NCBI RefSeq assembly: GCF_017377395.1
Contig: NZ_CP061800.1
Location: forward strand, 6,965,633-7,029,632
DNA from: Desulfonema magnum
GTDB taxonomy: Bacteria > Desulfobacterota > Desulfobacteria > Desulfobacterales > 4be13
Direction: 5' to 3'
DNA length: 64,000 nt
In this document: piece after piece, positions 1 through 64,000 of the stretch
How the letters are laid out: each line of letters starts with the position of its first letter
Numbering within the stretch: position 1 is the first letter of the stretch
Position numbers and translations under genes: made by a program
Notes under the pieces: model-generated
The model's input: the letters and a program-made list of their open reading frames with translations, nothing else
Told to the model about the DNA's origin: nothing
Database searches by the model: none

Positions 1-2
1 CA

Positions 3-827
3 ACTGTCGCGTCAGTTTATCATATGGAGAGATTTGTACGCTCCCCCGAATCTGTGGCAGGAGAATTCGCACCGGAATCGGAATCGGAAAAAAAAGGAAG
101 GCCCCGCCCCGTGGCAAAGAGGGTGTGGGCAAGTCTGGAGAAAAGTCGGGAGGATGTCATTCGTGAGATTTTCGAGGAGGCTCTGAGAAGAGACCCGTCA
201 AACAGCAAAAAGTGGGTGTGTCTGGTTGATGGGGATCCTCATCAGTTGAAAAGTGTCAACAGGCAGATCGAAAAATTTTCGGTGAGCGCCGTGGTGATAC
301 TGGACATCATTCACGTCATCGAGTATTTGTGGAAAGCTGCGAGGGTTTTTCATGATGAGGCAAGCAGGACATCCGAAAAATGGGTCTCAGAACGTCTTCT
401 GGGAATATTGCGGGGCAGAGCCAGTCTTGTTGCCGGGGGGATGAGAAGGTCCGCCACCCTTCTGAAGATAAGACGGAGTTCGAGAAAACCTGTCGATGTG
501 TGCGCCGACTATCTTCTCAAAAATTCGCCGTATCTGCGTTACAATGAGTATCTCGGAGAGGGATTGCCGATTGCCACAGGTGTGATCGAAGGCGCCTGCC
601 GGCATCTGATCAGGGACAGGATGGATATCACCGGAGCCCGGTGGAGTCTGGAAGGTGCGGAGGCGGTGCTGAAGCTTCGATCACTGAGATCAAGCGGTGA
701 TTTTGATGATTATTGGAAATTTTATGAGCTTCAGGAATTTGACAGAAACCATTATTCAAAGTATTCCGACCCGGCCATTCTGGACGAATTGTCATCAAAG
801 GAATTTGTGGAAGGGAAGTCGACCTAA
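3..827 (+). CDS. ISKra4-family transposase, 5' end cut by window
   Basis: Transposase of an insertion sequence; the reading frame is open to the window edge, so the N-terminal half is missing. Motifs typical of ISKra4-type transposases are visible: a first acidic site in CLVDGDPHQ, a second in ILDIIHVIEYLWKAA, and the family's C-terminal block GVIEGACRHLIRDRMDITGA followed by RW, which carries the likely third catalytic residue (Glu). The frame closes cleanly at TAA, so the C-terminus looks intact. No inverted terminal repeat could be assigned because the left end is outside the window; the 32-bp repeat cluster just downstream is a different element. Family assignment is from remembered motifs. 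Confidence 0.85.
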   Translation, partial: TVASVYHMERFVRSPESVAGEFAPESESEKKGRPRPVAKRVWASLEKSREDVIREIFEEALRRDPSNSKKWVCLVDGDPHQLKSVNRQIEKFSVSAVVILDIIHVIEYLWKAARVFHDEASRTSEKWVSERLLGILRGRASLVAGGMRRSATLLKIRRSSRKPVDVCADYLLKNSPYLRYNEYLGEGLPIATGVIEGACRHLIRDRMDITGARWSLEGAEAVLKLRSLRSSGDFDDYWKFYELQEFDRNHYSKYSDPAILDELSSKEFVEGKST

Positions 828-840
828 AAGAGCCGCACCC

Positions 841-960
841 AAATAATTTTCGCACTCCGGAATTTTTGCGAAAAATAATTTTCGCACTCCGGAATTTTTG
901 CGAAAAATGATTTTCGCACTCCGGAATTTTTGCGAAAAATAATTTTCGCACTCCGGAGTC
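841..960. repeat. 32-bp tandem hairpin repeat, four copies
   Basis: The core CGCACTCCGGAATTTTTGCG recurs at 851, 883, 915 and 947, an exact 32-bp period; the last copy is cut after CTCCGGAG. Each unit can fold because TTTTCGCA and TGCGAAAA flank the CTCCGGAA core. The same words (CACTCCGGA with a TTTTTGC arm) recur near 24960-26290, 44980 and 47540, so this is a dispersed family. Confidence 0.85.
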
Positions 961-1391
961 TCCTGTCAGATTCGGACACAGCATAAATGATGATTGCATC
1001 ATAGTCAATTATGGGAAACCTATGGAAAAATATATGGGAAAAACTATAGCTTTTAATATAAACTTCCTATTTTAAAATTAAATTTTTATGAAAAAATCAG
1101 CAAGCGTAGAGCGTAGGTCGGGTTGAGGAACGAAACCCGACATTTCGTTTTTTTTTCATTTGACACTCAGTCCTCCTTTCTTTATATTTTGTTTTTTAAT
1201 GCCAGCAGATCAAAAACGCCAAACCGTTTTTGTTCCCAAACCGGAGTTTAAGAACGAGGTCAAAACACTTAACACCTAACACCTGACACCTGACACCTAA
1301 CACCTGACACCTGACACCTGACACCTGACACCCAACACCTGACACCTAACACCTAACACCTGACACCTCTTTTTTAAGAAAGAAAATCATA
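961..1391. other. Gene-free stretch with a palindrome and a heptamer array
   Basis: No convincing gene. Near 1108-1145 lies a small palindrome (GGTCGGGTTGAGGAACGAAA then CCCGACA), a hairpin type seen in many bacterial intergenic regions. At about 1264-1372 there are roughly 15 tandem 7-bp units (ACACCTA/ACACCTG) ending about 20 bp before the lipoprotein start. The promoter of that gene must lie in or upstream of this repeat. Confidence 0.7.
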
Positions 1392-4300
1392 ATGAGATAT
1401 TTATTAAAAAACCTGTTTGTCCTGCTGGTTGGCACTCTTATCATTTTCGGATGTTCCGGCGGTCTTGAAGAAGTCTCTGTGGAAGATAAGGACATATCGC
1501 TCCGGTTGGTAAACGAGGCAGGAGAAGATATTCGTAAAATCAGTGCCGAGTCTCCGGGACGGCTGACGGCGAGTCTTAAAAAAGCAGACGGAACTCCGGT
1601 TTCCGGTGAGGTGATTCAGTTCAGCACCACAGCAGGATATATTCAACCTGCCATTGCCGCTGCTGTGACAGATGACAAAGGAGAAGCAATGGTTCACCTG
1701 CTCGCGGGAGCTGTCCCGGGACAGGGAGAAGCCACTGCAAGTTTCGGAGAATACTCGGCAGCCCTGGATTTTACCACTGACGGCGATATGGATATTGCTA
1801 TTGATATCCGGTTAGAGAGCAAAGAAACCCGCGCGGCCACAGATAAAATCAGCACCACCTCTCCGGGTCGTCTGGTGGCAACCCTTACTTACGGGCCTGA
1901 AAAAAATCCCATGGCGGATCAGATGATCACTTTTACGACAACACTGGGAACGGTTCATCCCCAGACCGGCACCGCACTGACAGATGCCAATGGTCAGGCA
2001 GCGGTTGATCTGCTTGCAGGCCCGGAACCGGGCGAGGGGGTTGCCACGGTCACATATGATGAATATTCGGTGATTCAAAAGTTTACCGTTCAGGAGGTTT
2101 CCCTCTCTGTTTACCTAATAAAAAAGGAAGCCTGGGAAACAGATGGGACAACCCGGGAAACCACAAATACCATCAGCGCGGCCTCACCCGAATATCTGAT
2201 GGCAATGCTTAACTATGTAAACGGAGAGCCGATTCCTGATAAGGTGATTCAGTTTAATACGACGCTGGGAGGAATTCTGCCCACGGTTGTCAATCCTCAG
2301 CCCGGAGATGTTCTTCCCGGAGAAGGCACAGCTTTGACAGATAAAGCGGGCCGGGCAATGATTCAGCTGTTCGCAGGTTCGGACCCGGGCGCGGGCGAGG
2401 TCACTGTCGCGTTTGATGAATATTCGGACACCCTCGGATTTACAACTGTGGGGAATCTGGATATCTTTCTCTCTCTCCGGCTGTCAGATGGTGAGGGGAA
2501 TGAGATAAGCCATCCCCGGCGGATTCGTGCGGATGCGCCCGGATATCTCACAGCAACGCTTGCTTATGGGGACGGAATCCCCATTGTAAATGAGGTGATT
2601 AGGTTCAGCACAACACTGGGACATGTTCAGCCCAATGACGGCACAGCCCTGACAGATAAGAACGGCCAGGCAAAGGTGACGCTGCTGGCCGGTCTGGAAC
2701 CGGGCGCGGGCGAGGTTTCAGCGGCATTTGGTGAATATTCGGACAGCCTGGGGTTTACGACAAAAGGGGATGGAAACGTGAACCTGTCTCTCAGGCTGAC
2801 CTCCCCTGAAGGATGGGAAGTCAACAGAATCAGCGACAAGTCTCCCGGCCGTGTCACCGCGACCCTCACAGATGAAAAAGGAGAGCCAATGGCTGATGAG
2901 ATTATTGCCTTCAGTACCACTCTGGGAGATATTCAGGCGACTGCGCTGACAGACGGATATGGCCGGGCGGTTGTTGACTTGCTGGCAGGTGCGGACCCGG
3001 GTGCGGGCGAGATCACGGCGATGTTTGATGAATATTCGGAGACATCGCTTAACTTTGCCATTGAACACGCGGATATCGTTCTTTCTCTGAGACTGGCTGA
3101 CATTAACGGAAGAGAAACAGATAAAATCAGCAGCGATTCCCCCGGTCGTCTGGTCGCGACGCTGAGGGATGCTGAGGGATATTCCATGGCTGATGAGATG
3201 ATCACCTTTGATGCGACTTTGGGAGATATTCAGGCTCCCACCGCGCTGACAGATCAATATGGCCGAGCCACTGCGGATTTATTCGCGGGGTCGGAACCGG
3301 GCGCGGCCGAGGCCACAGCCACGTTCGGACAATATCCGCCGACTGCTCTTAAATTTACTATCGAAAGCAACCAGATGCACCTTGCACTCCGGATGGTGAC
3401 TTCTTACGGGCATACGACAAACAAAATCAGTGCGGATTCCCCGGGTCGTGTGATCGCTACACTGAAAGATATGAACGGCGTTCCCGTGTTCAACAAGGTG
3501 ATCACGTTCACCACAACATTGGGAGATATTGATCCTCCCGCGGGCACGGCCCTGACAGACAGCAGCGGTCAGGCCGAGGTTGAGCTGTTTGCCGGTTCGG
3601 AACCGGGGGCAGGTGTGATCACGGCAACTTTCGGAGATTACTCGGCCACCGCGGACTTTGAAACCGAGGGCGATATGGGACTGAGGATTTCTCTGAAATT
3701 GGCGGATCACGCCGGAGAAGAACTCGCTGAAATCAGCGCCGACACTCCCGGGTATCTGGATGCGACGCTTACAGATGTTTACGGAAAGCCTGTTCCTGAC
3801 AAGCCTGTTCATTTCAGTGCGACGCTGGGAAATATTCAGCCTGCGGATGCTGTCGCCATAACAGATGATCAGGGCAGCGCAAAGGTTCAGCTCTTCGCAG
3901 GTTCGGAACCGGGGCAGGGTGTGGCCACCGCGACATTTGAAGAAGATTCAGCTCATCTGAGTTTTTATACGGCCGGAGATCAGCCCAGGGAGATAAGTCT
4001 CTCTCTCCGATTGTCAGACGCTGAAGGTCAGGAAACAGACAGGCTCCGTGCCGGAACCACCGGAACCCTGACAGCGATCCTCACTTATGCTGACGGAACG
4101 CCAATTCCTGAGCAGACTGTCACGTTTCATGCGTCCCACGGAAAAATGACTCCCTCTGATACGGCTGTGACAGACAATGAGGGAAAGGCCACTGTGTTTT
4201 TGTCCATAGAAGCAGGCGCGGCATCAGGCGCGGGCGAGGTCAGGGTGATTTTCAATGATCCCTTATCAGGCGAACATTCCGAGACACTCACGTTTGTCAT

Positions 4301-5903
4301 CCCTGATGTCAGTCTCTCTCTCCAGTTGTTAAACAACGCGGGAGAGCCTGCGGATCAAATCAGCGCGGATGCTCCGGGTCGGCTGGTCGCAACCCTTATG
4401 GATGAAAACGGATTGCCGATTGCCAATCAGATGCTTACGTTTGGCTCGGATTTGGGCATGATTGAGCCTGCCGCGGCCACGGGTCTGACAGACACCAATG
4501 GTCAGGCATTTGTGAAGCTGCTGGCAGGTGCTTTCCCGGGAAATGGCGAGGCCACGGTGAGATATGGTGAAACATCGGCCGCGCCGGTGGCTTTTTGGAC
4601 GGCCGGGGACGGCAAAGATATAATTATCTCTCTCCGGCTGTCAGACGCGGCAGGGAAAGAAACAGACCGAATCAGCGAGGACGCTCCCGGAACCCTGACG
4701 GCAACGCTCACTTATGCGGACGGGACCCCGATTCCCAATAAAATAATTACCTTTGACGGGATACGGGGAAAAATTGAGCCTGAGGATAGCGCGCTGACAG
4801 ACAATCATGGTCAGGCGAGTGTTTTCCTCTCAGCCGGTTCAGATCCGGGTGTGGGGGAGGCCATGGCAATGTATGGCGGGAAATCCGCGTCCCTGATCTT
4901 TTATGCGGATGTGATTCAGGCGGAGCATCATTTGATTATCCGTCTGACAACTCGTTCGGGGTATTCCACAGAGATCATCAGCAATGCTGTGCCAGGGCGT
5001 CTGAGGGCCACACTTACGGATAAGGACGGCTATCCTGTTCCTGACGCGGTGATTCAGTTCAGCACAACCCTGGGAAAGATTGAGCCTGAGGCGGGTCAGG
5101 CCATGACAAACAGCATTGGCGTGGCAACTGTTGACCTGCTTACCGGAACAGAACCCGGGCCGGGGGTGGCGACCGCTGTTTTTGGTGAATATTCCGCAAG
5201 TGTTGATTTTTATACTAAGGGAGATGAGCCGCCGGAGAGAATCCTGACACTTCGATTGGTAAAAAATAAAACCGGATATGTGACAGATACGGTGAGCGCA
5301 CAAATTCCCGGACGATTGGAGGCAACGCTTACTGACGGGGCCGGAAGACCGCTTTCCGACGAGATTATCACATTCAGCGTAAGTTTGGGATATACAGAGC
5401 CTGAAAAGGGCGAGGTGCTGACGAACACCAAAGGCGCGGCAGCGGTTCTCCTGTTTGCAGGTTCGGAACCGGGACCCGGAATAGCCACGGCCACGTTTGG
5501 TGAGTATTCCTCGGCCCTGAATTTCACCAGCCTCGGGAATCAGTCGGAGGATCTGAATATATCTCTCCGCCTGAAAGATGCTGTGACAGGGAAAGAAACC
5601 AATATCATCAGCGCCGAGTCTCCGGGACGATTAAAAGCCATTCTCACCGATGCGGACGGAAACCCCATCCCTGATCAGGTGATCACATTCACCACAACGC
5701 CGGAACTGGGGTTTTTTGTTCCGTCCTCCGGCACTGTCCTGACAAATGAAAATGGCGCGGCCCGGATTGATTTTTTCGCAGGCGATACCCCGGGGGCAGG
5801 TGAAATCACAGCGGCATTCGGAGAATATTCAGCCACTCTGGGATTTACAACGCTCGGGGATCAGCCCCGGCCGGAAAACATAACGAGTCCGGATGGTAAA
5901 TGA
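1392..5903 (+). CDS. Giant lipoprotein with 14 bacterial Ig-like (Big_1-type) repeats
   Basis: A 1503-aa surface protein. The N-terminus is a lipoprotein signal: a charged start, a hydrophobic stretch, lipobox IFGC with Cys21, then Ser at +2, which suggests the outer membrane. The rest is 14 repeats of about 95-105 residues, each with a motif like ISADSPGRLVATL, then a TFTTTLG strand, TALTDNNGQA, LLAGSEPGAGEATATFGEYS and FTTEGD. This pattern matches invasin/intimin-type Big_1 domains (known to form elongated adhesin rods); the role as adhesin or surface stalk is inferred. There is no beta-barrel or sortase motif, so anchoring is by lipid. Repeats differ by many substitutions, so the array is not a recent amplification. 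Sequence after the stop continues as a broken repeat. Confidence 0.85.
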   Translation: MRYLLKNLFVLLVGTLIIFGCSGGLEEVSVEDKDISLRLVNEAGEDIRKISAESPGRLTASLKKADGTPVSGEVIQFSTTAGYIQPAIAAAVTDDKGEAMVHLLAGAVPGQGEATASFGEYSAALDFTTDGDMDIAIDIRLESKETRAATDKISTTSPGRLVATLTYGPEKNPMADQMITFTTTLGTVHPQTGTALTDANGQAAVDLLAGPEPGEGVATVTYDEYSVIQKFTVQEVSLSVYLIKKEAWETDGTTRETTNTISAASPEYLMAMLNYVNGEPIPDKVIQFNTTLGGILPTVVNPQPGDVLPGEGTALTDKAGRAMIQLFAGSDPGAGEVTVAFDEYSDTLGFTTVGNLDIFLSLRLSDGEGNEISHPRRIRADAPGYLTATLAYGDGIPIVNEVIRFSTTLGHVQPNDGTALTDKNGQAKVTLLAGLEPGAGEVSAAFGEYSDSLGFTTKGDGNVNLSLRLTSPEGWEVNRISDKSPGRVTATLTDEKGEPMADEIIAFSTTLGDIQATALTDGYGRAVVDLLAGADPGAGEITAMFDEYSETSLNFAIEHADIVLSLRLADINGRETDKISSDSPGRLVATLRDAEGYSMADEMITFDATLGDIQAPTALTDQYGRATADLFAGSEPGAAEATATFGQYPPTALKFTIESNQMHLALRMVTSYGHTTNKISADSPGRVIATLKDMNGVPVFNKVITFTTTLGDIDPPAGTALTDSSGQAEVELFAGSEPGAGVITATFGDYSATADFETEGDMGLRISLKLADHAGEELAEISADTPGYLDATLTDVYGKPVPDKPVHFSATLGNIQPADAVAITDDQGSAKVQLFAGSEPGQGVATATFEEDSAHLSFYTAGDQPREISLSLRLSDAEGQETDRLRAGTTGTLTAILTYADGTPIPEQTVTFHASHGKMTPSDTAVTDNEGKATVFLSIEAGAASGAGEVRVIFNDPLSGEHSETLTFVIPDVSLSLQLLNNAGEPADQISADAPGRLVATLMDENGLPIANQMLTFGSDLGMIEPAAATGLTDTNGQAFVKLLAGAFPGNGEATVRYGETSAAPVAFWTAGDGKDIIISLRLSDAAGKETDRISEDAPGTLTATLTYADGTPIPNKIITFDGIRGKIEPEDSALTDNHGQASVFLSAGSDPGVGEAMAMYGGKSASLIFYADVIQAEHHLIIRLTTRSGYSTEIISNAVPGRLRATLTDKDGYPVPDAVIQFSTTLGKIEPEAGQAMTNSIGVATVDLLTGTEPGPGVATAVFGEYSASVDFYTKGDEPPERILTLRLVKNKTGYVTDTVSAQIPGRLEATLTDGAGRPLSDEIITFSVSLGYTEPEKGEVLTNTKGAAAVLLFAGSEPGPGIATATFGEYSSALNFTSLGNQSEDLNISLRLKDAVTGKETNIISAESPGRLKAILTDADGNPIPDQVITFTTTPELGFFVPSSGTVLTNENGAARIDFFAGDTPGAGEITAAFGEYSATLGFTTLGDQPRPENITSPDGK

Positions 5904-6010
5904 TGAGAACGGCGATGTGACAGATACCATGAGTGCCGCATCTCCGGGACAGTTATGCTTGACGACGCGGGCGGGCTGTTTCTGACCGGGTGATTATTTT
6001 TACAAGCACG
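5904..6010 (+). pseudogene. Decayed 15th Ig-like repeat after the stop codon
   Basis: Just past the TAA, another frame reads VNDENGDVTDTMSAASPGQ, then a further shift gives LDDAGGLFLT, and another VIIFTSTSG. In order these match the repeat's linker, SPGRL, DADG and VITFTTTLG segments. The parent gene was longer and was shortened by frameshifts. A half element of the GGGTGGG family starts at the break point (about 6018). Confidence 0.7.
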
Positions 6011-6017
6011 TCGGGGA

Positions 6018-6092
6018 GTGCGGTGGGTTGCGCTTCGCTTCACCCACCCTACATTTTTTGTATCGGGTATATTATTTATTTCGTGTTCCCTA
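6018..6092. repeat. GTGGGTTGCGCTTCGC half element
   Basis: Sequence starting GTGGGTTGCGCTTCGCTTCA, continuing through CACCCTACATTTTTTGTATC to a TATTTATTTCGTGTTCCCT end. It recurs almost identically at 51947-52016 and forms one arm of the complete palindromic copy at 39713-39850. Confidence 0.8.
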
Positions 6093-6264
6093 AATGTATT
6101 CACTACAGTCTCCCAAATCGTCATAATCAGAAAACAGGTTGCTTTTGGTAAAAAAAGCTATCTGTTTGTTAATATTACGAATTTTTGGTAAAAAAAACTA
6201 TGTTCATTTTAAACCATCAAATTTTTAACCTACTGAAATTTATTATTTTTTTCATGGAGATATG

Positions 6265-6284
6265 AGTTGGCATGATTTATGCTG
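6265..6284 (+). promoter_or_regulatory. Sigma-54 promoter of pspABC
   Basis: TTGGCATGATTTATGCT has the invariant GG (6269-6270) and GC (6281-6282) separated by exactly 10 nt, matching the -24/-12 consensus TGGCAC-N5-TTGCW well. Expected transcription start is near 6294, giving a leader of about 100 nt. psp operons in enterobacteria are sigma-54 dependent through PspF; no pspF lies in this window. Confidence 0.75.
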
Positions 6285-6392
6285 TATAATTTATTGGCTG
6301 GGGATCCGCGGGCAGGGAAAGCGCGTCGCAACCCTCCGGCGGATTATTGATCAGCGATAAATAAATAATGAACAACTCAAGGAGGTCACATC

Positions 6393-7058
6393 ATGGGAAT
6401 TTTTACAAGATTTCGTGAAATTATCAATTCCAATATCAACGCCATGCTGGATAACGCGGAAGACCCGGAAAAACTGATCAAACTGATGATCCGTGAGATA
6501 GAAGACACACTGGTTGAAATCAAATCATCGTGTGCCGGTGTCATCGCTGCCAGAAAAAAAGTTGAACGCTATTTGGAAGAAGTGCGAATTCGTGAGCAGG
6601 AATGGAACGACAGGGCAAAACTTGCGGTCAAAAAAGGACGGGATGATCTGGCCCGGGAAGCGCTCATGGAAAAACGTAATTATACCGAACGGGCAGAATC
6701 CCTTGAGAAAGAAGTGAAAGAACATGGTGATTTGACAGAACAGTATCAGGATGATATTCGACAGCTTGAGGATAAGCTTAAAACAGCCCGGGAAAAGCAG
6801 CGCATGCTCGTACAGCGTCATATCCGCGCCAGAAGGAAAAAACGTGTCCAGGAAGAAATCCGCCGTATAGACACATCTCAGACGCTGGCTAAGTTTGATG
6901 AACTTGAAAATCGTATTGAACGAATGGAAGCTGAAGCGGATCTGGTAAATTTCGGCAGAAAATCCACGCTGGAAGAAGAATTTGACAAACTTGGCCTTGA
7001 TGATGAGATTGAAAAGGAACTGCAAGCTTTGAAATCTCCTCTTGAAAAAAAGGAATAG
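6393..7058 (+). CDS. pspA: Phage-shock protein A (PspA/IM30 family)
   Basis: 221 aa, the usual length for PspA, starting MGIFTRFREIINSNINAMLD with the amphipathic N-terminal helix that binds stressed membranes; almost all the rest is charged coiled coil, as in the ESCRT-III-like PspA/Vipp1 family. A strong ribosome site (AAGGAGG) precedes the ATG by about 9 nt. First gene of pspABC behind a sigma-54 promoter. Known role: maintains inner-membrane integrity and proton-motive force, and in enterobacteria restrains PspF. Identification rests on sequence pattern and operon context. Confidence 0.93.
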   Translation: MGIFTRFREIINSNINAMLDNAEDPEKLIKLMIREIEDTLVEIKSSCAGVIAARKKVERYLEEVRIREQEWNDRAKLAVKKGRDDLAREALMEKRNYTERAESLEKEVKEHGDLTEQYQDDIRQLEDKLKTAREKQRMLVQRHIRARRKKRVQEEIRRIDTSQTLAKFDELENRIERMEAEADLVNFGRKSTLEEEFDKLGLDDEIEKELQALKSPLEKKE

Positions 7059-7122
7059 AGAAACTGGAAACTGGAAACTGGAAAATCTGCCGGTTTCCGG
7101 TTTTTCATAAGAGGAGTTTATT

Positions 7123-7371
7123 ATGAGAACACTTCTGATTGGCGCTGTCATTTTTGGGAGTCTGGTTCTGGCGTTGTCTGCTGTTGCCGGTACAATTTTT
7201 ATTGTCATCAGAATCCTCAGAGGAGGGTTATCCCGTGAAGAGCGGGAAATTCTCTCTGAGGAAACCAGAATGATTCAGGACATATATCAAGGACTTTCAA
7301 AAATGGAAAGACGCCTGGACACCCTTGAAACCATCCTTCTGGATCGGGAAAGAAAGGAGCGTGAAGAATGA
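7123..7371 (+). CDS. pspB: Phage-shock protein B
   Basis: 82 aa. One N-terminal membrane helix (about residues 5-30), then LSREEREILSEETRMIQDIY and a short coiled coil ending MERRLDTLETIL, the pattern of PspB. An AGAGGAG ribosome site precedes the ATG. It sits 64 bp after pspA and its last 4 nt overlap the pspC start (ATGA), implying translational coupling. Between pspA and pspB are short GAAACTG heptamer repeats. In known systems PspB and PspC form the membrane sensor that releases PspA. Confidence 0.85.
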   Translation: MRTLLIGAVIFGSLVLALSAVAGTIFIVIRILRGGLSREEREILSEETRMIQDIYQGLSKMERRLDTLETILLDRERKEREE

Positions 7372-7751
7372 GACGATTTGAAAATAGGTCCGGCCGAGGG
7401 TTGTATCGTTCCCGCGACGGTGTCATTCTCGGTGTATGCAGGGGCATTGCCGAATATTTTGATTTTTCTGTTTTCTGGGTGCGGACCATCACAATTATTG
7501 TTTTGTTCTGTTCGGGATTATGGCCCATAGCGGGACTGTATTTCATCGCTGCCTTGGTGATGAAACCTGAGCCGGTGATTCCGATACTTACGGAGGATGA
7601 ACAGGAATTTTATGATAGCTATACGCATTCGAGAAGAGGGGCTGTGAATCGGGTAAGACGAAGATATGACAACCTGGAGCGTCGCATTCGGCGAATAGAA
7701 GATACGGTTACAAGCCGGGAGTTTGACTGGGATCGGAGAATTGAGAATTGA
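7368..7751 (+). CDS. pspC: Phage-shock protein C (PspC domain)
   Basis: 127 aa. The PspC domain covers about residues 9-70: RGLYRSRDGVILGVCRGIAE, YFDFSVFWVRTITIIVLF and the second hydrophobic stretch GLWPIAGLYFIAALVM. A charged C-terminal helix follows (about 85-120). Overlaps pspB by 4 nt. The final residues RRIEN are encoded by the first units of a GAATTGA heptamer array that runs past the stop, so the natural C-terminus may have been altered by repeat growth. Known role: membrane stress sensing with PspB. Confidence 0.9.
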   Translation: MRRFENRSGRGLYRSRDGVILGVCRGIAEYFDFSVFWVRTITIIVLFCSGLWPIAGLYFIAALVMKPEPVIPILTEDEQEFYDSYTHSRRGAVNRVRRRYDNLERRIRRIEDTVTSREFDWDRRIEN

Positions 7752-7885
7752 AAATTGAGAATTGAAAGTGGGAAACCGGGTTTAAAAAACTGTCAGAATA
7801 CCAGAAAGGCTCAGAATAAACAGCGGAATGTATGATTTAAAAGGAAAAGTCAGGCTTAATAAATATAAGGAGATAACAAATATTG

Positions 7886-7936
7886 CTATTTCCATTTTTG
7901 AACGGCTTCACAATAATGTTCGAGTCTGAATTTCAT
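7886..7936 (-). pseudogene. Remnant of a HEPN-protein gene start
   Basis: A 16-codon reading frame giving MKFRLEHYCEAVQKWK closely resembles the N-terminus MRFRPEHYLEAAYERID of the intact HEPN gene at 8604-9053, then hits a stop. It appears to be a truncated paralogue, lying just after the DUF1566 remnant on the same strand. Confidence 0.45.
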
Positions 7937-7939
7937 ATT

Positions 7940-8255
7940 TCATAGGTAACCTTCACTTTTATCGGTCACATTGTCCCGCACCATTGCCCACGAAGTTGCG
8001 GAATCGGGCAGGGCGTTTCCGCTTGCGTCTGACTTGGTGTATGAGCGGGGATTTGTTGAGTACTGGGCATCCTGTCCGTAAAAATCCTCTCCGGGTGCGG
8101 GGCAGGGGATTTCGGCGGTGTTGTTGTAGCATTTATGTCTGCCCGGTCTCGGACAGCCCGCCTGCGAAAGCGGTGCCCTGAGCTTGTCGAAGGGTTCCGC
8201 ACAGGCACAGGATCACAATGGTTAAAAAAGTTACGGTTCTGGCTGGTTTTGTCAT
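7940..8255 (-). pseudogene. Truncated, frameshifted DUF1566 (Lcl-type) gene
   Basis: The minus strand begins MTKPARTVTFLTIVILCLCG, a signal peptide, and runs to GGLSETGQT followed by TAA. In the neighbouring frame, after one extra T, it continues KCYNNTAEIPCPAPGEDFYG, QDAQYSTNPRSYTK and SATSWAMVRDNVT before ending at TGA. That is the typical start of secreted DUF1566 proteins, which normally continue with WEVK. The gene therefore carries a 1-nt frameshift and has lost its C-terminal domain. A CCCTTCGACAAGCTCAGGG repeat lies within the signal-peptide region (about 8172-8192) and probably inserted there. Confidence 0.7.
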
Positions 8256-8364
8256 TTTTTGTTTCCTTTTTCAGACTTATAAATGTCCTGTCGCCGAGGG
8301 ATCAGTTCCCCGGCTGCTAGCGAAATGCGCTTAAGCGCACTGAATTCACTTCTGTCTTTAAGCA

Positions 8365-8625
8365 TCAGTCATAAGAATCTGCATCTTCCACCTCGGCAGG
8401 TGTCATTGTCAGCAGACCTACGATTTTCAGCCGTTTCTCCTCATCCAGCATTTTACCCAGTCTGTCCCAGAGCATATTCTGACGCTCAATATGTGACATG
8501 CCTGAGAATGTCTCGGAGATAACAAATCCGCCAAATCTTCCTGTCGGTGTCATGTCAATCTCCAACACCGGATTTTCAAGTCCTATCTGAGACACCATAT
8601 TTTCTAATTCTTCTCTGAATTCCAT
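8365..8625 (-). CDS. Small BolA-like protein paired with HEPN protein
   Basis: 86 aa. Residues about 28-78 read GRFGGFVISETFSGMSHIER, QNMLWDRLGKML and LKIVGLLTMTPAE. This follows the BolA pattern (a V-V-S-x-x-F-x-G-x-S-x-x-x-R core, an amphipathic helix, then a strand ending TPEE). The usual Fe-S/glutaredoxin-related His is not clearly present, so an Fe-S role is not assured. Its start overlaps the end of the HEPN gene by 22 nt, so the two are probably co-translated. The BolA-like call is inference from a visible pattern, not a search. Confidence 0.5.
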   Translation of the reverse strand: MEFREELENMVSQIGLENPVLEIDMTPTGRFGGFVISETFSGMSHIERQNMLWDRLGKMLDEEKRLKIVGLLTMTPAEVEDADSYD

Positions 8626-9053
8626 CGTCTTACTCCCAAGTTGATGATTTCGATTGCATTGCGGATGACTATCTCGGAATTCAGTTTCAGGGCATCACCT
8701 CTGATTCCCCTGTCAAGTTTCAGCCTTCTGAATTCCGAAGTCAGTCTTCCATAAGAGGCAAACCGGTAATTGTTTTTCCATCGCGACCACACTTCTCCCA
8801 GAAGCGCAGGCAGCCTTATCATATCTTTCTGACGGATAAAATCTGTCATTCCGCTCTCTTTCAGAAGCTTTCTGAGATCATGCCGGCTCTCAAAATCGGA
8901 ATTTTCTCTTGTCCTGTATGCAAGCAGCAGACATTCCACAGCGACTCCCGCAAAATAAATCGCCTCCGGATAGTGCCGCTCATTATGAAGTTTTCTTGCA
9001 GCGTCTATCCGCTCATAAGCGGCTTCAAGATAATGTTCGGGTCTGAATCTCAT
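8604..9053 (-). CDS. HEPN-domain protein
   Basis: 149 aa and largely helical. The first half has HEPN-like features: AAYERIDAARKLHNERHYPE, then AIYFAGVAVECLLLAYR. A FESRHDLRKLL segment (about residues 55-65) recalls the R-x4-6-H region of HEPN ribonucleases but does not match it exactly, so catalytic activity is uncertain. First gene of a two-gene unit with the BolA-like protein (22-nt overlap). HEPN proteins are often toxins, abortive-infection factors or partners of minimal nucleotidyltransferases; no such partner is adjacent. A truncated paralogue lies at 7886-7936. Confidence 0.65.
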   Translation of the reverse strand: MRFRPEHYLEAAYERIDAARKLHNERHYPEAIYFAGVAVECLLLAYRTRENSDFESRHDLRKLLKESGMTDFIRQKDMIRLPALLGEVWSRWKNNYRFASYGRLTSEFRRLKLDRGIRGDALKLNSEIVIRNAIEIINLGVRRWNSEKN

Positions 9054-9359
9054 ATTTTGTCACCTCACCGCCTGTTTTGATCGTTGCCTTTATCCCAGTC
9101 CGAGCCGGGCGAGATGGGAGATTTTATTTCTTCCGAGTCTCTCAAATTCCGCCTGAAATATATACAGACGAACATCTGTCCCCTGTCCGGCTGCGGAATT
9201 ACGCAACCATCTGAGCGATCTGTTTCAGACTCCGGAGAACATCATACACATGCCGAAGCTTTCCTGTCAATATTTTTACAGAATTAATTCAGATTGTTAT
9301 CAATTTTATATTCAGGATTCTTCTGTTGTTCGGCAATTGAAAGCGAAGCATAATTTATA
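9054..9359. other. Gene-free stretch with possible decayed coding sequence
   Basis: No intact gene. The minus strand shows broken pieces such as LRHVYDVLRSLKQIAQMV and, in another frame, GQGTDVRLYIFQAEFERLG, which look like a decayed gene that could not be identified. Confidence 0.35.
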
Positions 9360-10994
9360 TCAGAATAATCGTGTAATTTCATCCACTTCAAATCGGGGCC
9401 ATTCTGCCGGATTTCCGTGGCTTATGGCTTCGATGCCCTGTCCCTGTTCCAGCACTTCGCCGATCACGGAGATGTTTATGCCAGCCTGCTGAATTCGGCT
9501 GATGAGTGTTTCGCAGGAATTTCCTCTGCAAGAAATGAGAAGACTGCCGGATCCGATAAGTCCCAGGGGATTAATACCCAAAAATTGGCAAACCTTTTCC
9601 GTGTGCGGAAAAACAGGAATTTTGTCCATGTCAATCCTGATTTTATGGTCCCCGGCGATACTCAGCTCTTCAATGGCAGTTGCCACGCCGCCTTCGGTGA
9701 CATCGTGCATGGCACTGGTTCCGCGAGACTGTCCCGCGATTTTCGCTTCTTTCAGCACGCTGATATGAGAAAGAAATTCTCTGCATTCTCTGATTTCAGC
9801 CTCGGTCATTCCCTGTGCTTTTAATATGTTTCCAAATTCTCTGGCAATGATACTTGTTCCCTCCACAGACACTGCTTTGGTCAGCAGCACCCTGTCTCCG
9901 GGTCGTATGTTTCGCTTGTCAATCAGGTCGCGTTTTGCAACGGTTCCGGCCAGCATTCCTGTAATTACGGGTCTTGTGACCGCGTCGGTAATTTCAGTAT
10001 GACCGCCGCACAACGTAATTCCCCATTTCCGGCACACATTTTTCAAGTCGTGCATGACTTGGAAAATATCAGAAGGGGTGGTTCCGCAGGGAAAAAGAAG
10101 CGTGGTCAGAAACCACCTGGGCACGGCCCCTGATGTGGCGATGTCATTGGCATTTACCAAAACCGCATAATGTCCGATGGAGTCCGTGGCAAAAGTGATG
10201 GGGTCGGACTTGAGGATAAGCACCTCTTCTCCGTTCACATCCACGGCCGCGGTATCCTCACCAATCCCCGGACTGATCAGCACCGAAGGATCATTAAACG
10301 CGAACTGATCCAGAACACCTTTTAAAAGATCATTGGGGAACTTGCCCGGACGAAGCGGTGTTCCCAGCCGGACAATATCCCTGAGTTCTCCGAGAGTCGA
10401 AATCGTATAATCGCTTGCCTTTATTGAATCGCTCCGAGTCTCCGGTTTCCAGGTTTTGGTTTCATCGTCCAGAAAAACAGTCATTGCTCCTGCATCCTGA
10501 CCCGCCTGAATATCAAATATGAAATCACCTACCATAAGCGACTGGCTGGCTTCCACGCCCAGTTTTTCAGCGGCCATCAGAACACTCTTCGGGCTGGGCT
10601 TGGGTGCCACAGGATCATCCCGGGAGATAATCACATCAAAATCAGAGAAGCTGATGGTCCTGAAATTCCGCAGCGCCCGTTTTATCGCCCCGAGCTTATT
10701 CCGGCTTACAATTCCGATCTTAAGACCCTTTGAATGAAGGTAGGCAATCATTTCCTCAGCTTGCGGATTTGGCTCGGATCTGGCAGCTGCCTCAAGTTCA
10801 AAACGTTCCAATTCACACCAGGCCTCCTCCTGTTGTTTCGGATCCGTCATATTTTCTATAAATTCCAGAAGCGGCAACTCAGCAGGACAACCGAGTGTCT
10901 TTTTTATCGTGGGAAAATCCAAAGCACCCGGTTTTGTCAAGGTCCCGTCAAAATCGAACAATACCGCTTTTATATAAAACAATTTATTTTTCAT
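9360..10994 (-). CDS. HAD phosphatase fused to AIR synthase-like (HypE/ThiL/SelD-type) domain
   Basis: 544 aa with two domains. Residues about 8-205 are a HAD hydrolase of the phosphoglycolate-phosphatase type: DFDGTLT (motif I), GIVSRN (motif II), PKPSP lysine region and MVGDFIFDIQAG (motif IV). Residues about 225-540 resemble the AIR synthase-related superfamily: GEDTAAVD, LILKSDPITFATD, VNANDIATSGAVPRWF, and a C-terminal part with MHDVTEGGVATAIEE. Substrates are unknown; the fusion suggests phosphate-ester removal linked to an ATP-dependent step. Ends 1 nt before the MFS gene (10996), so it is co-transcribed downstream of the exporter. Confidence 0.8.
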   Translation of the reverse strand: MKNKLFYIKAVLFDFDGTLTKPGALDFPTIKKTLGCPAELPLLEFIENMTDPKQQEEAWCELERFELEAAARSEPNPQAEEMIAYLHSKGLKIGIVSRNKLGAIKRALRNFRTISFSDFDVIISRDDPVAPKPSPKSVLMAAEKLGVEASQSLMVGDFIFDIQAGQDAGAMTVFLDDETKTWKPETRSDSIKASDYTISTLGELRDIVRLGTPLRPGKFPNDLLKGVLDQFAFNDPSVLISPGIGEDTAAVDVNGEEVLILKSDPITFATDSIGHYAVLVNANDIATSGAVPRWFLTTLLFPCGTTPSDIFQVMHDLKNVCRKWGITLCGGHTEITDAVTRPVITGMLAGTVAKRDLIDKRNIRPGDRVLLTKAVSVEGTSIIAREFGNILKAQGMTEAEIRECREFLSHISVLKEAKIAGQSRGTSAMHDVTEGGVATAIEELSIAGDHKIRIDMDKIPVFPHTEKVCQFLGINPLGLIGSGSLLISCRGNSCETLISRIQQAGINISVIGEVLEQGQGIEAISHGNPAEWPRFEVDEITRLF

Positions 10995-10995
10995 T

Positions 10996-12489
10996 TTAAT
11001 TCCTTATTTCTCGCTTCTCACTTCTCACTTCTTCGCTTCTCACTTTTTCACTTCCCACTTTCTCGATTCTTTCGGGTCCGCGCAAAAAGGCCACAATCAT
11101 GCCGGTGATTGCCACGATTCCTCCCGCGGCCATGGCGTAACGGAACGCTTCCATGAAAATCGGTTCCAATTCCGGGCGATAGACTTTTAAGCTGAGTCCT
11201 CCGCTTAACGTATAAAAAGTGCTGTTAAATATGGTTCCTGCCAGAGCCACGCCCATCGCCATTCCCAAGTTGCGTGCGGTTGCCACGGTTCCTGCTGCAA
11301 CGCCTTTATAAGCTGCCGGGACCGCGCTCATGGCAATCGCACTGTTGGGAGAAATAAAGATAGCTGTTCCGACGCCGACAAGGGCAAGACGCCACACAAT
11401 GGGAAAGGCTGTAAAAGAAGGGGAAAGCTGCGCCAGAGAAAAAAAAGCAAGCGCAAGAATGCCCATGCCCAAAGTGCAAAGCATGCGTGTTCCGATTCGG
11501 TCTGAGATAATTCCTGAAACCGGGGAAACAACAAAAAGAAAAGCAAAGGGTGTAACCATAATATATCCTGCCTGACTTACGGAAAAGCCGCAGGGATGCA
11601 TCAGATAAAAGGGCATCAGGAAAGTCATTACAAAAAGACTTGCAAAAAGAAACACTGCGGCAATAATCGGAAGCGTGAAAAGGCGAATTTCTAAAAGAGA
11701 GGGTTTCAGTATGGGATGGAGAATGCGGGTCTCAATCCGGATGAGCCATATCACAGACACGACAGAAATACCTAACAAAGAAATAATGGGCAGAGATATG
11801 TATCCCCAGCTGTATCCGTGTGTGATGGCAACAAGAAAAGATGCCAGGGAAAGTGTCAGCAAAACCGCACCGCCCCAGTCAAAAGACTCATGTCTGGAGA
11901 CATCCGCATTTCCCCCTTTCAGAATTCTGGTCACAACCAGGGCCGTCGCAATACCAATGGGAATGTTGATGTAGAAAATAAACTGCCAGGAGAAAAAATG
12001 AATGATCATGCCGCCCAGTGCCGGTCCCACGGTTAATCCCGAGGCCACCACAGCGCCCACCATCCCCATAGCCTTGCCCCGTTCTGAAACAGGAAAGCTT
12101 TCAATGACGAGCGCGGGGGTGCAGGCCATGATCATGGCTGCCCCGACCCCTTGAAAAGACCGCGCCGCAATCAGCCATATGGCGTTTCGGGCCATCCCGC
12201 AAAAAAGAGAACCCAGTGAAAAGACAATAAGTCCCCGGCTGTAAACCCATCGGCGTCCTCTGATATCGCTCAGACGCCCGAAGCTCAGGAGAAGAGATGA
12301 CACTGTAAGCAGATAGATCATCGGTATCCACTCAATGGTCGCAAGAGGGATAACGAGATCATGCATGATAGAAGGAAGCGCAATGTTTACAATACTTCCA
12401 TCGAGAGTTGACATGAACACCCCGACAGCCACAAGAGAAAAAATCAGCCATTTGTTTTCAGTGATTTCAAATTGTTGTTTCATAAACAC
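10996..12489 (-). CDS. MFS drug exporter, DHA2 (EmrB/QacA) type
   Basis: 497 aa with about 14 membrane helices. Motifs of the 14-helix DHA2 drug:proton antiporters are visible: STLDGSIVNIALPSI in helix 1, GRLSDIRGRRWVY (motif A) and SGLTVGPALGG (motif C). Likely exports toxic compounds. ATG at 12489 has an alternative two codons in. The last about 20 residues (VGSEKVRSEEVRSEKREIRN) are encoded by a heptamer repeat (GAAGTGA type), so the C-terminal tail is repeat-derived. Upstream gene of a two-gene unit with the HAD fusion. Confidence 0.88.
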   Translation of the reverse strand: MFMKQQFEITENKWLIFSLVAVGVFMSTLDGSIVNIALPSIMHDLVIPLATIEWIPMIYLLTVSSLLLSFGRLSDIRGRRWVYSRGLIVFSLGSLFCGMARNAIWLIAARSFQGVGAAMIMACTPALVIESFPVSERGKAMGMVGAVVASGLTVGPALGGMIIHFFSWQFIFYINIPIGIATALVVTRILKGGNADVSRHESFDWGGAVLLTLSLASFLVAITHGYSWGYISLPIISLLGISVVSVIWLIRIETRILHPILKPSLLEIRLFTLPIIAAVFLFASLFVMTFLMPFYLMHPCGFSVSQAGYIMVTPFAFLFVVSPVSGIISDRIGTRMLCTLGMGILALAFFSLAQLSPSFTAFPIVWRLALVGVGTAIFISPNSAIAMSAVPAAYKGVAAGTVATARNLGMAMGVALAGTIFNSTFYTLSGGLSLKVYRPELEPIFMEAFRYAMAAGGIVAITGMIVAFLRGPERIEKVGSEKVRSEEVRSEKREIRN

Positions 12490-12520
12490 CCATGTAAAAA
12501 ATTATTAAGATTGTATTTAG

Positions 12521-12781
12521 TTGTCAGAGACAGAGCTGTTTTCTCTGATAAGAAACCTCAGCGATATCGTTCCCACGCTTTATGCAAGAATGCAACCCAA
12601 AAATAATTATAGGGATGTTCTTGTAAATGGCAAGCAGTCTTATTATTTTCGAAGCCGTGGCAAAATGTCGGAAAAATTGATTGCAGTGTTGCCATTACCG
12701 TCTAAAGATGTTAAAATTTTGATCATATCAGATAAATATTCAGCAAGGTGGGTTTCTGTCCCACCGATTCTGACTTTTTAA
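12521..12781 (+). CDS. Doubtful small ORF, unknown
   Basis: An 86-codon frame beginning at TTG with no clear ribosome site; contains NYRDVLVNGKQSYYFRSRGK and ends 17 nt before yjbQ. I do not recognise it. Amino-acid composition looks protein-like, so it may be a fragment of a larger gene or a small leader gene. No motif supports a function. Confidence 0.25.
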   Translation: MSETELFSLIRNLSDIVPTLYARMQPKNNYRDVLVNGKQSYYFRSRGKMSEKLIAVLPLPSKDVKILIISDKYSARWVSVPPILTF

Positions 12782-12797
12782 AGAGGATGGATAAAAC

Positions 12798-13214
12798 ATG
12801 AAAACCTATCGAAAAGAATTATGGTTTGAAGTACCTACCCGGCGTGCTTTCATCAACATTACCCCCCAGGTTGAGACCTGTCTTGCAGAGAGCGGAATTA
12901 AAGAAGGGCTTATTCTTGTGAATGCCATGCACATTACAGCCTCAGTCTTTATCAATGATGATGAATCCGGTCTTCATCACGACTATGATGTCTGGCTTGA
13001 AAAACTGGCTCCCCATGAGCCGGTTTCAGGATATCGCCACAATGTGGGGGAGGACAATGCTGATGCTCATATGAAACGGCAGGTTATGGGACGGGAAGTG
13101 GTTGTGGCTGTTACCCAAGGCAAACTGGATTTCGGAACATGGGAACAGATATTTTACGGGGAATTTGACGGCCGAAGGAAAAAACGGGTGTTGGTGAAAA
13201 TCATCGGGGAATAA
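12798..13214 (+). CDS. yjbQ: YjbQ/UPF0047 family protein (secondary thiamine-phosphate synthase family)
   Basis: 138 aa, full length for the family. Diagnostic blocks are [35 protein letters not shown] and the C-terminal [20 protein letters not shown]. The conserved histidines probably bind metal. Members have been reported to have weak thiamine-phosphate synthase activity, but the physiological role is unsettled. An AGAGGATGG-like ribosome site precedes the ATG by about 10 nt. Confidence 0.9.
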
Positions 13215-13299
13215 AATCAGGAGATTGATCGTCATGGACAGAGGTAAAAACCGATGATCTTCCTGTTGACACAAGTAGCTAAAAAGGATTATGTAAACA

Positions 13300-13370
13300 G
13301 TTTCTTTTGCCGGACGTTTCCGGACGTTTGCCGGACGGGGTTTGCAACCCCGTCCGAAATGTTTTCCAGA
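13300..13370. repeat. GCCGGACGGGGTTTGCAACC palindromic repeat
   Basis: GCCGGACGGGGTTTGCAACC followed by CCGTCCGAAA forms a hairpin (GGACGGGGTT/AACCCCGTCC). The same word makes up the interior of the elements at 30399-30557 and 51133-51291 and occurs, degenerate, near 54205-54375. Confidence 0.8.
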
Positions 13371-13472
13371 TCACCGTCAAAGAATTGACAAAATAAGTTC
13401 CCTGTTTTGCTTGGTTCGGATTGGCAAATTTGAACTGAGCAGCTAAAAGGCAAAAATAAGGAATAAACTAAG

Positions 13473-14384
13473 ATGGGCAGTATTTTTCAAAGCTTGCAAA
13501 AAAAAGAACTGTTAGGGCCTCATCCGAGATTCCTAGAAACGAGTATCCAATATGAAGTGACGATGGGGTCTTTTGCCTACGGCGTTTCTGATGACACATC
13601 TGATATGGATATCTATGGATTTTGTATTCCCCCAAAAGATTATATCTTTCCGCATTTAAGAGGTGAAATTCGGGGGTTTGGCAAACCCGGGCCATCATTT
13701 GACCAGTTTCAACGGCATCATATATATGATCCGTCTGCCCGCGGAGGCCGGGGTCGCGAATATGATTTGACAATGTACTCCATTATTAAGTATTTCCGAT
13801 TATGTATGGAAAACAATCCGAATATGATTGACAGCTTATTTGTGCCCAGGCGATGCGTTTTGTTCTCAACGCAGGTGGGTGAACTCGTCAGGGAAAACAG
13901 ATATTCTTTTCTGCATAAGGGGTCATGGCATAAATTCAAAGGCTATGCGTTTTCTCAGATTCATAAAATGAGAACCAAAAATCCCATAGGAAAAAGAAAA
14001 GATACAATTGCCAAATATGGTTTTGATGTAAAATTTGCCTATCATGTGGTGCGTTTATTAAATGAAGTGGAGCAAATACTGACCGAGCATGATCTGGACC
14101 TGGAAAGAAACAGAGAACAACTAAAAGCCATTCGTCGGGGGGAATGGACTCAGGAAGATGTGGAAAACTATTTTGCCTCAAAGGAAAGAGACCTGGAAAC
14201 GCTGTACACAGAAAGCAAACTTCGCTATAAACCTGACGAAGAGAAATTAAAAGACCTCCTGCTGAACTGTCTGGAACATCATTATGGCAGCCTGAACGCA
14301 TGTGTGGTAAAACAAGATGAAGCTATAAAAGCGTTAAAAGATATTGGTGAAATTCTCAATAAAGTAAGAGGACTGTATAATTGA
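13473..14384 (+). CDS. Predicted nucleotidyltransferase (YcgL/COG3541-like)
   Basis: 303 aa. The N-terminal third carries a polymerase-beta-type signature MGSFAYGVSDDTSDMDIYGF (about residues 30-50; a GS motif followed by D-x-D). Downstream, EYDLTMYSIIKYFRLCMENN and PNMIDSLFVP match predicted nucleotidyltransferases of the COG3541 type. A charged helical C-terminus follows. Substrate unknown. The stop codon coincides with the first units of the long heptamer array. Confidence 0.8.
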   Translation: MGSIFQSLQKKELLGPHPRFLETSIQYEVTMGSFAYGVSDDTSDMDIYGFCIPPKDYIFPHLRGEIRGFGKPGPSFDQFQRHHIYDPSARGGRGREYDLTMYSIIKYFRLCMENNPNMIDSLFVPRRCVLFSTQVGELVRENRYSFLHKGSWHKFKGYAFSQIHKMRTKNPIGKRKDTIAKYGFDVKFAYHVVRLLNEVEQILTEHDLDLERNREQLKAIRRGEWTQEDVENYFASKERDLETLYTESKLRYKPDEEKLKDLLLNCLEHHYGSLNACVVKQDEAIKALKDIGEILNKVRGLYN

Positions 14385-14580
14385 TAATTGATAACTGATA
14401 ACTGATAACTGATAACTGATAACTGATAACTGATAACTGATAACTGATAACTGATAATTGATAACTGATAACTGATAATTGATAACTGATAATTGATAAC
14501 TGATAATTGATAACTGATAATTGATAACTGATAATTGATAATTGATAATTGATAATTGATAATTGATAATTGATAATTGA
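14378..14580. repeat. 7-bp tandem array (GATAACT/GATAATT), about 28 units
   Basis: An uninterrupted run of GATAACT and GATAATT units fills the gap between the nucleotidyltransferase stop and the ribosome site (AAAGGAG) of the next gene. Translated in any frame it gives heptapeptide repeats without stops on the minus strand, which is an artefact of the period. Confidence 0.97.
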
Positions 14581-14601
14581 AAGGAGATCGTTGTATATAC
14601 T

Positions 14602-15396
14602 ATGAGATATGTCCGACAACTGAAAGAAACGGGCTGTGCTGTTCTGACAATTGGTTTTGTGTTGGCCCTGCTGCTCACTGCAAATATCGGCTGGGCGGAA
14701 GAACTGAGCTTTGTGCAGAAGCTTTGTGATGCCTATCAAAATATTGATACGATTACTTGCGAGATTCGTAAAACTACTAAGGGCGGCGGAAGAACCATGA
14801 GAATGCTCAGTCGGGTGTATTATAAAAAAGGTTATTATGTTCATGTGGATAATGTCACCCCCAGAAAAAGGAGAATTATCGCGGACAGCAAAACCCTCTG
14901 GTATTATGAAACGGACGCCCCAAGAGGCTTTTCCCGGTCCATATCAGAACTGACTGAGGTATGGATGTCAGCGATCAATAATATTCCGGGAACGCCCATG
15001 GAAAACCTTCTTAAGCTCAGAGGGCTTCCTGAAATATCCCTTCCCGCAACAGATGAATATCCCATCAGAAAAGCCTATCAGGCTGAAAAAGCTTATGTGG
15101 TTCTGTATTGTGATAATTCAGAGCGTCTGATAAAAATTGAGTTTTTTGATTCATCAGAAATGAAAAAATCAATAGCTCATTATAATTACAGCGCGTTTCA
15201 AAAAGCAAATGAACATTGCTGGATTCCATGTCTTCATAAAGCCGTCATTTCCCTGCCGGACGGTGAGGAGATGACTGAAACAAGACGTATCAACAATCTG
15301 GAAGTAAACAAACCCGTGGCCGACAGAATGTTCAAGGCAGGTATCTTCTTTAAGGATGTTGAATTTGTAGGTGATTTTGAAAAAATGTATGATTAA
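14602..15396 (+). CDS. Secreted LolA-like lipoprotein-binding protein
   Basis: 264 aa with a signal peptide ending near WAEE (hydrophobic core VLTIGFVLALLLTANIG). The mature part looks like the LolA/LolB-fold family (outer-membrane lipoprotein-sorting proteins): an early FVQKLCDAYQNIDTITCEIR helix/strand, YYVHVDNVTPRKRRIIADSK and LWYYETDAPRG, then alternating strands. Likely periplasmic, binding lipid or lipoprotein. The fold is inferred from the pattern. AAAGGAG lies 16 nt upstream of the ATG, directly after the heptamer array. Confidence 0.6.
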   Translation: MRYVRQLKETGCAVLTIGFVLALLLTANIGWAEELSFVQKLCDAYQNIDTITCEIRKTTKGGGRTMRMLSRVYYKKGYYVHVDNVTPRKRRIIADSKTLWYYETDAPRGFSRSISELTEVWMSAINNIPGTPMENLLKLRGLPEISLPATDEYPIRKAYQAEKAYVVLYCDNSERLIKIEFFDSSEMKKSIAHYNYSAFQKANEHCWIPCLHKAVISLPDGEEMTETRRINNLEVNKPVADRMFKAGIFFKDVEFVGDFEKMYD

Positions 15397-15535
15397 GGGG
15401 GCGAGGGGCGAGAGGCGAGAGGCAAGAGGCTAATATCCAATGTTTAACATTTGACACTTTAACCCCATTGCCCCTAGCCTCTCGCCCCTTGCCCTCTCGC
15501 CCCTTGCCCCTTGCCCCTTGCCCCCAAATAAAAAA
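15397..15535. repeat. Facing heptamer arrays (GCGAGAG / GCCCCTT)
   Basis: Directly after the stop is a run of GGGGCGAGAGGCGAGAGGC units; about 50 bp later is its complement, made of GCCCCTT/GCCTCTC units (15466-15528). The two can pair into a long stem, possibly serving as a terminator. Confidence 0.8.
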
Positions 15536-15659
15536 ATAGTGCTTGATTAAGTTCGGAACACATGGTATAGGCACTGAAAAAAAGATGAGGTTAAGGTAAA
15601 AGGAGTAGAAAAGATTATAAAATCTTTTATCAACTTATTTAAAAAGGAGGAGAAAAAAG

Positions 15660-15959
15660 ATGAAAAAATTAGTTGCAGTGTGTTGTATTGTGGCATTGCT
15701 TGTCACACTTTGCCCACTGGCGTCAGAGGCCAAGGTCAGCGGCCGTGAACCAGGTGGCCTGGGGGCATTCTTTGTCGGATGCTGTCTGGGACTCAGAACT
15801 GGAACAGAGTGGAACGCAGGATCACAGTTGCACTGGCGTGAATGGTCCGTTCTTATTCCGTATGCAGGTCTCATAATTGCAGTATGGAACGGTATTGACT
15901 GCGCCAAAGGAATGACGGCTCATCAGTGGGCAGAGAAAAACGGAGCCAATTGGTATTAA
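15660..15959 (+). CDS. Small secreted/membrane protein of TPR-YidD operon
   Basis: 99 aa. Signal peptide MKKLVAVCCIVALLVTLCPL ending near SEAK, then a Gly-rich segment (GGLGAFFVGCCLGLRTGTEW), a hydrophobic LIPYAGLIIAVWNGIDC segment and MTAHQWAEKNGANWY. A very strong AAAGGAGGAG ribosome site. I recall no named family; the pattern suggests a small envelope protein. It is followed by a strong intrinsic terminator and then by the TPR-YidD and TPR/membrane genes, which suggests related envelope functions. Confidence 0.75.
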   Translation: MKKLVAVCCIVALLVTLCPLASEAKVSGREPGGLGAFFVGCCLGLRTGTEWNAGSQLHWREWSVLIPYAGLIIAVWNGIDCAKGMTAHQWAEKNGANWY

Positions 15960-15990
15960 TTTTGCTTCAATTTTGCCCTAAAGTCATTGA

Positions 15991-16022
15991 CAGGGTTTCA
16001 GGTATTATGCCTGAAACCCTTT
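15991..16022 (+). terminator. Intrinsic terminator overlapping the next gene's start
   Basis: AGGGTTTCAGG and CCTGAAACCCT form a perfect 11-bp stem with a 7-nt loop (TATTATG), followed by TTTTTCTGTTTTTT. The ATG at 16007, the likely start of the TPR-YidD gene, lies at the end of the loop. Confidence 0.85.
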
Positions 16023-16804
16023 TTCTGTTTTTTATTGTTTTGTTTCCCGCGCTTTCACCTGCCGGGCAGCTTGATCTGGCAACTGATCTTTTTGAAGAGA
16101 GAAACTGGCGCGCATGCAGAACAGAATGCAGCCGTGTTCTGTTAGCCTGTCCCGGACACGAAAAAGCCGTACTTCTCAGAGCAGTTTCAGAACTTCGTTC
16201 GGGCAAGGACAGCACAAAATCGCTCCGCCTGCTTTGTGAATCACCGGACACCTCTCCGGAAACGGCTGTTATCGCACATTATGAACTGGGCCGGGCGCTT
16301 TGGAAATCAGGAGAACCGGAAAAGGCATTTTTACATTTAAAAAAAGCCTTTGAAAATTCCCGATCCGGAAATTTGTTTCTGAGAGCGGGCTGTTCCCTTT
16401 CCCTTTTGTTGAAACAGCATTCTGAACTCGCAGAGGACTCCTCTGGTTTACAAATGCAACTGAAAAGCTGTTCTCCCCTCTGGTCCCGTGAGATCAGAGC
16501 GGAATGCGCAATCTCTCCGCGCGGAGAAAGCGGGTCATGGACAGGAAAACCCGGACAGTGGCTCATCTCTTTTTACCGCAGCCAGATCAGCCCGGCAATT
16601 GGTCAGCGATGTTCACTGAATCCCACATGTTCGGAATATGCCAGGCAGGCTTTGCGAAAACACGGCATCCTCGGGCTCGGATTTATCGGGGACAGGCTTG
16701 TGCGCGAACCTGACGTGGTGGCCGAGAAAAAATCCCCTGTCCGTATCAACGGGCGGTGGCGGTACAGAGATCCCCTCAAGGAGCATGATGATTGGATGAA
16801 ATAA
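16007..16804 (+). CDS. TPR-like region fused to YidD membrane-insertion factor
   Basis: About 265 aa from the ATG at 16007 (the frame is open back to 15926). This start gives a signal-like leader MPETLFLFFIVLFPALSPAG; earlier starts would bury it. Residues about 20-160 look like degenerate TPR helices (HYELGRALWKSGEPEKAFLH). The C-terminus is a clear YidD domain: LISFYRSQISPAIGQRCSLN, PTCSEYARQALRKHG. YidD is known to assist YidC-dependent insertion of inner-membrane proteins and normally stands alone at about 70-85 aa, so this is an extended form. The start lies in a terminator hairpin. Overlaps the following gene by 13 nt. Confidence 0.8.
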   Translation: MPETLFLFFIVLFPALSPAGQLDLATDLFEERNWRACRTECSRVLLACPGHEKAVLLRAVSELRSGKDSTKSLRLLCESPDTSPETAVIAHYELGRALWKSGEPEKAFLHLKKAFENSRSGNLFLRAGCSLSLLLKQHSELAEDSSGLQMQLKSCSPLWSREIRAECAISPRGESGSWTGKPGQWLISFYRSQISPAIGQRCSLNPTCSEYARQALRKHGILGLGFIGDRLVREPDVVAEKKSPVRINGRWRYRDPLKEHDDWMK

Positions 16805-17679
16805 GAAAAAAAGTGCTGATGATTTCAGTTCTGGTTGCAAGTCTCCTCGTGACAGCTAATATCAGTTTTTGTGATTCAACTGAGATGACACGCCAGTTGG
16901 CTTTGGACATCGCAACTGAAGGGAATCATGAGGCAGCAGCCATTGAATACCGGCGCCTTGCCCTGATGGAAGAGGATGCGGAACGCCGAGCGGGATACTA
17001 CTGGGCCGCAGCTTATGAATATCTGCGTATGAAGGAATACGAACTCACCGCAAAAATGCTGGACCATGCGGAAGATGATTCTCAGAAACTGACCATACCG
17101 TCCCTGCTCATAAGAGCAGAGGCTACTCTTGGCGATGACAATCCGGAAGAGGCCGGATTTTATCTGCAAAGTATTATCGGAAGTCATGGGGATGAGGATG
17201 TCAAAGCCTTTGCATCAAGACGGCTGGCACGAATTATGGTTTCACAAGGAGATATTCCCGGGGCAAAAGAATCCCTGCTGGCGTCGTCTTATGACAACTC
17301 ATCAGGAATTGCCGCCCTGGAGCGTTACAAAAAAGGACGAGACAAATCCCCGCGTCTTGGCGGAATACTGGGGCTGATTCCGGGTCTCGGATACGCTTAT
17401 TCCGGTGAATACGCCAATGCCCTGCGCTCTCTGATTCTTAACGGTCTGTTCATTTACGGCATGACAGACACCGCACGGAATGAACAGTGGGGCGCATTCA
17501 CTGCGATCACTTTTTTTGAACTCACCTGGTACACCGGCAGCATATATGGTGGTATTGACGCTGCTCACCGATACAACCGGAACCGCCTGAACCAATGTCT
17601 CACAGACATAGACGGACGTTCCGGATTCTCCCCTGATCTTCGCCAAATCCCCATCATAATGCTTAATTTTGAATTCTGA
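16792..17679 (+). CDS. TPR-like protein with C-terminal membrane segments
   Basis: 295 aa. N-terminal signal/anchor (KVLMISVLVASLLVTANISF), then helical TPR-like repeats (about 25-170: EGNHEAAAIEYRRLALMEED, AAAYEYLRMKEYELTAKML). After SPRLGGILGLIPGLGYAYSG come hydrophobic segments (SLILNGLFIYGM, AFTAITFFELTWYTGSIYGG), resembling the P-G-x-G-x-x-Y small-membrane-domain motif seen in TM2-like and related proteins. Overlaps the TPR-YidD gene by 13 nt, so it is probably co-translated. Function unknown; an envelope-assembly role is inferred. Confidence 0.7.
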   Translation: MDEIRKKVLMISVLVASLLVTANISFCDSTEMTRQLALDIATEGNHEAAAIEYRRLALMEEDAERRAGYYWAAAYEYLRMKEYELTAKMLDHAEDDSQKLTIPSLLIRAEATLGDDNPEEAGFYLQSIIGSHGDEDVKAFASRRLARIMVSQGDIPGAKESLLASSYDNSSGIAALERYKKGRDKSPRLGGILGLIPGLGYAYSGEYANALRSLILNGLFIYGMTDTARNEQWGAFTAITFFELTWYTGSIYGGIDAAHRYNRNRLNQCLTDIDGRSGFSPDLRQIPIIMLNFEF

Positions 17680-17774
17680 CAATCCAGAGTGCCGAACTTG
17701 CAGTTTGGCAATACTTTTGGGTGCTGACCCGAAGTGCTGCCCCCGGTCTGAAAATTTAGATATTGCATTATACG

Positions 17775-17945
17775 CCAAAATCCCTTATACATCCTTTATT
17801 TGAAAACCTGCGAGGTTTTGGAAACCTCGCAGGTCTGATGCGCTGTATCCGACGAAAATGTTGATAAAAATTAGATGCTATAAGAAATAAGAGCCAGAGC
17901 AGAAGAAATGCCAAACTGTAAGTTTGGCACTCCGGAAATGCTTGG
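17775..17945. repeat. Two hairpins between the TPR gene and yejE
   Basis: ACCTGCGAGGTTTTGGAAAC and CTCGCAGGT form a hairpin at about 17809-17836. GCCAAACTGTAAGTTTGGC at 17910-17928 forms another, and related text (GCCAAACTTGCAGTTTTG, ACTCCGGA) occurs at 32618-32645. The first may terminate the upstream operon. Confidence 0.65.
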
Positions 17946-17959
17946 CAAACAGCCCGGTT

Positions 17960-19003
17960 ATGAAATTCAATCCGCTCACACTGAAAAAAATCAGACGCTT
18001 CAAATCCATCAGGCGGGGATACTATTCCTTTCTCATATTTATTGTGATGATATGTGTCTCCCTTTTTGCCGAAACCATGATCAACAAACGTGCCCTGATT
18101 GTACATTATGAAGGCGAATATTATTTTCCGACTTATGGCGATATGATTCCCGGAACTGTGTTCGGTCTGGATTATGATTATGAGACGAACTACCGTCAGC
18201 TGGGCAAACAATTTGAAGCCCAGGGAAAAGGCAACTGGATACTGATGCCTGTTGTGCCTTATGACGCGTATGAAAATGATCTGAGAGAGAATGAATATCC
18301 GCCCTTTCCGCCATCTCTGAAAGACAGACATTACTTGGGAACCGATACCGTGGGCAGGGATATTGTGGCCCGGCTGGTTTACGGATTCAGGATTGCAATT
18401 TTTTTCTCCCTTGCCCTGTTACTGGTGAATTATACCGCAGGCGTGAGCATTGGCAGCGCAATGGGATTCTGGGGCGGCAGATTTGATCTCTTTTTTCAGA
18501 GAATTATCGAGATATGGTCGAATATTCCGTTTCTCTATGTCATTATTATCATCTCTTCCATTGTCGTGCCAAATTTTTTTATGCTGATCGTGATCATGGC
18601 CTTTTTCGGATGGATCGGGATGACCTGGACCATGCGAACAGTGACGTATAAAGAAAAAGAAAGAGAATATGTGATCGCGGCCAAAGCCCTGGGCGCGTCC
18701 GACTGGCGGATTATCTTTAAACATATAATCCCCAACACTGTTGCCATTATCGTCACTTTTGCCCCGTTTTCGGTTTCAGGAGGAATTGTCGCACTGACAT
18801 CCCTTGATTATCTCGGATTCGGACTCCCGCCGCCCACACCGAGCTGGGGAGAACTTCTGCAACAGGGCTGGGCAAATATGAGCGCATGGTGGATTGTCGG
18901 ATCCGTGGTCACCGCAATGGTGCTTACATTGCTCACAGTCACGTTTATCGGAGAAGCCGTAAGAGAAGCGTTTGATCCGAAACTCCATACAACCTATGAA
19001 TGA
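17960..19003 (+). CDS. yejE: Oligopeptide ABC transporter permease, YejE type
   Basis: About 347 aa from the ATG at 17960 (MKFNPLTLKKIRRFKSIRRG); the longer frame to 17924 runs into a hairpin repeat. Long periplasmic insert after the first membrane helix (about residues 40-130), as in YejE, then the DPP/Opp permease core with the EAA-loop motif YVIAAKALGASDWRIIFKHI. The C-terminal block LDYLGFGLPPPTPSWGELL is typical of OppC/YejE. It imports peptides with YejA, YejB and YejF. yejB, normally just upstream, is absent here. Confidence 0.9.
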   Translation: MKFNPLTLKKIRRFKSIRRGYYSFLIFIVMICVSLFAETMINKRALIVHYEGEYYFPTYGDMIPGTVFGLDYDYETNYRQLGKQFEAQGKGNWILMPVVPYDAYENDLRENEYPPFPPSLKDRHYLGTDTVGRDIVARLVYGFRIAIFFSLALLLVNYTAGVSIGSAMGFWGGRFDLFFQRIIEIWSNIPFLYVIIIISSIVVPNFFMLIVIMAFFGWIGMTWTMRTVTYKEKEREYVIAAKALGASDWRIIFKHIIPNTVAIIVTFAPFSVSGGIVALTSLDYLGFGLPPPTPSWGELLQQGWANMSAWWIVGSVVTAMVLTLLTVTFIGEAVREAFDPKLHTTYE

Positions 19004-19056
19004 AAATTGAAAATTGAAATCGGGCAATAAAGTTTCCAATTTACGAAAGGAGAGTT

Positions 19057-20871
19057 ATGAATAAATTTCTGAGAGTAATGATCAGGACCGTGATTGTGTC
19101 TGTTTTCTTTTTGCAGTCTGTGGCGTTTGCCGCTCCGGAGCTTCCAAAGGATATTGAATGGCTGACAAATGATTCTGATCCGGTCTTTGCTTCGCCGGAG
19201 GCAAAAAAGGGCGGCACATTGCATTCTTCAATAATGACCTTTCCAATGACGTTTCGTGTGGTGGGGCCAGATTCAAATAACAGTTTCAGAAGTGCGATAC
19301 TCGATAATCAACTGGATCTGATCGGGATTCACCCGAATACAGAGAATATTATTCCGGAGCTTGCCACTCATTGGGCTTTTGATAAAGATAAGAAAACCAT
19401 GTACTTCAAATTAAACAAAGATGCCCGCTGGTCTGACGGTAAAGCCGTAACCGCGGATGATTTTGCTTATACGCTGGAGTTCATGCGTTCAAAACATATT
19501 ATCGCGCCATGGTACAATGATTATTACACCAAAGAAATCGAAAAAGTGATTGTGTATGATGATCATACACTGGCGGTTGTCAGCGCAAGGGCTGTGCCGG
19601 ACCTCCATTTGAAGCTGGGTCTCAGTCCCGTGCCCCGTCATTTTTACGGTAAACTGAATAAGAATTTTGTCAGAAAATACAACTGGAAAATTGTTCCGAA
19701 CACAGGTCCTTATCAGATTTCCGATTTCAAAAAAGGCAAGTACGTCAGGTTTAAAAGAAAAAAGGATTGGTGGGCAACAGATCTCCGTTATTTCAAAAAC
19801 CGGTTTAATGTGGATAAAGTCATTTTTAATGTGGTCAGAGATATTAATATGATGTGGGAGTATTTTAAAAAAGCCAAAGAAGATGTGTTTGCCATTAATT
19901 TTCCGAGCTACTGGCATGAAAAAACAAAGATACCGGTGGTTGAAAATGGCTATGTTCACAAAATATGGTTTTTTAATAATACCCGGCAATCTGCAACGGG
20001 CATGTGGCTCAACCAGGATCGGAAAATTTTCAAAGATCAGAATGTCCGGTATGCGTTTGCCCATGCCATGAATATACAACGGGTGATCGAGAAGGTGCTT
20101 CGTAATGATTATTTCAGGCTTGAACATGGTTTCATGGGCTATGGGCGTTATTCTAATAACGCCATCCGAGCCAGGCGATTTGATCTGGACAAAGTGAATG
20201 ATTACATGAAGGCATCTGCATGGAAGCGAGGGGGCGACGGTATCTGGGAAAAAGACAACATGAGGTTTTCCGTGGAGGTGAGTTACAGCATTGACGAACA
20301 TGCGCCCAGACTTGTTGTTTTGAAGGAAGAGGCAAAAAAAGCGGGAGTTGAGTTAAGACTCCAGAAGCTGGATTCCTCGGCTGCGTATAAAAAGGTCATA
20401 GAAAAAAAACATGATGTGGCATGGATGGGGTGGAGTACGTCTTTGCGTCCCCAATACTGGGAACATTTCCATTCTGTGAATGCACACAAGCCCCAGACCA
20501 ACAATATCACCAATACGGATGATCCTGAAATGGACAAGCTGATTGACGCATATCGTAATTCTTTGAATGAACACGAGCGCGTAAGACTTTCTCTTAAAAT
20601 TCAGGAGAAAGCGCATGAAATTGGCAGCTTTGTTCCCACGTTCATGGTTCCTTATGTGCGACAGGCTTACTGGCGATGGTGGAAACTGCCAAATCCTCCG
20701 GGAACGAAACATTCCAGCAGTCTTTTTGATCCTTTCGGAAGTACTACGGGCGGATTGTTCTGGTATGACAAGAACGTGCATGAGGAAACAAAGCAGGCGA
20801 TGAAAGCCGGAAAGACATTTTCGCGTGTAACGATCATTGATAAGACTTATAAAATGAAACTTCCGGAATGA
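19057..20871 (+). CDS. yejA: Extracellular solute-binding protein family 5, YejA type
   Basis: 604 aa, the usual length. Signal peptide (RTVIVSVFFLQSVAFAAPEL). Family 5 features: AKKGGTLHSSIMTFPMTFR, TENIIPELATHWAFDKDKKT, DARWSDGKAVTADDFAYTLE and NTGPYQISDFKKGKYVRF. Captures oligopeptides in the periplasm for the Yej transporter. AAAGGAG ribosome site 7 nt before the ATG. The order E-A-F differs from the usual yejABEF. Confidence 0.92.
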   Translation: MNKFLRVMIRTVIVSVFFLQSVAFAAPELPKDIEWLTNDSDPVFASPEAKKGGTLHSSIMTFPMTFRVVGPDSNNSFRSAILDNQLDLIGIHPNTENIIPELATHWAFDKDKKTMYFKLNKDARWSDGKAVTADDFAYTLEFMRSKHIIAPWYNDYYTKEIEKVIVYDDHTLAVVSARAVPDLHLKLGLSPVPRHFYGKLNKNFVRKYNWKIVPNTGPYQISDFKKGKYVRFKRKKDWWATDLRYFKNRFNVDKVIFNVVRDINMMWEYFKKAKEDVFAINFPSYWHEKTKIPVVENGYVHKIWFFNNTRQSATGMWLNQDRKIFKDQNVRYAFAHAMNIQRVIEKVLRNDYFRLEHGFMGYGRYSNNAIRARRFDLDKVNDYMKASAWKRGGDGIWEKDNMRFSVEVSYSIDEHAPRLVVLKEEAKKAGVELRLQKLDSSAAYKKVIEKKHDVAWMGWSTSLRPQYWEHFHSVNAHKPQTNNITNTDDPEMDKLIDAYRNSLNEHERVRLSLKIQEKAHEIGSFVPTFMVPYVRQAYWRWWKLPNPPGTKHSSSLFDPFGSTTGGLFWYDKNVHEETKQAMKAGKTFSRVTIIDKTYKMKLPE

Positions 20872-20952
20872 AAAAAAGCCCCGGCATCAATGTCGGTGCG
20901 GATAGCAACAGCAGACAGATCAGTAAAAAACAATGAGGCTATCCGCCCTCGT

Positions 20953-21771
20953 ACCCTGAGCTTGTCGAAGGGGGGATTGCCCGTTTCGACAGGCTCAACG
21001 AGCGGTTTTTCTGTCCGTACTCGTACTTCGTACCCGCCCCCTGAGCTTGTCGAAGGGGGGATTGCCCGTTTCGACAGGCTCAACGAGCGGTTTTTCTGTC
21101 CGTACTCGTACTTCGTACCCGCCCCCTGAGCTTGTCGAAGGGGGGATTGCCCGTTTCGACAGGCTCAACGAGCGGTTTTTCTGTCCGTACTCGTACTTCG
21201 TACCCGCCCCCTGAGCTTGTCGAAGGGGGGATTGCCCGTTTCGACAGGCTCAACGAGCGATTTTTCTGTCCGTACTCGTACTTCGTACCCGCCCCCTGAG
21301 CTTGTCGAAGGGGGGATTGCCCGTTTCGACAAGCTCAACGAGCGATTTTTCTGTCCGTACTCGTACTTCGTACCCGCCCCCTGAGCTTGTCGAAGGGGGG
21401 ATTGCCCGTTTCGACAGGCTCAACGAGCGATTTTTCTGTCCGTACTCGTACTTCGTACCCGCCCCCTGAGCTTGTCGAAGGGGGGATTGCCCGTTTCGAC
21501 AGGCTCAACGAGCGATTTTTCTGTCCGTACTCGTACTTCGTACCCGCCCCCTGAGCTTGTCAAAGGGGGGATTGCCCGTTTCGACAGGCTCAACGAGCGA
21601 TTTTTCTGTCCGTACTCGTACTTCGTACCCGCCCCCTGAGCTTGTCGAAGGGGGGATTGCCCGTTTCGACAGGCTCAACGAGCGATTTTTCTGTCCGTAC
21701 TCGTACTTCGTACCCGCCCCCTGAGCTTGTCGAAGGGGGGATTGCCCGTTTCGACAGGCTCAACGAGCGAT
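20953..21771. repeat. 85-bp tandem array, 10 units
   Basis: CTGAGCTTGTCGAAGG recurs at 20956, 21041, 21126, 21211, 21296, 21381, 21466, 21551, 21636 and 21721, an exact 85-bp period with only a few substitutions. Each unit contains the dispersed repeat arms CTGAGCTTGTCGAAGGGGGG and CGTTTCGACAGGCTCAACGA. It ends about 50 bp before the TTG start of yejF, with no stop in that frame over the last unit, so an over-long ORF appears. Confidence 0.97.
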
Positions 21772-21824
21772 TATTGATGTTGCTAACCCCGTTTGGCAAA
21801 AAAGCGTGTCTCCGGAGAAAGATA

Positions 21825-23864
21825 TTGAGCGAAGTCATCTTAAAAATAAAAAATCTTGTCACGGCATTTGATACTGAATCCGGGAGAATTCGGGCCGTGG
21901 ATGATGTCAGTTTTGAGGTAAAACAGGGTCAGACCCTCGGTATTGTCGGAGAGTCCGGATGCGGTAAAAGTGTTACGTCTCTCTCCATCATGCGACTTTT
22001 GCCAAAACCTGCCGGTATTATTGAAAGCGGAGAAATTCTGTTTCAAGACAAAGATATCGTGAGAACTGATCCGGACAAAATGCACAAAATACGCGGCAAC
22101 CGTATTTCCATGATTTTCCAGGAACCCATGACTGCTCTCAATCCGGTTCACAAAATCGGAAAGCAGATCGGAGAAGTTTTCCGGCTTCATTATTCAGAGA
22201 TGAATAAAAAGGAAATTCAGGAAAAATCTCTTGAAATGCTTCATAAGGTCGGTATTCCTGACCCTGAAAAACGTATGGGAGAATATCCGCATCAGATTTC
22301 CGGGGGGATGCGCCAACGGGTAATGATTGCAATGGCTTTGGCATGTGAACCGGATATTCTGATTGCGGACGAGCCGACTACTGCCCTGGATGTCACCATT
22401 CAGGCGCAAATTCTCGAACTGATGAAGCAGTTACAGCGTGACATCGGCATGACCATTATTTTTATCACGCATGATCTGGGCGTGATTGCGGAGATGTGCG
22501 ACGAGGTGGTGGTGATGTATGCAGGAAAAGTGGCCGAAACGGCTTCTGTGTCAGACTTGTTTAAAAATCCGAGTCATCCTTATACCAAAGGTCTGCTTTC
22601 CTCGATGCCCCGGCTCGAATATCCGAGAAAAATGAAGCTGAATGTCATCAAAGGCATGGTTCCAAGTCTTTACGAACTGCCTCGGGGATGCCGCTTTCAA
22701 AACCGATGTCCCTATTTTCAGGCTGTTTGTGAGACAGAGCCGCCAATGAAATCCGTAGGTGAGAATCACTTTTCCTGTTGCCATTTTGAAAACTTGAAAT
22801 TGGAAACTCGAAACTCGAAACTCGAAACTCGAAACTCGAAATTTGAAACCCGAAATTCTGACCAAATTTCAAGTTTCAAGCTTCAAGTTTCCAATTTAAA
22901 AATGCACTTTCCTGTTTATGGCGGTGTGTTTTGGCGAAAGATCGGAAAGGTCTATGCTGTTGACGGCGTATCGTTTAATGTCAGAACTGGCGAAACTCTG
23001 GGACTGGTAGGAGAATCTGGCTGCGGCAAAACCACGGTGGGGCGTGCCATATTGAGGATTTATGATCCCACTGAGGGCGATGTGTTATTCGAGGGAAAAA
23101 ATATGTCACTTCTTGGCCGCAAAGCACTGCGGGATTTGCGGCGAGATATGCAGATGATTTTTCAGGACCCTTTTGAGTCGCTGAATTCCCGGCATACCAT
23201 TGGCGATATATTAGAAGAACCTTTTATTATTCATGGTGTGGGCTCGCCTGAAGAACGAAAATCAAAAGTGAGACAGCTTCTGAACCGGGTCGGAATTTCC
23301 CAAGACGCTGTAACACGCTTTCCGCATGAGTTCAGCGGGGGGCAGCGTCAGCGAATCGGTATTGCCAGGGCCATTGCCCTGGACCCAAAGCTGATGATAT
23401 GCGATGAGCCTGTGTCTGCGCTGGATGTGTCTGTTCAGTCACAAATTCTGAACCTGCTTTTGGAACTCCAGCAGGATATGGGGCTGACCTATGTTTTTAT
23501 TGCTCATGATCTTGCAGTGGTCAAACATATTTCCGATCATATTGCGGTGATGTATCTTGGAAAAATTGTTGAATATGCGGATGCGGATACCATTTATGAA
23601 AAAGCGATGCATCCCTACACACAAACACTGATATCCGCAATTCCTGTTCCTGATCCCTCGGTAAAAAAACAAACGCGGATTCTCGCCGGAGATGTGCCCT
23701 CGCCCATTAACCCGCCTTCAGGATGCCGCTTTCATACCCGCTGCCCGATCATGACAGAGCAGTGCAAACATGAGGAACCGAAATTACGCATTGCCCCGGG
23801 TTCAGTGGGAGAGGGGCATTTGGTGGCATGTCATCGGGCAGGTGAAGTGAAAAGTGAAAAGTGA
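21825..23864 (+). CDS. yejF: Oligopeptide ABC transporter, duplicated ATPase, YejF type
   Basis: About 680 aa. I prefer the TTG at 21825, which has GGAG 7 nt upstream and starts directly with the ATPase fold ([15 protein letters not shown]); the frame is open further up only through the 85-bp repeat. Two ABC domains: Walker A GESGCGKS and GESGCGKT, signatures ISGGMRQRV and FSGGQRQRI, Walker [12 protein letters not shown] and [11 protein letters not shown]. Each is followed by the Opp-type Cys-rich tail ([20 protein letters not shown]). The linker (about residues 324-352) is KLETRNS-type heptapeptide repeats encoded by GAAACTC heptamers, making the protein longer than usual YejF (about 530 aa). 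Confidence 0.9.
22797..22895 (+). repeat. Heptamer array inside yejF
   Basis: Tandem GAAACTC/GAAATTC units followed by the related TTTCAAG units, in frame, encoding KLETRNS repeats between the two ATPase domains. The same heptamers are elsewhere intergenic. Confidence 0.9.
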
Positions 23865-23869
23865 AAAGT

Positions 23870-23995
23870 GAAAAATTCTATCCTCATTTTCCTAACACTC
23901 AATGATCAAGTTTTTTTTTGTCATTCCTGCTTTCGCAGGAATGACAGGACTTTTTGTCCGAACCGGATCAAAAAACCTGATCATTGAGTAACATC
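23870..23995. mobile_element. MITE-like palindrome (TCATTCCTGC family)
   Basis: Outer arms ACTCAATGATCAAGTTTTTT (23897-23916) and AAAAAACCTGATCATTGAGT (23970-23989) enclose a second hairpin TGTCATTCCTGCTTTCGCAG with GAATGACA. Related copies lie at 45548-45697 and 57250-57381. It may also terminate yejF transcription. Confidence 0.8.
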
Positions 23996-23998
23996 TGA

Positions 23999-24175
23999 TA
24001 TCCTAGCATCTGACACGCTAACACCTAACACCTAACACGCTAACACCTAACACCTAACACGCTAACACCTAACACCTAACACGCTAACACCTAACACCTA
24101 ACACGCTAACACCTAACACCTAACACCTAACACGCTAACACCTAACACGCTAACACCTAACACGCTAACACCCAA
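23999..24175. repeat. 7/8-bp tandem array upstream of pyrF
   Basis: CTAACAC units with periodic GCTAACAC, giving a partial 22-bp higher-order pattern, end about 20 bp before the pyrF start. Confidence 0.95.
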
Positions 24176-24195
24176 ATTAAAGGATACAACATTTT

Positions 24196-24933
24196 ATGAA
24201 ACAAGCAAAAGATTATATCATTTTTCCTTTGGATGTCCCGTCTGTAAAGCAGGCAAAAGAATATGTTCAGCTTCTTTCGGAGCATGTGGGCATGTTCAAG
24301 GTGGGCTTGGAGCTTTTTATTCAGTCAGGACCTGAAATGATAAGCTTCATAAAAGGTTCGGGAACAGCCAAAATATTTTTAGACCTGAAACTTCATGATA
24401 TTCCGGTAACTGTTTTACGGGCCATGGAACGTGTTGCGGAATTCGGGGCTGATTTTGTAACGGTTCACTGCGGAGAAACGCCCAGGATGCTTGAATATGC
24501 AGTAAAAGGGAGCCGAGAAAAAACAGGCGTACTCGGGGTCACGGTTCTGACAAGTGTTTCAGGTGAAGATATTCATCATGCCGGATTCAGAGAAGAATTT
24601 TCTTCTGATATGTCAAAACTTGTCATGAAACGGGCTGAAATGGCCAGGGACGCAGGATGTGCGGGAATTGTCTGTTCAGGGCTTGAAGTGAAAATGGTGA
24701 AGGAGAAGTTTGGGAAAGATTTTGTCACCGTGACGCCGGGGATACGCCCCTCCTGGGATGCTGTGGAAAAACATGATCAGCAACGTATCACCACACCTGC
24801 ACAGGCCATAAAAAACGGTTCGGATTATCTCGTGATCGGAAGACCCATAAGGGATGCAAAAGATCCGAAAACAGCCGCCATGCGCATTTCAGAGGAAATT
24901 GAAAAAGAAACACAGGTGTCATCCGCTTTTTAA
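24196..24933 (+). CDS. pyrF: Orotidine 5'-phosphate decarboxylase
   Basis: 245 aa, normal length. Catalyses the last step of UMP synthesis, decarboxylating OMP in the cytoplasm. The catalytic block IFLDLKLHDIPVTVLRAM (about residues 57-74) contains the D-x-K-x-x-D signature; the phosphate-binding end is VTPGIRPSWDAV and DYLVIGRPIRDAKDP. The ribosome site is weak (AAAGGAT). The gene stands alone between the heptamer array and the 269/167-bp array; the latter begins at the pyrF stop. Confidence 0.95.
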   Translation: MKQAKDYIIFPLDVPSVKQAKEYVQLLSEHVGMFKVGLELFIQSGPEMISFIKGSGTAKIFLDLKLHDIPVTVLRAMERVAEFGADFVTVHCGETPRMLEYAVKGSREKTGVLGVTVLTSVSGEDIHHAGFREEFSSDMSKLVMKRAEMARDAGCAGIVCSGLEVKMVKEKFGKDFVTVTPGIRPSWDAVEKHDQQRITTPAQAIKNGSDYLVIGRPIRDAKDPKTAAMRISEEIEKETQVSSAF

Positions 24934-26400
24934 GATGAGAATATGGCTGAAAAGCATCTCAGAAAATCAGAAATTTTTTCTTTTCCGGAGTGCAAAAATA
25001 GAGCGAAGCGTTTTTTTGCACAGACAGATCGAAAATTTTTGCTTTTCCGGAGTAAGCAAAAAATCGCTTCGCTCTATTTTTGCACTCCATTTCTCCCGAA
25101 ATTTTTTTGATCTGCTGACAATTTTAATTTTACCCGCAAAACAGTTCTTCCCTTTGAAACGGGATTCATAAGAAAGAGACTGAGTCCTCCTCCTTTTTTT
25201 AAGATGAGAATATGGCTGAAAAGCATCTCAGAAAATCAGAAATTTTTTCTTTTCCGGAGTGCAAAAATAGAGCGAAGCGTTTTTTTGCACAGACAGATCG
25301 AAAATTTTTGCTTTTCCGGAGTAAGCAAAAAATCGCTTCGCTCTATTTTTGCACTCCATTTCTCCCGAAATTTTTTTGATCTGCTGACAATTTTAATTTT
25401 ACCCGCAAAACAGTTCTTCCCTTTGAAACGGGATTCATAAGAAAGAGACTGAGTCCTCCTCCTTTTTTTAAGATGAGAATATGGCTGAAAAGCATCTCAG
25501 AAAATCAGAAATTTTTTCTTTTCCATTTCTCCCGAAATTTTTTTGATCTGCTGACAATTTTAATTTTACCCGCAAAACAGTTCTTCCCTTTGAAACGGGA
25601 TTCATAAGAAAGAGACTGAGTCCTCCTCCTTTTTTTAAGATGAGAATATGGCTGAAAAGCATCTCAGAAAATCAGAAATTTTTTCTTTTCCATTTCTCCC
25701 GAAATTTTTTTGATCTGCTGACAATTTTAATTTTACCCGCAAAACAGTTCTTCCCTTTGAAACGGGATTCATAAGAAAGAGACTGAGTCCTCCTCCTTTT
25801 TTTAAGATGAGAATATGGCTGAAAAGCATCTCAGAAAATCAGAAATTTTTTCTTTTCCATTTCTCCCGAAATTTTTTTGATCTGCTGACAATTTTAATTT
25901 TACCCGCAAAACAGTTCTTCCCTTTGAAACGGGATTCATAAGAAAGAGACTGAGTCCTCCTCCTTTTTTTAAGATGAGAATATGGCTGAAAAGCATCTCA
26001 GAAGATCAGAAATTTTTTCTTTTCCGGTTCTCCCGAAATTTTTTTGATCTGCTGACAATTTTAATTTTATCCGCAAAACAGTTCTTCCCTTTGAAACGGG
26101 ATTCATAAGAAAGAGACTGAGTCCTCCTCCTTTTTTTAAGATGAGAATATGGCTGAAAAGCATCTCAGAAAATCAGAAATTTTTTTTTCCGGAGTGCAAA
26201 AATAGAGCGAAGCGCTTTTTTGCACAGACAGATCGAAAATTTTTGCTTTTCCGGAGTATGCAAAAAATCGCTTCGCTCTATTTTTGCACTCCATTTCTCC
26301 CGAAATTTTTTTGATCTGCTGACAATTTTAATTTTACCCGCAAAACAGTTTTTCCCTTTGAAACGGGATTCATAAGAAAGAGACTGAGTCCTCCTCCTCC
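24932..26400. repeat. Seven-unit tandem array of 269- and 167-bp repeats
   Basis: AAGATGAGAATATGGCTGAA recurs at 24932, 25201, 25470, 25637, 25804, 25971 and 26138: intervals 269, 269, 167, 167, 167, 167. Units 1, 2 and 7 contain an extra 102-bp palindrome (arms GGAGTGCAAAAATAGAGCGA and TCGCTCTATTTTTGCACTCC); units 3-6 lack it precisely. All end TGAGTCCTCCTCCTTTTTTT. Minus-strand 64-codon frames in the short units are a by-product of the repeat (167 is not divisible by 3). Confidence 0.95.
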
Positions 26401-26474
26401 TTCTTATAATCCCCTTCTTATACTGAATCCCCCGATATCCTCTGCCCGACAGCATATTGAGCAGCTTTTTCGTT

Positions 26475-29400
26475 TCATTTTTTAGGAGATTTAGGCTCAT
26501 GGCTTACCACTCGCTCCACAAACGGGGCATGTCTTGGAATATTCTTTAATGTTTCTGACAACACCTTCATCATCTCTTTATAAATATCTGTTTCAACAAG
26601 TTTTTTATGATCATCGCTTAATAATATCGAAAGCGTTATCGGATCAACCTTTGACAAATCTTTCTCCAGCCTCTTGAAAATATCTCTTTTCAACTCATGA
26701 AGCGATTTCATCTGATAAAGATCGGGATTAATGATCATTAAAACAGTCGAAGAGCTTTCCAATATATTCCAGACTTTTTCAAGCCCTCCTTCAAGATGAG
26801 CCTCTAACAATGCCAAGACTAAATAACGTTGCATATCCCCTTCTTTAAATGCGATAATTTCCTCTTTTCTGACTTCGCTGATTGCCAGTTCCCTTTCTTT
26901 TTTATACATTTCCTTTTGCATCTCAATCTCTTCTTGTTCTATCTTAAGCGATTCTTTCTTTTCCCTCCAGTTTTCGGCTTTTGTAAGCCTTTCAATCTTT
27001 GCTTTTTCAGTCTGTCTTTCTTTTTCAAGAGTTGCTTTGGTGATTTCTTTCTCTTTCTGAGCAAGAAGGGATTCTTTTTCCATTAATGCCTGATGTTGGA
27101 ACTCACCCAGTTCTTTTTCACGCTCTTTTTTCCTTTTCCTGAATGCTTCTTCGTTATCAAGAACCTTTCCCTCATATTCAAATTTGCCTATCTGAACATC
27201 CACGCTGTCCGGGTCTATGAAACAGAGCAGACGGTTATTTTCACCGGGGCTGAACAGACGTTTGCGACAGCCTTCAATTAATGCGACAATATCTGAAACA
27301 TCGTTTTGGATTTGTTTGATGTGAGCATCTGTGAATTCAAATTTTTTGTTTTGTCCGGGATTCTTCTGCTCTTTCCGACGATATTCCTCCATAAAGCTGT
27401 AATGAATTTGATAATGCTTTTCCAGATGGTCTTTCAGGCGTTCACGGAAGTTCTCTTCGTTACTTTTTATATTCAGACAATACCTTATGACCATCTCGGC
27501 CATTCTCGGTTCGCTGCGGGCGCGTATGGTCGGGGCTGAAATATATAAACATTGGGTGAAAACGTTTTTCAGCAAATCCTGAAGTTCCCGCCGGAGATTG
27601 TCCGTAAAAGGAAGGAGTGTTTTTGACAAATTCGGAGGGGCGCTTACTTCTCCGGATGTCGGGTTTATTTTTATTTCATTTCCGGTGACAAGGGGCCACA
27701 GACTGAAAACCAGTTCAAGCCCTTCTTTTGTCAGCCGGTGGCAGATAGCCTGTAACGCATGTTTCTGATAACCGCCCATAAATTTGCTGATCAGAAACCG
27801 CCATGCCATTTCTTCCTCACACGAATCTTCATTACAGATCTGCTGGAGTCTGTGCAGGAACTCAAGGGTACTCTTTGTCAGACCCTCAGGTTCTGCTTTT
27901 TCAAAAACTTCATCAATAATATCGTCCAGCTTGCGGCGTTCGTTTTCACTTTTCTTTGCCTCTGGTCCGTATAAGTCCAGACACTTCATCACATTCCGAA
28001 ATTCATCCAAAGACACATCCCTGCCTCTGTTGATGCCTTCCAATAAAACGGCCACAGGATCCAGAAGGTTGAAACGGAGAATCAGTCCGCTTTCAGGCGA
28101 AGGTCTGGGGGTTGCCCGGATCAGATTCAGCTCATCCTCTTTTTGTATAAGGTTCGTCCGGCGCTGGCCGTACATCTCAACAACTTCCTTTTCTTCATTT
28201 CCGGTATAATAAACCTTGCCGTCATCACCAAAATTAATATTTCTCAGATAATCAGGGGAGGGAAAAATATTATTAATGGTTTTCTCCTGTTCGGAAATTT
28301 CCGCGAGTTTGTCATTTTCAGCCTTTTGGTCAGGAACAACGGGACAGGTGATATAACGACCCTTTTTCCGAGTTTCAGCTTTGGACAGTTCCAGAGCCAG
28401 GGTAAATTTGTGATCCAGCCTGAAGGTAACGGGGCGAAAATCCAGCCGCAGATCGAACATTATCCGTTGGCCGTGGGTGGCATTGATATTCAGCATATGG
28501 TGATAGGGGGAATATCGTTTTAATAACAAATCATACTGGCCGGTGATCACGGCAATGTCAAAATACTGGCGGATAATGTTTTTTAAGGGACGCATCTGAA
28601 AGGAAAAACACAGGTAAATATGTGCCTGATTATTTGGTCTCAGCATACTCATGGAAAATATCAAATTTTTAAACTCTTGATATATATCAGAAAATTCCGT
28701 CTCATTAGAAATTCTCAGTTTTTCAAACACATACTCGATAAACTCGGTTCTTTCTCTCTCCGCTGCCCGCCAATCTTGCTTTACATCGGATATGTTTTCT
28801 CTCCAGATTTCAAAAAGCATTCTGGTTATCGGATAATTCCAAAATTCTTCCTCTGCCTCTGTCATCTCGTCAAAAAGATATTTATTCACAAAAAAATGCC
28901 ACCATCGCAGAAAACTATCTTTCCTGGACAGAGATAAGTAGAGCCGCTTCGATAAATCTTCCAATTTTTTAGCATGTTCGCATAATTCAAAGTTTGTTAA
29001 AAATGTCTTTTCAAGGGCCTGACTCCATTTTTCTTTGAAACTCTTTTTTTCATCTTCGAGAACCGGCAAACACGTCAGTCCGAACAGTTCAAAAAAAGCA
29101 TTGCCGCGGTTTGTCAGCTCAAACCGGTCTGATTCTTCTTTTATCAGCCCGAAATTTTCAAACGTATTTAACACGTCATTGAGAATAACTTCCGAATCAA
29201 GAGCGTCTTTTGAAATATTCAGATGTTCAAGAAAATTTTCTTTTGTCAGTCCGTTGAGGTATCTGAGAAAGGACAGCAGAAAAAGATGGCTGCTGGTCAG
29301 AAAGATATCCACCTGGGGCTTAAAATCCTTATAAAGTAAGAAAACATCCTTATTTGATTTTAATATTCTCGGACTTTTACCGGACACCGACTGCATATAT

Positions 29401-29948
29401 TTTATGGTACGAATCGCCTCGATAAAATATAAAATATGCGTATTGAATTTATTATTTTTGAAATCATTTGGATAATTCAGAGCAGTCGTTTTTTGAAAAA
29501 TATCTTTCAATTTAAAATCAGACCGATTTTCTTCATAATTTTCAATGATCCTTGTATCGAGAAAAACAGAAAGTTTTCCCACGATATCTGACGAATCAGT
29601 TAAGAATGGTTCCACAAGAAAAGATTCTCCGATAATAATCGGAATAATGATATCCTTGTCCTTTCCTCTGTCTTTTAATTCATTCGGAGCAGATGCCGCA
29701 GTAGCCCCGTCTGTTGCAACGCAGATATCCGCATCAATATTTAAGTGTCTTAATTCCTCGTTTATTTCATGAAGCCGGATTTTAATGGTATTGTTTGCGT
29801 TTGCCCATATTAAGACAGATAAACCCAGATCAAAAATGTTCTTTTTGATTTTATCTACCAAAGGCTTATATTTGGTTTGCCAGAAAAATCTTGCCTGCGG
29901 TGTGCGACTGCGTATATCAAATGGCTCAATGCTGATTCTGAACATCAC
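26475..29948 (-). CDS. 1157-aa protein of unknown function, possible defence-type Rossmann N-terminus and coiled coil
   Basis: Not recognised as a named family. Residues about 30-190 look like a Rossmann-type alpha/beta domain: LGLSVLIWANANN, then an R-x-x-x-I helix, DIIIPIIIGESFLVEPF, KLSVFLDTRIIENYEE and ALNYPNDFKNNKFNTHILYF. This layout recalls nucleoside-deoxyribosyltransferase/TIR-like N-terminal domains, but the similarity is tentative. About 215-300 looks like a winged helix (NTFENFGLIKEESDRFELTN). A large middle part is unassigned. About 945-1060 is a highly charged coiled coil (EKEREKELGEFQ-type), and the rest is helical. Stands alone, flanked by tandem repeats and nested MITE-like elements, which fits an accessory, possibly defensive, gene. 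Confidence 0.75.
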   Translation of the reverse strand: MMFRISIEPFDIRSRTPQARFFWQTKYKPLVDKIKKNIFDLGLSVLIWANANNTIKIRLHEINEELRHLNIDADICVATDGATAASAPNELKDRGKDKDIIIPIIIGESFLVEPFLTDSSDIVGKLSVFLDTRIIENYEENRSDFKLKDIFQKTTALNYPNDFKNNKFNTHILYFIEAIRTIKYMQSVSGKSPRILKSNKDVFLLYKDFKPQVDIFLTSSHLFLLSFLRYLNGLTKENFLEHLNISKDALDSEVILNDVLNTFENFGLIKEESDRFELTNRGNAFFELFGLTCLPVLEDEKKSFKEKWSQALEKTFLTNFELCEHAKKLEDLSKRLYLSLSRKDSFLRWWHFFVNKYLFDEMTEAEEEFWNYPITRMLFEIWRENISDVKQDWRAAERERTEFIEYVFEKLRISNETEFSDIYQEFKNLIFSMSMLRPNNQAHIYLCFSFQMRPLKNIIRQYFDIAVITGQYDLLLKRYSPYHHMLNINATHGQRIMFDLRLDFRPVTFRLDHKFTLALELSKAETRKKGRYITCPVVPDQKAENDKLAEISEQEKTINNIFPSPDYLRNINFGDDGKVYYTGNEEKEVVEMYGQRRTNLIQKEDELNLIRATPRPSPESGLILRFNLLDPVAVLLEGINRGRDVSLDEFRNVMKCLDLYGPEAKKSENERRKLDDIIDEVFEKAEPEGLTKSTLEFLHRLQQICNEDSCEEEMAWRFLISKFMGGYQKHALQAICHRLTKEGLELVFSLWPLVTGNEIKINPTSGEVSAPPNLSKTLLPFTDNLRRELQDLLKNVFTQCLYISAPTIRARSEPRMAEMVIRYCLNIKSNEENFRERLKDHLEKHYQIHYSFMEEYRRKEQKNPGQNKKFEFTDAHIKQIQNDVSDIVALIEGCRKRLFSPGENNRLLCFIDPDSVDVQIGKFEYEGKVLDNEEAFRKRKKEREKELGEFQHQALMEKESLLAQKEKEITKATLEKERQTEKAKIERLTKAENWREKKESLKIEQEEIEMQKEMYKKERELAISEVRKEEIIAFKEGDMQRYLVLALLEAHLEGGLEKVWNILESSSTVLMIINPDLYQMKSLHELKRDIFKRLEKDLSKVDPITLSILLSDDHKKLVETDIYKEMMKVLSETLKNIPRHAPFVERVVSHEPKSPKK

Positions 29949-30070
29949 AGTCCTCCTGATATAATATCAGATTGCGGCAGGTCTGCTGCTATTCCCCTTT
30001 AAACTGAATATTATGCAAAAGCATTTTTCATTCTTACACATCAGTAAAATTTTTTTTGACTGCAAATTTT

Positions 30071-30254
30071 CTGATGATAACGGATTTAGGGGAGGCCGGT
30101 CCGCACCCTGAGCCTGTCGAAGGGGGGCGGGCTCGTTTCGACAAGCTCAACGAGCGGGTCCGGGCGGGTCCCGTTTATCCGGCCCGGCATGATTCGCTAC
30201 AAATATGCCGCCCCCGCGGGCTTTTCCGGCCTCCCCTAAATCCGTTATCATCAG
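30071..30254. mobile_element. MITE-like element, AACGGATTTAGGGGAGG family
   Basis: Inverted ends CTGATGATAACGGATTTAGG and CCTAAATCCGTTATCATCAG. The flanks on both sides read CAAATTTT, an 8-bp target duplication. Inside is a copy of the CTGAGCCTGTCGAAGG/CGTTTCGACAAGCTCAACGA repeat and an ATATGCCGCCCC word shared with the other copies (30644-31047, 47468-47714, 56938-57018). Confidence 0.85.
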
Positions 30255-30291
30255 CAAATTTTTCTGTGGAAGTATGTTTTCAACGGGCAGT

Positions 30292-30600
30292 GTTCAGCAG
30301 ATCAGATGGTTTTCGGAGTGTGTGCGGAAGAGCGAAGAAACCCGGCTTTTTTTCCCGGACGAAGTGGCTCCCCGGCCGAAAAAAGCCGGGTTTCTCCCCA
30401 TATGCATCAGGCTAAGATCGTAACTCATTGTTTTTATTAACCCGTGATCTGCCGGACGGGGTTTGCAACCCCGTCCGAAATATTTTCCGACCCCCGAAAA
30501 CAAACGTTTCGGACGGGGTTGCAAACCCCGTCCGGCAGTCTTAGCCTGATGCATATGGGGTTTCTCCCCCGTCTGCCGTGTCTGATAAATATTTTATAAT
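30292..30600. repeat. CAGCAGATC/AAACCCGGC element, interrupted
   Basis: Starts CAGCAGATCAGATGGTTTTC and carries AAACCCGGCTTTTTTTCCC and AAAAAAGCCGGGTTTCTCC arms like the elements at 35727 and 44429. It is split at 30399 by insertion of the 159-bp element. No matching right end was found. Confidence 0.65.
30399..30557. mobile_element. 159-bp MITE-like element, CATATGCATCAGG family, copy 1
   Basis: Ends CATATGCATCAGGCTAAG and CTTAGCCTGATGCATATG. The interior is two inverted GCCGGACGGGGTTTGCAACC units. It is flanked by GGGTTTCTCCC on both sides (11-bp duplication). The copy at 51133-51291 is the same 159 bp in the opposite orientation. Confidence 0.9.
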
Positions 30601-30643
30601 ATATCATACTACCGGACAAAAAATTGTAACCTATTGGAATTAT

Positions 30644-31047
30644 TCTGATTATAACGGATTTGGGGGAGGCTGGCCAAGCCCCGTAGGGGCGGCATATTTG
30701 TAGTAATTCATTATCCTGGGCCGGTCAAGCCCATACGCATCAGGCTAAGAACATAACATTCTGATTTTATTGGAACTGATCTGGCGACAGCCGAAAGGCA
30801 AAACCTTTGTTTTCGGGCGTTCCGGAATCATAAAAATCCTTAGCTTGATGCGTATGCGGTCAAGCCCCGTAGGGGCGGCATATTTGTAGTAATTCATTAT
30901 CCTAGGCTGGTCAAGCCCCGTAGGGGCGGTATATTTGTAGCGAATATGCCGCCCCTACATGGCTTGGCGGGGGCTTGCAAACCTGCTGCTACAAATATGC
31001 CGCCCTTACAGGGCTTGACCGGCCTCCCCCAAATCCGTTATAATTAG
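30644..31047. mobile_element. MITE-like element, AACGGATTTGGGGGAGG copy with nested insertion
   Basis: Ends CTGATTATAACGGATTTGGG and CCCAAATCCGTTATAATTAG. Both flanks read GAATTATT (8-bp duplication). The interior contains several GTCAAGCCCCGTAGGGGCGG units and the nested element at 30732-30856. Confidence 0.85.
30732..30856. mobile_element. 125-bp MITE-like element, CATACGCATCAGG family, copy 2
   Basis: Ends CATACGCATCAGGCTAAG and CTTAGCTTGATGCGTATG with a different interior from copies 1 and 3. Flanked by CGGTCAAGCC on both sides, so it was inserted into a pre-existing GGTCAAGCCCCGTAGG unit. Confidence 0.85.
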
Positions 31048-31338
31048 GAATTATTAAATTGGGTATAAATGTTCGATTCGTTTAACTATCTGATTTTGAA
31101 TAATTTAACAAAGATTACGAATTTTTTATCCGGTAGTATGATAATATATTAAAAAACCAAGTCAATGGGGCAAAAGGTGTATTCTGAGGGGGCAGAATTC
31201 TACTTAAAAAAAACAACACATTCAGAGCTATTCGGAATAAACAGGCGATTTATGATTGAAATTCTGACAAACAGTCTTAAATTTATATTGAAATTTCCAA
31301 TGAACAGGAATTTAACAAACCGTACAAGGAGAATTAAA

Positions 31339-31569
31339 ATGCCAATTTACGAATATCATTGTGATAAATGTAATCATAATTTTGAATGTCTGGTTTTAGG
31401 AAGTGACCAGCCCGAGTGCCCTTCATGCAACAGCAAAGAGGTGAACAAACTCATATCCGCGTGCGGATTTATCACCAAGGGAACTGGCGGTGAGACCGTG
31501 AGCCGTTCCGCAGCAAACTCATCATGCAGCGGATGCACAGCAACCAGTTGTTCGGGCTGCGGTCACTGA
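31339..31569 (+). CDS. FmdB-family zinc-ribbon protein
   Basis: 76 aa from the ATG at 31339 (AAGGAG 7 nt upstream); the frame is open to 31165 but without a start signal. The FmdB-type ribbon is MPIYEYHCDKCNHNFECLV followed by CPSCNSKEVNKLIS, a CxxC...CxxC zinc site. The Cys-rich tail (SSCSGCTATSCSGCGH) has more metal-ligand candidates. The family is linked to regulation or metal delivery but poorly understood. The stop overlaps the hemC start (TGATG). Confidence 0.88.
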   Translation: MPIYEYHCDKCNHNFECLVLGSDQPECPSCNSKEVNKLISACGFITKGTGGETVSRSAANSSCSGCTATSCSGCGH

Positions 31570-32501
31570 TGGACAGGCATATCAAAATCGGAACCAGGGG
31601 CAGCAAACTTGCGCTCTGGCAGGCAAACTGGGTGAAATCGGCTATTGAAAAATCCGGGAACGGGGAATGGAAAGCCAAGGTTGAACTTGTCATCATAAAA
31701 ACCAAAGGCGACAAGATTCTGGATGTCCCCCTTGCCAAAGTGGGCGGCAAGGGGCTTTTTGTCAAGGAGATAGAAGAGGCCCTTTTGGACGGGCGTATTG
31801 ATCTTGCTGTTCACAGCATGAAGGATATGCCTTCTGAAATCCCCGAAGGGCTGTGCATCGGGGCAGTTCCGGAGCGTGAAACTCCGAAAGATGTTCTTAT
31901 CTCCGGAAAAGGGCTTTTGCTTTCAGAGCTTCCCGCGGGAGCCTGTGTCGGAACAAGCAGTCTTCGCCGGGCTGCTCAGTTGCGACGGGCAAGACCGGAT
32001 ATTGACATTGTGCCGTTAAGGGGAAATCTTGACACGCGTCTTAAAAAACTTGAACATGGCGACATGGACGCTATTATCCTGGCTGCCGCGGGAGTGAAAC
32101 GCATGAATTTTGAATCCAGAATAACCGAATATCTGGACGAGGATATCATGCTTCCGGCAGTGGGACAGGGCGCACTTTGTATTGAAACACGGGAAAATGA
32201 TCCTGAAATTGAACCCGTGATTGGTCCGCTCAACCATCAGGAAACAAGATCGGTGGTCATGGGAGAACGGGCATTTTTAAACTGTCTCGAAGGCGGATGT
32301 CAGGTTCCCATTGCCGCGCATGGAAAAATTGAGCGAGGCATATTTACCCTTTCCGGGCTTGTCGCGGATGTTGACGGCAAAACCATTATTCAGGAAACCC
32401 TCTCAGGCCCTGAAACAGAATCAGAAACCATCGGGACAGACCTTGGAAACTGCCTTCTCACAATGGGGGCAAAACAAATACTTGAAAATCTGAAAGTGTA
32501 G
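31569..32501 (+). CDS. hemC: Porphobilinogen deaminase (hydroxymethylbilane synthase)
   Basis: 310 aa from the ATG at 31569, which overlaps the fmdB-like stop and gives the standard N-terminus IKIGTRGSKLALWQANWV. Polymerises four porphobilinogen units to hydroxymethylbilane. Visible motifs: VHSMKDMPSEIPEG, SSLRRAAQLRRARPD, LRGNLDTRLKKLE, and EGGCQVPIAAHG with the Cys that attaches the dipyrromethane cofactor. The frame is open upstream to 31524 but that would add out-of-family sequence. Followed by inverted heptamer arrays and then the cobA/hemD fusion, the next pathway step. Confidence 0.96.
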   Translation: MDRHIKIGTRGSKLALWQANWVKSAIEKSGNGEWKAKVELVIIKTKGDKILDVPLAKVGGKGLFVKEIEEALLDGRIDLAVHSMKDMPSEIPEGLCIGAVPERETPKDVLISGKGLLLSELPAGACVGTSSLRRAAQLRRARPDIDIVPLRGNLDTRLKKLEHGDMDAIILAAAGVKRMNFESRITEYLDEDIMLPAVGQGALCIETRENDPEIEPVIGPLNHQETRSVVMGERAFLNCLEGGCQVPIAAHGKIERGIFTLSGLVADVDGKTIIQETLSGPETESETIGTDLGNCLLTMGAKQILENLKV

Positions 32502-32762
32502 GTGTCAGGTGTCAGGTGTCAGGTGTCAGGTGTCAGGTGTTAAGTGTTAAGTGTTAGGTGTTAAGTGTTAAGTGGCCTTAAACTTTCATGTTTCATTATA
32601 AGCAAATTTTATCCGGAGTGCCAAACTTGCAGTTTTGTACTCCGGAATGAGGTTTACAATTTTTCCTGATACTTAACACTTAACACTTAACACTTAACAC
32701 CTAACACTTAACACCTAACACCTAACACCTAACACTTAACACTTATAATACCTGACACCTTT
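32502..32762. repeat. Inverted heptamer arrays between hemC and cobA/hemD
   Basis: A run of GTGTCAG/GTGTTAA units begins at the hemC stop (32502-32573). Its complement CTTAACA/CCTAACA fills 32668-32760 just before the next gene. Between them is a hairpin ATCCGGAGTGCCAAACTTGC with TTTTGTACTCCGGAAT. A stem of about 70 bp is possible in the mRNA or DNA. Confidence 0.9.
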
Positions 32763-32779
32763 CCATTGAAAGCAAATAT

Positions 32780-34321
32780 ATGAAAATGACAAATGGTAAA
32801 GTTTATCTGGTCGGCGCGGGCCCGGGTGATCCCGGACTGATTACAGTAAAAGGATTGGAATGTATCCGCTGTGCTGATACCATCATTTATGACTATCTCG
32901 CCGCGCCGGCGCTGCTGAAATACGCGCCTGAAAATGCCGAGCTTATTTATGTGGGAAAAAAAGGCGGAGATCATACCTTGTCTCAGGACGGCATTAACGC
33001 GCTGATTGCGGAAAAAGCAAAATCCGGATTGGTTGTGACCCGTCTCAAGGGCGGTGACCCGTTCATCTTCGGACGAGGCGGAGAGGAAGCAGAGATATTG
33101 CTTGATGAAGGCGTTCCTTTTGAAGTGGTGCCGGGGGTCACGTCCGCGATTGCCGCGCCTGCTTATGCGGGAATTCCGCTCACGCACAGGGATTTTACCT
33201 CCACCCTTGCCTTTGTGACAGGACACGAAGACCCCACCAAAGCGGAAACAAGTATTGACTGGGCATCTCTTGCAAAAGGCATCGGAACCCTCGTGTTTCT
33301 CATGGGTGTCAAAAACCTGCCGAATATTACTCGTAATCTGCTTGAACACGGCATGAATGCAGATACACCTGTGGCGCTGGTCAGATGGGGAACCACGCCC
33401 GGACAGATGACGGTCACAGGAACCCTTGAGACCATTGTTGAAGAGGTAAAAGCAGCCGGACTGAAAGCGCCGGCGATTATTGTTGTGGGTAATGTGGTGG
33501 GGTTAAGGCAAAGACTGAAATGGTTTGAAAACCGTCCGCTCATGGGAAAGCGCATCGTTGTCACCCGTGCGAGGGAACAGGCCAGCGATCTGGTGAAACT
33601 TCTCTCGGATCTCGGTGCGGAATGTCTGGAATATCCCACCATCAAAGTTACTCCTCCGGAGGACCGGAACCCGCTGGATATGGCTCTTGAAAACCTTTCC
33701 GAGTATGATTGGATTGTGTTCACCAGTGTCAACGGCGTAAAATTCTTTTTTGAGCGGCTTTTTGAAAAAGGCAAAGATGTCAGGGCATTGCATCAGTTGA
33801 GGACTGCGGCCATTGGCCCGGCAACGGCAAAACGCCTGCGTGATTTCGGACTGAACAGCGATATTGTTCCTGAAAGCTACCGGGCAGAGTCGGTGGTGGA
33901 TGCGTTTGAAAACGAGGAAATAAAGGGCAAAAAAATCCTGCTCCCCCGGGCAAAAGAGGCAAGACCTGTTCTGCCTGTGGAACTGAGAAAAATGGGAGCA
34001 ATGGTGGACGAAGTCACGACATATTGCACAAAAGCGGTGCGTGACAATGCGGATGTTCTCGTAACTCAGCTTAAAGAGGGAGCAATAGATATTGTCACGT
34101 TTACGAGTTCCTCCACGGTAAGAAATTTCAGATCACTCCTGCCTCCCGGAGATGACGCACTAAAAAATCTGATGCAAGGCGTCACCATTGCAAGTATCGG
34201 GCCTGTCACTGCCGATACTGCGAAAGAACTGGGGTTTGATGTTCATATCAGTGCGGAATCCTATACCATACCAGGGTTATGCGAGGCAATTCAGCAATAT
34301 TATGCGCCCATATCAGCCTGA
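32780..34321 (+). CDS. Fused uroporphyrinogen-III methyltransferase / uroporphyrinogen-III synthase
   Basis: 513 aa with two enzymes in one chain. Residues about 5-245 are the SAM-dependent methyltransferase (CobA/SUMT): [58 protein letters not shown]. Residues about 255-510 are HemD-like: [35 protein letters not shown] and [10 protein letters not shown]. The protein makes uroporphyrinogen III from hydroxymethylbilane and methylates it to precorrin-2, the branch to siroheme and cobalamin. Such cobA/hemD fusions are common in anaerobes. Overlaps hemW by 20 nt. Confidence 0.95.
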
Positions 34322-35456
34322 ACCTGCGGGACTATATGTTCATATTCCTTTTTGCATTCGGAAATGCCCGTATTGTGATTTCTATTCAATAACGGATTTG
34401 TCTTTTAAACACGCGTTTATCAATGCCTTAATGCGTGAAATGCAAATGGAAGCCGGGTTTTTTCAGAAAACCCGGTTTTTTTTTGATACACTGTATATCG
34501 GCGGCGGCACGCCTTCCGTGTTTGATGCGGAAGATATCGGACAGATCATTGAGACCGCCCGGAACGCCTTCCCAATTCTCCCTGATGCTGAAATCACCAT
34601 TGAAGTCAATCCCGGCACAGTAACACCTGAAAAACTCAGGGGCTATTATCGAGCAGGCGTCAGTCGCATAAATATCGGCGTCCAGTCCTTTCAGGAAGAA
34701 AACCTCAGATTTCTCGGACGGATTCATTCTGCAGAAGAAGCGCATTTGGCGATTCAATGGGCGAGGAAAGCAGGTTTTGATAATATCGGGCTTGATTTTA
34801 TTTATGGCCTTCCGGGCCAGACAGAACTTTCGTGGATTCCCGACTTGGAGCGGGCCGTTGAATCCGAGCCTGCTCATCTGTCCTGTTACATGCTCACTTA
34901 TGAGGAAGGCACTGCTATGGACAAAGACCGCCGGAAAGGATGCTTTGTTCCGCTCTCCGAGGGGCGAGTGGCTGATTTGTTTCAGACGACAGTGGACTTT
35001 TTAAGCAAACAGGGTTATGCCCAGTATGAAATATCAAACTTTGCACGGTCAGGACCGGAAAGGTCGAGGCATAATCAGAAATACTGGCAGGATGTGCCGT
35101 ATCTGGGATTCGGGCCTTCCGCGCATTCTTATGTCAGTCCCTGTCGTTACTGGAATCACCGTTCTGTAAAAAAGTATCTCAGCGACATTGGCGCTGGGAG
35201 ATTTCCCATAGCGGAAAAGGAGATATTAACCAGAGAACAGCAGATCACAGAGGCGATTTACCTGGGACTGAGAACGACAGACGGAATAGATATTGAGAAA
35301 TTTGATGAAAAATTTGGCGTAAGCTTTCACGAAATGTTCGGGGAGATGACAGACTGTTTTGAGGAAAACGGGTTAATCAAAACAGATGAAAAACGCTGTG
35401 CGCTGACCCGCCGGGGAATGCTGTTTCTTGACAGTGTGGTGTCCGCACTGGTCTGA
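34302..35456 (+). CDS. hemW: Radical SAM heme chaperone HemW-like
   Basis: 384 aa from the ATG at 34302; the frame is open to 34188 inside cobA/hemD, but only this start gives the family N-terminus GLYVHIPFCIRKCPYCDFYS, with the CxxxCxxC motif of the [4Fe-4S] cluster. Further motifs: TLYIGGGTPSVFDAEDI, RINIGVQSFQEENLRFLGR, GLDFIYGLPGQTELSW and YEISNFARSG. HemW-type proteins were long annotated as HemN-like coproporphyrinogen oxidases but act in heme transfer. Overlaps cobA/hemD by 20 nt, so translationally coupled. Confidence 0.9.
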   Translation: MRPYQPEPAGLYVHIPFCIRKCPYCDFYSITDLSFKHAFINALMREMQMEAGFFQKTRFFFDTLYIGGGTPSVFDAEDIGQIIETARNAFPILPDAEITIEVNPGTVTPEKLRGYYRAGVSRINIGVQSFQEENLRFLGRIHSAEEAHLAIQWARKAGFDNIGLDFIYGLPGQTELSWIPDLERAVESEPAHLSCYMLTYEEGTAMDKDRRKGCFVPLSEGRVADLFQTTVDFLSKQGYAQYEISNFARSGPERSRHNQKYWQDVPYLGFGPSAHSYVSPCRYWNHRSVKKYLSDIGAGRFPIAEKEILTREQQITEAIYLGLRTTDGIDIEKFDEKFGVSFHEMFGEMTDCFEENGLIKTDEKRCALTRRGMLFLDSVVSALV

Positions 35457-35726
35457 GAATAATTGCCTGCGGGCAAGAGCTTTTAACAAAGTTGGCGACA
35501 ATTCAATCTGATATGCTCCCGGATGCCAGATATCTCCGACAACAGGGGCAGGGGGAGTTCCGGAATTATCCGATCATATGTCATTTGTCAGAATTTTCTC
35601 ACATCCTTTTTTCAGAACCAATGTCATTCCACGTCCGGCCGTATCTGTCCGGACTGATATATGCCTGCCAAATCTCATTCGTCAGGATTCGTCTCAGCAT
35701 GATCATAACATGATCACTCTCAGCAG

Positions 35727-35873
35727 ATCGAAAAGTTTTCGGGCTGTCACAGGGCAGACACGACGGGCAGGGGAGAAACCCGTGGTTTTCCGGCCGGGGA
35801 GACATTTTGTCCGGAAAAAAAGCCGGTTTTTTTCGTTCTCTCGCACACAGTCCGGACATTTTCTGATCTGCTG
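35727..35873. mobile_element. MITE-like element, CAGCAGATCGAAAA family
   Basis: Starts CAGCAGATCGAAAAGTTTTC and ends CGGACATTTTCTGATCTGCTG-like. In the middle are GAGAAACCCGTGGTTTTCC and GGAAAAAAAGCCGG arms. A longer, internally amplified relative lies at 44429-44918. No target duplication is evident here. Confidence 0.7.
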
Positions 35874-36041
35874 ACGCTGGAAAAATTCGATTTTTTTTGA
35901 ATCTGTAACCTATTTGTAACCTTTCCTGTATTACAGAGACACTGAATTAAGAAACACAGACAGATGGCTCCGGCCGGAAATTTCATTGACTGTTCTCTTC
36001 CGGAAGGGAACTGCATACGATAAAAAAGGATTAAAGCTTAT

Positions 36042-36200
36042 TTAAGTACCCGATCAAAAATTTTTTATACATCTTTTTTTTCTGCGAACCGCGGAGAAAC
36101 CCGGCTTTTTCCTTCAGGGCCGGCGAATCATTCCGGAAAAAAAAAGCCGGGTTTCTTCCCCGGGCAAATATCGAAAATTTATGGTTAGGTACTTATATTC
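36042..36200. repeat. AAGTACC-ended palindromic repeat
   Basis: Arms AAGTACC (36042) and GGTACTT (36188-36194) enclose GAGAAACCCGGCTTTTTCC and AAAAAAAAGCCGGGTTTC. The right end (AAATTTATGGTTAGGTACTT) matches, inverted, the start of the repeat block at 51047. Confidence 0.6.
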
Positions 36201-36214
36201 ATTAAGATCAACCA

Positions 36215-36290
36215 GATAAAGCCAAACCCGCTGTGAGGCGGGGACGGAAAGCTACGGATCTCGGAAGAGACAGCCGGGTTGCCTATAATG
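36215..36290 (+). promoter_or_regulatory. GEMM-I riboswitch (c-di-GMP or cGAMP)
   Basis: The sequence has the GEMM-I layout: GCCAAACC (36221), a 6-bp stem CCCGCT/GGCGGG capped by a GNRA loop (GTGA), then GGACGGAAAGC, TACGGATCT, a short loop, and AGACAGCCGGGTTGCC. These are the conserved bulge, tetraloop, junction and receptor-arm segments of the class. Whether it prefers c-di-GMP or cGAMP cannot be read safely by eye. It lies about 240 nt upstream of the sigma-54 activator gene. Confidence 0.8.
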
Positions 36291-36307
36291 GGGTAATCCG
36301 GCTTTTT
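36272..36307 (+). terminator. Terminator overlapping the riboswitch 3' end
   Basis: AGCCGGGTTGCC and GGTAATCCGGCT pair (with G-T wobbles) around a TATAATGG loop, followed by TTTTATTG. The 5' arm is the last conserved GEMM segment, so aptamer folding and terminator formation exclude each other; ligand binding should favour read-through. Confidence 0.7.
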
Positions 36308-36550
36308 ATTGAAAAAATTTATACTTGTTTTGGACGGCTCAGTAATCAGTAATGATGATAAAAATACTCTGTTCTGCATAAAAAAAATCATATCATCAGA
36401 AACAGCAAGAACCAAGACAAAATTATCAAGAAAAACGGCAAGGACATTTTTGGGTGTATTCATAAGTTGGGGAGCATTTGAAACCGCGTCTCGTCAATGC
36501 GCCCGGAATTTTTTCAATCTTTTCTAAAAATGAATACAATTGGAAGAGCT

Positions 36551-37993
36551 ATGAAAAATAAAAATCAACTTCAACCATCGGTAATGATCGTGGATGATTC
36601 GGAAACCATGCTTCTGACCATCAAGGAACAGTTACTCGATGCCGGAGTGAGTCCTCTGATCATCTGCAATGACAGCCAGCAGGTGCTGGATCTGATTGCT
36701 GAGAACCGGGTCGGGGTTCTGGTTCTGTACCTGGTGACACCGCACATTGGCGGCGAGGAACTGCTTAAAAAAGTCAGCAACAGATTTCCGGAGATTCCGG
36801 TTATTGTTCTCACCGCGTTGGCAGAGGTGGACACAGCGGTTCGGTGCATGAAAGCCGGGGCGTTTGATTGCGTGGTCAAGGGAACGGGCATGCATGATTT
36901 CCTCAACGCTGTCCGTCATGCCCTGAAACTAAGGAAATCGGCTTGGGAAACGGAGAGCTTGGGACAGTGCATCCGGTCCGACCGGCCCGAAAATCCTGAG
37001 GCTTTCGCACACATCATCGCCCAGGACAAAAAAATGCTCTCTCTTTTCCGATATGTCGAAGCCGCTGCTCCCAGTCCTCATCCGGTGCTGATTACCGGCG
37101 AAACCGGTGTGGGAAAGGAGCTCTTTGCCACTGCCATCCACACACTCAGCGGCCGCAGGGGGAAAATGGTCAGTGTGAACACAGCCGGTCTTGATGACAC
37201 CATGTTTTCAGACACCCTTTTCGGGCATGTCAAAGGTGCTTACACCGGGAGCGCTGGAGATCGCAAGGGACTGATCAGACAGGCTGCCGGCGGGACCCTT
37301 TTTCTGGACGAAATCGGGGACCTGAGCCCTGAATCCCAGGTGAAACTGCTGAGGCTGCTCCAGGAAGGGGAATACCTGCCTTTGGGCTGTGACAAACACA
37401 GTCAGACAGATGCCCGCATTGTCACGAGTACGCACAGGGATCTCTGGAAACTTCAGGAGGAGGGCAAATTCCGGGAGGACCTCATTTACCGGCTGCAAAC
37501 CCATCATGTGCATATACCGCCGCTGCGTGAGCGTTCAGCGGATATTGCGCTGCTGACCAAATTTTTTGTCAGGAAGACTTATCTCAAAGAGAAAAAAGAG
37601 GTGCCGGAAATACCCGAGGCCTTTACAAATTTGTTGGAAACTTATCCTTTTCCGGGAAATGTGAGGGAGTTGCAGTCAATGATTGTTGATGCCATGGTCA
37701 GGGACGGATCAGGGGTGCTTTCTCCGGAGCTTATCCGGCCCTATGTGACAAAAATGAAGGAAAAAGAAAAGGGATCGCCATTCGCACATCTTAAAATGCT
37801 GCCTACGCTGAGACAGGCATCAGACATGCTCATTGATGAAGCTATGAAACGGAGCGGGAATCAGACCGTTGCAGCCAAATTGCTGGGCATCACGCAACCC
37901 ACTCTGAGCGAAAGACTGAAAAAGCGAAGGATGATGTCAGGTGTCAAGTATCCGAGAGTACTCCGTGCAAACCCTTGTCATTTCGGGCAATAA
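36551..37993 (+). CDS. Sigma-54-dependent activator with degenerate receiver domain
   Basis: 480 aa from the ATG at 36551 (GGAAGAG 4-9 nt upstream; earlier ATGs at 36497 and 36530 lack a ribosome site). Residues 8-125 are a receiver-like domain with the acidic pair VDDSE and the lysine region VVKG, but where the phosphorylated Asp belongs the sequence is VLVLYLVTP, with Tyr. Residues about 155-375 are the AAA+ domain: Walker A GETGVGKE, GAYTGS in place of the sigma-54-contact GAFTGA, and Walker B GTLFLDEIGD. The C-terminus has a Fis-type helix-turn-helix (NQTVAAKLLGITQPTLSERL). Convergent with, and 268 bp from, the sigma-54-driven peptide genes; preceded by a GEMM riboswitch. Confidence 0.9.
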   Translation: MKNKNQLQPSVMIVDDSETMLLTIKEQLLDAGVSPLIICNDSQQVLDLIAENRVGVLVLYLVTPHIGGEELLKKVSNRFPEIPVIVLTALAEVDTAVRCMKAGAFDCVVKGTGMHDFLNAVRHALKLRKSAWETESLGQCIRSDRPENPEAFAHIIAQDKKMLSLFRYVEAAAPSPHPVLITGETGVGKELFATAIHTLSGRRGKMVSVNTAGLDDTMFSDTLFGHVKGAYTGSAGDRKGLIRQAAGGTLFLDEIGDLSPESQVKLLRLLQEGEYLPLGCDKHSQTDARIVTSTHRDLWKLQEEGKFREDLIYRLQTHHVHIPPLRERSADIALLTKFFVRKTYLKEKKEVPEIPEAFTNLLETYPFPGNVRELQSMIVDAMVRDGSGVLSPELIRPYVTKMKEKEKGSPFAHLKMLPTLRQASDMLIDEAMKRSGNQTVAAKLLGITQPTLSERLKKRRMMSGVKYPRVLRANPCHFGQ

Positions 37994-38029
37994 CAGCGTT
38001 CGTGTAAGCCATCCTTTGTCATCCTACCC

Positions 38030-38240
38030 TTATATTGCATATCATCGGCTGCACGAGCGCCGGTGCCGAAGTCCATGGCCGGTATGATGACACAATACCC
38101 GATTCCGATGATTTCACAAAGTTACTTTTACAGATGATTCAGTGTATGCGGCGGCTTGCCAGGATGGGAACGGAGGCAGTCTCGGTGACCGGATTCCCTC
38201 TCATCTTGACTCACCGCCGGAGATCGTGCTGGTTCGTGGT
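38030..38240 (+). pseudogene. Possible FIST-domain remnant
   Basis: One frame reads LHIIGCTSAGAEVHGRYDDT and an adjacent frame FTDDSVYAAACQDGNGG. The first piece resembles the I-G-C-T-S-A-G-E segment of FIST sensory domains. The frames are broken, so if real it is a decayed fragment. Overlaps the region downstream of peptide gene 5. Confidence 0.3.
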
Positions 38241-38261
38241 TTCTGTCGGACGTGGTGTGCA

Positions 38262-38441
38262 TCAGCGAATCTTAACTTTAAGACAGTTGATCTTCAGGTC
38301 CATTCCTCCTCCTCCTCCGCACCTGCGTCTCCCTTGGCCGGTGTCTGTGCTTGAGTACATTACACCGAGTACCATAGCGAAATCGGTGTAGCCGCCTTTT
38401 ACGGCTTTCATCTTTTTTCTGCTCAGTTCTTTCTGTTTCAT
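38262..38441 (-). CDS. Double-glycine-leader peptide 5 (59 aa), most diverged of tandem set
   Basis: 59 aa. Leader MKQKELSRKKMKAVKGG is the E-L-S-x-x-x-M-K-x-V-x-G-G type cut after Gly-Gly by C39 peptidases of export ABC transporters in known systems. The core starts YTDFAMVLGVMYSSTDTG and ends MDLKINCLKVKIR; it carries two Cys and a Gly run (CGGGGG) absent from the other copies. Ribosome site AAGGAGGTG 4 nt before the ATG. Last gene of the four-copy operon read from 39437. Secreted-peptide function is inferred; no activity can be read from sequence. Confidence 0.8.
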   Translation of the reverse strand: MKQKELSRKKMKAVKGGYTDFAMVLGVMYSSTDTGQGRRRCGGGGGMDLKINCLKVKIR

Positions 38442-38607
38442 TTTACACCTCCTTATTAATTATGACAGTTGACAGCTTATGTGAAAAATTCCTCCCTCCT
38501 GAGTTTGGCTGATCATGTAAAACCAGTCTGTCATGGCCTGCTGAGAGGAATAAGGAATTTATAAAGCAATGTGGAAGTCCCCCCTGCCGGGGCAGGGAGG
38601 GTGTGCA

Positions 38608-38772
38608 TCAGCGAATTTTGACACAAAGCCCGGCAATCTTAAAATCCAGTCCGCCTCTTCTCCGCCTTCCAGTGTCCGTGCTTGCATAATTTACACCGAG
38701 TACCATGGCAAAATCAGTCCAGCCGCCTTTTACAGCTTTCATCTTTTTTCTGCTCAGTTCTTTCTGTTTCAT
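38608..38772 (-). CDS. Double-glycine-leader peptide 4 (54 aa)
   Basis: 54 aa, identical in protein sequence to the next copy upstream (38938-39102). Leader MKQKELSRKKMKAVKGG, core beginning WTDFAMVLGVNYASTDTG, then a basic RRRRGG stretch and LDFKIAGLCVKIR with a single Cys. Ribosome site AAGGAGGTG. The stop is followed by a GC-rich hairpin (CCCTGCCCCGGCAGGG) without a T run, more like an mRNA stabiliser or processing site than a terminator. Codon-level differences from copy 3 are synonymous, which suggests selection on the peptide. Confidence 0.85.
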   Translation of the reverse strand: MKQKELSRKKMKAVKGGWTDFAMVLGVNYASTDTGRRRRGGLDFKIAGLCVKIR

Positions 38773-38937
38773 TTTGCACCTCCTTACTAATTATGACAGT
38801 TGACAGTCTATGTTAAAAAATTCCTCCCTCCTGGATTTGGCTGACCATTTAAAATCAGTCTGTCACGCTCTGCTGAGAGGGATGAAAAATTTACAACGCA
38901 ATGTGGCATTCCCCCTGCCGGGGCAGGGGGGCGTACA

Positions 38938-39102
38938 TCAGCGAATTTTGACACAAAGTCCGGCAATCTTAAAATCCAGTCCGCCTCTTCTCCGTCTTCC
39001 GGTGTCCGTGCTTGCATAATTTACACCGAGTACCATGGCAAAATCAGTCCATCCGCCTTTTACAGCTTTCATTTTTTTTCTGCTCAGTTCTTTCTGTTTC
39101 AT
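38938..39102 (-). CDS. Double-glycine-leader peptide 3 (54 aa)
   Basis: 54 aa, same protein as copy 4 with synonymous changes (for example AAA for AAG at codon 10 and GGA for GGC in the GG pair). Ribosome site is GAGGTG. Followed by the same GC-rich hairpin. Lies 330 bp from copy 4 and 335 bp from copy 2, measured start to start, so the whole gene plus spacer was duplicated in tandem. Confidence 0.85.
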   Translation of the reverse strand: MKQKELSRKKMKAVKGGWTDFAMVLGVNYASTDTGRRRRGGLDFKIAGLCVKIR

Positions 39103-39272
39103 TTTGCACCTCATTATTAATTATGACAGTTGACAGTCTATGTTAAAAATTCCTCCCACCCCTCCTGGCTTTGGCTGACCATTTAAAATCAGTCTGTCAC
39201 GCTCTGCTGAGAGGGATGAAAAATTTACAACGCAATGTGACATTCCCCCTGCCGGGGCAGGGGGAGCGTGCA

Positions 39273-39437
39273 TCAGCGAATTCTGACACAAAGCCCGGCA
39301 ATATTAAAATCCAGTCCGCCTCTTCTCCGTCTCCCGGTGTCCGAAGTAGCATAATTTACACCGAGTACCATGGCAAAATCAGTCCATCCGCCTTTTACAG
39401 CTTTCATTTTTTTTCTGGTCAGTTCTTTCTTTTTCAT
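39273..39437 (-). CDS. Double-glycine-leader peptide 2 (54 aa), first gene of tandem operon
   Basis: 54 aa. Leader MKKKELTRKKMKAVKGG, core WTDFAMVLGVNYATSDTG, RRRRGG and LDFNIAGLCVRIR; five residues differ from copies 3 and 4. Ribosome site AAGGAGGTG. A sigma-54 promoter lies at 39509-39527, giving a leader of about 60 nt. Promoter-proximal member of the four-gene tandem set. Confidence 0.85.
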   Translation of the reverse strand: MKKKELTRKKMKAVKGGWTDFAMVLGVNYATSDTGRRRRGGLDFNIAGLCVRIR

Positions 39438-39508
39438 TTTGCACCTCCTTATTAATTATGACAGTTGACAGGGTATGAAAGATATTTTTTGCTCTTATAA
39501 ATCTTTTC

Positions 39509-39527
39509 TTGCAAGATGTGTGCCTAA
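39509..39527 (-). promoter_or_regulatory. Sigma-54 promoter of the tandem peptide operon
   Basis: The minus strand reads TTAGGCACACATCTTGCAAG, with GG and GC separated by exactly 10 nt and the TTGCA -12 box intact; the -26 T of the consensus is A. The stretch from here to the ATG (AAAAGATTTATAAGAGC) is also conserved at the second promoter. Confidence 0.75.
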
Positions 39528-39712
39528 TGTTTTTTGTCTTATACATTTTTTTGCAGGCAGAGGATATCACGGTCCTCATACACATATTATTTTCAGCGTC
39601 CTGTCGCGGGCATTATATTTTTTTAAATTATTATTACAAAATGTTATATATTATAATCAGCATTGTTTGGCGGCCGACTTTTCCGCGAACCCTGCTCCGA
39701 TTTATACCAAAT

Positions 39713-39850
39713 AGGGAACTCGAAATAAATAATATACCCAATACAAAAAATGTAGGGTGGGTGGAGCGAAGCGCAACCCACCTTGTGCGGTGGGTTGCGC
39801 TTCGCTCCACCCACCCTACACCGGGTATTTTATTTTTGGGGAAATCCCTT
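39713..39850. mobile_element. Complete palindromic GTAGGGTGGG element
   Basis: Left arm AGGGAACTCGAAATAAATAA through ATGTAGGGTGGGTGGAGCGA and AGCGCAACCCACC; right arm GGTGGGTTGCGCTTCGCTCC through ACCCACCCTACA to GGGGAAATCCCT. Half copies occur at 6018-6092, 51947-52016 and 57191-57232. Confidence 0.85.
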
Positions 39851-40770
39851 AAATATTTAATATCAGAATGCCCCGGAGTCCTGCCGCACCATCTAAAACA
39901 AAGAGCGGTGTCGGATATGATTGTCGGTGATGCTGACAGGTCAGTCTCCGCTCTCAGAACCAGGTCTGTTTTGAAAAATCGGGTTTCCTGATGTAAAAAA
40001 ATGATTTTCTCAGAGTGTTTTTATCTTTTGATTTACAACCCAAATAAAAAAAGGTATAGGGTTTTCTATATTATTCAGTCTGAATATAATCGGCTTATGT
40101 GTGATCATAGCCATGACATCATAAGTATTATCATTCTAATCAGAGGGATAGATGTTCTAGGAAATCCTATCGGAATTATAGTATTTCCTATGAAAGCGTC
40201 CAAGGGGAGATGACAGGTCTGATATAGGCCATCTGAATCAGCTATTTTTATTTGCCTCCCCCTTCGACAAGCTCAGGGTACGCCGTTTTCGTTCCCTGAG
40301 CTTGTCGAAGGGAAAACGGCCCTGATCTTTGTATCAGCTCTTCATCGGCTCTGCTTCTTCTGAGTTTTTAAAGCTGAGGATCAAGTTCTTCTCGGATGAT
40401 TGAATTTATTGATAATTCTCAGGGTGACGATTTTCTCAGGCGATTTTCGAAAAAGCCCATAGGAATTTTCCCAAAAATAAAAGCGGTTCCTGCAAACTCG
40501 ATGTTTAGGACTGCCAAAAGCTGGTTATTGAGCGTCATAAGACAACCTGATAAAATATCGGAAAATTTCTGGCAGGATACTTACTGATGTGTTTTTATAT
40601 GTCAGTTGTCTCTGCTTTTTTTGTTCACGAGGGTAGCAACACAGATTTTGAGGTATTTGGGGATGTGGGGGTGGTTTGTCCGGCGGTTTGTCAGGATAGG
40701 TTTTAACCTTCCTTTTTTCGACTCACCGCCGGATGTTTTGGGGTTTGTTATCCTCTTTGGGGACAATGGG
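39851..40770. other. Gene-poor stretch between peptide units
   Basis: Short plus-strand frames at 40001-40213 and 40396-40587 have no ribosome site or recognisable motif. A CCCTTCGACAAGCTCAGGG / CCCTGAGCTTGTCGAAGGG palindrome lies at 40260-40312. GTTTTGAAAAATCGGGTTTC near 39968 resembles text at 41083 upstream of the lone peptide gene, a sign of an older, larger duplication. Confidence 0.6.
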
Positions 40771-40778
40771 AAAGTGCA

Positions 40779-40940
40779 TCAGCGAATTTTGATTTTAAGA
40801 TTATCAATTATAAAGTCCAGTCCGCCTTTCCCTTTACCCGTGTCCGTGCTAAAGTATGTGGTCATAAGTATCATATTGAAAAAAGTCCATCCGCCTTTTA
40901 CAGCTTTCATCTTTTTTCTGGTCAGTTTTTTTTGTTTCAT
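40779..40940 (-). CDS. Double-glycine-leader peptide 1 (53 aa), separate copy
   Basis: 53 aa. Leader MKQKKLTRKKMKAVKGG is nearly the same as in the tandem set; the core has diverged (WTFFNMILMTTYFSTDTGKG, then GLDFIIDNLKIKIR) and lacks Cys. STDTG, GLDF and the K-I-R end are kept. Ribosome site AAGGAGGTG. It has its own sigma-54 promoter at 41008-41026. Leader conservation with core change is the usual picture for families of exported or modified peptides sharing one processing machine. Confidence 0.82.
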   Translation of the reverse strand: MKQKKLTRKKMKAVKGGWTFFNMILMTTYFSTDTGKGKGGLDFIIDNLKIKIR

Positions 40941-41007
40941 TTAGCACCTCCTTTTGTTTATGAATGTTGACAAGGCATAAAAGATAATCGCTCTTATAAA
41001 TCTTTTC

Positions 41008-41026
41008 CTGCAAAAAGTGTGCCTAA
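41008..41026 (-). promoter_or_regulatory. Sigma-54 promoter of the lone peptide gene
   Basis: The minus strand reads TTTAGGCACACTTTTTGCAG: GG (41022-41023) and GC (41010-41011) separated by 10 nt, followed by GGAAAAGATTTATAAGAGC as at the first promoter. About 85 bp upstream lies the perfect palindrome GACAAGGCATGCCTTGTC (41109-41126), a candidate activator site. Confidence 0.75.
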
Positions 41027-41108
41027 AAATTTTCATTTTAGTTGAACTTCAAATTAATCACCCCTTTCAGCCCCCGGACGGTTTTGAAAAACTGTTTTCC
41101 TGATATAA

Positions 41109-41126
41109 GACAAGGCATGCCTTGTC
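41109..41126. promoter_or_regulatory. Perfect 18-bp palindrome, candidate activator binding site
   Basis: GACAAGGCATGCCTTGTC is fully self-complementary and sits about 85 bp upstream of the -24 box of the lone peptide gene, a usual distance for sigma-54 activator sites. The tandem operon promoter has only a weaker GAGGA-N8-TCCTC match (39560-39577), so the assignment is speculative. Confidence 0.4.
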
Positions 41127-41476
41127 TCTGCTGTGCCGTAAAAAGCCGGATTTTTTTCTGGTCCCGGACTCAGACGAAGGAAGAAACCTGGCTTTTTTGC
41201 TCCCGCATTCAGTCAGATACTATAAACAGCATCTCGCCTCACCTGTGTCTGAATAAGCTTAACCAGTTCGTTTAATTGTTTAAAAACGCATGTAAGTCTG
41301 TCCTGCTGTGTTGCCGACGGCTATTCTGATGCTTATTTTTTGGTAACAAAATGGGTTAATCGTAACACACATAACAAATAATCCTTTCAGATATAAAAAA
41401 AATCTGGTAAATAAAGACAGTGACCTCGCTAAAATAGAAATTTAATAATTATCAAATCAGAGTGTTGGAGGATATG

Positions 41477-41641
41477 ATGGATAAATATGAATGCCCTTGC
41501 GGTTATGTGTATGATCCTGAAGTCGGTGATCCTGAAAACGGCGTTGAACCGGGAACCCCTTTTAAAGATTTGCCGGATGACTGGATTTGTCCCCGGTGTG
41601 ATGCTGAAAAGGATTTTTTTGAAAAAATTGATGATTATTAA
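41477..41641 (+). CDS. Rubredoxin
   Basis: 54 aa, a normal rubredoxin length. [20 protein letters not shown], then [20 protein letters not shown] and AEKDFFE match the family: the Y-D-P-x-x-G-D-P and W-x-C-P-x-C blocks. The first iron site is C-P-C-G rather than the usual C-x-x-C-G, and the second has Asp where Gly usually follows the last Cys. Small cytoplasmic one-iron electron carrier, typically serving oxygen or superoxide defence in anaerobes. GGAGG lies 5 nt before this ATG; another ATG is one codon earlier. Confidence 0.92.
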
Positions 41642-41992
41642 TTCGTTTAATAACAAAAAGTCTTTTTGCCTGTGACAGGCTGAAAACTCAGGTATGTCAA
41701 ATCAGGCGTTTTGCTGTTGTCATTTGCTTTGCGCCTGGTTCCCTTTTCTGCCTAACCATTTGTTTCCCCTTTTATATATTTTTTTGTATTCCTGCACATA
41801 AAAATACGGTGACACTTTTGCCCAACTACTTAAATTCTCGTATGATAAATCTGATTTCATGCCAGACACTTCTGAAACGATTAAATATTGAACTTGAAAA
41901 AAGAATAAATTGTCGTTATCAAGTGAATATCCCTGAATGATCTGTAACATGAGCAAGTTTGTCCTTTTCATATTTGGAAAAGCAGGAGGATA
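41642..41992. other. AT-rich stretch without a supported gene
   Basis: A minus-strand frame (41720-41971, 83 codons) has no convincing ribosome site and no recognisable motif. Nothing else stands out; the promoter of the following gene is probably here. Confidence 0.5.
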
Positions 41993-43036
41993 ATGAACTT
42001 GGCTGAAGCGTCTTTTAAAATCACTGAGGACAATAACTGCCCCCTTTATACACTTGAAGATGAATTTAAGTTATCAGGAGACCTGCTTTTATTGCCCCAT
42101 GACAGGGTTGCCTGTCTTATACTCGCAGAAGATATAAAAAATGCTGTCAATAATGAAAATTTTGAAACTTCTTATAACTCGTTTTATTGTAGCGGATGTA
42201 CCGGTTTTGTTAAGTTAGAGTCCGGACAAGAACCGGAAGCTAAGAAAAATAATAGCGAATCCGCCATAAATGAAGATGATATTGACACCATTGCAAGCTT
42301 GCTGAGTGATTTTTCATTCTTTCAAACACTTAATGAGAATGATATCAAGAAGCTTGTTTCTTATTTAAAACTTAAAAAATTTGAGAAGAACGACACCATC
42401 ATAAAAAAAGGAGAGCCTGGAACAAACTTATACATTATTATATTCGGAAGGGTTGAGGTCGTGGGTGATGATAACATCAGCATCGCATTTTTGGGAAAAG
42501 GGGAGGTTTTCGGAGAGATGAGCCTTCTCAGCGGCGATCCCGTGGGGGCCACCATAAAAGTGGTTGAAGCGACAACCATTCTCTATATAAAAGGTAAGGA
42601 TTTCAGAAATGTTTTAAAACAGTTTCCGTCTCTTCAAATGTATTTTGCTCGTCTGCTTGCCCGAAGGCTTGCCAATACAAACACAGTAAGGTCAGAGGAC
42701 CTTTCAGCCGGCATGACCGGCCAGTTGTCTGACATGCCCCCATCCGAGTTATTTCAAACATTGAACATCAACCAGAAAACCGGTGTCTTAACCTTGCAAC
42801 TTCCCAAAGGTTCCGCAGACTTATGTTTCAGAGAAGGGGCCCTGATCAGTGTGAAATACAATAACGCTGAAAGTGAGGAAGCTTTTTATGAAATATTAAA
42901 AGAGCGGGAGGGCAGGTTTAAATTTGTCCCGGGCTTGCCTGAAGCAGATATGCAGGCCGATGAAATGGGGGATTTTATGTGGCTTTTAATGGAGGGCGTA
43001 AGGAGAATGGACGAGGCAGAAGCCGATAAAATCTGA
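41993..43036 (+). CDS. Cyclic-nucleotide-binding domain plus DUF4388 (PATAN) protein
   Basis: 347 aa. Residues about 108-225 form a cNMP-binding domain: FEKNDTIIKKGEPGTNLYII, FGEMSLLSGDPVGATIKV and the helix FPSLQMYFARLLARRLA. Residues about 240-335 match DUF4388: GQLSDMPPSELFQTLNINQK, TGVLTLQLPKG and a REGALISVKYNN strand. There is no DNA-binding helix-turn-helix, so it is likely a signalling adaptor rather than a Crp-type transcription factor. This arrangement is common in deltaproteobacteria. An N-terminal region of about 80 residues with CSGC is unassigned. AGGAGGA precedes the ATG. Confidence 0.85.
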   Translation: MNLAEASFKITEDNNCPLYTLEDEFKLSGDLLLLPHDRVACLILAEDIKNAVNNENFETSYNSFYCSGCTGFVKLESGQEPEAKKNNSESAINEDDIDTIASLLSDFSFFQTLNENDIKKLVSYLKLKKFEKNDTIIKKGEPGTNLYIIIFGRVEVVGDDNISIAFLGKGEVFGEMSLLSGDPVGATIKVVEATTILYIKGKDFRNVLKQFPSLQMYFARLLARRLANTNTVRSEDLSAGMTGQLSDMPPSELFQTLNINQKTGVLTLQLPKGSADLCFREGALISVKYNNAESEEAFYEILKEREGRFKFVPGLPEADMQADEMGDFMWLLMEGVRRMDEAEADKI

Positions 43037-43096
43037 ATTGGAAGATATGGGAAACGGCCAGCAAATATTGTGAAATCTGCCGGCGTTCCCCAAGCG

Positions 43097-44182
43097 TCAT
43101 CTCAGTTCAGCATCATATTTCTCAACCTCTTCCAGTAACACCTGAACCAGTTTGTCCTGGGGAAATTTTTTAACGACTTCTCCTTTTTTGAACAAGATTC
43201 CGACCCCGTCACCGCCTGCAATACCGATATCCGCCTCTTTTGCCTCTCCGGGTCCGTTGACAACACAGCCCATAATCGCAAGTCTGACAGGCGAGAGACT
43301 TGACAGCAGCGCCTGTTCAACTTGTTCAACAATCTCGAACAGATTAATTTTACAACGCCCGCAGGTGGGGCAGGAAATAATTTCAGGCCCCCGCCGACGA
43401 ATATCCAATGCTTTCAGGATTTCATATGCTGTCCGAATTTCTTCCACCGGATCACGGGTCAGGGAAACACGGAAGGTGTCCCCGATGCCTTCCGCAAGCA
43501 GCATCCCAATACCAAGCGAAGACTTGACAATGCCTGAAAAAAGTGTCCCGGCTTCTGTTACCCCCAGATGAAGAGGAAAATCGGTCTTGGAAGAAAGAAG
43601 CCGGTAAGCAGCTATGGTACGCCGGACATCTGATGCTTTTATTGAAATTTTTATCTGATGAAAATCCAGCGAGGTTAATAATTCAATATTCCGGATCGCA
43701 CTTTCGACCATGGCTTCCGGGGTCGCTCCGTTATATTTTTTCAGCAGATCTTTTTCAAGGGAGCCTGAGTTCACACCGATTCGAATGGGAATATCAAAGG
43801 ATTTTGCACACTCAGCAACGGCCCTTACTTTTTCCATGGTTCCGATATTACCGGGATTTAATCTCAGCCCGTCCGCGCCCGCTTTGGCCGAGGCAATGGC
43901 CAGACGATAATCAAAATGAATGTCCGCGATCAGCGGAATTGAGATACTTTTTTTAATTGAAGTGATGGCCGTGGCCGCTTCCTCATCCGGGACAGCCACC
44001 CTGACAATTTCACATCCGGCTTCTTCCAGGCGTTTTATCTGTGAGACAGTGGCCGGAACATCCTGGGTGAATGTATTGGTCATGGACTGGACAGCAACGG
44101 GTGCCATGCCCCCGATTTTCACATTTCCGACCGTGATTTGGCGAGTTTTTTTCCGTTTTGCAGCGAACAGTGTCATAAGCAA
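43097..44182 (-). CDS. ispG: 4-hydroxy-3-methylbut-2-enyl diphosphate synthase (flavodoxin type)
   Basis: 361 aa, full length for the bacterial enzyme. Reduces MEcPP to HMBPP in the MEP isoprenoid pathway. Visible: PVAVQSMTNTFTQDV, GCEIVRVAVPDEEAA, PLIADIHFDYRLAIASAKAG, LRLNPGNIG, and the [4Fe-4S] cysteines in SCPTCGRC and MGCVVNGPGEAKEADIG. Upstream (higher coordinates) is the CAGCAGATCG element; transcription runs toward the cNMP/DUF4388 gene, which is convergent. Confidence 0.96.
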   Translation of the reverse strand: MLMTLFAAKRKKTRQITVGNVKIGGMAPVAVQSMTNTFTQDVPATVSQIKRLEEAGCEIVRVAVPDEEAATAITSIKKSISIPLIADIHFDYRLAIASAKAGADGLRLNPGNIGTMEKVRAVAECAKSFDIPIRIGVNSGSLEKDLLKKYNGATPEAMVESAIRNIELLTSLDFHQIKISIKASDVRRTIAAYRLLSSKTDFPLHLGVTEAGTLFSGIVKSSLGIGMLLAEGIGDTFRVSLTRDPVEEIRTAYEILKALDIRRRGPEIISCPTCGRCKINLFEIVEQVEQALLSSLSPVRLAIMGCVVNGPGEAKEADIGIAGGDGVGILFKKGEVVKKFPQDKLVQVLLEEVEKYDAELR

Positions 44183-44428
44183 CTACCATATTTGAATTTT
44201 TTTTAGTGTTTTGGAAAACATGCTGGGAAATCCGAGTTTTGACAGACAAATTGTATTTTCTTTTTAAGACAAGGATGGTCAGTTTGCAATTGTTTTTTCA
44301 GAAAAATTGCAGTATCATTAAATGATTCCTGATTTCTCAGGTTTTTTGATTGGATAAATTATGATATGAACCGCGGAATTTCACAGATTTTACAGATTCA
44401 GCAGATTGAAAAAAAATTTTTAATATAC

Positions 44429-44918
44429 TCAGCAGATCGAAAAAGTTTTCGGGCCGTCACAGGGCAGACACGGCGGCCAAGAAAGAAACCCGGCTTTTTC
44501 CGGCCGGGGAGAGCGCCCCGTCCGGGAAAAAAAGCCGGGTTTCTCGGCAGATGGAAAAGCCTTCGGGCTGTCACAGGGCGGACGGGAAAGAAACCCGGCT
44601 TTTTCCGGCCGGGGAGAGCGCCCCGTCCGGGAAAAAAAGCCGGGTTTCTCGGCAGATGGAAAAGTCTTCGGGCTGTCAGAGGACGGACACGGCGGACGGG
44701 AAAGAAACCCGGCTTTTTCCTGCGGGGGAGATCGCTCCGTCCGGGAAAAAAAGCCGGGTTTCTCGGCAGATGGAAAAGTCTTCGGGCTGTCAGAGGACGG
44801 ACACGGCGGACGGGAAAGAAACCCGGCTTTTTCCTGCGGGGGAGATCGCCCCGTCCGGGAAAAAAAGCCGGGTTTCTCGGCTGTCCCGCACACAGCCCGG
44901 AAACTTTTCGATCTGCTG
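44429..44918. mobile_element. CAGCAGATCG MITE-like element with internal tandem units
   Basis: Ends CAGCAGATCGAAAAAGTTTT and AAACTTTTCGATCTGCTG; both flanks read ATACT, a possible 5-bp duplication. Inside are four units of about 105-120 bp, each with GAAACCCGGCTTTTTCC and GGAAAAAAAGCCGGGTTTCT arms and a CTTCGGGCTGTCA start. Apparent long frames on both strands follow from the repeat. Confidence 0.85.
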
Positions 44919-44959
44919 ATACTGTTAAAAGGAGTTCGAAAATTGGCTACAGCGATTTT

Positions 44960-45020
44960 TTGTATGGGATGCAAAAAACCGCTTCGCTCTATTTTTGCAC
45001 TCCGGAAAAAATATTTTCCG
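44960..45020. repeat. GCTTCGCTCTATTTTTGCAC fragment
   Basis: CGCTTCGCTCTATTTTTGCA CTCCGG-type text identical to one arm of the 102-bp palindrome in the array at 24932-26400. Only one arm is present. Confidence 0.7.
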
Positions 45021-45092
45021 AGATGTATATTAATCTGCGGTTCAGAAACTTTGATAATTAACCTATTTTAAATTTATGAAAGGAGCGGAAAA

Positions 45093-45527
45093 ATGGCACA
45101 TGATGAAGATAAAAAATTTTCAGAAAAACACGGACCTGATGCAAAACCGGACATCGCTATCAGGGATGAAATTTTAAAACATGCAAAAAATGAGGCGATT
45201 TCCTGTGCAGTTGCATTTCAGATTGCAGAGGGCCTGGGAGTTTCACCGGCAGAAGTTGGTAAAAATGTTGATTTGCTGGATTTCAGACTGATAAAATGCC
45301 AGATGGGACTTTATGGCCATACGCCAGAAACAAAAGTCGTAAAAAAGCAGCATGACGCAAGCCAGGAGTTAAAGGACGCAATTTCTGAAGCGTTGCTTGA
45401 TGGCAAGCTTTCATGCAAGAGCGCGTGGGATATCGCGGCCCGCTTCAATATCTCCAAGCTGGCCGTGAGCGGAGCATGCGAGGCCATGGAAATCAAAATA
45501 AAAAACTGCCAGTTAGGGGCATTTTAA
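45093..45527 (+). CDS. Conserved protein with an internal duplication
   Basis: 144 aa. Two similar halves: about 25-75 (ISCAVAFQIAEGLGVSPAEV, GKNVDLLDFRLIKCQMGLYG) and about 92-144 (LSCKSAWDIAARFNISKLAV, CEAMEIKIKNCQLGAF). Each reads like a small helix-turn-helix unit, S-C-x-x-A-x-x-I-A, ending C-Q-x-G. I do not know a named family; a nucleic-acid-binding role is possible but unproven. AAAGGAG ribosome site 9 nt before the ATG. Single gene between repeat blocks. Confidence 0.75.
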   Translation: MAHDEDKKFSEKHGPDAKPDIAIRDEILKHAKNEAISCAVAFQIAEGLGVSPAEVGKNVDLLDFRLIKCQMGLYGHTPETKVVKKQHDASQELKDAISEALLDGKLSCKSAWDIAARFNISKLAVSGACEAMEIKIKNCQLGAF

Positions 45528-45547
45528 GACGAACGATGTCTGAATAC

Positions 45548-45697
45548 TCGATGTTCAAGTTTTTTCTGTCATTCCTGCGAAAGCAGGAAACCACAGCTCC
45601 CGGAAGCGACGCACCGGCCAAAAAACGGATTCCTGCTTTCGCAGGAATGACAGGCTTTTTGTTCGAATCGGGTCAAAAAAACTTGAACATTGAGTGA
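45548..45697. mobile_element. MITE-like element, TCATTCCTGC family
   Basis: Ends ACTCGATGTTCAAGTTTTTT and AAAAAAACTTGAACATTGAGT-like. The interior has CTGTCATTCCTGCGAAAGCA and its complement TGCTTTCGCAGGAATGACAG. Flanks share GAAT, a possible 4-bp duplication. Fuller relative of 23897-23989. Confidence 0.8.
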
Positions 45698-45723
45698 ATA
45701 ACAATTTCTGTTCTGATGAATGA

Positions 45724-45825
45724 ATATACCGGGCTGTTTCTCAGTTCGTAGTTCCGCGTTCAGGCGGTGCGACACCGCCTGAACGCTGAACTGCAAACTG
45801 ATATATTCATTTTTAGAAATGGCCT
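45724..45825. repeat. TGAATATA-ended palindrome
   Basis: TGAATATA at the left and TATATTCA at the right enclose CAGTTCGTAGTTCCGCGTTC, GGCGGTGCGACACCGCC and GAACGCTGAACTGCAAACTG, a long imperfect hairpin just upstream of floA. Confidence 0.7.
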
Positions 45826-45852
45826 GACACTTTCATATCGCGAGGCGGTTTG

Positions 45853-47031
45853 ATGGAAAAATATAAAATTCTCATTGTTGCTGTTTCTGCTCTTATTTTC
45901 ATAATCGGAGCATTCTTATATGTGTATCATTCAAAATCTCTCTGGATTAAGTCCTTTCTCTTAGGGGTCCCGGTAAATCCTTTCAGGCTGATATTAATGA
46001 GTCTGAGAGATATAGATCCGAAAATGATCCTTGAACTGAAGATAAAGGCTGCCAAGTCAGGGGTTAAGATCACCACCTCCAAACTTGAGTCTCATATGCT
46101 TGCGGGCGCGGATGTGAAACTCATTCTGGATGCGACCATTAAGGCCGAACAGGCCGGTGTTAAAATAAATACTGATTTTCTTAAATCACATCAGCTTTCC
46201 GGAGGAGATGTAAACCTCATTGTGGAATCCAAAATTCAGGCGGATAAGGTTGGTCTTGATATTGATATTGCCAAGCTCGGGGGCCACAACCTTTCCCATG
46301 GGAATATCCCGCTGGTGATTGAAGCAATGACCATGGCGAATAACGCGGATATTCCGCTTGATTTTGAACGCGCGGCTGCCATTGACCTTACAGGCAGGGA
46401 TATACTCGAAGCTGTTAAGACACAGATTCGGCCCGTAGTTATTCAGACTGAAAGAGTGACAGCGGTGGCAAAGGACGGTGTTGAATTGACAGCAATTGCC
46501 CGTGTTCTGATACGGATGAATCTTGATCGGGTCGTAGGGGGAGGGGGAAAGGATTCCATCCTTGCACGGGTGGGCGAGGGGATTGTCGCGGCTATCGGTT
46601 CAGCCAATTCTTATGAGGAATTCCAAGAGAATATCAGCAACACATCTCATAATATATTAGAAAGTTTTCTGGTCCCGGAAGTGGCTGAAAATTTGGCTTT
46701 CGATGTGGTGGATATCAATATTGAAGATGTGGATGTGGGAGAGAATGTCGGGGCAAAACATGAGGCCGAGCGTGCTGAAACCAATAAGAAGATTGCCGAA
46801 TCAGAAGCGGAAAAGAAAAAGAAAGACATGGAAATCAGGCTGATTGAAATGAAAGTGAGGATTAGGGAAAAAGAAGCTGATGTCCAGGAGGCCATGGCAG
46901 AGGCTTTCAGGAAAGGCACGATGGGAGTGATGGATTACTACCGGATGAAAAGCGTAAAAGCAGATACAGATATGCGGCGTTCTTTTGCGTTATCAGGGAA
47001 GTCTGATGAAAATGAGTCCGAGGAATCATAA
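45853..47031 (+). CDS. floA: Flotillin-like protein FloA (UPF0365)
   Basis: 392 aa from the ATG at 45853 (GAGG 7 nt upstream; a TTG one codon earlier is possible). A single N-terminal membrane hairpin (ILIVAVSALIFIIGAFLYVY), then the FloA pattern: repeated LKIKAAKSGVKITTSKLESH-type segments, AMTMANNADIPLDFERAAAI, DLTGRDILEAV, VELTAIARVLIRMNLDRVVG, and a coiled coil (AERAETNKKIAESEAEKKKK) with the typical tail MGVMDYYRMKSVKADTDMR. FloA scaffolds membrane microdomains. The usual NfeD partner is not adjacent; a small acidic protein gene follows at 18 bp. Confidence 0.9.
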   Translation: MEKYKILIVAVSALIFIIGAFLYVYHSKSLWIKSFLLGVPVNPFRLILMSLRDIDPKMILELKIKAAKSGVKITTSKLESHMLAGADVKLILDATIKAEQAGVKINTDFLKSHQLSGGDVNLIVESKIQADKVGLDIDIAKLGGHNLSHGNIPLVIEAMTMANNADIPLDFERAAAIDLTGRDILEAVKTQIRPVVIQTERVTAVAKDGVELTAIARVLIRMNLDRVVGGGGKDSILARVGEGIVAAIGSANSYEEFQENISNTSHNILESFLVPEVAENLAFDVVDINIEDVDVGENVGAKHEAERAETNKKIAESEAEKKKKDMEIRLIEMKVRIREKEADVQEAMAEAFRKGTMGVMDYYRMKSVKADTDMRRSFALSGKSDENESEES

Positions 47032-47049
47032 AAAAGCAAAGGATGAATC

Positions 47050-47400
47050 ATGAATGCGAATTTTTTTGAACTTATTCTGAGTTTTTTTGACGCTGTGATG
47101 AAGCAGGATCCTTGTTCCCGTCAGCAGATACTCTGTTTGCTGAAAAAGCATTTTGATAATTTCAGAAAAGAGCTTGCCCAAGTGCAGGCGGGCGGAGATA
47201 TGACACCGGAACCTGATTTGTCCGGGTCAGATGAGGCGGATTCTGAGCCGTCATCTCCTTCCGAGGTCGAAGAGGAGGCGAGCATCTCAGAACTGGAGAA
47301 CCTCCTGATTCTCACCGAAAAAAGCCTCCGGCGGCAGATGATATTTCACGAACTTCTTTCTCCGCCGCTTTCAGAGCGGGATGAGGATGGGTTTTTTTAA
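47050..47400 (+). CDS. Small acidic protein downstream of floA
   Basis: 116 aa, no recognised family. A helical start (NANFFELILSFFDAVMKQDP), a low-complexity acidic and Ser-rich middle (about 50-80) and a helical end. It lies 18 bp after floA on the same strand, so it is probably co-transcribed and may work with FloA; this is context only. Confidence 0.65.
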   Translation: MNANFFELILSFFDAVMKQDPCSRQQILCLLKKHFDNFRKELAQVQAGGDMTPEPDLSGSDEADSEPSSPSEVEEEASISELENLLILTEKSLRRQMIFHELLSPPLSERDEDGFF

Positions 47401-47467
47401 GTGAAAAAGAAAGGTTTTTTTTCGGTTCAGTCCGAGGAGAATGTGTCAGACTTTCGCTTAACAAATT

Positions 47468-47714
47468 CTGATTATGACGGAATTAGGGGATGGCCGGCAA
47501 AGCCCTGTAGGGGGCGACATGTTTGTAGCATCTCCGGAGTGCGAAAAATGCTTTTTCGCAGGCGCAAAAATATAATTTTTGCACTTCGGATCCGTTCGGA
47601 ATTACCCAGGTCAGCAGCATTGCCTGCCAAGCCCCGTAGGTGCGGCATGATGAATGCTGCGAATATGCCGCCCCGCGGGGTTTTACCGGCCTCCCCTAAA
47701 ACCGTTATAATCAG
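47468..47714. mobile_element. MITE-like element, AACGG-TTAGGGG family, with internal hairpin
   Basis: Ends CTGATTATGACGGAATTAGG and CCTAAAACCGTTATAATCAG. The middle carries a TCCGGAGTGCGAAAAATGCT hairpin of the GGAGTGC family. No target duplication is visible. Confidence 0.75.
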
Positions 47715-47795
47715 GTTATATCTGAATGCGGTTTCGGAGACATTGGCAGATAATATATAATTGAATCAAGTGAATAGATGCGAAGGAGGTGTCTT

Positions 47796-48020
47796 ATGGA
47801 AGTTACTGAAATGAGAACCAGGAGACAACATACGGTTGAAAAACTTTCCCCTGACAAACTTGAATCTGTTTTGAAGTTTTTGGAAGATTTGCAGAAAGCC
47901 GGAGATCGGGATGAGTGGGATCGTCAGATTGCCAAGGATTTTGATGAGGGAAATCTTGATTTTCTTATCAGAGAGGCTGATGAGGCACTGCATGATCAGG
48001 ATATCAGGTCATGGCCATGA
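47796..48020 (+). CDS. Antitoxin-like protein
   Basis: 74 aa from the ATG at 47796, with a strong AAGGAGGT 6 nt upstream. Short, charged protein: VEKLSPDKLESVLKFLEDLQ, then KDFDEGNLDFLIREADEALH. This resembles small antitoxins that accompany RelE-type toxins. It overlaps the next gene by 10 nt, the usual antitoxin-first order. Family not named. Confidence 0.65.
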   Translation: MEVTEMRTRRQHTVEKLSPDKLESVLKFLEDLQKAGDRDEWDRQIAKDFDEGNLDFLIREADEALHDQDIRSWP

Positions 48021-48241
48021 TCTCCCTTCCGACAAGGCGATTCTGGAAATGTTACCAGAATTTGCCAGAAAGAATCCGAAGGCTTGCAGACGAATCTTAC
48101 AAGCTTTGGAAGGAAAATCCTTTTCATCCTTCTCTGGAATTTGAGGAAATCAGACCTGATATCTGGCGGATAAAGATCGGCTGCCGTTATCGTGCAATTG
48201 CAAAGCGATATGATGCAATATCCGATTTATGTCAAATATAA
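48011..48241 (+). CDS. RelE/ParE-superfamily toxin-like protein, C-terminus possibly altered
   Basis: 76 aa. FWKCYQNLPERIRRLADESY, then HPSLEFEEIRPDIWRIKIGC and RYRAIAKRYD follow the RelE/HigB-type pattern (helix pair, then strands with R-Y-R-A). Related toxins continue with a DDTI...WFWIGSHxxYD strand; here that part is replaced by AISDLCQI before a stop. The toxin may be truncated by a frameshift, or be a shorter variant. Known family role: ribosome-associated mRNA cleavage. Confidence 0.65.
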   Translation: MAMISLPTRRFWKCYQNLPERIRRLADESYKLWKENPFHPSLEFEEIRPDIWRIKIGCRYRAIAKRYDAISDLCQI

Positions 48242-48288
48242 TTTCTGATGACACAAAGACAGACGCAGCGTTCGGAAGGTAAAAAAAC

Positions 48289-49107
48289 ATGGATTCACCT
48301 GAACTTAAATATCAAAATCTGCAAAATATCTTAAAAGCGCTGGGGCGTGTGCTGATCGCCTTCTCCGGGGGCGTTGACAGCACCCTGCTTCTTAAAGTGG
48401 CAAAAGATATCCTGGGAGATGATGTTCTGGCAGTCACTGTCTCATCTGAAACAACGCCGCGTTGCGAACAACAAGACGCCATCTGTTTCGCCAAAGCCTC
48501 AGATGCGGAACATCTGCTTGTCAAATCCCATGAAATGGACCTCCCGGAGTTTGTAAAAAATCCTTTGGACAGATGCTACATCTGCAAAAAAAGCCGTTTC
48601 AGCGATCTGCTCAAACTCGCGCACGAAAAAGGATTTCCTTATGTGGCGGACGGAGAGAACCATGATGATCAGAGCGATTATCGTCCGGGGAGCCGTGCTG
48701 CCCAGGAACTGGGTATCAGAAGCCCGCTTAAAGCGGCCGGGCTGACAAAAGCTGAAATACGCCTGCTTTCGAAAAAACTGAACCTTCCCACATGGGACAA
48801 ACCAGCTTATGCCTGCCTGGCCTCCCGCATTCCCTATCACAGTCCCATCACAGCGGAAAAACTGAGGCAGGTGGATGAGGCTGAGGAATTTCTCAGAGGA
48901 TTGGGGCTGTCCCCCCAGCTGAGAGTAAGGCATTACAACGACACTGCCCGTATTGAATGCGAACCGAAAGATATTCCGAAAATCGCCGAAAGCACCCTGC
49001 GGAGCCATATTGTGACTCATTTCAAATCACTCAGGTTTAAATTTATAACGCTTGACTTGGAAGGGTATCATATGGGAAGTTTGAACCCTGACCGCAGCTC
49101 CGTTTGA
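48289..49107 (+). CDS. larE: LarE, sulfur transferase for the nickel-pincer cofactor
   Basis: 272 aa, normal length. ATP-dependent enzyme that activates and thiolates the pyridinium ring in nickel-pincer nucleotide synthesis. PP-loop SGGVDSTLLLKVAKD, then CYICKKSRFSDLLKLA, GENHDDQSDYRPGSRA, and the block KPAYACLASRIPYHSPIT, whose Cys matches the sacrificial cysteine of LarE. Opens a lar cluster (larE, larB, MoaD-like, ThiF-like, larC); no larA (lactate racemase) is in the window. Confidence 0.93.
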   Translation: MDSPELKYQNLQNILKALGRVLIAFSGGVDSTLLLKVAKDILGDDVLAVTVSSETTPRCEQQDAICFAKASDAEHLLVKSHEMDLPEFVKNPLDRCYICKKSRFSDLLKLAHEKGFPYVADGENHDDQSDYRPGSRAAQELGIRSPLKAAGLTKAEIRLLSKKLNLPTWDKPAYACLASRIPYHSPITAEKLRQVDEAEEFLRGLGLSPQLRVRHYNDTARIECEPKDIPKIAESTLRSHIVTHFKSLRFKFITLDLEGYHMGSLNPDRSSV

Positions 49108-49141
49108 ACATTCTTCAAATCGTTGAGACAAGGAAAAGTCC

Positions 49142-49909
49142 ATGGACAGCAAATACTTAGTCAGCCTGCTAAAGCAAGTTAAAAATGGCCAGATAGAACC
49201 AGACGAGGCCATGCACGAATTAAGACATCTTCCGTTTGAAGACCTGGGATACGCCAGGATTGACACGCACCGATGTGCGCGGACCGGCGTTCCCGAAGTT
49301 ATTTATTGCGAAGGAAAAAGCATTCCTCAGATTCAGGGAATTATCAACAGAATGTCTGAGCATCATTCTAATATTCTTGCCACCCGGGCCACCTGGGAAG
49401 TCTTTGAAGCGATAGAAAAAATTGGTTTGGAGTGCCAGTATCATGAACAGGCTCGGATCATGGTCGCCAATCCCAGGCCCGTTGAACAGGTCGGGAATAT
49501 TGCGGTCGTGAGCGCGGGAACTTCTGATATTCCGGTAGCGGAAGAGGCGGCTGTCACGGCTGAGACCCTTGGCAACCATGTAAACCGCATTTACGATGTG
49601 GGAGTTGCCGGCATTCACCGACTGCTTAATGTATGCGATGATCTTTTTGAGGCCAATGTTTCCGTGGTCGTCGCGGGCATGGAAGGCGCGCTTGCCAGCG
49701 TTGTGGGAGGACTGGTTTCCTGCCCGGTTATCGGCGTTCCCACCAGTGTGGGGTACGGAGCCAGTTTCGGGGGAGTGGCTGCCCTCCTCAGTATGTTAAA
49801 CAGTTGCGCCTCAGGCGTATCTGTGGTAAATATTGACAATGGCTTTGGCGCGGGCTATCAGGCCAGTCTCATCAACAAGATTGCCGTGAATAAAGCGCCG
49901 CCGGAGTAA
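49142..49909 (+). CDS. larB: LarB, nicotinate-adenine-dinucleotide carboxylase/hydrolase
   Basis: 255 aa. Carboxylates NaAD and releases AMP as the first step of nickel-pincer nucleotide synthesis. N-terminal region with YARIDTHRCARTGVPEVIYC, then a PurE-like domain: NIAVVSAGTSDIPVAEEAAV, YDVGVAGIHRLLN, VVVAGMEGALASVVGGL and SCPVIGVPTSVGYGASFGGV. Follows larE by 34 bp. Confidence 0.95.
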   Translation: MDSKYLVSLLKQVKNGQIEPDEAMHELRHLPFEDLGYARIDTHRCARTGVPEVIYCEGKSIPQIQGIINRMSEHHSNILATRATWEVFEAIEKIGLECQYHEQARIMVANPRPVEQVGNIAVVSAGTSDIPVAEEAAVTAETLGNHVNRIYDVGVAGIHRLLNVCDDLFEANVSVVVAGMEGALASVVGGLVSCPVIGVPTSVGYGASFGGVAALLSMLNSCASGVSVVNIDNGFGAGYQASLINKIAVNKAPPE

Positions 49910-49948
49910 GCCTGCTGATAAACCGCTGGAAAAGGAGTGATATCCGCT

Positions 49949-50182
49949 ATGGAAAAACACATTGAAATCAAATTGTTTGCCACCTTGTCCAAATTCCTCC
50001 CCCCTGACCCTGACAAATTTCCCATATCTCCGGGGATAAAGGTCCGGGATGTGATCCGTGAGTTAAAGGTTCCGCCGGAGGATGTGAGGATAATTTTCAT
50101 AAACAGCGTGAGAAAAGATATTGACACCGTCCTTCAAGGCGGTGAGAGGGTCGGTATTTTTCCGCCGCTGGGCGGAGGATAA
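49949..50182 (+). CDS. MoaD/ThiS-like sulfur-carrier protein
   Basis: 77 aa from the ATG at 49949 (AAAGGAG upstream; a GTG at 49937 is possible). Ubiquitin-like fold: HIEIKLFATLSKFLPPDP, VRDVIRELKVP and GGERVGIFPPLGGG, ending in the Gly-Gly that is adenylated and thiocarboxylated. It lies 2 nt before a ThiF/MoeB-like activating enzyme. The pair could serve molybdenum or tungsten cofactor synthesis, or supply sulfur within the lar cluster; context alone cannot decide. Confidence 0.88.
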   Translation: MEKHIEIKLFATLSKFLPPDPDKFPISPGIKVRDVIRELKVPPEDVRIIFINSVRKDIDTVLQGGERVGIFPPLGGG

Positions 50183-50184
50183 AA

Positions 50185-51045
50185 ATGTCCGAAACCCTTG
50201 TTTTAGAAAGTGTCGCATCAGCATCCCGAGAAAAAAAATATCCGGACGGAGAACCTTACAAAAGTCTTTCTGTCCGGGACGTTTTCCGTATTTCCGAATC
50301 CCTGCACATACATGGCAGACAGGTGGAAACAGCCGCATTGGAAAATGGCGTGATTCCTGAAAGATATGCGCGTAACAGAAAAATGCTTTTGCCGGAGGAG
50401 CAGGCAACGCTGCTTCGGAGTTCTGTCAGCGTGGTGGGACTTGGGGGGCTGGGAGGCGCTGTCATAGAGATTCTGGCTCGTATGGGGGTCGGCTTTTTAA
50501 ATCTGACAGATGGCGACAAATTTGAAGACAGCAACCTGAACCGTCAGTTACTGAGTAATGAGAAAAATTTGGAACAAACCAAGGCCGGAGCTGCGCTCAG
50601 ACGGATAAAGGAAATCAATTCAAGCGTGGAAGTTTCCGTGCATGAAGAATTTGTAAGCCATGAAAACATGTTCCGTATTTTGGGAAAACCGGATGTGATC
50701 GTGGATTGTCTTGACAATATAAAAACACGATTTGTGCTTGAGAAAGCAGCCCAAAAAATCGGGTGTGCTTATGTCACTGCTGCTGTGGCAGGTGTTTCTG
50801 GGCATGTGACGGTTATCTTTCCCGGAGATCCCGGGTTGGAAATGCTTTATGGTCATCCTGATGAGGCTCCGTCAAAAGGAGCTGAGGCAGAATTGGGCAA
50901 TCTGCCGCCGGTTGTCACACTGATGGTGTCTCTCCAATGCTCCGAAGTGGCGAGAATTCTGCTCGGCGGAAAATCAATATTGAAAAATCGAATACTTGCA
51001 GTGGACCTTACCGATAACACATTTGAAGTCTTAGAATTGGAATAA
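50185..51045 (+). CDS. ThiF/MoeB/HesA-type E1-like adenylyltransferase
   Basis: 286 aa. Activates the C-terminal Gly of a sulfur carrier with ATP. Motifs: SVVGLGGLGGAVIEILARMG, LTDGDKFEDSNLNRQLL and VIVDCLDNIKTRFVLEKAA. The two CxxC zinc pairs of typical MoeB/ThiF are not present. An N-terminal region of about 60 residues precedes the fold. Its partner is the MoaD-like protein 2 nt upstream. Confidence 0.9.
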   Translation: MSETLVLESVASASREKKYPDGEPYKSLSVRDVFRISESLHIHGRQVETAALENGVIPERYARNRKMLLPEEQATLLRSSVSVVGLGGLGGAVIEILARMGVGFLNLTDGDKFEDSNLNRQLLSNEKNLEQTKAGAALRRIKEINSSVEVSVHEEFVSHENMFRILGKPDVIVDCLDNIKTRFVLEKAAQKIGCAYVTAAVAGVSGHVTVIFPGDPGLEMLYGHPDEAPSKGAEAELGNLPPVVTLMVSLQCSEVARILLGGKSILKNRILAVDLTDNTFEVLELE

Positions 51046-51046
51046 T

Positions 51047-51450
51047 AAGTACCTAACCATAAGTTTTCCGATATTTGTTTATAAAAAGACGGGCTGCGGA
51101 GAAACCCGGCTTTTTCCATCGGGGAAGTGGCCCATATGCATCAGGCTAAGACTGCCGGACGGGGTTTGCAACCCCGTCCGAAACGTTTGTTTTCGGGGGT
51201 CGGAAAATATTTCGGACGGGGTTGCAAACCCCGTCCGGCAGATCACAGGTTAATAAAAACAATGAGTTACGATCTTAGCCTGATGCATATGGGAAGTGGC
51301 CCCGTCCGTGAAAAAAGCCGGGTTGCTTCCCCGCGTCGCAGCCGGGAAAAAGGAACTCCGCAGAAACCCGGCTTTTATTGCGGAGAAACCCGGCTTTTTC
51401 CATCGGGGAAGTGGCCCCGTCCGTGAAAAAAGCCGGGTTTCTTCCCCAAA
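51047..51450. repeat. AAACCCGGC hairpin block, two tandem copies, one interrupted
   Basis: Begins AAGTACCTAACCATAAGTTT (inverted match to 36175-36194). GAGAAACCCGGCTTTTTCCA is followed by TCGGGGAAGTGGCC twice: at 51104-51132, where a 159-bp element interrupts it, and at 51384-51416, uninterrupted. AAAAAAGCCGGGTTTCTTCC closes the block. Confidence 0.8.
51133..51291. mobile_element. 159-bp MITE-like element, CATATGCATCAGG family, copy 3
   Basis: Same length and text as 30399-30557, inverted. Flanked by GGAAGTGGCC on both sides; an empty version of the same target (GGGGAAGTGGCCCCGTCCGT) occurs about 110 bp downstream, which shows the duplication directly. Confidence 0.95.
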
Positions 51451-51589
51451 AGATGTACAGGGATTCTTTTAGTAAGGATTGAATCGGTGATGAGCAATTC
51501 GCTTTAATCCTTACTAAATTAATCCATGCAAATAAGACCGAATTTTATAATTTCATAAGCAGAAACAAAAGGTGTCAGATTTTAACAAT

Positions 51590-51751
51590 ATGAATAAATT
51601 ATGTATATTAGTAGGTATCACTGTGTTTAGTCAGATTGGGTGGTGCCTGGGAAATTATTTTGGTATGACTGCCGCGTATCTGTTCAGTGTTGTTGGCAGT
51701 ATGGTGGGAGTTTATGTTGGCTGGCGTGTCTGTCGGGATTATTTGAAATAA
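51590..51751 (+). CDS. Small membrane protein (53 aa)
   Basis: 53 aa with two hydrophobic segments: LCILVGITVFSQIGWCLGNY and MTAAYLFSVVGSMVGVYVGW, then RVCRDYLK. Short Gly-rich membrane proteins of this shape (G-x-Y-x-G-W-R end) occur widely, including in deltaproteobacteria. The ribosome site is weak. Function unknown; coding status is inferred from composition and the clear membrane pattern. Confidence 0.6.
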   Translation: MNKLCILVGITVFSQIGWCLGNYFGMTAAYLFSVVGSMVGVYVGWRVCRDYLK

Positions 51752-51829
51752 ACGCGGACAGACAGCACTTAACATCTGACTCCTAAACTAGGCCGTCTAA
51801 AAATATCATTTTTTGCTGTTTTTTGCCTG

Positions 51830-52016
51830 ATGATGTTCCTCCCTCTCTGACAGGCCCGTTGCGAGACGTTCCCTTCGACAAGCTCAGGGAACGTCTCGCA
51901 ACGGGTCTGCCGGTTGGAACGTCTCGTTGCGGGCCTGTCCACAAGGTGGGTTGCGCTTCGCTCCACCCACCCTACGTTTTTTGTATCGGGTATATTGTTT
52001 ATTTCGAGTTCCCTAA
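51830..52016. repeat. Composite of GTTGCGAGACG palindrome and GTGGGTTGCGC half element
   Basis: CCCGTTGCGAGACGTTCCCT and its complement ACGTCTCGCAACGGG surround TCGACAAGCTCAGGGA, followed from 51947 by the GTGGGTTGCGCTTCGC half element ending TTTCGAGTTCCCT. Confidence 0.75.
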
Positions 52017-52179
52017 GTGAGTTAGACGGACTACACCTAAACAAATAAGTTCCGAGGGGCGGGAGAAATCAGAAAACTTATGGTCTGATACTTATTTTTC
52101 AAATTGTCCGAAAAAACAATTTAAAAAATTGTATTACATCCGGGCAGCCTGTCAGAATTTATTTAGTCGTGTCCTGACA

Positions 52180-52279
52180 CTAACACCTAACACCTAACAC
52201 TTAACACCTAACACCTAACACCTAACACTTAACACCTAACACCTAACACCTAACACTTAACACCTAACACTTAACACCT
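52180..52279. repeat. Heptamer array upstream of larC
   Basis: About 14 units of CTAACAC/TTAACAC ending 15 bp before the larC start. Confidence 0.95.
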
Positions 52280-52293
52280 CGTATGAGAACCTT

Positions 52294-53481
52294 ATGAAGA
52301 TTGCTTATTTTGACTGTTTTTCCGGGGCAAGCGGGGATATGATCCTCGGTTCGCTCATGGATGCCGGTCTGGAATTAGAACAACTGAACAAGGAAATTGC
52401 CAAACTTCATCTTACCTGCTATGATCTCCAAGTGAAAAAGGTACTCAAAAAAGGAATTGGCGGAAGTCAGGCATTGGTATATGTGGATGAGGAACACCAC
52501 CGCCAGCATCATCGCCATCTCCGGGACATTGAAGAGATTATCAAAAAAAGTACTCTCAATGAATCCGTAAAGCAAAAAAGTGCGGAGATTTTCCGGAGGC
52601 TGGCTGAAGCCGAGGCAAAGGTCCATCAAACAACCATTGAAAAGGTCCATTTTCACGAAGTCGGGGCAATGGATGCCATGATTGACGTGGTGGGCGCGGT
52701 GGCCGGACTTGCCGCGCTGAAGATAGACAAAATTTTCTGTTCCCCTTTCCGTGTGGGAACCGGAACCGTGACATGCGCCCACGGTACGCTGCCTGTACCG
52801 GCTCCGGCCACGCTTGAACTCATCAGAGGAAAACCTGTGTCTTCCTGCGAAATTAAGGGCGAACTCCTGACACCCACGGGGGCCGCTATTTTAACCACTC
52901 TCTCTTCCGGCTTCGGCCCCATGCCATCCATGACGGTGAAAGCCATCGGATACGGGGCAGGCACATCAGAACTGGCTATTCCCAATTTGCTCCGGGTCGT
53001 TATCGGAGACGCGTTGGATGAAGTCGCAGACTATGAAACAGAGCAGGTGGCGGTCATTGAAACCAGTATTGACGATATGAATCCTGAGATGTATGACTAT
53101 CTCCTCCAAAAAACCCTGGATATGGGTGTCATGGATATATTTCTCTCACCGTTGCAGATGAAGAAAAACCGGCCTGGCACGCTGGTTACGGTTATCTGTC
53201 GGCCAGAGGCTGTCATGAAAATTTCCGATTTTCTCATCAGGGAGACCACCACCATCGGACTGAGATGGCGTGTGGATAATCGGATCAAGGCTCACAGAAC
53301 AATAAAAAAGATTCACACGAAATACGGCCCCATAAAGTTCAAAGTGGCTGAATGCAGCGGTGAGATTGTTAATATTTCGCCGGAATACGAGGACTGTAAA
53401 CGAGTAGCCCTTGAAAAAAGCATTCCTCTCAAAGCGGTTATGGAAGCAGCTCAGTCTGTGGCATTTATTCACTCATCTTAA
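52294..53481 (+). CDS. larC: LarC, nickel insertase for the pincer cofactor
   Basis: 395 aa, one uninterrupted frame (in lactobacilli it is split and joined by a ribosomal frameshift). Inserts Ni into the pincer nucleotide by CTP-dependent cyclometallation. AYFDCFSGASGDMILGSLMD, a His-rich segment (EEHHRQHHRHL, about residues 69-79), KVHFHEVGAMDAMIDVVGA, GTGTVTCAHGTLPVPAPATL, and ETSIDDMNPEMYDYL. The 1.25-kb gap from thiF holds repeats and a small membrane gene, so larC probably has its own promoter. Confidence 0.95.
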   Translation: MKIAYFDCFSGASGDMILGSLMDAGLELEQLNKEIAKLHLTCYDLQVKKVLKKGIGGSQALVYVDEEHHRQHHRHLRDIEEIIKKSTLNESVKQKSAEIFRRLAEAEAKVHQTTIEKVHFHEVGAMDAMIDVVGAVAGLAALKIDKIFCSPFRVGTGTVTCAHGTLPVPAPATLELIRGKPVSSCEIKGELLTPTGAAILTTLSSGFGPMPSMTVKAIGYGAGTSELAIPNLLRVVIGDALDEVADYETEQVAVIETSIDDMNPEMYDYLLQKTLDMGVMDIFLSPLQMKKNRPGTLVTVICRPEAVMKISDFLIRETTTIGLRWRVDNRIKAHRTIKKIHTKYGPIKFKVAECSGEIVNISPEYEDCKRVALEKSIPLKAVMEAAQSVAFIHSS

Positions 53482-53498
53482 ATGCGGAGAAAAAGACA

Positions 53499-54116
53499 TT
53501 GAAAAATCAAATGACACCAACGCTCTCTCTGATCCTTGAGACAGACAAAATTTATTGTTTCTTTCCTCTGTTACAGCATGGTGTTATGCTGCAAACCCGG
53601 ATCGGGCGAAGCATCAGGGATATGCTCTGCCACGGCTTTGGTGTGAGTCCCGAATATCTTGAAAATCGGATTGAAACCATTTTTTTGAATGGAAAGCCTG
53701 TGGATGATGCGGGGTCAGCCATAGTCAGGGATGGTTCAGTCCTTGCACTTTCGGCTGCCATGCCAGGACTGGTGGGATCAACTTTTCGTAAGGGAGGGCA
53801 TCTGGCTGCGTTTCGGAGTACAATTACGCATCCGAAAGAGGAAGCAGATGTTCCGGTTTACAAGGGCGTTTTTATTCTGAAACTCTTTAATCTCCTCGTC
53901 CGGGAACTGGGTCCCGTCTTTCTTAAACGTGGCGTTTGGATCAGAAAGAATGAGTTGGAGGCGTTCCTGAGACGTCAGTCGGAAATTTTCCAGGCAGAAT
54001 GCAAGGCTGTCAAAAAGGACGGTAAGGAAATAAAGCCGGAGAAATTGCATGAGGTGAGTTGGTCTGACGAACATGAGATTGTGCAGTTGATTGTCAACAG
54101 CACATCTGACAGATGA
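53499..54116 (+). CDS. Conserved protein of unknown function downstream of larC
   Basis: 205 aa with TTG start at 53499 (GGAG 10 nt upstream); an ATG at 53511 is an alternative. No named family recognised. QTRIGRSIRDMLCHGFGVSP, IFLNGKPVDDAGSAIVRDGS and LSAAMPGLVGSTFRKGGHLA look like a beta-rich, possibly ubiquitin-like N-terminal half; the second half is helical and charged. It lies 17 bp after larC and is likely co-transcribed, so a link to nickel-cofactor metabolism is possible. Confidence 0.75.
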   Translation: MKNQMTPTLSLILETDKIYCFFPLLQHGVMLQTRIGRSIRDMLCHGFGVSPEYLENRIETIFLNGKPVDDAGSAIVRDGSVLALSAAMPGLVGSTFRKGGHLAAFRSTITHPKEEADVPVYKGVFILKLFNLLVRELGPVFLKRGVWIRKNELEAFLRRQSEIFQAECKAVKKDGKEIKPEKLHEVSWSDEHEIVQLIVNSTSDR

Positions 54117-54184
54117 GAGGTCCGGTTTACACAGTCCCTTTCCGATATTGCCAAAAAGGAGAACTCTGCCACACGAGGTTTGTA

Positions 54185-54385
54185 AGCCTTCTGCCCAGCC
54201 CCGTCCGTAACGTTTTTTTAGTTCGTCTGCCGGACAATGAAAACATTACAGACGGGATTGCAAACCCCGTCCGTAACATTGCTCGTTTCGACGGACTCAG
54301 CGAGCGGCGTTTCTGTCCGTACCCGGCACCTGCACCCTGAGTCTGTCGAAGGGAGCCGGACGGGGTTTGAGCAAAAAGTTAAAAA
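54185..54385. repeat. Composite of GACGGGG and CGTTTCGAC repeats
   Basis: Fragments of CCCGTCCGTAACGTTTTTTT, GACGGGATTGCAAACCCCGT, CGTTTCGACGGACTCAGCGA and CCTGAGTCTGTCGAAGGGA lie in succession, apparently one repeat family inserted in another. Confidence 0.7.
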
Positions 54386-54518
54386 TTCAGACGGCTTAGT
54401 TCCAAATCCGGATATGACCCGATATTTACCGAACGGATTCAAATCACTTATATGGATAATATCCGGAAAGGGAACACTGCCGCATTTGCCAAATCCGAAC
54501 CAGGCAGCAGAGCAGACC

Positions 54519-55091
54519 TCAGTAATTCAGAATAATCTCCTCCGAACTTCTCTTAGGCACATGATGAACGCCTTTGTCATCCCGCCAATATCTGATGCTT
54601 CCGTCAGTGCCGACGTCTTGTGTCACAATTTCCTCTTTGGGCTTTCCCATGGCAAGGGCAAGGAGAATTTTAAATTGCGCGGGGATGTTCAGGATATCCC
54701 GGAGCTTTTCTCTGTTTATCGCTCCGATAATGCAGCCGGCAAGCCCTTTTTCTTTCGCGCCTAAGAGGATGCTCTGGCTCGCAATGCCATGATCACATCC
54801 GAAGTCTTTGCTAATTTCAGTATCACCTAAGATAATGATATATGCGGATGGTCTTTCCCCTTGGTCCGGCCCGGGCCAGTCTTTGAGATATCCTGCCCAC
54901 GCGAGGCACGAAAATATCTGAGCGTTCATTTCAGGATCACAGGAGAGGATGTATTTCAGGGGTTGCAAATTCCCTGCTGAGGCTGATAATCTTGCAAGGT
55001 TTACCAGCGATTTCAAACTTTCCGAATCCACCGAATGATCCTGATAAAACCGCCGGCAGCTTCTGTTTTTTAGAATCAGCTCCTCGATCAT
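54519..55091 (-). CDS. Nitroreductase-family protein
   Basis: 190 aa. FMN-dependent oxidoreductase fold: LKNRSCRRFYQDHSVDSESL (FMN-phosphate contacts), LVNLARLSASAGNLQPLKYI, an HGIASQSILLGAKEKGLAGC helix and the end LLALAMGKPKEE. Substrate unknown. Its start lies 1 nt after the rdgB stop, so the two form an operon. Confidence 0.9.
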   Translation of the reverse strand: MIEELILKNRSCRRFYQDHSVDSESLKSLVNLARLSASAGNLQPLKYILSCDPEMNAQIFSCLAWAGYLKDWPGPDQGERPSAYIIILGDTEISKDFGCDHGIASQSILLGAKEKGLAGCIIGAINREKLRDILNIPAQFKILLALAMGKPKEEIVTQDVGTDGSIRYWRDDKGVHHVPKRSSEEIILNY

Positions 55092-55092
55092 T

Positions 55093-55743
55093 TTAATCCT
55101 CGCTGCATATAAATTTTTCCTGAACCGGCATATTTTGCCGAATCCAGATTAGGATTTTGTCAAATTCCTCCTGAACTTCCCTGAACGCCTTACCTCTGTG
55201 GCTGACGCTGTTCTTTTCCTCCTGGGTTAATTCTGCAAACGTCTTCTTCAGCTCCGGATAATAGAAAATCGGATCATATCCGAATCCGTTTGAGCCGGAA
55301 GGCTGTTCAGCGATCACCCCCTCACATCGGGCTTCATATGTCAGGGCCGGACCCGTGGGAACCGCAATGGAAATGACACATTCAAACGCGGCCTTCCGGT
55401 TAGTTTTCCCTTTAATTTCCTGTAATATTTTGGCATATCTTTCTTCATCTGTGGCGTTCTCGCCTGCATAGCGTGCGGAATAAACCCCGGGCGCGCCGTC
55501 AAGGGCATCCACCAACAGTCCTGAGTCATCCGCGAGCGCGGGATATCCCAGAATTCTTGCTGTAAAACTTGCTTTTTTATAAGCATTTTCATCAAAGGTA
55601 TCCCCGTCCTCTTCCACTTGGGGAATGGGACCAAAATCATCCAAATTTTTGATTTCAATGGGAAAATCTTTCAGGAGTTCTCTGATTTCAGATGTTTTGC
55701 CTTTATTTCGTGTGGCCACGACAAGAGCAATCGAATTTTGCAT
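55093..55743 (-). CDS. rdgB: XTP/dITP diphosphatase (RdgB/HAM1)
   Basis: 216 aa. Removes non-canonical purine nucleotides by hydrolysing XTP and ITP to monophosphates. Signature blocks: VATRNKGKTSEIRELL, PALADDSGLLVDALDGAPGV, YSARYAGENATDEER, SGSNGFGYDPIFYYPE and NSVSHRGKAFREV. Normal length with a short C-terminal extension. First gene of a two-gene operon with the nitroreductase. Confidence 0.96.
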   Translation of the reverse strand: MQNSIALVVATRNKGKTSEIRELLKDFPIEIKNLDDFGPIPQVEEDGDTFDENAYKKASFTARILGYPALADDSGLLVDALDGAPGVYSARYAGENATDEERYAKILQEIKGKTNRKAAFECVISIAVPTGPALTYEARCEGVIAEQPSGSNGFGYDPIFYYPELKKTFAELTQEEKNSVSHRGKAFREVQEEFDKILIWIRQNMPVQEKFICSED

Positions 55744-55856
55744 GAAAACCTCTTTTCAATTGTCAGTAATCAGTTGTCAGCAATCAGCTATCAGAGGACA
55801 CAAGGTCTGATGATAACTGTCCGCCGGGAGCTGATTACCGTTTTTCAAATAAAATA

Positions 55857-55992
55857 CAGGGGCAATTCCTCCGGAATTGCCCCTGTTGTTTCGGAACAAC
55901 TTATTAAAAATTTATAAAACACAATCCGATCATTGTAAAGCTTTTCACATTTTTTAATTCAAAATGAGTGTCTGTTTCAGCCTTCATAAGCC
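55857..55992. repeat. 137-bp direct repeat, left copy
   Basis: Begins with hairpin CAGGGGCAATTCC/GGAATTGCCCCTG, then TTATTAAAAATTTATAAAAC, ACAATCCGATCATTGTAAAG and TCAAAATGAGTGTCTGTTTC to CCTTCATAAGCC. Repeated in the same orientation at 57042-57178 with about 90% identity. Confidence 0.9.
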
Positions 55993-56144
55993 CTTTCTCA
56001 GACAAAATACCCTTGGGCTGACAAGTGACAACTGACAACGAGTCGTTAATAATCAGATAATTTCTTTCATTCTGCTTCCATTTGTCAGTTCCTCTCAAAA
56101 GCCTCCTCAAACACTTTGTCTTCAGGAATTGCTTCTATCTTACA

Positions 56145-56447
56145 TTAGGGGATTTCCTCCAAAAGTTCCTGTCCGACCCCGTCATCCCACCAGCGGTCTA
56201 TGATCTCTGAATCTGCGTCCGGCGGCCCCTGGGTACGCCAAATCCAAGCCTCTTCGGGTGTCAGTTTCCTCACTCCTGAAAAACCGATATCCTCGCATCT
56301 GGGATACGAACCGTCTATCAGAGACACACCCCATATTTCATGGCCGTCCATGCCCATGCACAGACACGGATGATAAGCTGAATCTTCATAAATATCACCC
56401 GGCTGAATATCTTCTATGGTATTTATTTCTTTCGGCATTTCGCTCAC
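56145..56447 (-). CDS. Small acidic protein, possible immunity protein
   Basis: 100 aa, acidic: IEDIQPGDIYEDSAYHPCLC, GMDGHEIWGVSLIDGSYP, then KLTPEEAWIWR and EIIDRWWDDGVGQELLEE. It overlaps the toxin-like gene upstream by 4 nt (ATGA). An acidic small protein right after a basic toxin-like one suggests immunity; no family is recognised. Confidence 0.6.
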   Translation of the reverse strand: MSEMPKEINTIEDIQPGDIYEDSAYHPCLCMGMDGHEIWGVSLIDGSYPRCEDIGFSGVRKLTPEEAWIWRTQGPPDADSEIIDRWWDDGVGQELLEEIP

Positions 56448-56773
56448 CTCCTGGTTTGTTTTTTCGGTAACGGATATCCTGCTTTTTTCGCTGTATTTAT
56501 AATATCCTGACGTTTTCTGAGCTGATCAGGATCATCAATCACGAATCCGTGATAATATCTGACGCAGTTTTCCTCATCTGTCCGATGCAGGGGCAATACG
56601 ACCAGTTCCATATTGATCGCATCATATCCCAGTCGTCTCCTCTCGCTTATGGGAACGGAATTTTCCAGAGCTGAATCTCCGTTTGTGGGACGACGTGCGA
56701 TATTCCCTCTGGATTTCAGTCCGTGCTTAGGATTGTCTTCATAACAATGTTCATATGATACGCAATGTCGCAT
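56444..56773 (-). CDS. Basic protein resembling polymorphic-toxin C-terminal domains
   Basis: 109 aa, basic. NPKHGLKSRGNIARRPTNGD, SALENSVPISERRRLGYDAI, NMELVVLPLHRT, YYHGFVIDDPDQL and a helical end. The order G-x-x-S-R-G-N, P-x-N-G-x-x-A-L-x-x-S, R-R-x-G-x-D, Y-H-G recalls the Ntox-type RNase domains at the ends of polymorphic toxins. Here it stands alone, without secretion or filament domains. Overlaps the downstream gene by 4 nt. The toxin call is inference from recalled motifs. Confidence 0.5.
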   Translation of the reverse strand: MRHCVSYEHCYEDNPKHGLKSRGNIARRPTNGDSALENSVPISERRRLGYDAINMELVVLPLHRTDEENCVRYYHGFVIDDPDQLRKRQDIINTAKKAGYPLPKKQTRR

Positions 56774-56937
56774 AATTTTCCATTTTTCAAAATAATTTCA
56801 TATAAAAACAGAGATCTCAATATTTTTTTATAAATCCTTCCTGTAGTTATCAATCATCTTCATACTCATCGGACAAATTCTCAGTCGTCCGCTCCCCGGG
56901 TCTTTGTGGGCAAGTACCTGTCAGTACTGAAATTTGT

Positions 56938-57018
56938 AGCAAAGCGGAAGTAAATCATGCTGCAAATATGCCGCCCCCACAGGGCTTGCTCGGCCTTCCC
57001 CTAAATCCGTTATAATCA
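56938..57018. repeat. One-ended AACGGATTTAGGGGA MITE fragment
   Basis: Has GCTGCAAATATGCCGCCCCC, GGGCTTGCTCGGCCTTCCCC and the right end TAAATCCGTTATAATCAG; the left inverted end is absent. Confidence 0.7.
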
Positions 57019-57041
57019 GCGTTTTTCAAATAATTTAAATG

Positions 57042-57178
57042 CAGGGGCAGTTTTTCTGGAATTGCCCCTGCTGTCTCCGGAACAGATTATTAAAAATTTA
57101 TAAAACACAATCCGGTCATTGTAAAGCTTTTCACATTTTTTAATTCAAAATGAGTGTCTGTTTCGGCCTTCATAAGCC
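57042..57178. repeat. 137-bp direct repeat, right copy
   Basis: Same text as 55857-55992, with a slightly diverged hairpin. The two copies bracket the toxin/immunity-like pair in a unit of about 1.2 kb. Confidence 0.9.
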
Positions 57179-57190
57179 AAAATACCCAGA

Positions 57191-57385
57191 AATGTAGAAA
57201 TGTAGGGTGGGTGGAGCGAAGCGGAACCCACCGCACTCGGACAACAAGTCTGTCATTCCGTTCGACTGAGTTCACGCCGAAGCCTGCGAAAGCAGGAATC
57301 CGTTTTTGGCCGATGCCGCACTTCTGGGAACTGTGGATTCCTGCTTTCGCAGGAATGACAAAAAAAACTGGATCATCGAGCGACA
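57191..57385. repeat. GTAGGGTGGG fragment followed by TCATTCCTGC element
   Basis: ATGTAGGGTGGGTGGAGCGA (57200) is one arm of the element complete at 39713-39850. From 57252, CTGTCATTCC, GCCTGCGAAAGCAGGAATCC, then TGGATTCCTGCTTTCGCAGG and ACTGGATCATCGAG form a TCATTCCTGC-family copy that ends about 10 bp before the last codon of the membrane-protein gene. Confidence 0.75.
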
Positions 57386-57394
57386 ACAGTGCCC

Positions 57395-60300
57395 TTATTT
57401 CCATTGCTCCAGATCCGCCCGGACGATGCGAATCCGCTTTAAAATGTCTTCCCGTCTGATGTTGAACCAGATCATTCCGACCAGGATAAGGGAACCCAGC
57501 AGAATCAGCACAACCCCTTTTCCCACGTTCTGCCTGGAATAGAAAAGAAATAACTGTCCCGCGATATTCAGCACCATAAAAATGACGCCGCCGTATAAAA
57601 ATGCCCGAATCCGCAGGATAATTCCCATGGCGACACCGACCAGGCTGAGAAAGAGAATCACCAGAAAAACAGACAGTTCAGGACGCAGAAAAAAATCCAG
57701 GGTTGCGCACGCGTATAATACGCTGACGCCTGCCAGACGCACGCGGTTAAGTGTGCTGTTCTTTAATTCCTTGCGATGCAGGTGAAGCAGTATCAGAACA
57801 GTTAAAGCCGCGGGAACCACATACAGTTGTATCAGATGATACTGATTTGCCCATGCAGGTATCCAAAGATAAATGGCAGCGTTGATTGAGAAAACGCCCA
57901 GATAAAGCGACATTGGACTGCCGGATGTATAACGCAGAGAAAGATATAATGCGCCGGCCGCCATCAGCGTCGCGGCCGCATGAGGAGAGGACAGATGAAA
58001 CGGCACTGTCAGAAGGGCCAGTAATGGAAGACTCATGCACAGACGTGACAGCGCCGCAGACAACTTCTCTGACGAAGCGAAACGTCCCAGCATGAACAGA
58101 CACCAGGCAGTTCCCATTATGGCGGCAGTGTCCTGTATGTCCGGCGGGGACAGACCGAGTAATAAGAGGCGCAGATATACACCGGCAGCACCGCCCAGCA
58201 GCGCCACGCCGTAAATCCATCCGGGTTCCTGAGAATGATAAAACCGGCGTATTCCCAACCCCATGAGGAGTCCGGCTGAGATGAATGCGGCTGTTCCATG
58301 AAGCCAGACATTTTCCATAGGGAGGTGTGCAGTCATCTGGCGGAGGAAAACCATCAGATGTAAAACCCATTCGCCCACGGCGAGGCTTGTTTCAAATGAA
58401 AGATTTCCGAGGAGTTTCTCCTGAAAAAATAAGAATCTTTCCGAGTTTCGAATTTCAAGTTTCAAGTTTCGAATTTTCACCAACAGCCATATGATCAGAC
58501 TCAGTTGCAGCGAATACCAGGGAAAGAGTATCTGAAGCCTTGAAAACTGAGCTTGCAGCAGCGGCCATATCTGCCATAGGATCAGTCCCTGGGTTTGATC
58601 TGACGGAATCCACATCAGGGGCCAAGTGTGCAGCAGTATGAGCCATAGGAATCTGGCGATCCATACCAAAGTGGAGGAGCGCCGGATCCAGGCTGTTCCT
58701 GTAAAAATTCCGGCCAGCAGCCCCAGGGTCAGCAAGCTTTCAGACAGAGAAGCGACCGGCGCAAAGAGTAAAGCAGGCATAACAGTCCACTGCGTCAGAA
58801 CAAGCCAGACGGATACGGCGTTGCGAATATTCCCAAAATGCCTCAGATGATGAGTGGCGAATGATGAGTTTGAAATTCGTGACCAGAAAACTGCAAGCAT
58901 GAATAAAAATCCGCTCCACAACGCCAGGATAAGTGGCAAATGAGATAATGCCGACTCAGGATGAATCCACGTCAGAGTCATGGCGAAAACTGAAACAAGA
59001 AGGCTGTGAGTGTTCAGAATGCCGGGGTGCAACAGAAACAAATGCAGGAGAGAGGCGGTGAGCAGTCCTGCAATCAGCACCTGGGATGGCCAGGCGTGGG
59101 GATGATGTGAAAAAATAGCAGCTAAATTCGTTACCATGAAAATCAGGCACGGATATAAAATGGCAGCAGGCCAGAAGAGAAACGGACCGGTCAGATTATG
59201 CGCGTGCCAGTTCAGGCGATCCGCCAGTTTTTCTCCCAGATGACGCCAAAGAGAAACCATAACCAGAAGAAGATTTGCCCATATTATTGTGCCAATGACA
59301 AAGCGGTTAATTTCTTTCTCATGAACATAGATGATATGTAATCCTGCAAGTTCTCCGACATATAACACTCCTGCCCATGTCAGCGATCCCGCGGCAATCC
59401 AGGAGAGACCCGCGTTTTTACTGTTTCGCAAAATCAGGAACAGATAAACGGAGAGGGAGAGCCAATATGTCCAGTGGAGAAAAACAATAAAACCGATAGT
59501 CAGCACCGGGCTGATGATCACTAACAATAACCCGGAACAGAGCCATATACCGGTGTCAACCGCCCATCGGGGGCAGCGTTTGTTGAACCGCGTCAGGATA
59601 AAATTCGCCGCTGCCCATAAGATATAAGACCATAGCAGGGCGGCCGGGCCATACTCAGTCAGTTCGTAAACAGATATGAAACTGAACCATGCGAGACTTA
59701 AAAACAAAGTGACACCGATTCCTCGGAGAACAGGGGCACATGCAAAAGGACTCAGCAGGGGAAAAAGTCCCAATGCCAGCGTCAGAAATATCCAGGGCAA
59801 CAGAGCGTTTTCAGGCAGAGATTCCAGACCGAGCAGACACCATCCGTAAGCAACGGCTGAGATAACCCATGCGGGGAATCTGAAGTCCCGGGGGCTGAAA
59901 AGGGTTTTCAGCAGCGTTTTTTCACTATCCGGATTTTGTGTTTTCTGGTGTCCGGCTTGGGAGGCAAGGTATTGGGCAAGTGCGGCCAGTCCCAGTGAGA
60001 TCAGGCTCAGGTTCAGCCATTGGCTTGTGATGTCTGTTATGATCGCCAAGCTGCTGTCAAGGAGATGAAAAGCGGTGATGGTGAATCCGGTCACAATCAG
60101 CCACGGAAACACAGAGGATCGGCTGTTACGACGCATGAGAACGCAGTAAGCAGTTCCGGCCAGCACATATTTCCAATGCAGCACGGAGAACAGGTTCGCG
60201 GGTAAAAAGGATAACTGTCCGTCCCATTTGTCAAAAAGAACGAGTGAAATGAACACAAATCCTGCCCGGGGCCACGCTCCGGGAGAGATGCTCCATGCCG

Positions 60301-63300
60301 GAAAACGGGAATTAAAGTACGGTAAAACGCTGTTGGCAATCCCCCAGAGAGCAAAGCCCCAGGATAATAACAGCGCGTCGTTCCAAAGCGGTATGTGACT
60401 GAGGCGCAGGATACTTACAACCCATCCGGTCAGCATGAACAGAACACCTGCCCCTCGCCAGTAATGTGCTTTGGGCAAAGGTTCTGATAACGGAAACAAT
60501 GTTATGCCCATGATCAGAAAGAGCCAGATTCCATAGTATCCGGTTTTCTTTTCGAGTATTGCTGACGCAAATAACAGCACTGTTCTCAGGAAAATCCAGC
60601 CATAAGTTAAAATTGCAGCATACCACAGGGGCCTGGCATACAATGACTTCCATTGCGGATATCGTGCCATGATGCAGGCCAGGAAGGAAAGCCCCATACA
60701 GATCAGAGACAGAACCAGCCAGATATCGCCGCTTCGGGGCGGCCAGAGATAAAACCGCTCGCCACTGTGAAATAAAAACATGTATATCCACAGGAGTCCA
60801 AGTTCAGCCCACAGCATTCCGGTCAGACTCAGCATCTGACTGCGTAACCTGTGGTTTGCCAATAAGAGGCCAATGCTTGCGAGACACAGCGTGAGAACAG
60901 TTGTTCCGCCAAAGTACCGGGCAAAATTTCCCCATACCAAAACAAGCTGCTGTCCTGCCGCCATAAAGGTCAGAAGTGTGGCTGCCTGTAGTAAAGGCTT
61001 ACGGTAAAGACTTTGGGCAAAATTTCTCGGAAAATCTTCATTTTTAAATATCTTGCAGCCAGACAACCATGAGATGGTCCATAAACTGAGACTTAGCAAA
61101 GCAAACAATAAACCGGTTCGCGGGTCTGTAGGCAAGATTTGCAAATTGCTGATTCCCAGGACTCGGACGTGAATGACCAGCGTCACTGTCACCAAAATCG
61201 TCAGCGTAACATGACTTTGAAAGCGATTTCGGTAATGCCTGCCAGTCAGCCAGAAAAACGCCATGGCGATGATGAATGCGGGGAGGACGGTCAGACCGGG
61301 TGCGTTCAGCCAGTGCCGGACGGCTGCTGCAATTCCCGCGAGGGTAATCAGATATGCGGTGTAATATGTCTGCTCCTCCACTTGCTTCCGACCGCCGCCG
61401 TGGCCGCCGTTAAGCAGCATCACTTTTGTCAGGCGAACAGTAAGCGCACAATCCGCAAGCCATGGGATGATGAGCCAGGCCAGAAGGGCATACAGCGTGC
61501 CAATAAAACTCAGAAGCGGAAGATTTGACGTATAAGCCCGGTAAAAAGGAGCGAGCAATGCACTCAGTCCGAGAAGCAGCGGAATCCACCACATATAAAG
61601 CAGCCGGAAATAAAAGACCAGCAGCATCGCGGTCAGTGTCATCAGGCCGGAACTGAATCCCCATTTTACGCTGATTTTAAATTCAGGCAGATACCGGATA
61701 AAATGAAATAGTGATACTCCCCACAGCAGAGCCATGAACTGCTCCAAGGGGGAAACTTGAAATTTGATACTTGAAATTTGATACTTGATACTTGATACTT
61801 GAAATTTGATACTTGATACTGATGGCTGATGGCTGATGGCTGATAGCTGAGAACTCCTTTTCAATTTCCAGATTATTCCCCATGTGATCAGGATGATTAC
61901 TGTTTCTGTTATGCCTGCGGAGGGATATGGGAAATGGGTGTGTTTTATTAAAGCACCCGCGGCGCTTCCGAGAATCAGGGCGCAGTAAAACAAGGCTCGC
62001 ACCCGCATGGATAAACTTTGCCAGAGAAACACGCCGGCTGACACTATCAGTTGCAGATGAAGGAGGGCGTTTTTGGGAAATGTCGCTGGCTTATCTGCCA
62101 GGGATGTTATGACAATGGCGGTGACCACGCTCAGTAAGGCGCTGTTTGACAGCACTCGGGTTGTCATTGCTGCGGACTCGGTGATCCCGCGATAAGTCCG
62201 CATTCCTATGCTGGTCAGCAATAAGGCCAGCAATGTCAGGCCGAGGGGGAGCTGCTCGGTCCATCTTAATCCGCCCCATAAGGGCAAGTATGCGAGCGTG
62301 ATGGCTCCGGCCAGCGGCACAATATACAGCCAGGGAGTGTTAAGATGATTTGGGGTTTGGGAGTTCCAATATGGGAGATAGCGCAGGGTGGCGTACAGCA
62401 TTCCGGTCAGGGTCAGGCCGGTTGTTGCTGCTGTCCGTCCCGGGGCAGCGTGGAACAGACTCCATCCCACCAATCCCAGTGTCAGTATCATCAGCGTTTG
62501 AAAACACAATCGGGCCAGGTTTTCGGCTTTGTGTTTCAATGTCCGGTGAAAAATGCCAAGAAGAGCGGAAAGTCCCGGAATGCTCGCCAGAAAGTAGGCG
62601 TCATAAGAAAAATGCTTCAGAATCAGTTGGTGATATAAACATCCCACACAGGCCAGCAGCAGATAAAGCGGCGGTAGTGTCAGATAATGCCTGAACACGG
62701 TTGCATAAACGCCCGCGCCCAGTGTCAGGGTGATCAGTCTTGCAGTCAGTCCTTGAAAACTGAGGGACAGCGCCAGTATTGAAAGGGCATAGACAGCAAA
62801 GCTGAATCGGGACAGGAACGTGTATCGTTTGGTCCATTTTTTGAACTGAGCGTCAACATAAAATAAAAACCCGGACAGCATCATCAGAAACGGGCCGGAA
62901 TACCCGGGAGGCAATGGCGTCTTACATCGCCAGGTGAGGTGAACAAAGGATACTATCGCAGCATACACCAGGGTCCCGGTTGAATAATAAGCCAGTTTTC
63001 GCTGATCCAGAAAAATGGATTTCAGCCAGTCACGAATAAAGCGAATCAGTCCGTATCCCAGTAATCCCGACAAGGTGAGATGTATCAGGAGCAGGACATA
63101 CCACCCGGGAATTCGGGCTGCCATTGGCACTGCGATCTGCACAATTGCCAGTCCCATAAACACTCTCGCGTGAGGTCCCTGCAAAGAGCGGTCCATGATG
63201 CCGGATGCAAGCTGGGCAGCCCAGTAAAAGATGCTGACATTCGCCATGATCATGAGAATTCCTGCGGCGCTTGTCAGTTTATCAGGCCAGGCGATATCTG

Positions 63301-63998
63301 TCAGGCGAACGGACGCGGCCATACTGAGCGGAATCAGCATCATCCCCAGGGTGATAAGGACACTGCCCGCGGTGCGGAGTTCCGGCCTCCGACGTAGCAG
63401 TTGGTAAGCCCCTCCCAGCAACACCAAGGTGTAACCGAACAGGATCAGTGCAATGGTCAGGGATCTGAAAAATCCTGCGGTGTAGGTCACAAGAAAAATA
63501 CATCCTGTGATAAAGAGAAATCCGCTGATAAACCAGCCGATATTCTGAACCAGAAAGGGCGCAATCACACGGGGCCAACCGGAAATCACATTCAGAGCCT
63601 GTTCCAGATCGCCTGGCTTGGCAGGCTCCCACGCATAGCGGCTGGCAGGGGCGAGGGGCTTGGGGCGAGGGGCTTGGGGCGAGGGGGTAACGGATACTGT
63701 TGCTGTTTTGAGTGATTCAGGAAGCGGCTCAGACTTTTTCTTCGGTGTGACAGGGAGGGGCGGAGGAATATCGGGTTTTGAAATCTCGCTCCTGGACAAG
63801 GGGGAAGGCGATTCAGGTTTCTTCTTTATCGGAACACGCGGTGTTGAAATTTCGATTTCAGGCAATTCCGGAGAAATTTCAGGCTTCTGCTTTGCTGTGG
63901 CAGGGAGCGGCGGGGGTGTATCATGTTTTGAAACACTTGGCTCGGAAATAAAAATGTCTTTTTTCGGTGGTTCAGCTTCAGAAACAGATTTCACAGGT
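57395..63998 (-). CDS. Giant multi-spanning membrane protein, N-terminus outside window
   Basis: At least 2200 residues; the frame is open to the window edge, so the true start is not visible. The first about 120 residues seen are Pro/Lys-rich (TPPPLPATAKQKPE-type repeats), then dozens of membrane helices with short loops follow to the end. The first membrane block (FLVQNIGWFISGFLFITGCI, then FLVTYTAGFF) resembles DUF2157-type membrane proteins; the rest reads like many rounds of the same helix-pair pattern. Three places are repeat-derived: PQAPRPKPLAPA (near 63650), SSIKFQVSSIKYQISS (61750-61850) and KIRNLKLEIRNSE (58440-58480), all encoded by in-frame heptamer units. Function unknown. Confidence 0.8.
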   Translation of the reverse strand, partial: PVKSVSEAEPPKKDIFISEPSVSKHDTPPPLPATAKQKPEISPELPEIEISTPRVPIKKKPESPSPLSRSEISKPDIPPPLPVTPKKKSEPLPESLKTATVSVTPSPQAPRPKPLAPASRYAWEPAKPGDLEQALNVISGWPRVIAPFLVQNIGWFISGFLFITGCIFLVTYTAGFFRSLTIALILFGYTLVLLGGAYQLLRRRPELRTAGSVLITLGMMLIPLSMAASVRLTDIAWPDKLTSAAGILMIMANVSIFYWAAQLASGIMDRSLQGPHARVFMGLAIVQIAVPMAARIPGWYVLLLIHLTLSGLLGYGLIRFIRDWLKSIFLDQRKLAYYSTGTLVYAAIVSFVHLTWRCKTPLPPGYSGPFLMMLSGFLFYVDAQFKKWTKRYTFLSRFSFAVYALSILALSLSFQGLTARLITLTLGAGVYATVFRHYLTLPPLYLLLACVGCLYHQLILKHFSYDAYFLASIPGLSALLGIFHRTLKHKAENLARLCFQTLMILTLGLVGWSLFHAAPGRTAATTGLTLTGMLYATLRYLPYWNSQTPNHLNTPWLYIVPLAGAITLAYLPLWGGLRWTEQLPLGLTLLALLLTSIGMRTYRGITESAAMTTRVLSNSALLSVVTAIVITSLADKPATFPKNALLHLQLIVSAGVFLWQSLSMRVRALFYCALILGSAAGALIKHTHFPYPSAGITETVIILITWGIIWKLKRSSQLSAISHQPSVSSIKFQVSSIKYQISSIKFQVSPLEQFMALLWGVSLFHFIRYLPEFKISVKWGFSSGLMTLTAMLLVFYFRLLYMWWIPLLLGLSALLAPFYRAYTSNLPLLSFIGTLYALLAWLIIPWLADCALTVRLTKVMLLNGGHGGGRKQVEEQTYYTAYLITLAGIAAAVRHWLNAPGLTVLPAFIIAMAFFWLTGRHYRNRFQSHVTLTILVTVTLVIHVRVLGISNLQILPTDPRTGLLFALLSLSLWTISWLSGCKIFKNEDFPRNFAQSLYRKPLLQAATLLTFMAAGQQLVLVWGNFARYFGGTTVLTLCLASIGLLLANHRLRSQMLSLTGMLWAELGLLWIYMFLFHSGERFYLWPPRSGDIWLVLSLICMGLSFLACIMARYPQWKSLYARPLWYAAILTYGWIFLRTVLLFASAILEKKTGYYGIWLFLIMGITLFPLSEPLPKAHYWRGAGVLFMLTGWVVSILRLSHIPLWNDALLLSWGFALWGIANSVLPYFNSRFPAWSISPGAWPRAGFVFISLVLFDKWDGQLSFLPANLFSVLHWKYVLAGTAYCVLMRRNSRSSVFPWLIVTGFTITAFHLLDSSLAIITDITSQWLNLSLISLGLAALAQYLASQAGHQKTQNPDSEKTLLKTLFSPRDFRFPAWVISAVAYGWCLLGLESLPENALLPWIFLTLALGLFPLLSPFACAPVLRGIGVTLFLSLAWFSFISVYELTEYGPAALLWSYILWAAANFILTRFNKRCPRWAVDTGIWLCSGLLLVIISPVLTIGFIVFLHWTYWLSLSVYLFLILRNSKNAGLSWIAAGSLTWAGVLYVGELAGLHIIYVHEKEINRFVIGTIIWANLLLVMVSLWRHLGEKLADRLNWHAHNLTGPFLFWPAAILYPCLIFMVTNLAAIFSHHPHAWPSQVLIAGLLTASLLHLFLLHPGILNTHSLLVSVFAMTLTWIHPESALSHLPLILALWSGFLFMLAVFWSRISNSSFATHHLRHFGNIRNAVSVWLVLTQWTVMPALLFAPVASLSESLLTLGLLAGIFTGTAWIRRSSTLVWIARFLWLILLHTWPLMWIPSDQTQGLILWQIWPLLQAQFSRLQILFPWYSLQLSLIIWLLVKIRNLKLEIRNSERFLFFQEKLLGNLSFETSLAVGEWVLHLMVFLRQMTAHLPMENVWLHGTAAFISAGLLMGLGIRRFYHSQEPGWIYGVALLGGAAGVYLRLLLLGLSPPDIQDTAAIMGTAWCLFMLGRFASSEKLSAALSRLCMSLPLLALLTVPFHLSSPHAAATLMAAGALYLSLRYTSGSPMSLYLGVFSINAAIYLWIPAWANQYHLIQLYVVPAALTVLILLHLHRKELKNSTLNRVRLAGVSVLYACATLDFFLRPELSVFLVILFLSLVGVAMGIILRIRAFLYGGVIFMVLNIAGQLFLFYSRQNVGKGVVLILLGSLILVGMIWFNIRREDILKRIRIVRADLEQWK
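61745..61855 (-). repeat. Heptamer array inside the giant membrane-protein gene
   Basis: TTTGATACTTGAAATTTGATAC-type 7-bp units, in frame, encode SSIKYQISSIKFQVS repeats in a loop; the same word types are intergenic elsewhere. Confidence 0.9.
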
Positions 63999-64000
63999 GC

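Follow-up and report, generated by a model that had tools for sequence, protein, structure and literature searches.

The window (i.e., the whole 64-kb stretch of DNA analysed here) carries five short minus-strand genes whose products are, with a probability of about 0.6, lineage-restricted, cationic secreted peptides, processed by a C39 peptidase, exported in trans, expressed from sigma-54 units, likely unmodified, and acting on other cells. Their core has not been seen elsewhere, and the family is maintained by selection. A C39-peptidase ABC exporter from another site in the genome, most likely the set at G000:C1:1581.8-1587.4 kb, would recognise each precursor by its 17-residue double-glycine leader and cleave it behind Gly17. 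A cationic core of 36-42 residues, probably not modified any further, would thereby leave the cell. The two units would be transcribed from sigma-54-type promoters, which imply dependence on an enhancer-binding protein; a riboswitch-headed NtrC-type regulator would be the first candidate activator. Once outside, the peptides would most likely target other cells, with antagonism somewhat more probable than signalling.

Peptide genes and their products

The five genes, of 53-59 codons each, were all found where the first-pass annotation had placed them:

38262-38441, minus strand: peptide gene 1, 59 residues, 42-residue core after Gly-Gly, five-codon CGGGG insertion with respect to the others
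38608-38772, minus strand: peptide gene 2, 54 residues, core of 37 residues
38938-39102, minus strand: peptide gene 3, 54 residues, protein identical to that of gene 2, five synonymous differences
39273-39437, minus strand: peptide gene 4, 54 residues, first in the four-gene unit
40779-40940, minus strand: peptide gene 5, 53 residues, most divergent core, no cysteine, own unit

Ribosome sites of the AAGGAGGTG type lie a few bases upstream of every ATG (5 of 5 genes), and the tandem copies are spaced by 331, 330 and 335 bp; both features had been announced. The same holds for the shared leader, MK(Q/K)K(E/K)L(S/T)RKKMKAVKGG, which is nearly invariant and is the best-conserved part of the peptides (29 invariant positions in the alignment of the five). 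It fits the double-glycine consensus, with hydrophobic residues at −12, −7 and −4 and Gly-Gly at −2 and −1. In having a short ORF, a ribosome site and a leader ending in L-x4-M-x2-V-x-G-G, the genes agree with C39 substrates. The core motifs previously given as T-D-T-G, G-x-D and K-I-R are present but not strictly invariant; they read [ST]-D-T-G, G-[LM]-D and [KR]-I-R. The cores are cationic (4.1-4.6 kDa), with computed monoisotopic masses, if unmodified, of 4142.18, 4156.13, 4184.18 and 4553.26 Da. Structure prediction gave a mean pLDDT of 48.7 and is not usable.

A strict filter (ATG, ribosome site and double-glycine leader) run on the 64-kb window returned exactly these five ORFs, and none in 60 first-order Markov-simulated windows. 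The family is thus not a product of chance. A slightly looser filter, applied to 1.12 Mb of sequence, returned besides the five one convincing precursor (in another genome, G050) and one probable noise match. No plausible second minus-strand gene, such as the immunity gene of a class II bacteriocin or microcin, was found between 38150 and 41040.

Selection on the copies

The copies evolve as protein and purifying selection acts on all of them. Between genes 2 and 3 (38608 and 38938) there are five synonymous changes and no other (p 5e-4), and 17 of the 34 changes between genes 1 and 2 are synonymous (p 2e-4). For the pairs other than 2/3, dN/dS over whole genes is 0.17-0.50, i.e., well below 1, and the check proposed in the annotation thus upholds selection on the peptide. 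Its statement that copies 3 and 4 differ only by synonymous changes is right in transcription order (38608/38938) but not by coordinate, since 38938 and 39273 differ by six non-synonymous changes. The length differences among the peptides are whole codons. The synonymous bias of the substitutions, together with the whole-codon insertions, means that the family is protein-coding.

Search for relatives of the core

The annotation had named a lack of homologues with the leader in other genomes as an outcome that would refute its reading; in this respect the result goes against it, since no other genome searched yielded a homologue sharing both leader and core. A single-sequence search of 96 relatives gave no homologue of the core (the best non-self E value, 0.095, is noise), and none was found in the genome and viral contigs or in plasmids and phages. 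A profile search over 390 genomes of the order gave one weak match, inside an 876-codon frame, which was discarded. The leader DNA pattern had 20 matches over all genome contigs, all in large proteins or incidental frames and none in a precursor; near-matches to the leader within the genome were inspected and none is a leader. Precursors with different leaders elsewhere in the genome may have been missed. A profile search of the PDB with the peptide returned noise only, and no described family matches the core at any curated threshold, in agreement with the earlier view that it is unlike known bacteriocin or RiPP classes. As judged from sequence, the core appears new and confined to this genome, while the leader belongs to a known type. 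With no neighbour to flag them as secreted, orphan double-glycine peptides readily escape notice.

Transcription units, promoters and hairpins

The five genes form two units, each opening with a sigma-54-like promoter and closing with a related hairpin. The unit closer to the regulator gene holds the four tandem copies (genes 4-1), and gene 5 stands alone in the other. The elements, all outside the peptide frames as regards the hairpins, are:

39510-39525, minus strand: sigma-54-like −24/−12 site AGGCACACATCTTGCA upstream of gene 4 (consensus match)
41009-41024, minus strand: sigma-54-like −24/−12 site AGGCACACTTTTTGCA upstream of gene 5 (consensus match)
41058-41113, minus strand: upstream block of the gene 5 promoter, recurring upstream of gene 4
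39945-40001, minus strand: second copy of the block, about 0.4 kb from the gene 4 promoter, displaced by repeat-rich DNA
38579-38600, minus strand: G+C-rich spacer hairpin between genes 2 and 1, z −1.75
38911-38930, minus strand: G+C-rich spacer hairpin between genes 3 and 2, z −2.04
39245-39265, minus strand: G+C-rich spacer hairpin between genes 4 and 3, z −2.72
38149-38219, minus strand: 3' hairpin CCGGCGGTGAGTC...GGCAAGCCGCCG closing the four-gene unit
40679-40733, minus strand: related 3' hairpin closing the gene 5 unit, z −6.46

Sites were required to show GG-N10-GC with flanks near the consensus TGGCAY-N5-TTGCW. Both have a single mismatch to that consensus, rank as the top two in the 64 kb in a weighted scan, and lie 69-73 nt ahead of genes 5 and 4. 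They are not independent, both being in duplicated DNA, and the pattern is not enriched genome-wide (8 matches vs. 12 in the reversed control). The promoter block of the two units does not occur again in the genome. The position of the upstream block would fit an activator-binding region, and both units may well depend on sigma-54. When sigma-70-type sites were scanned for, a small number of matches also turned up here on the minus strand.

The first-pass annotation had described neither the division into two units, with their sigma-54-like promoters and shared 3' hairpins, nor the neighbouring sigma-54 activator gene and its riboswitch.

Adjacent regulator and riboswitch

Next to the four-gene unit, on the opposite strand, are found:

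36212-36287, plus strand: c-di-GMP-I-GGC riboswitch aptamer (RF03167), ahead of the regulator gene
36272-36308, plus strand: intrinsic terminator, 13-bp stem and T run
36497-37993, plus strand: NtrC-type response regulator (receiver, sigma-54 activator AAA+ domain with GAYTG loop, Fis-type HTH)

The aptamer matches RF03167 over its full length (1-80/80) with 67.3 bits, against a gathering score of 59. The 5' arm of the terminator is common to the 3' strand of the aptamer, and this overlap suggests a putative ON switch. By its adjacency, the regulator is a candidate activator of both peptide units. It must be noticed that relatives of the regulator are present in genomes without these peptides and that the nearest one has no riboswitch, so the regulator may control something else. 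In an Rfam scan the RF03167 element was absent near the relatives in five genomes (G003, G006, G011, G027 and G037). Around the regulator, only the regulator itself is shared with G003; other relatives have neither a double-glycine peptide nor a riboswitch nearby.

If the chain from riboswitch to regulator to promoters is real, secreted peptides would be tied to a cyclic-dinucleotide signal in this bacterial group. A full scheme, in which a cyclic-dinucleotide riboswitch commands an NtrC-type activator of the two sigma-54 units and new C39-exported peptides then pass between cells of the same organism, precursors and exporter being unlinked, is unlikely.

C39 exporters

Neither an exporter nor a modification enzyme is encoded at the peptide locus. 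An adjacent exporter gene, usual though not universal for C39 substrates, is lacking, so that export would have to act in trans. This had been anticipated, and three C39 exporters are indeed encoded elsewhere in the genome, none near the peptide genes or in the window; all three retain the active-site Gln, Cys, His and Asp. The set at 1581.8-1587.4 kb comprises C39-ABC, HlyD and TolC genes, with no precursor within about 8 kb. Its exporter has one close relative only among 194 genomes of the order, in G050 (65% identity over the ABC part), and that relative adjoins a double-glycine precursor, which is TIGR04149-like, and a SPASM radical-SAM enzyme. By elimination, and from this one related cluster, the 1.58 Mb set most likely exports the peptides. 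Since a likely exporter can be named in this way, export in trans is directly testable. Upstream of the TolC-type gene of this set, at about 0.43 kb, is a sigma-54-like site, which was considered too weak to serve as evidence.

A serious alternative is the HetC-like exporter encoded at 4.77 Mb, which has two stretches of cNMP domain, a C39 domain and an ABC part; its cluster includes an outer-membrane factor besides HlyD-type genes, and has no local precursor.

Modification of the cores

The closest curated model is TIGR04149, with gene 1 at 21.5 bits (E 1.6e-4) and the other listed copies at 16.7, 16.7 and 12.7 bits; gene 5 is not listed, and all values are below the cut-off of 25. The SPASM radical-SAM enzyme that a TIGR04149-type cluster should contain is absent from the peptide gene cluster. 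In the genome, SPASM proteins number five; all are in unrelated settings, away from any double-glycine peptide or C39 gene, and their gene context suggests enzymes of sugar-cluster, haem and sulfatase type. Nor do the cores have a conserved Cys that could pair with Ser/Thr as in lanthipeptides. The modification enzymes suggested by the annotation thus find no counterpart among the SPASM proteins, and the cores are probably unmodified.

Alternative explanations

Two readings deny that the peptides are in use. Repeated structured RNAs with incidental open frames, and no peptides at all, would account for the strong hairpins in the spacers and at the unit ends; this is extremely improbable, given that substitutions favour synonymous sites, that insertions are whole codons, that the hairpins are outside the frames and that no Rfam family reaches threshold at the locus. 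(Sub-threshold Rfam matches of miRNA and snoRNA type, mostly on a perfect 32-bp palindrome, were rejected.) It is very unlikely that the genes are decaying or unexported paralogues, i.e., a formerly used family that tandem duplication has preserved, its leader now a relic. The orphan location, the lack of relatives in other genomes and the repeat-rich surroundings would agree with decay, but purifying selection is seen in all copies, starts and ribosome sites are intact, and none of the five has a frameshift or a stop.

The two others keep the peptides and change their fate. The cores could be altered before C39 export, as in the related cluster of G050, by an enzyme from another locus, be it of the radical-SAM, the ATP-grasp or some other type. 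TIGR04149 describes targets of radical-SAM enzymes, the related exporter of G050 is accompanied by a SPASM enzyme and a TIGR04149-like precursor, and scattered precursors with trans-acting enzymes are known for other RiPPs. Against this, the TIGR04149 signal is mainly that of the leader and is below cut-off in every copy, the SPASM proteins are away from the peptides and from C39 genes, the best match in the genome to the G050 enzyme has 31% identity over 172 residues, and no cysteine is conserved (gene 5 having none), which makes modification rather unlikely. Export through the 4.77 Mb HetC-like protein, of cell-to-cell signals within the organism instead of antagonistic peptides through the 1.58 Mb set, is likewise rather unlikely; such a function would resemble the one proposed for HetC in Nostoc. 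The cNMP-C39-ABC architecture is that reported for HetC (PMC10986499), the accompanying genes and the missing local precursor are suitable, and the lack of an immunity gene would be less surprising if the peptides were signals and not toxins. But relatives of similar size (frames of 1015-1056 residues) exist in genomes of the order lacking the peptides, so this exporter probably has another substrate. Export of unmodified peptides by the 1.58 Mb set is thus preferred.

Comparison with known systems

A survey of orphan double-glycine peptides of Gram-negative bacteria was made by Dirix et al. 2004, as cited in PMC8939145. The present peptides are like these and like class II microcins in leader length, hydrophobic spacing, Gly-Gly motif and small cationic core. 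They differ by an unrelated core, by the two sigma-54-like units and by having no exporter or immunity gene nearby. As regards the radical-SAM-modified precursors of TIGR04149 (mostly from Bacteroidetes), the leader is alike (best score 21.5 bits) and the related G050 exporter serves a precursor of that type, whereas here every copy is under the 25-bit cut-off, with no radical-SAM gene nearby. ATP-grasp enzymes, too, are found together with precursors of the TIGR04149 type (PMC8939145).

The G050 cluster (L098) consists of a double-glycine precursor, a SPASM enzyme, a C39-ABC and an HlyD; overall identity with the candidate exporter is 59% for the C39-ABC, and the HlyD has 35%. Its precursor has an unrelated, Cys-rich core of 22 residues and, unlike here, precursor and enzyme adjoin the exporter. 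HetC of Nostoc, a cNMP-C39-ABC exporter (PMC10986499), has the domain order of the 4.77 Mb candidate, whose link to the peptides is putative. Finally, the element at 36212-36287 passes the gathering score of RF03167 and here precedes an NtrC-type regulator gene.

Peptide genes and selection

On re-reading of the window sequence, the coordinates assigned by the first-pass annotation to five minus-strand frames were found to be correct (gene 1, 38262..38441; gene 2, 38608..38772; gene 3, 38938..39102; gene 4, 39273..39437; gene 5, 40779..40940). Their alignment gives a common 17-residue leader, MK(Q/K)K(E/K)L(S/T)RKKMKAVKGG, followed by cores of 36-42 residues. The leader is hydrophobic at -12, -7 and -4 and has Gly-Gly at -2/-1, i.e., the classic double-glycine pattern. 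The peptides are cationic (about +1.8 to +3.8 at pH 7). A filter combining ATG, ribosome site and double-glycine leader retains exactly these genes in 64 kb and no ORF in 60 first-order Markov simulations. With a slightly looser leader filter, all fetched sequence (1.12 Mb) yields, besides genes 1-5, a single convincing precursor, from another genome of the order (G050), and one further match, probably noise.

Genes 2 and 3 encode an identical protein with five synonymous differences (p about 5e-4 under neutrality). Of the changes between genes 1 and 2, 17 are synonymous and 17 non-synonymous, for a chance expectation of ~1 in 5 synonymous (p 2e-4). These p-values do not correct for transition bias or for the fact that the pairs share ancestry, and are only indicative. 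Whole-gene dN/dS is 0.17-0.50 for all gene pairs except 2/3; core values of 0.17-0.57 indicate that the core is slightly less constrained than the leader. Length differences are whole codons. Genes 1-5 are protein-coding and under purifying selection. The class first proposed, double-glycine peptides, is right.

The core was not found elsewhere by profile, single-sequence, pattern or tblastn searches, which is weaker than absence because such searches easily miss cores that are short and evolve fast. In the collection of genome contigs, no further precursor carries the exact leader core RKKMK-x-V-x-GG.

Locus layout and putative promoters

The locus consists of two transcription-unit-like blocks, A and B.

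Features of the two blocks
41024-41009, minus strand: block A, sigma-54-like site ahead of gene 5 (consensus match)
40733-40679, minus strand: block A, 3' hairpin after gene 5
39525-39510, minus strand: block B, sigma-54-like site ahead of genes 4, 3, 2, 1 (consensus match)
38219-38149, minus strand: block B, 3' hairpin, related to that of block A

G+C-rich hairpins occupy the spacers of block B. In the simplest history, a single ancestral unit would have been duplicated, with later tandem amplification within block B.

Both sites, which are paralogous to each other, read AGGCAC-N5-TTGCA (one mismatch to TGGCAY-N5-TTGCW, exact GG-N10-GC). They are the best two matches of a weighted scan of both window strands, and the whole genome (8.03 Mb) holds just two copies of the promoter block. 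The bare pattern shows no genome-wide enrichment (8 matches vs. 12 in the reversed control). Two sigma-54-type promoters would drive the peptide family, an addition to the initial account of regulation, which was incomplete.

A perfect 32-bp inverted repeat (TGTAGGGTGGGTGGAGCGAAGCGCAACCCACC) at 39751-39820 apparently belongs to repeat-rich DNA separating the gene 4 promoter from its upstream block; Rfam miRNA matches on it are false. The palindrome around AGACAAGGCATGCCTTGTCT at 41108-41130 recurs at several genome sites, i.e., it is a dispersed repeat.

Neighbouring regulator and riboswitch

An NtrC-type response regulator (receiver, sigma-54 activator domain with GAYTG loop, Fis-type HTH) is encoded at 36497-37993 (+), convergent to block B. 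It is preceded at 36212-36287 (+) by a c-di-GMP-I-GGC riboswitch aptamer (full-length family match above the gathering score). A 13-bp terminator stem and a T run directly follow (whole element 36212-36308, +), the terminator 5' arm being the aptamer 3' strand; this overlap suggests a ligand-ON switch. Genomes without the peptides also carry relatives of the regulator (64% in genome G003, about 50% in others), and a riboswitch search around five of these relatives was negative. A regulator-peptide link would, for these reasons, come down to adjacency and the sigma-54-like sites.

A 72-codon TTG-start frame (36309-36527, +), without clear ribosome site, lies between terminator and regulator; it runs into the beginning of the listed regulator frame, stopping just ahead of a later in-frame ATG (36531).

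Export, modification and role

The genome encodes three C39 exporters, all with catalytic residues kept. Exporter (i), at 1.58 Mb, is a C39-ABC gene with HlyD and TolC-type genes; no precursor was found in 20 kb. Its one close relative among 194 genomes of the order, in G050, clusters with a double-glycine precursor, a SPASM radical-SAM enzyme and HlyD. Exporter (ii), at 4.77 Mb (locus L058), is a cNMP-C39-ABC protein of the same architecture as HetC (PMC10986499); its size recurs among such proteins of several further genomes in the order. Its cluster comprises HlyD-type proteins, an outer-membrane factor and a small protein resembling peptidyl-prolyl isomerase, with no precursor nearby. Exporter (iii), at 0.64 Mb, is a divergent C39-ABC; large proteins that look secreted are encoded nearby. 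Export in trans, as first proposed, appears right, given these exporters and precursors without a local one. By elimination we favour exporter (i), because it is a peptide exporter without local precursor and the precursors lack a local exporter.

The modification suggested by the first-pass annotation is unsupported: the match to TIGR04149 (radical-SAM-modified RiPP precursors) does not reach the cut-off and comes mainly from the leader, the genome's SPASM enzymes have unrelated gene surroundings, and the gene 5 product has no cysteine. In the source genome, the protein closest to the G050 maturase reaches 31% over 172 residues. For SPASM radical-SAM enzymes, the class covered here, there is no evidence of core modification, and the secreted cores are probably unmodified.

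Genes 1-5 are best explained as encoding a lineage-restricted family of secreted peptides processed by a C39 exporter. As to their role, the positive charge of the cores and their variation between copies slightly favour antagonism; signalling is possible, since an immunity gene is absent.

Other observations

Locus L098 (G050:C549) is a compact RiPP-like cluster with a Cys-rich double-glycine precursor, a SPASM radical-SAM enzyme (best match the Clo7bot maturase model, below that model's cut-off), C39-ABC and HlyD; a sensor kinase and an NtrC-type regulator lie ~2 kb downstream. In the window, direct repeats at 44366-45061, translating as GKKPGFFRPGRAPRPGKKAGFLGRW units on both strands, are probably a non-coding dispersed repeat. 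Tandem repeats at 14356-14678 (-), translating as SYQLSVI/NYQLSII units, are a simple DNA repeat read in frame.
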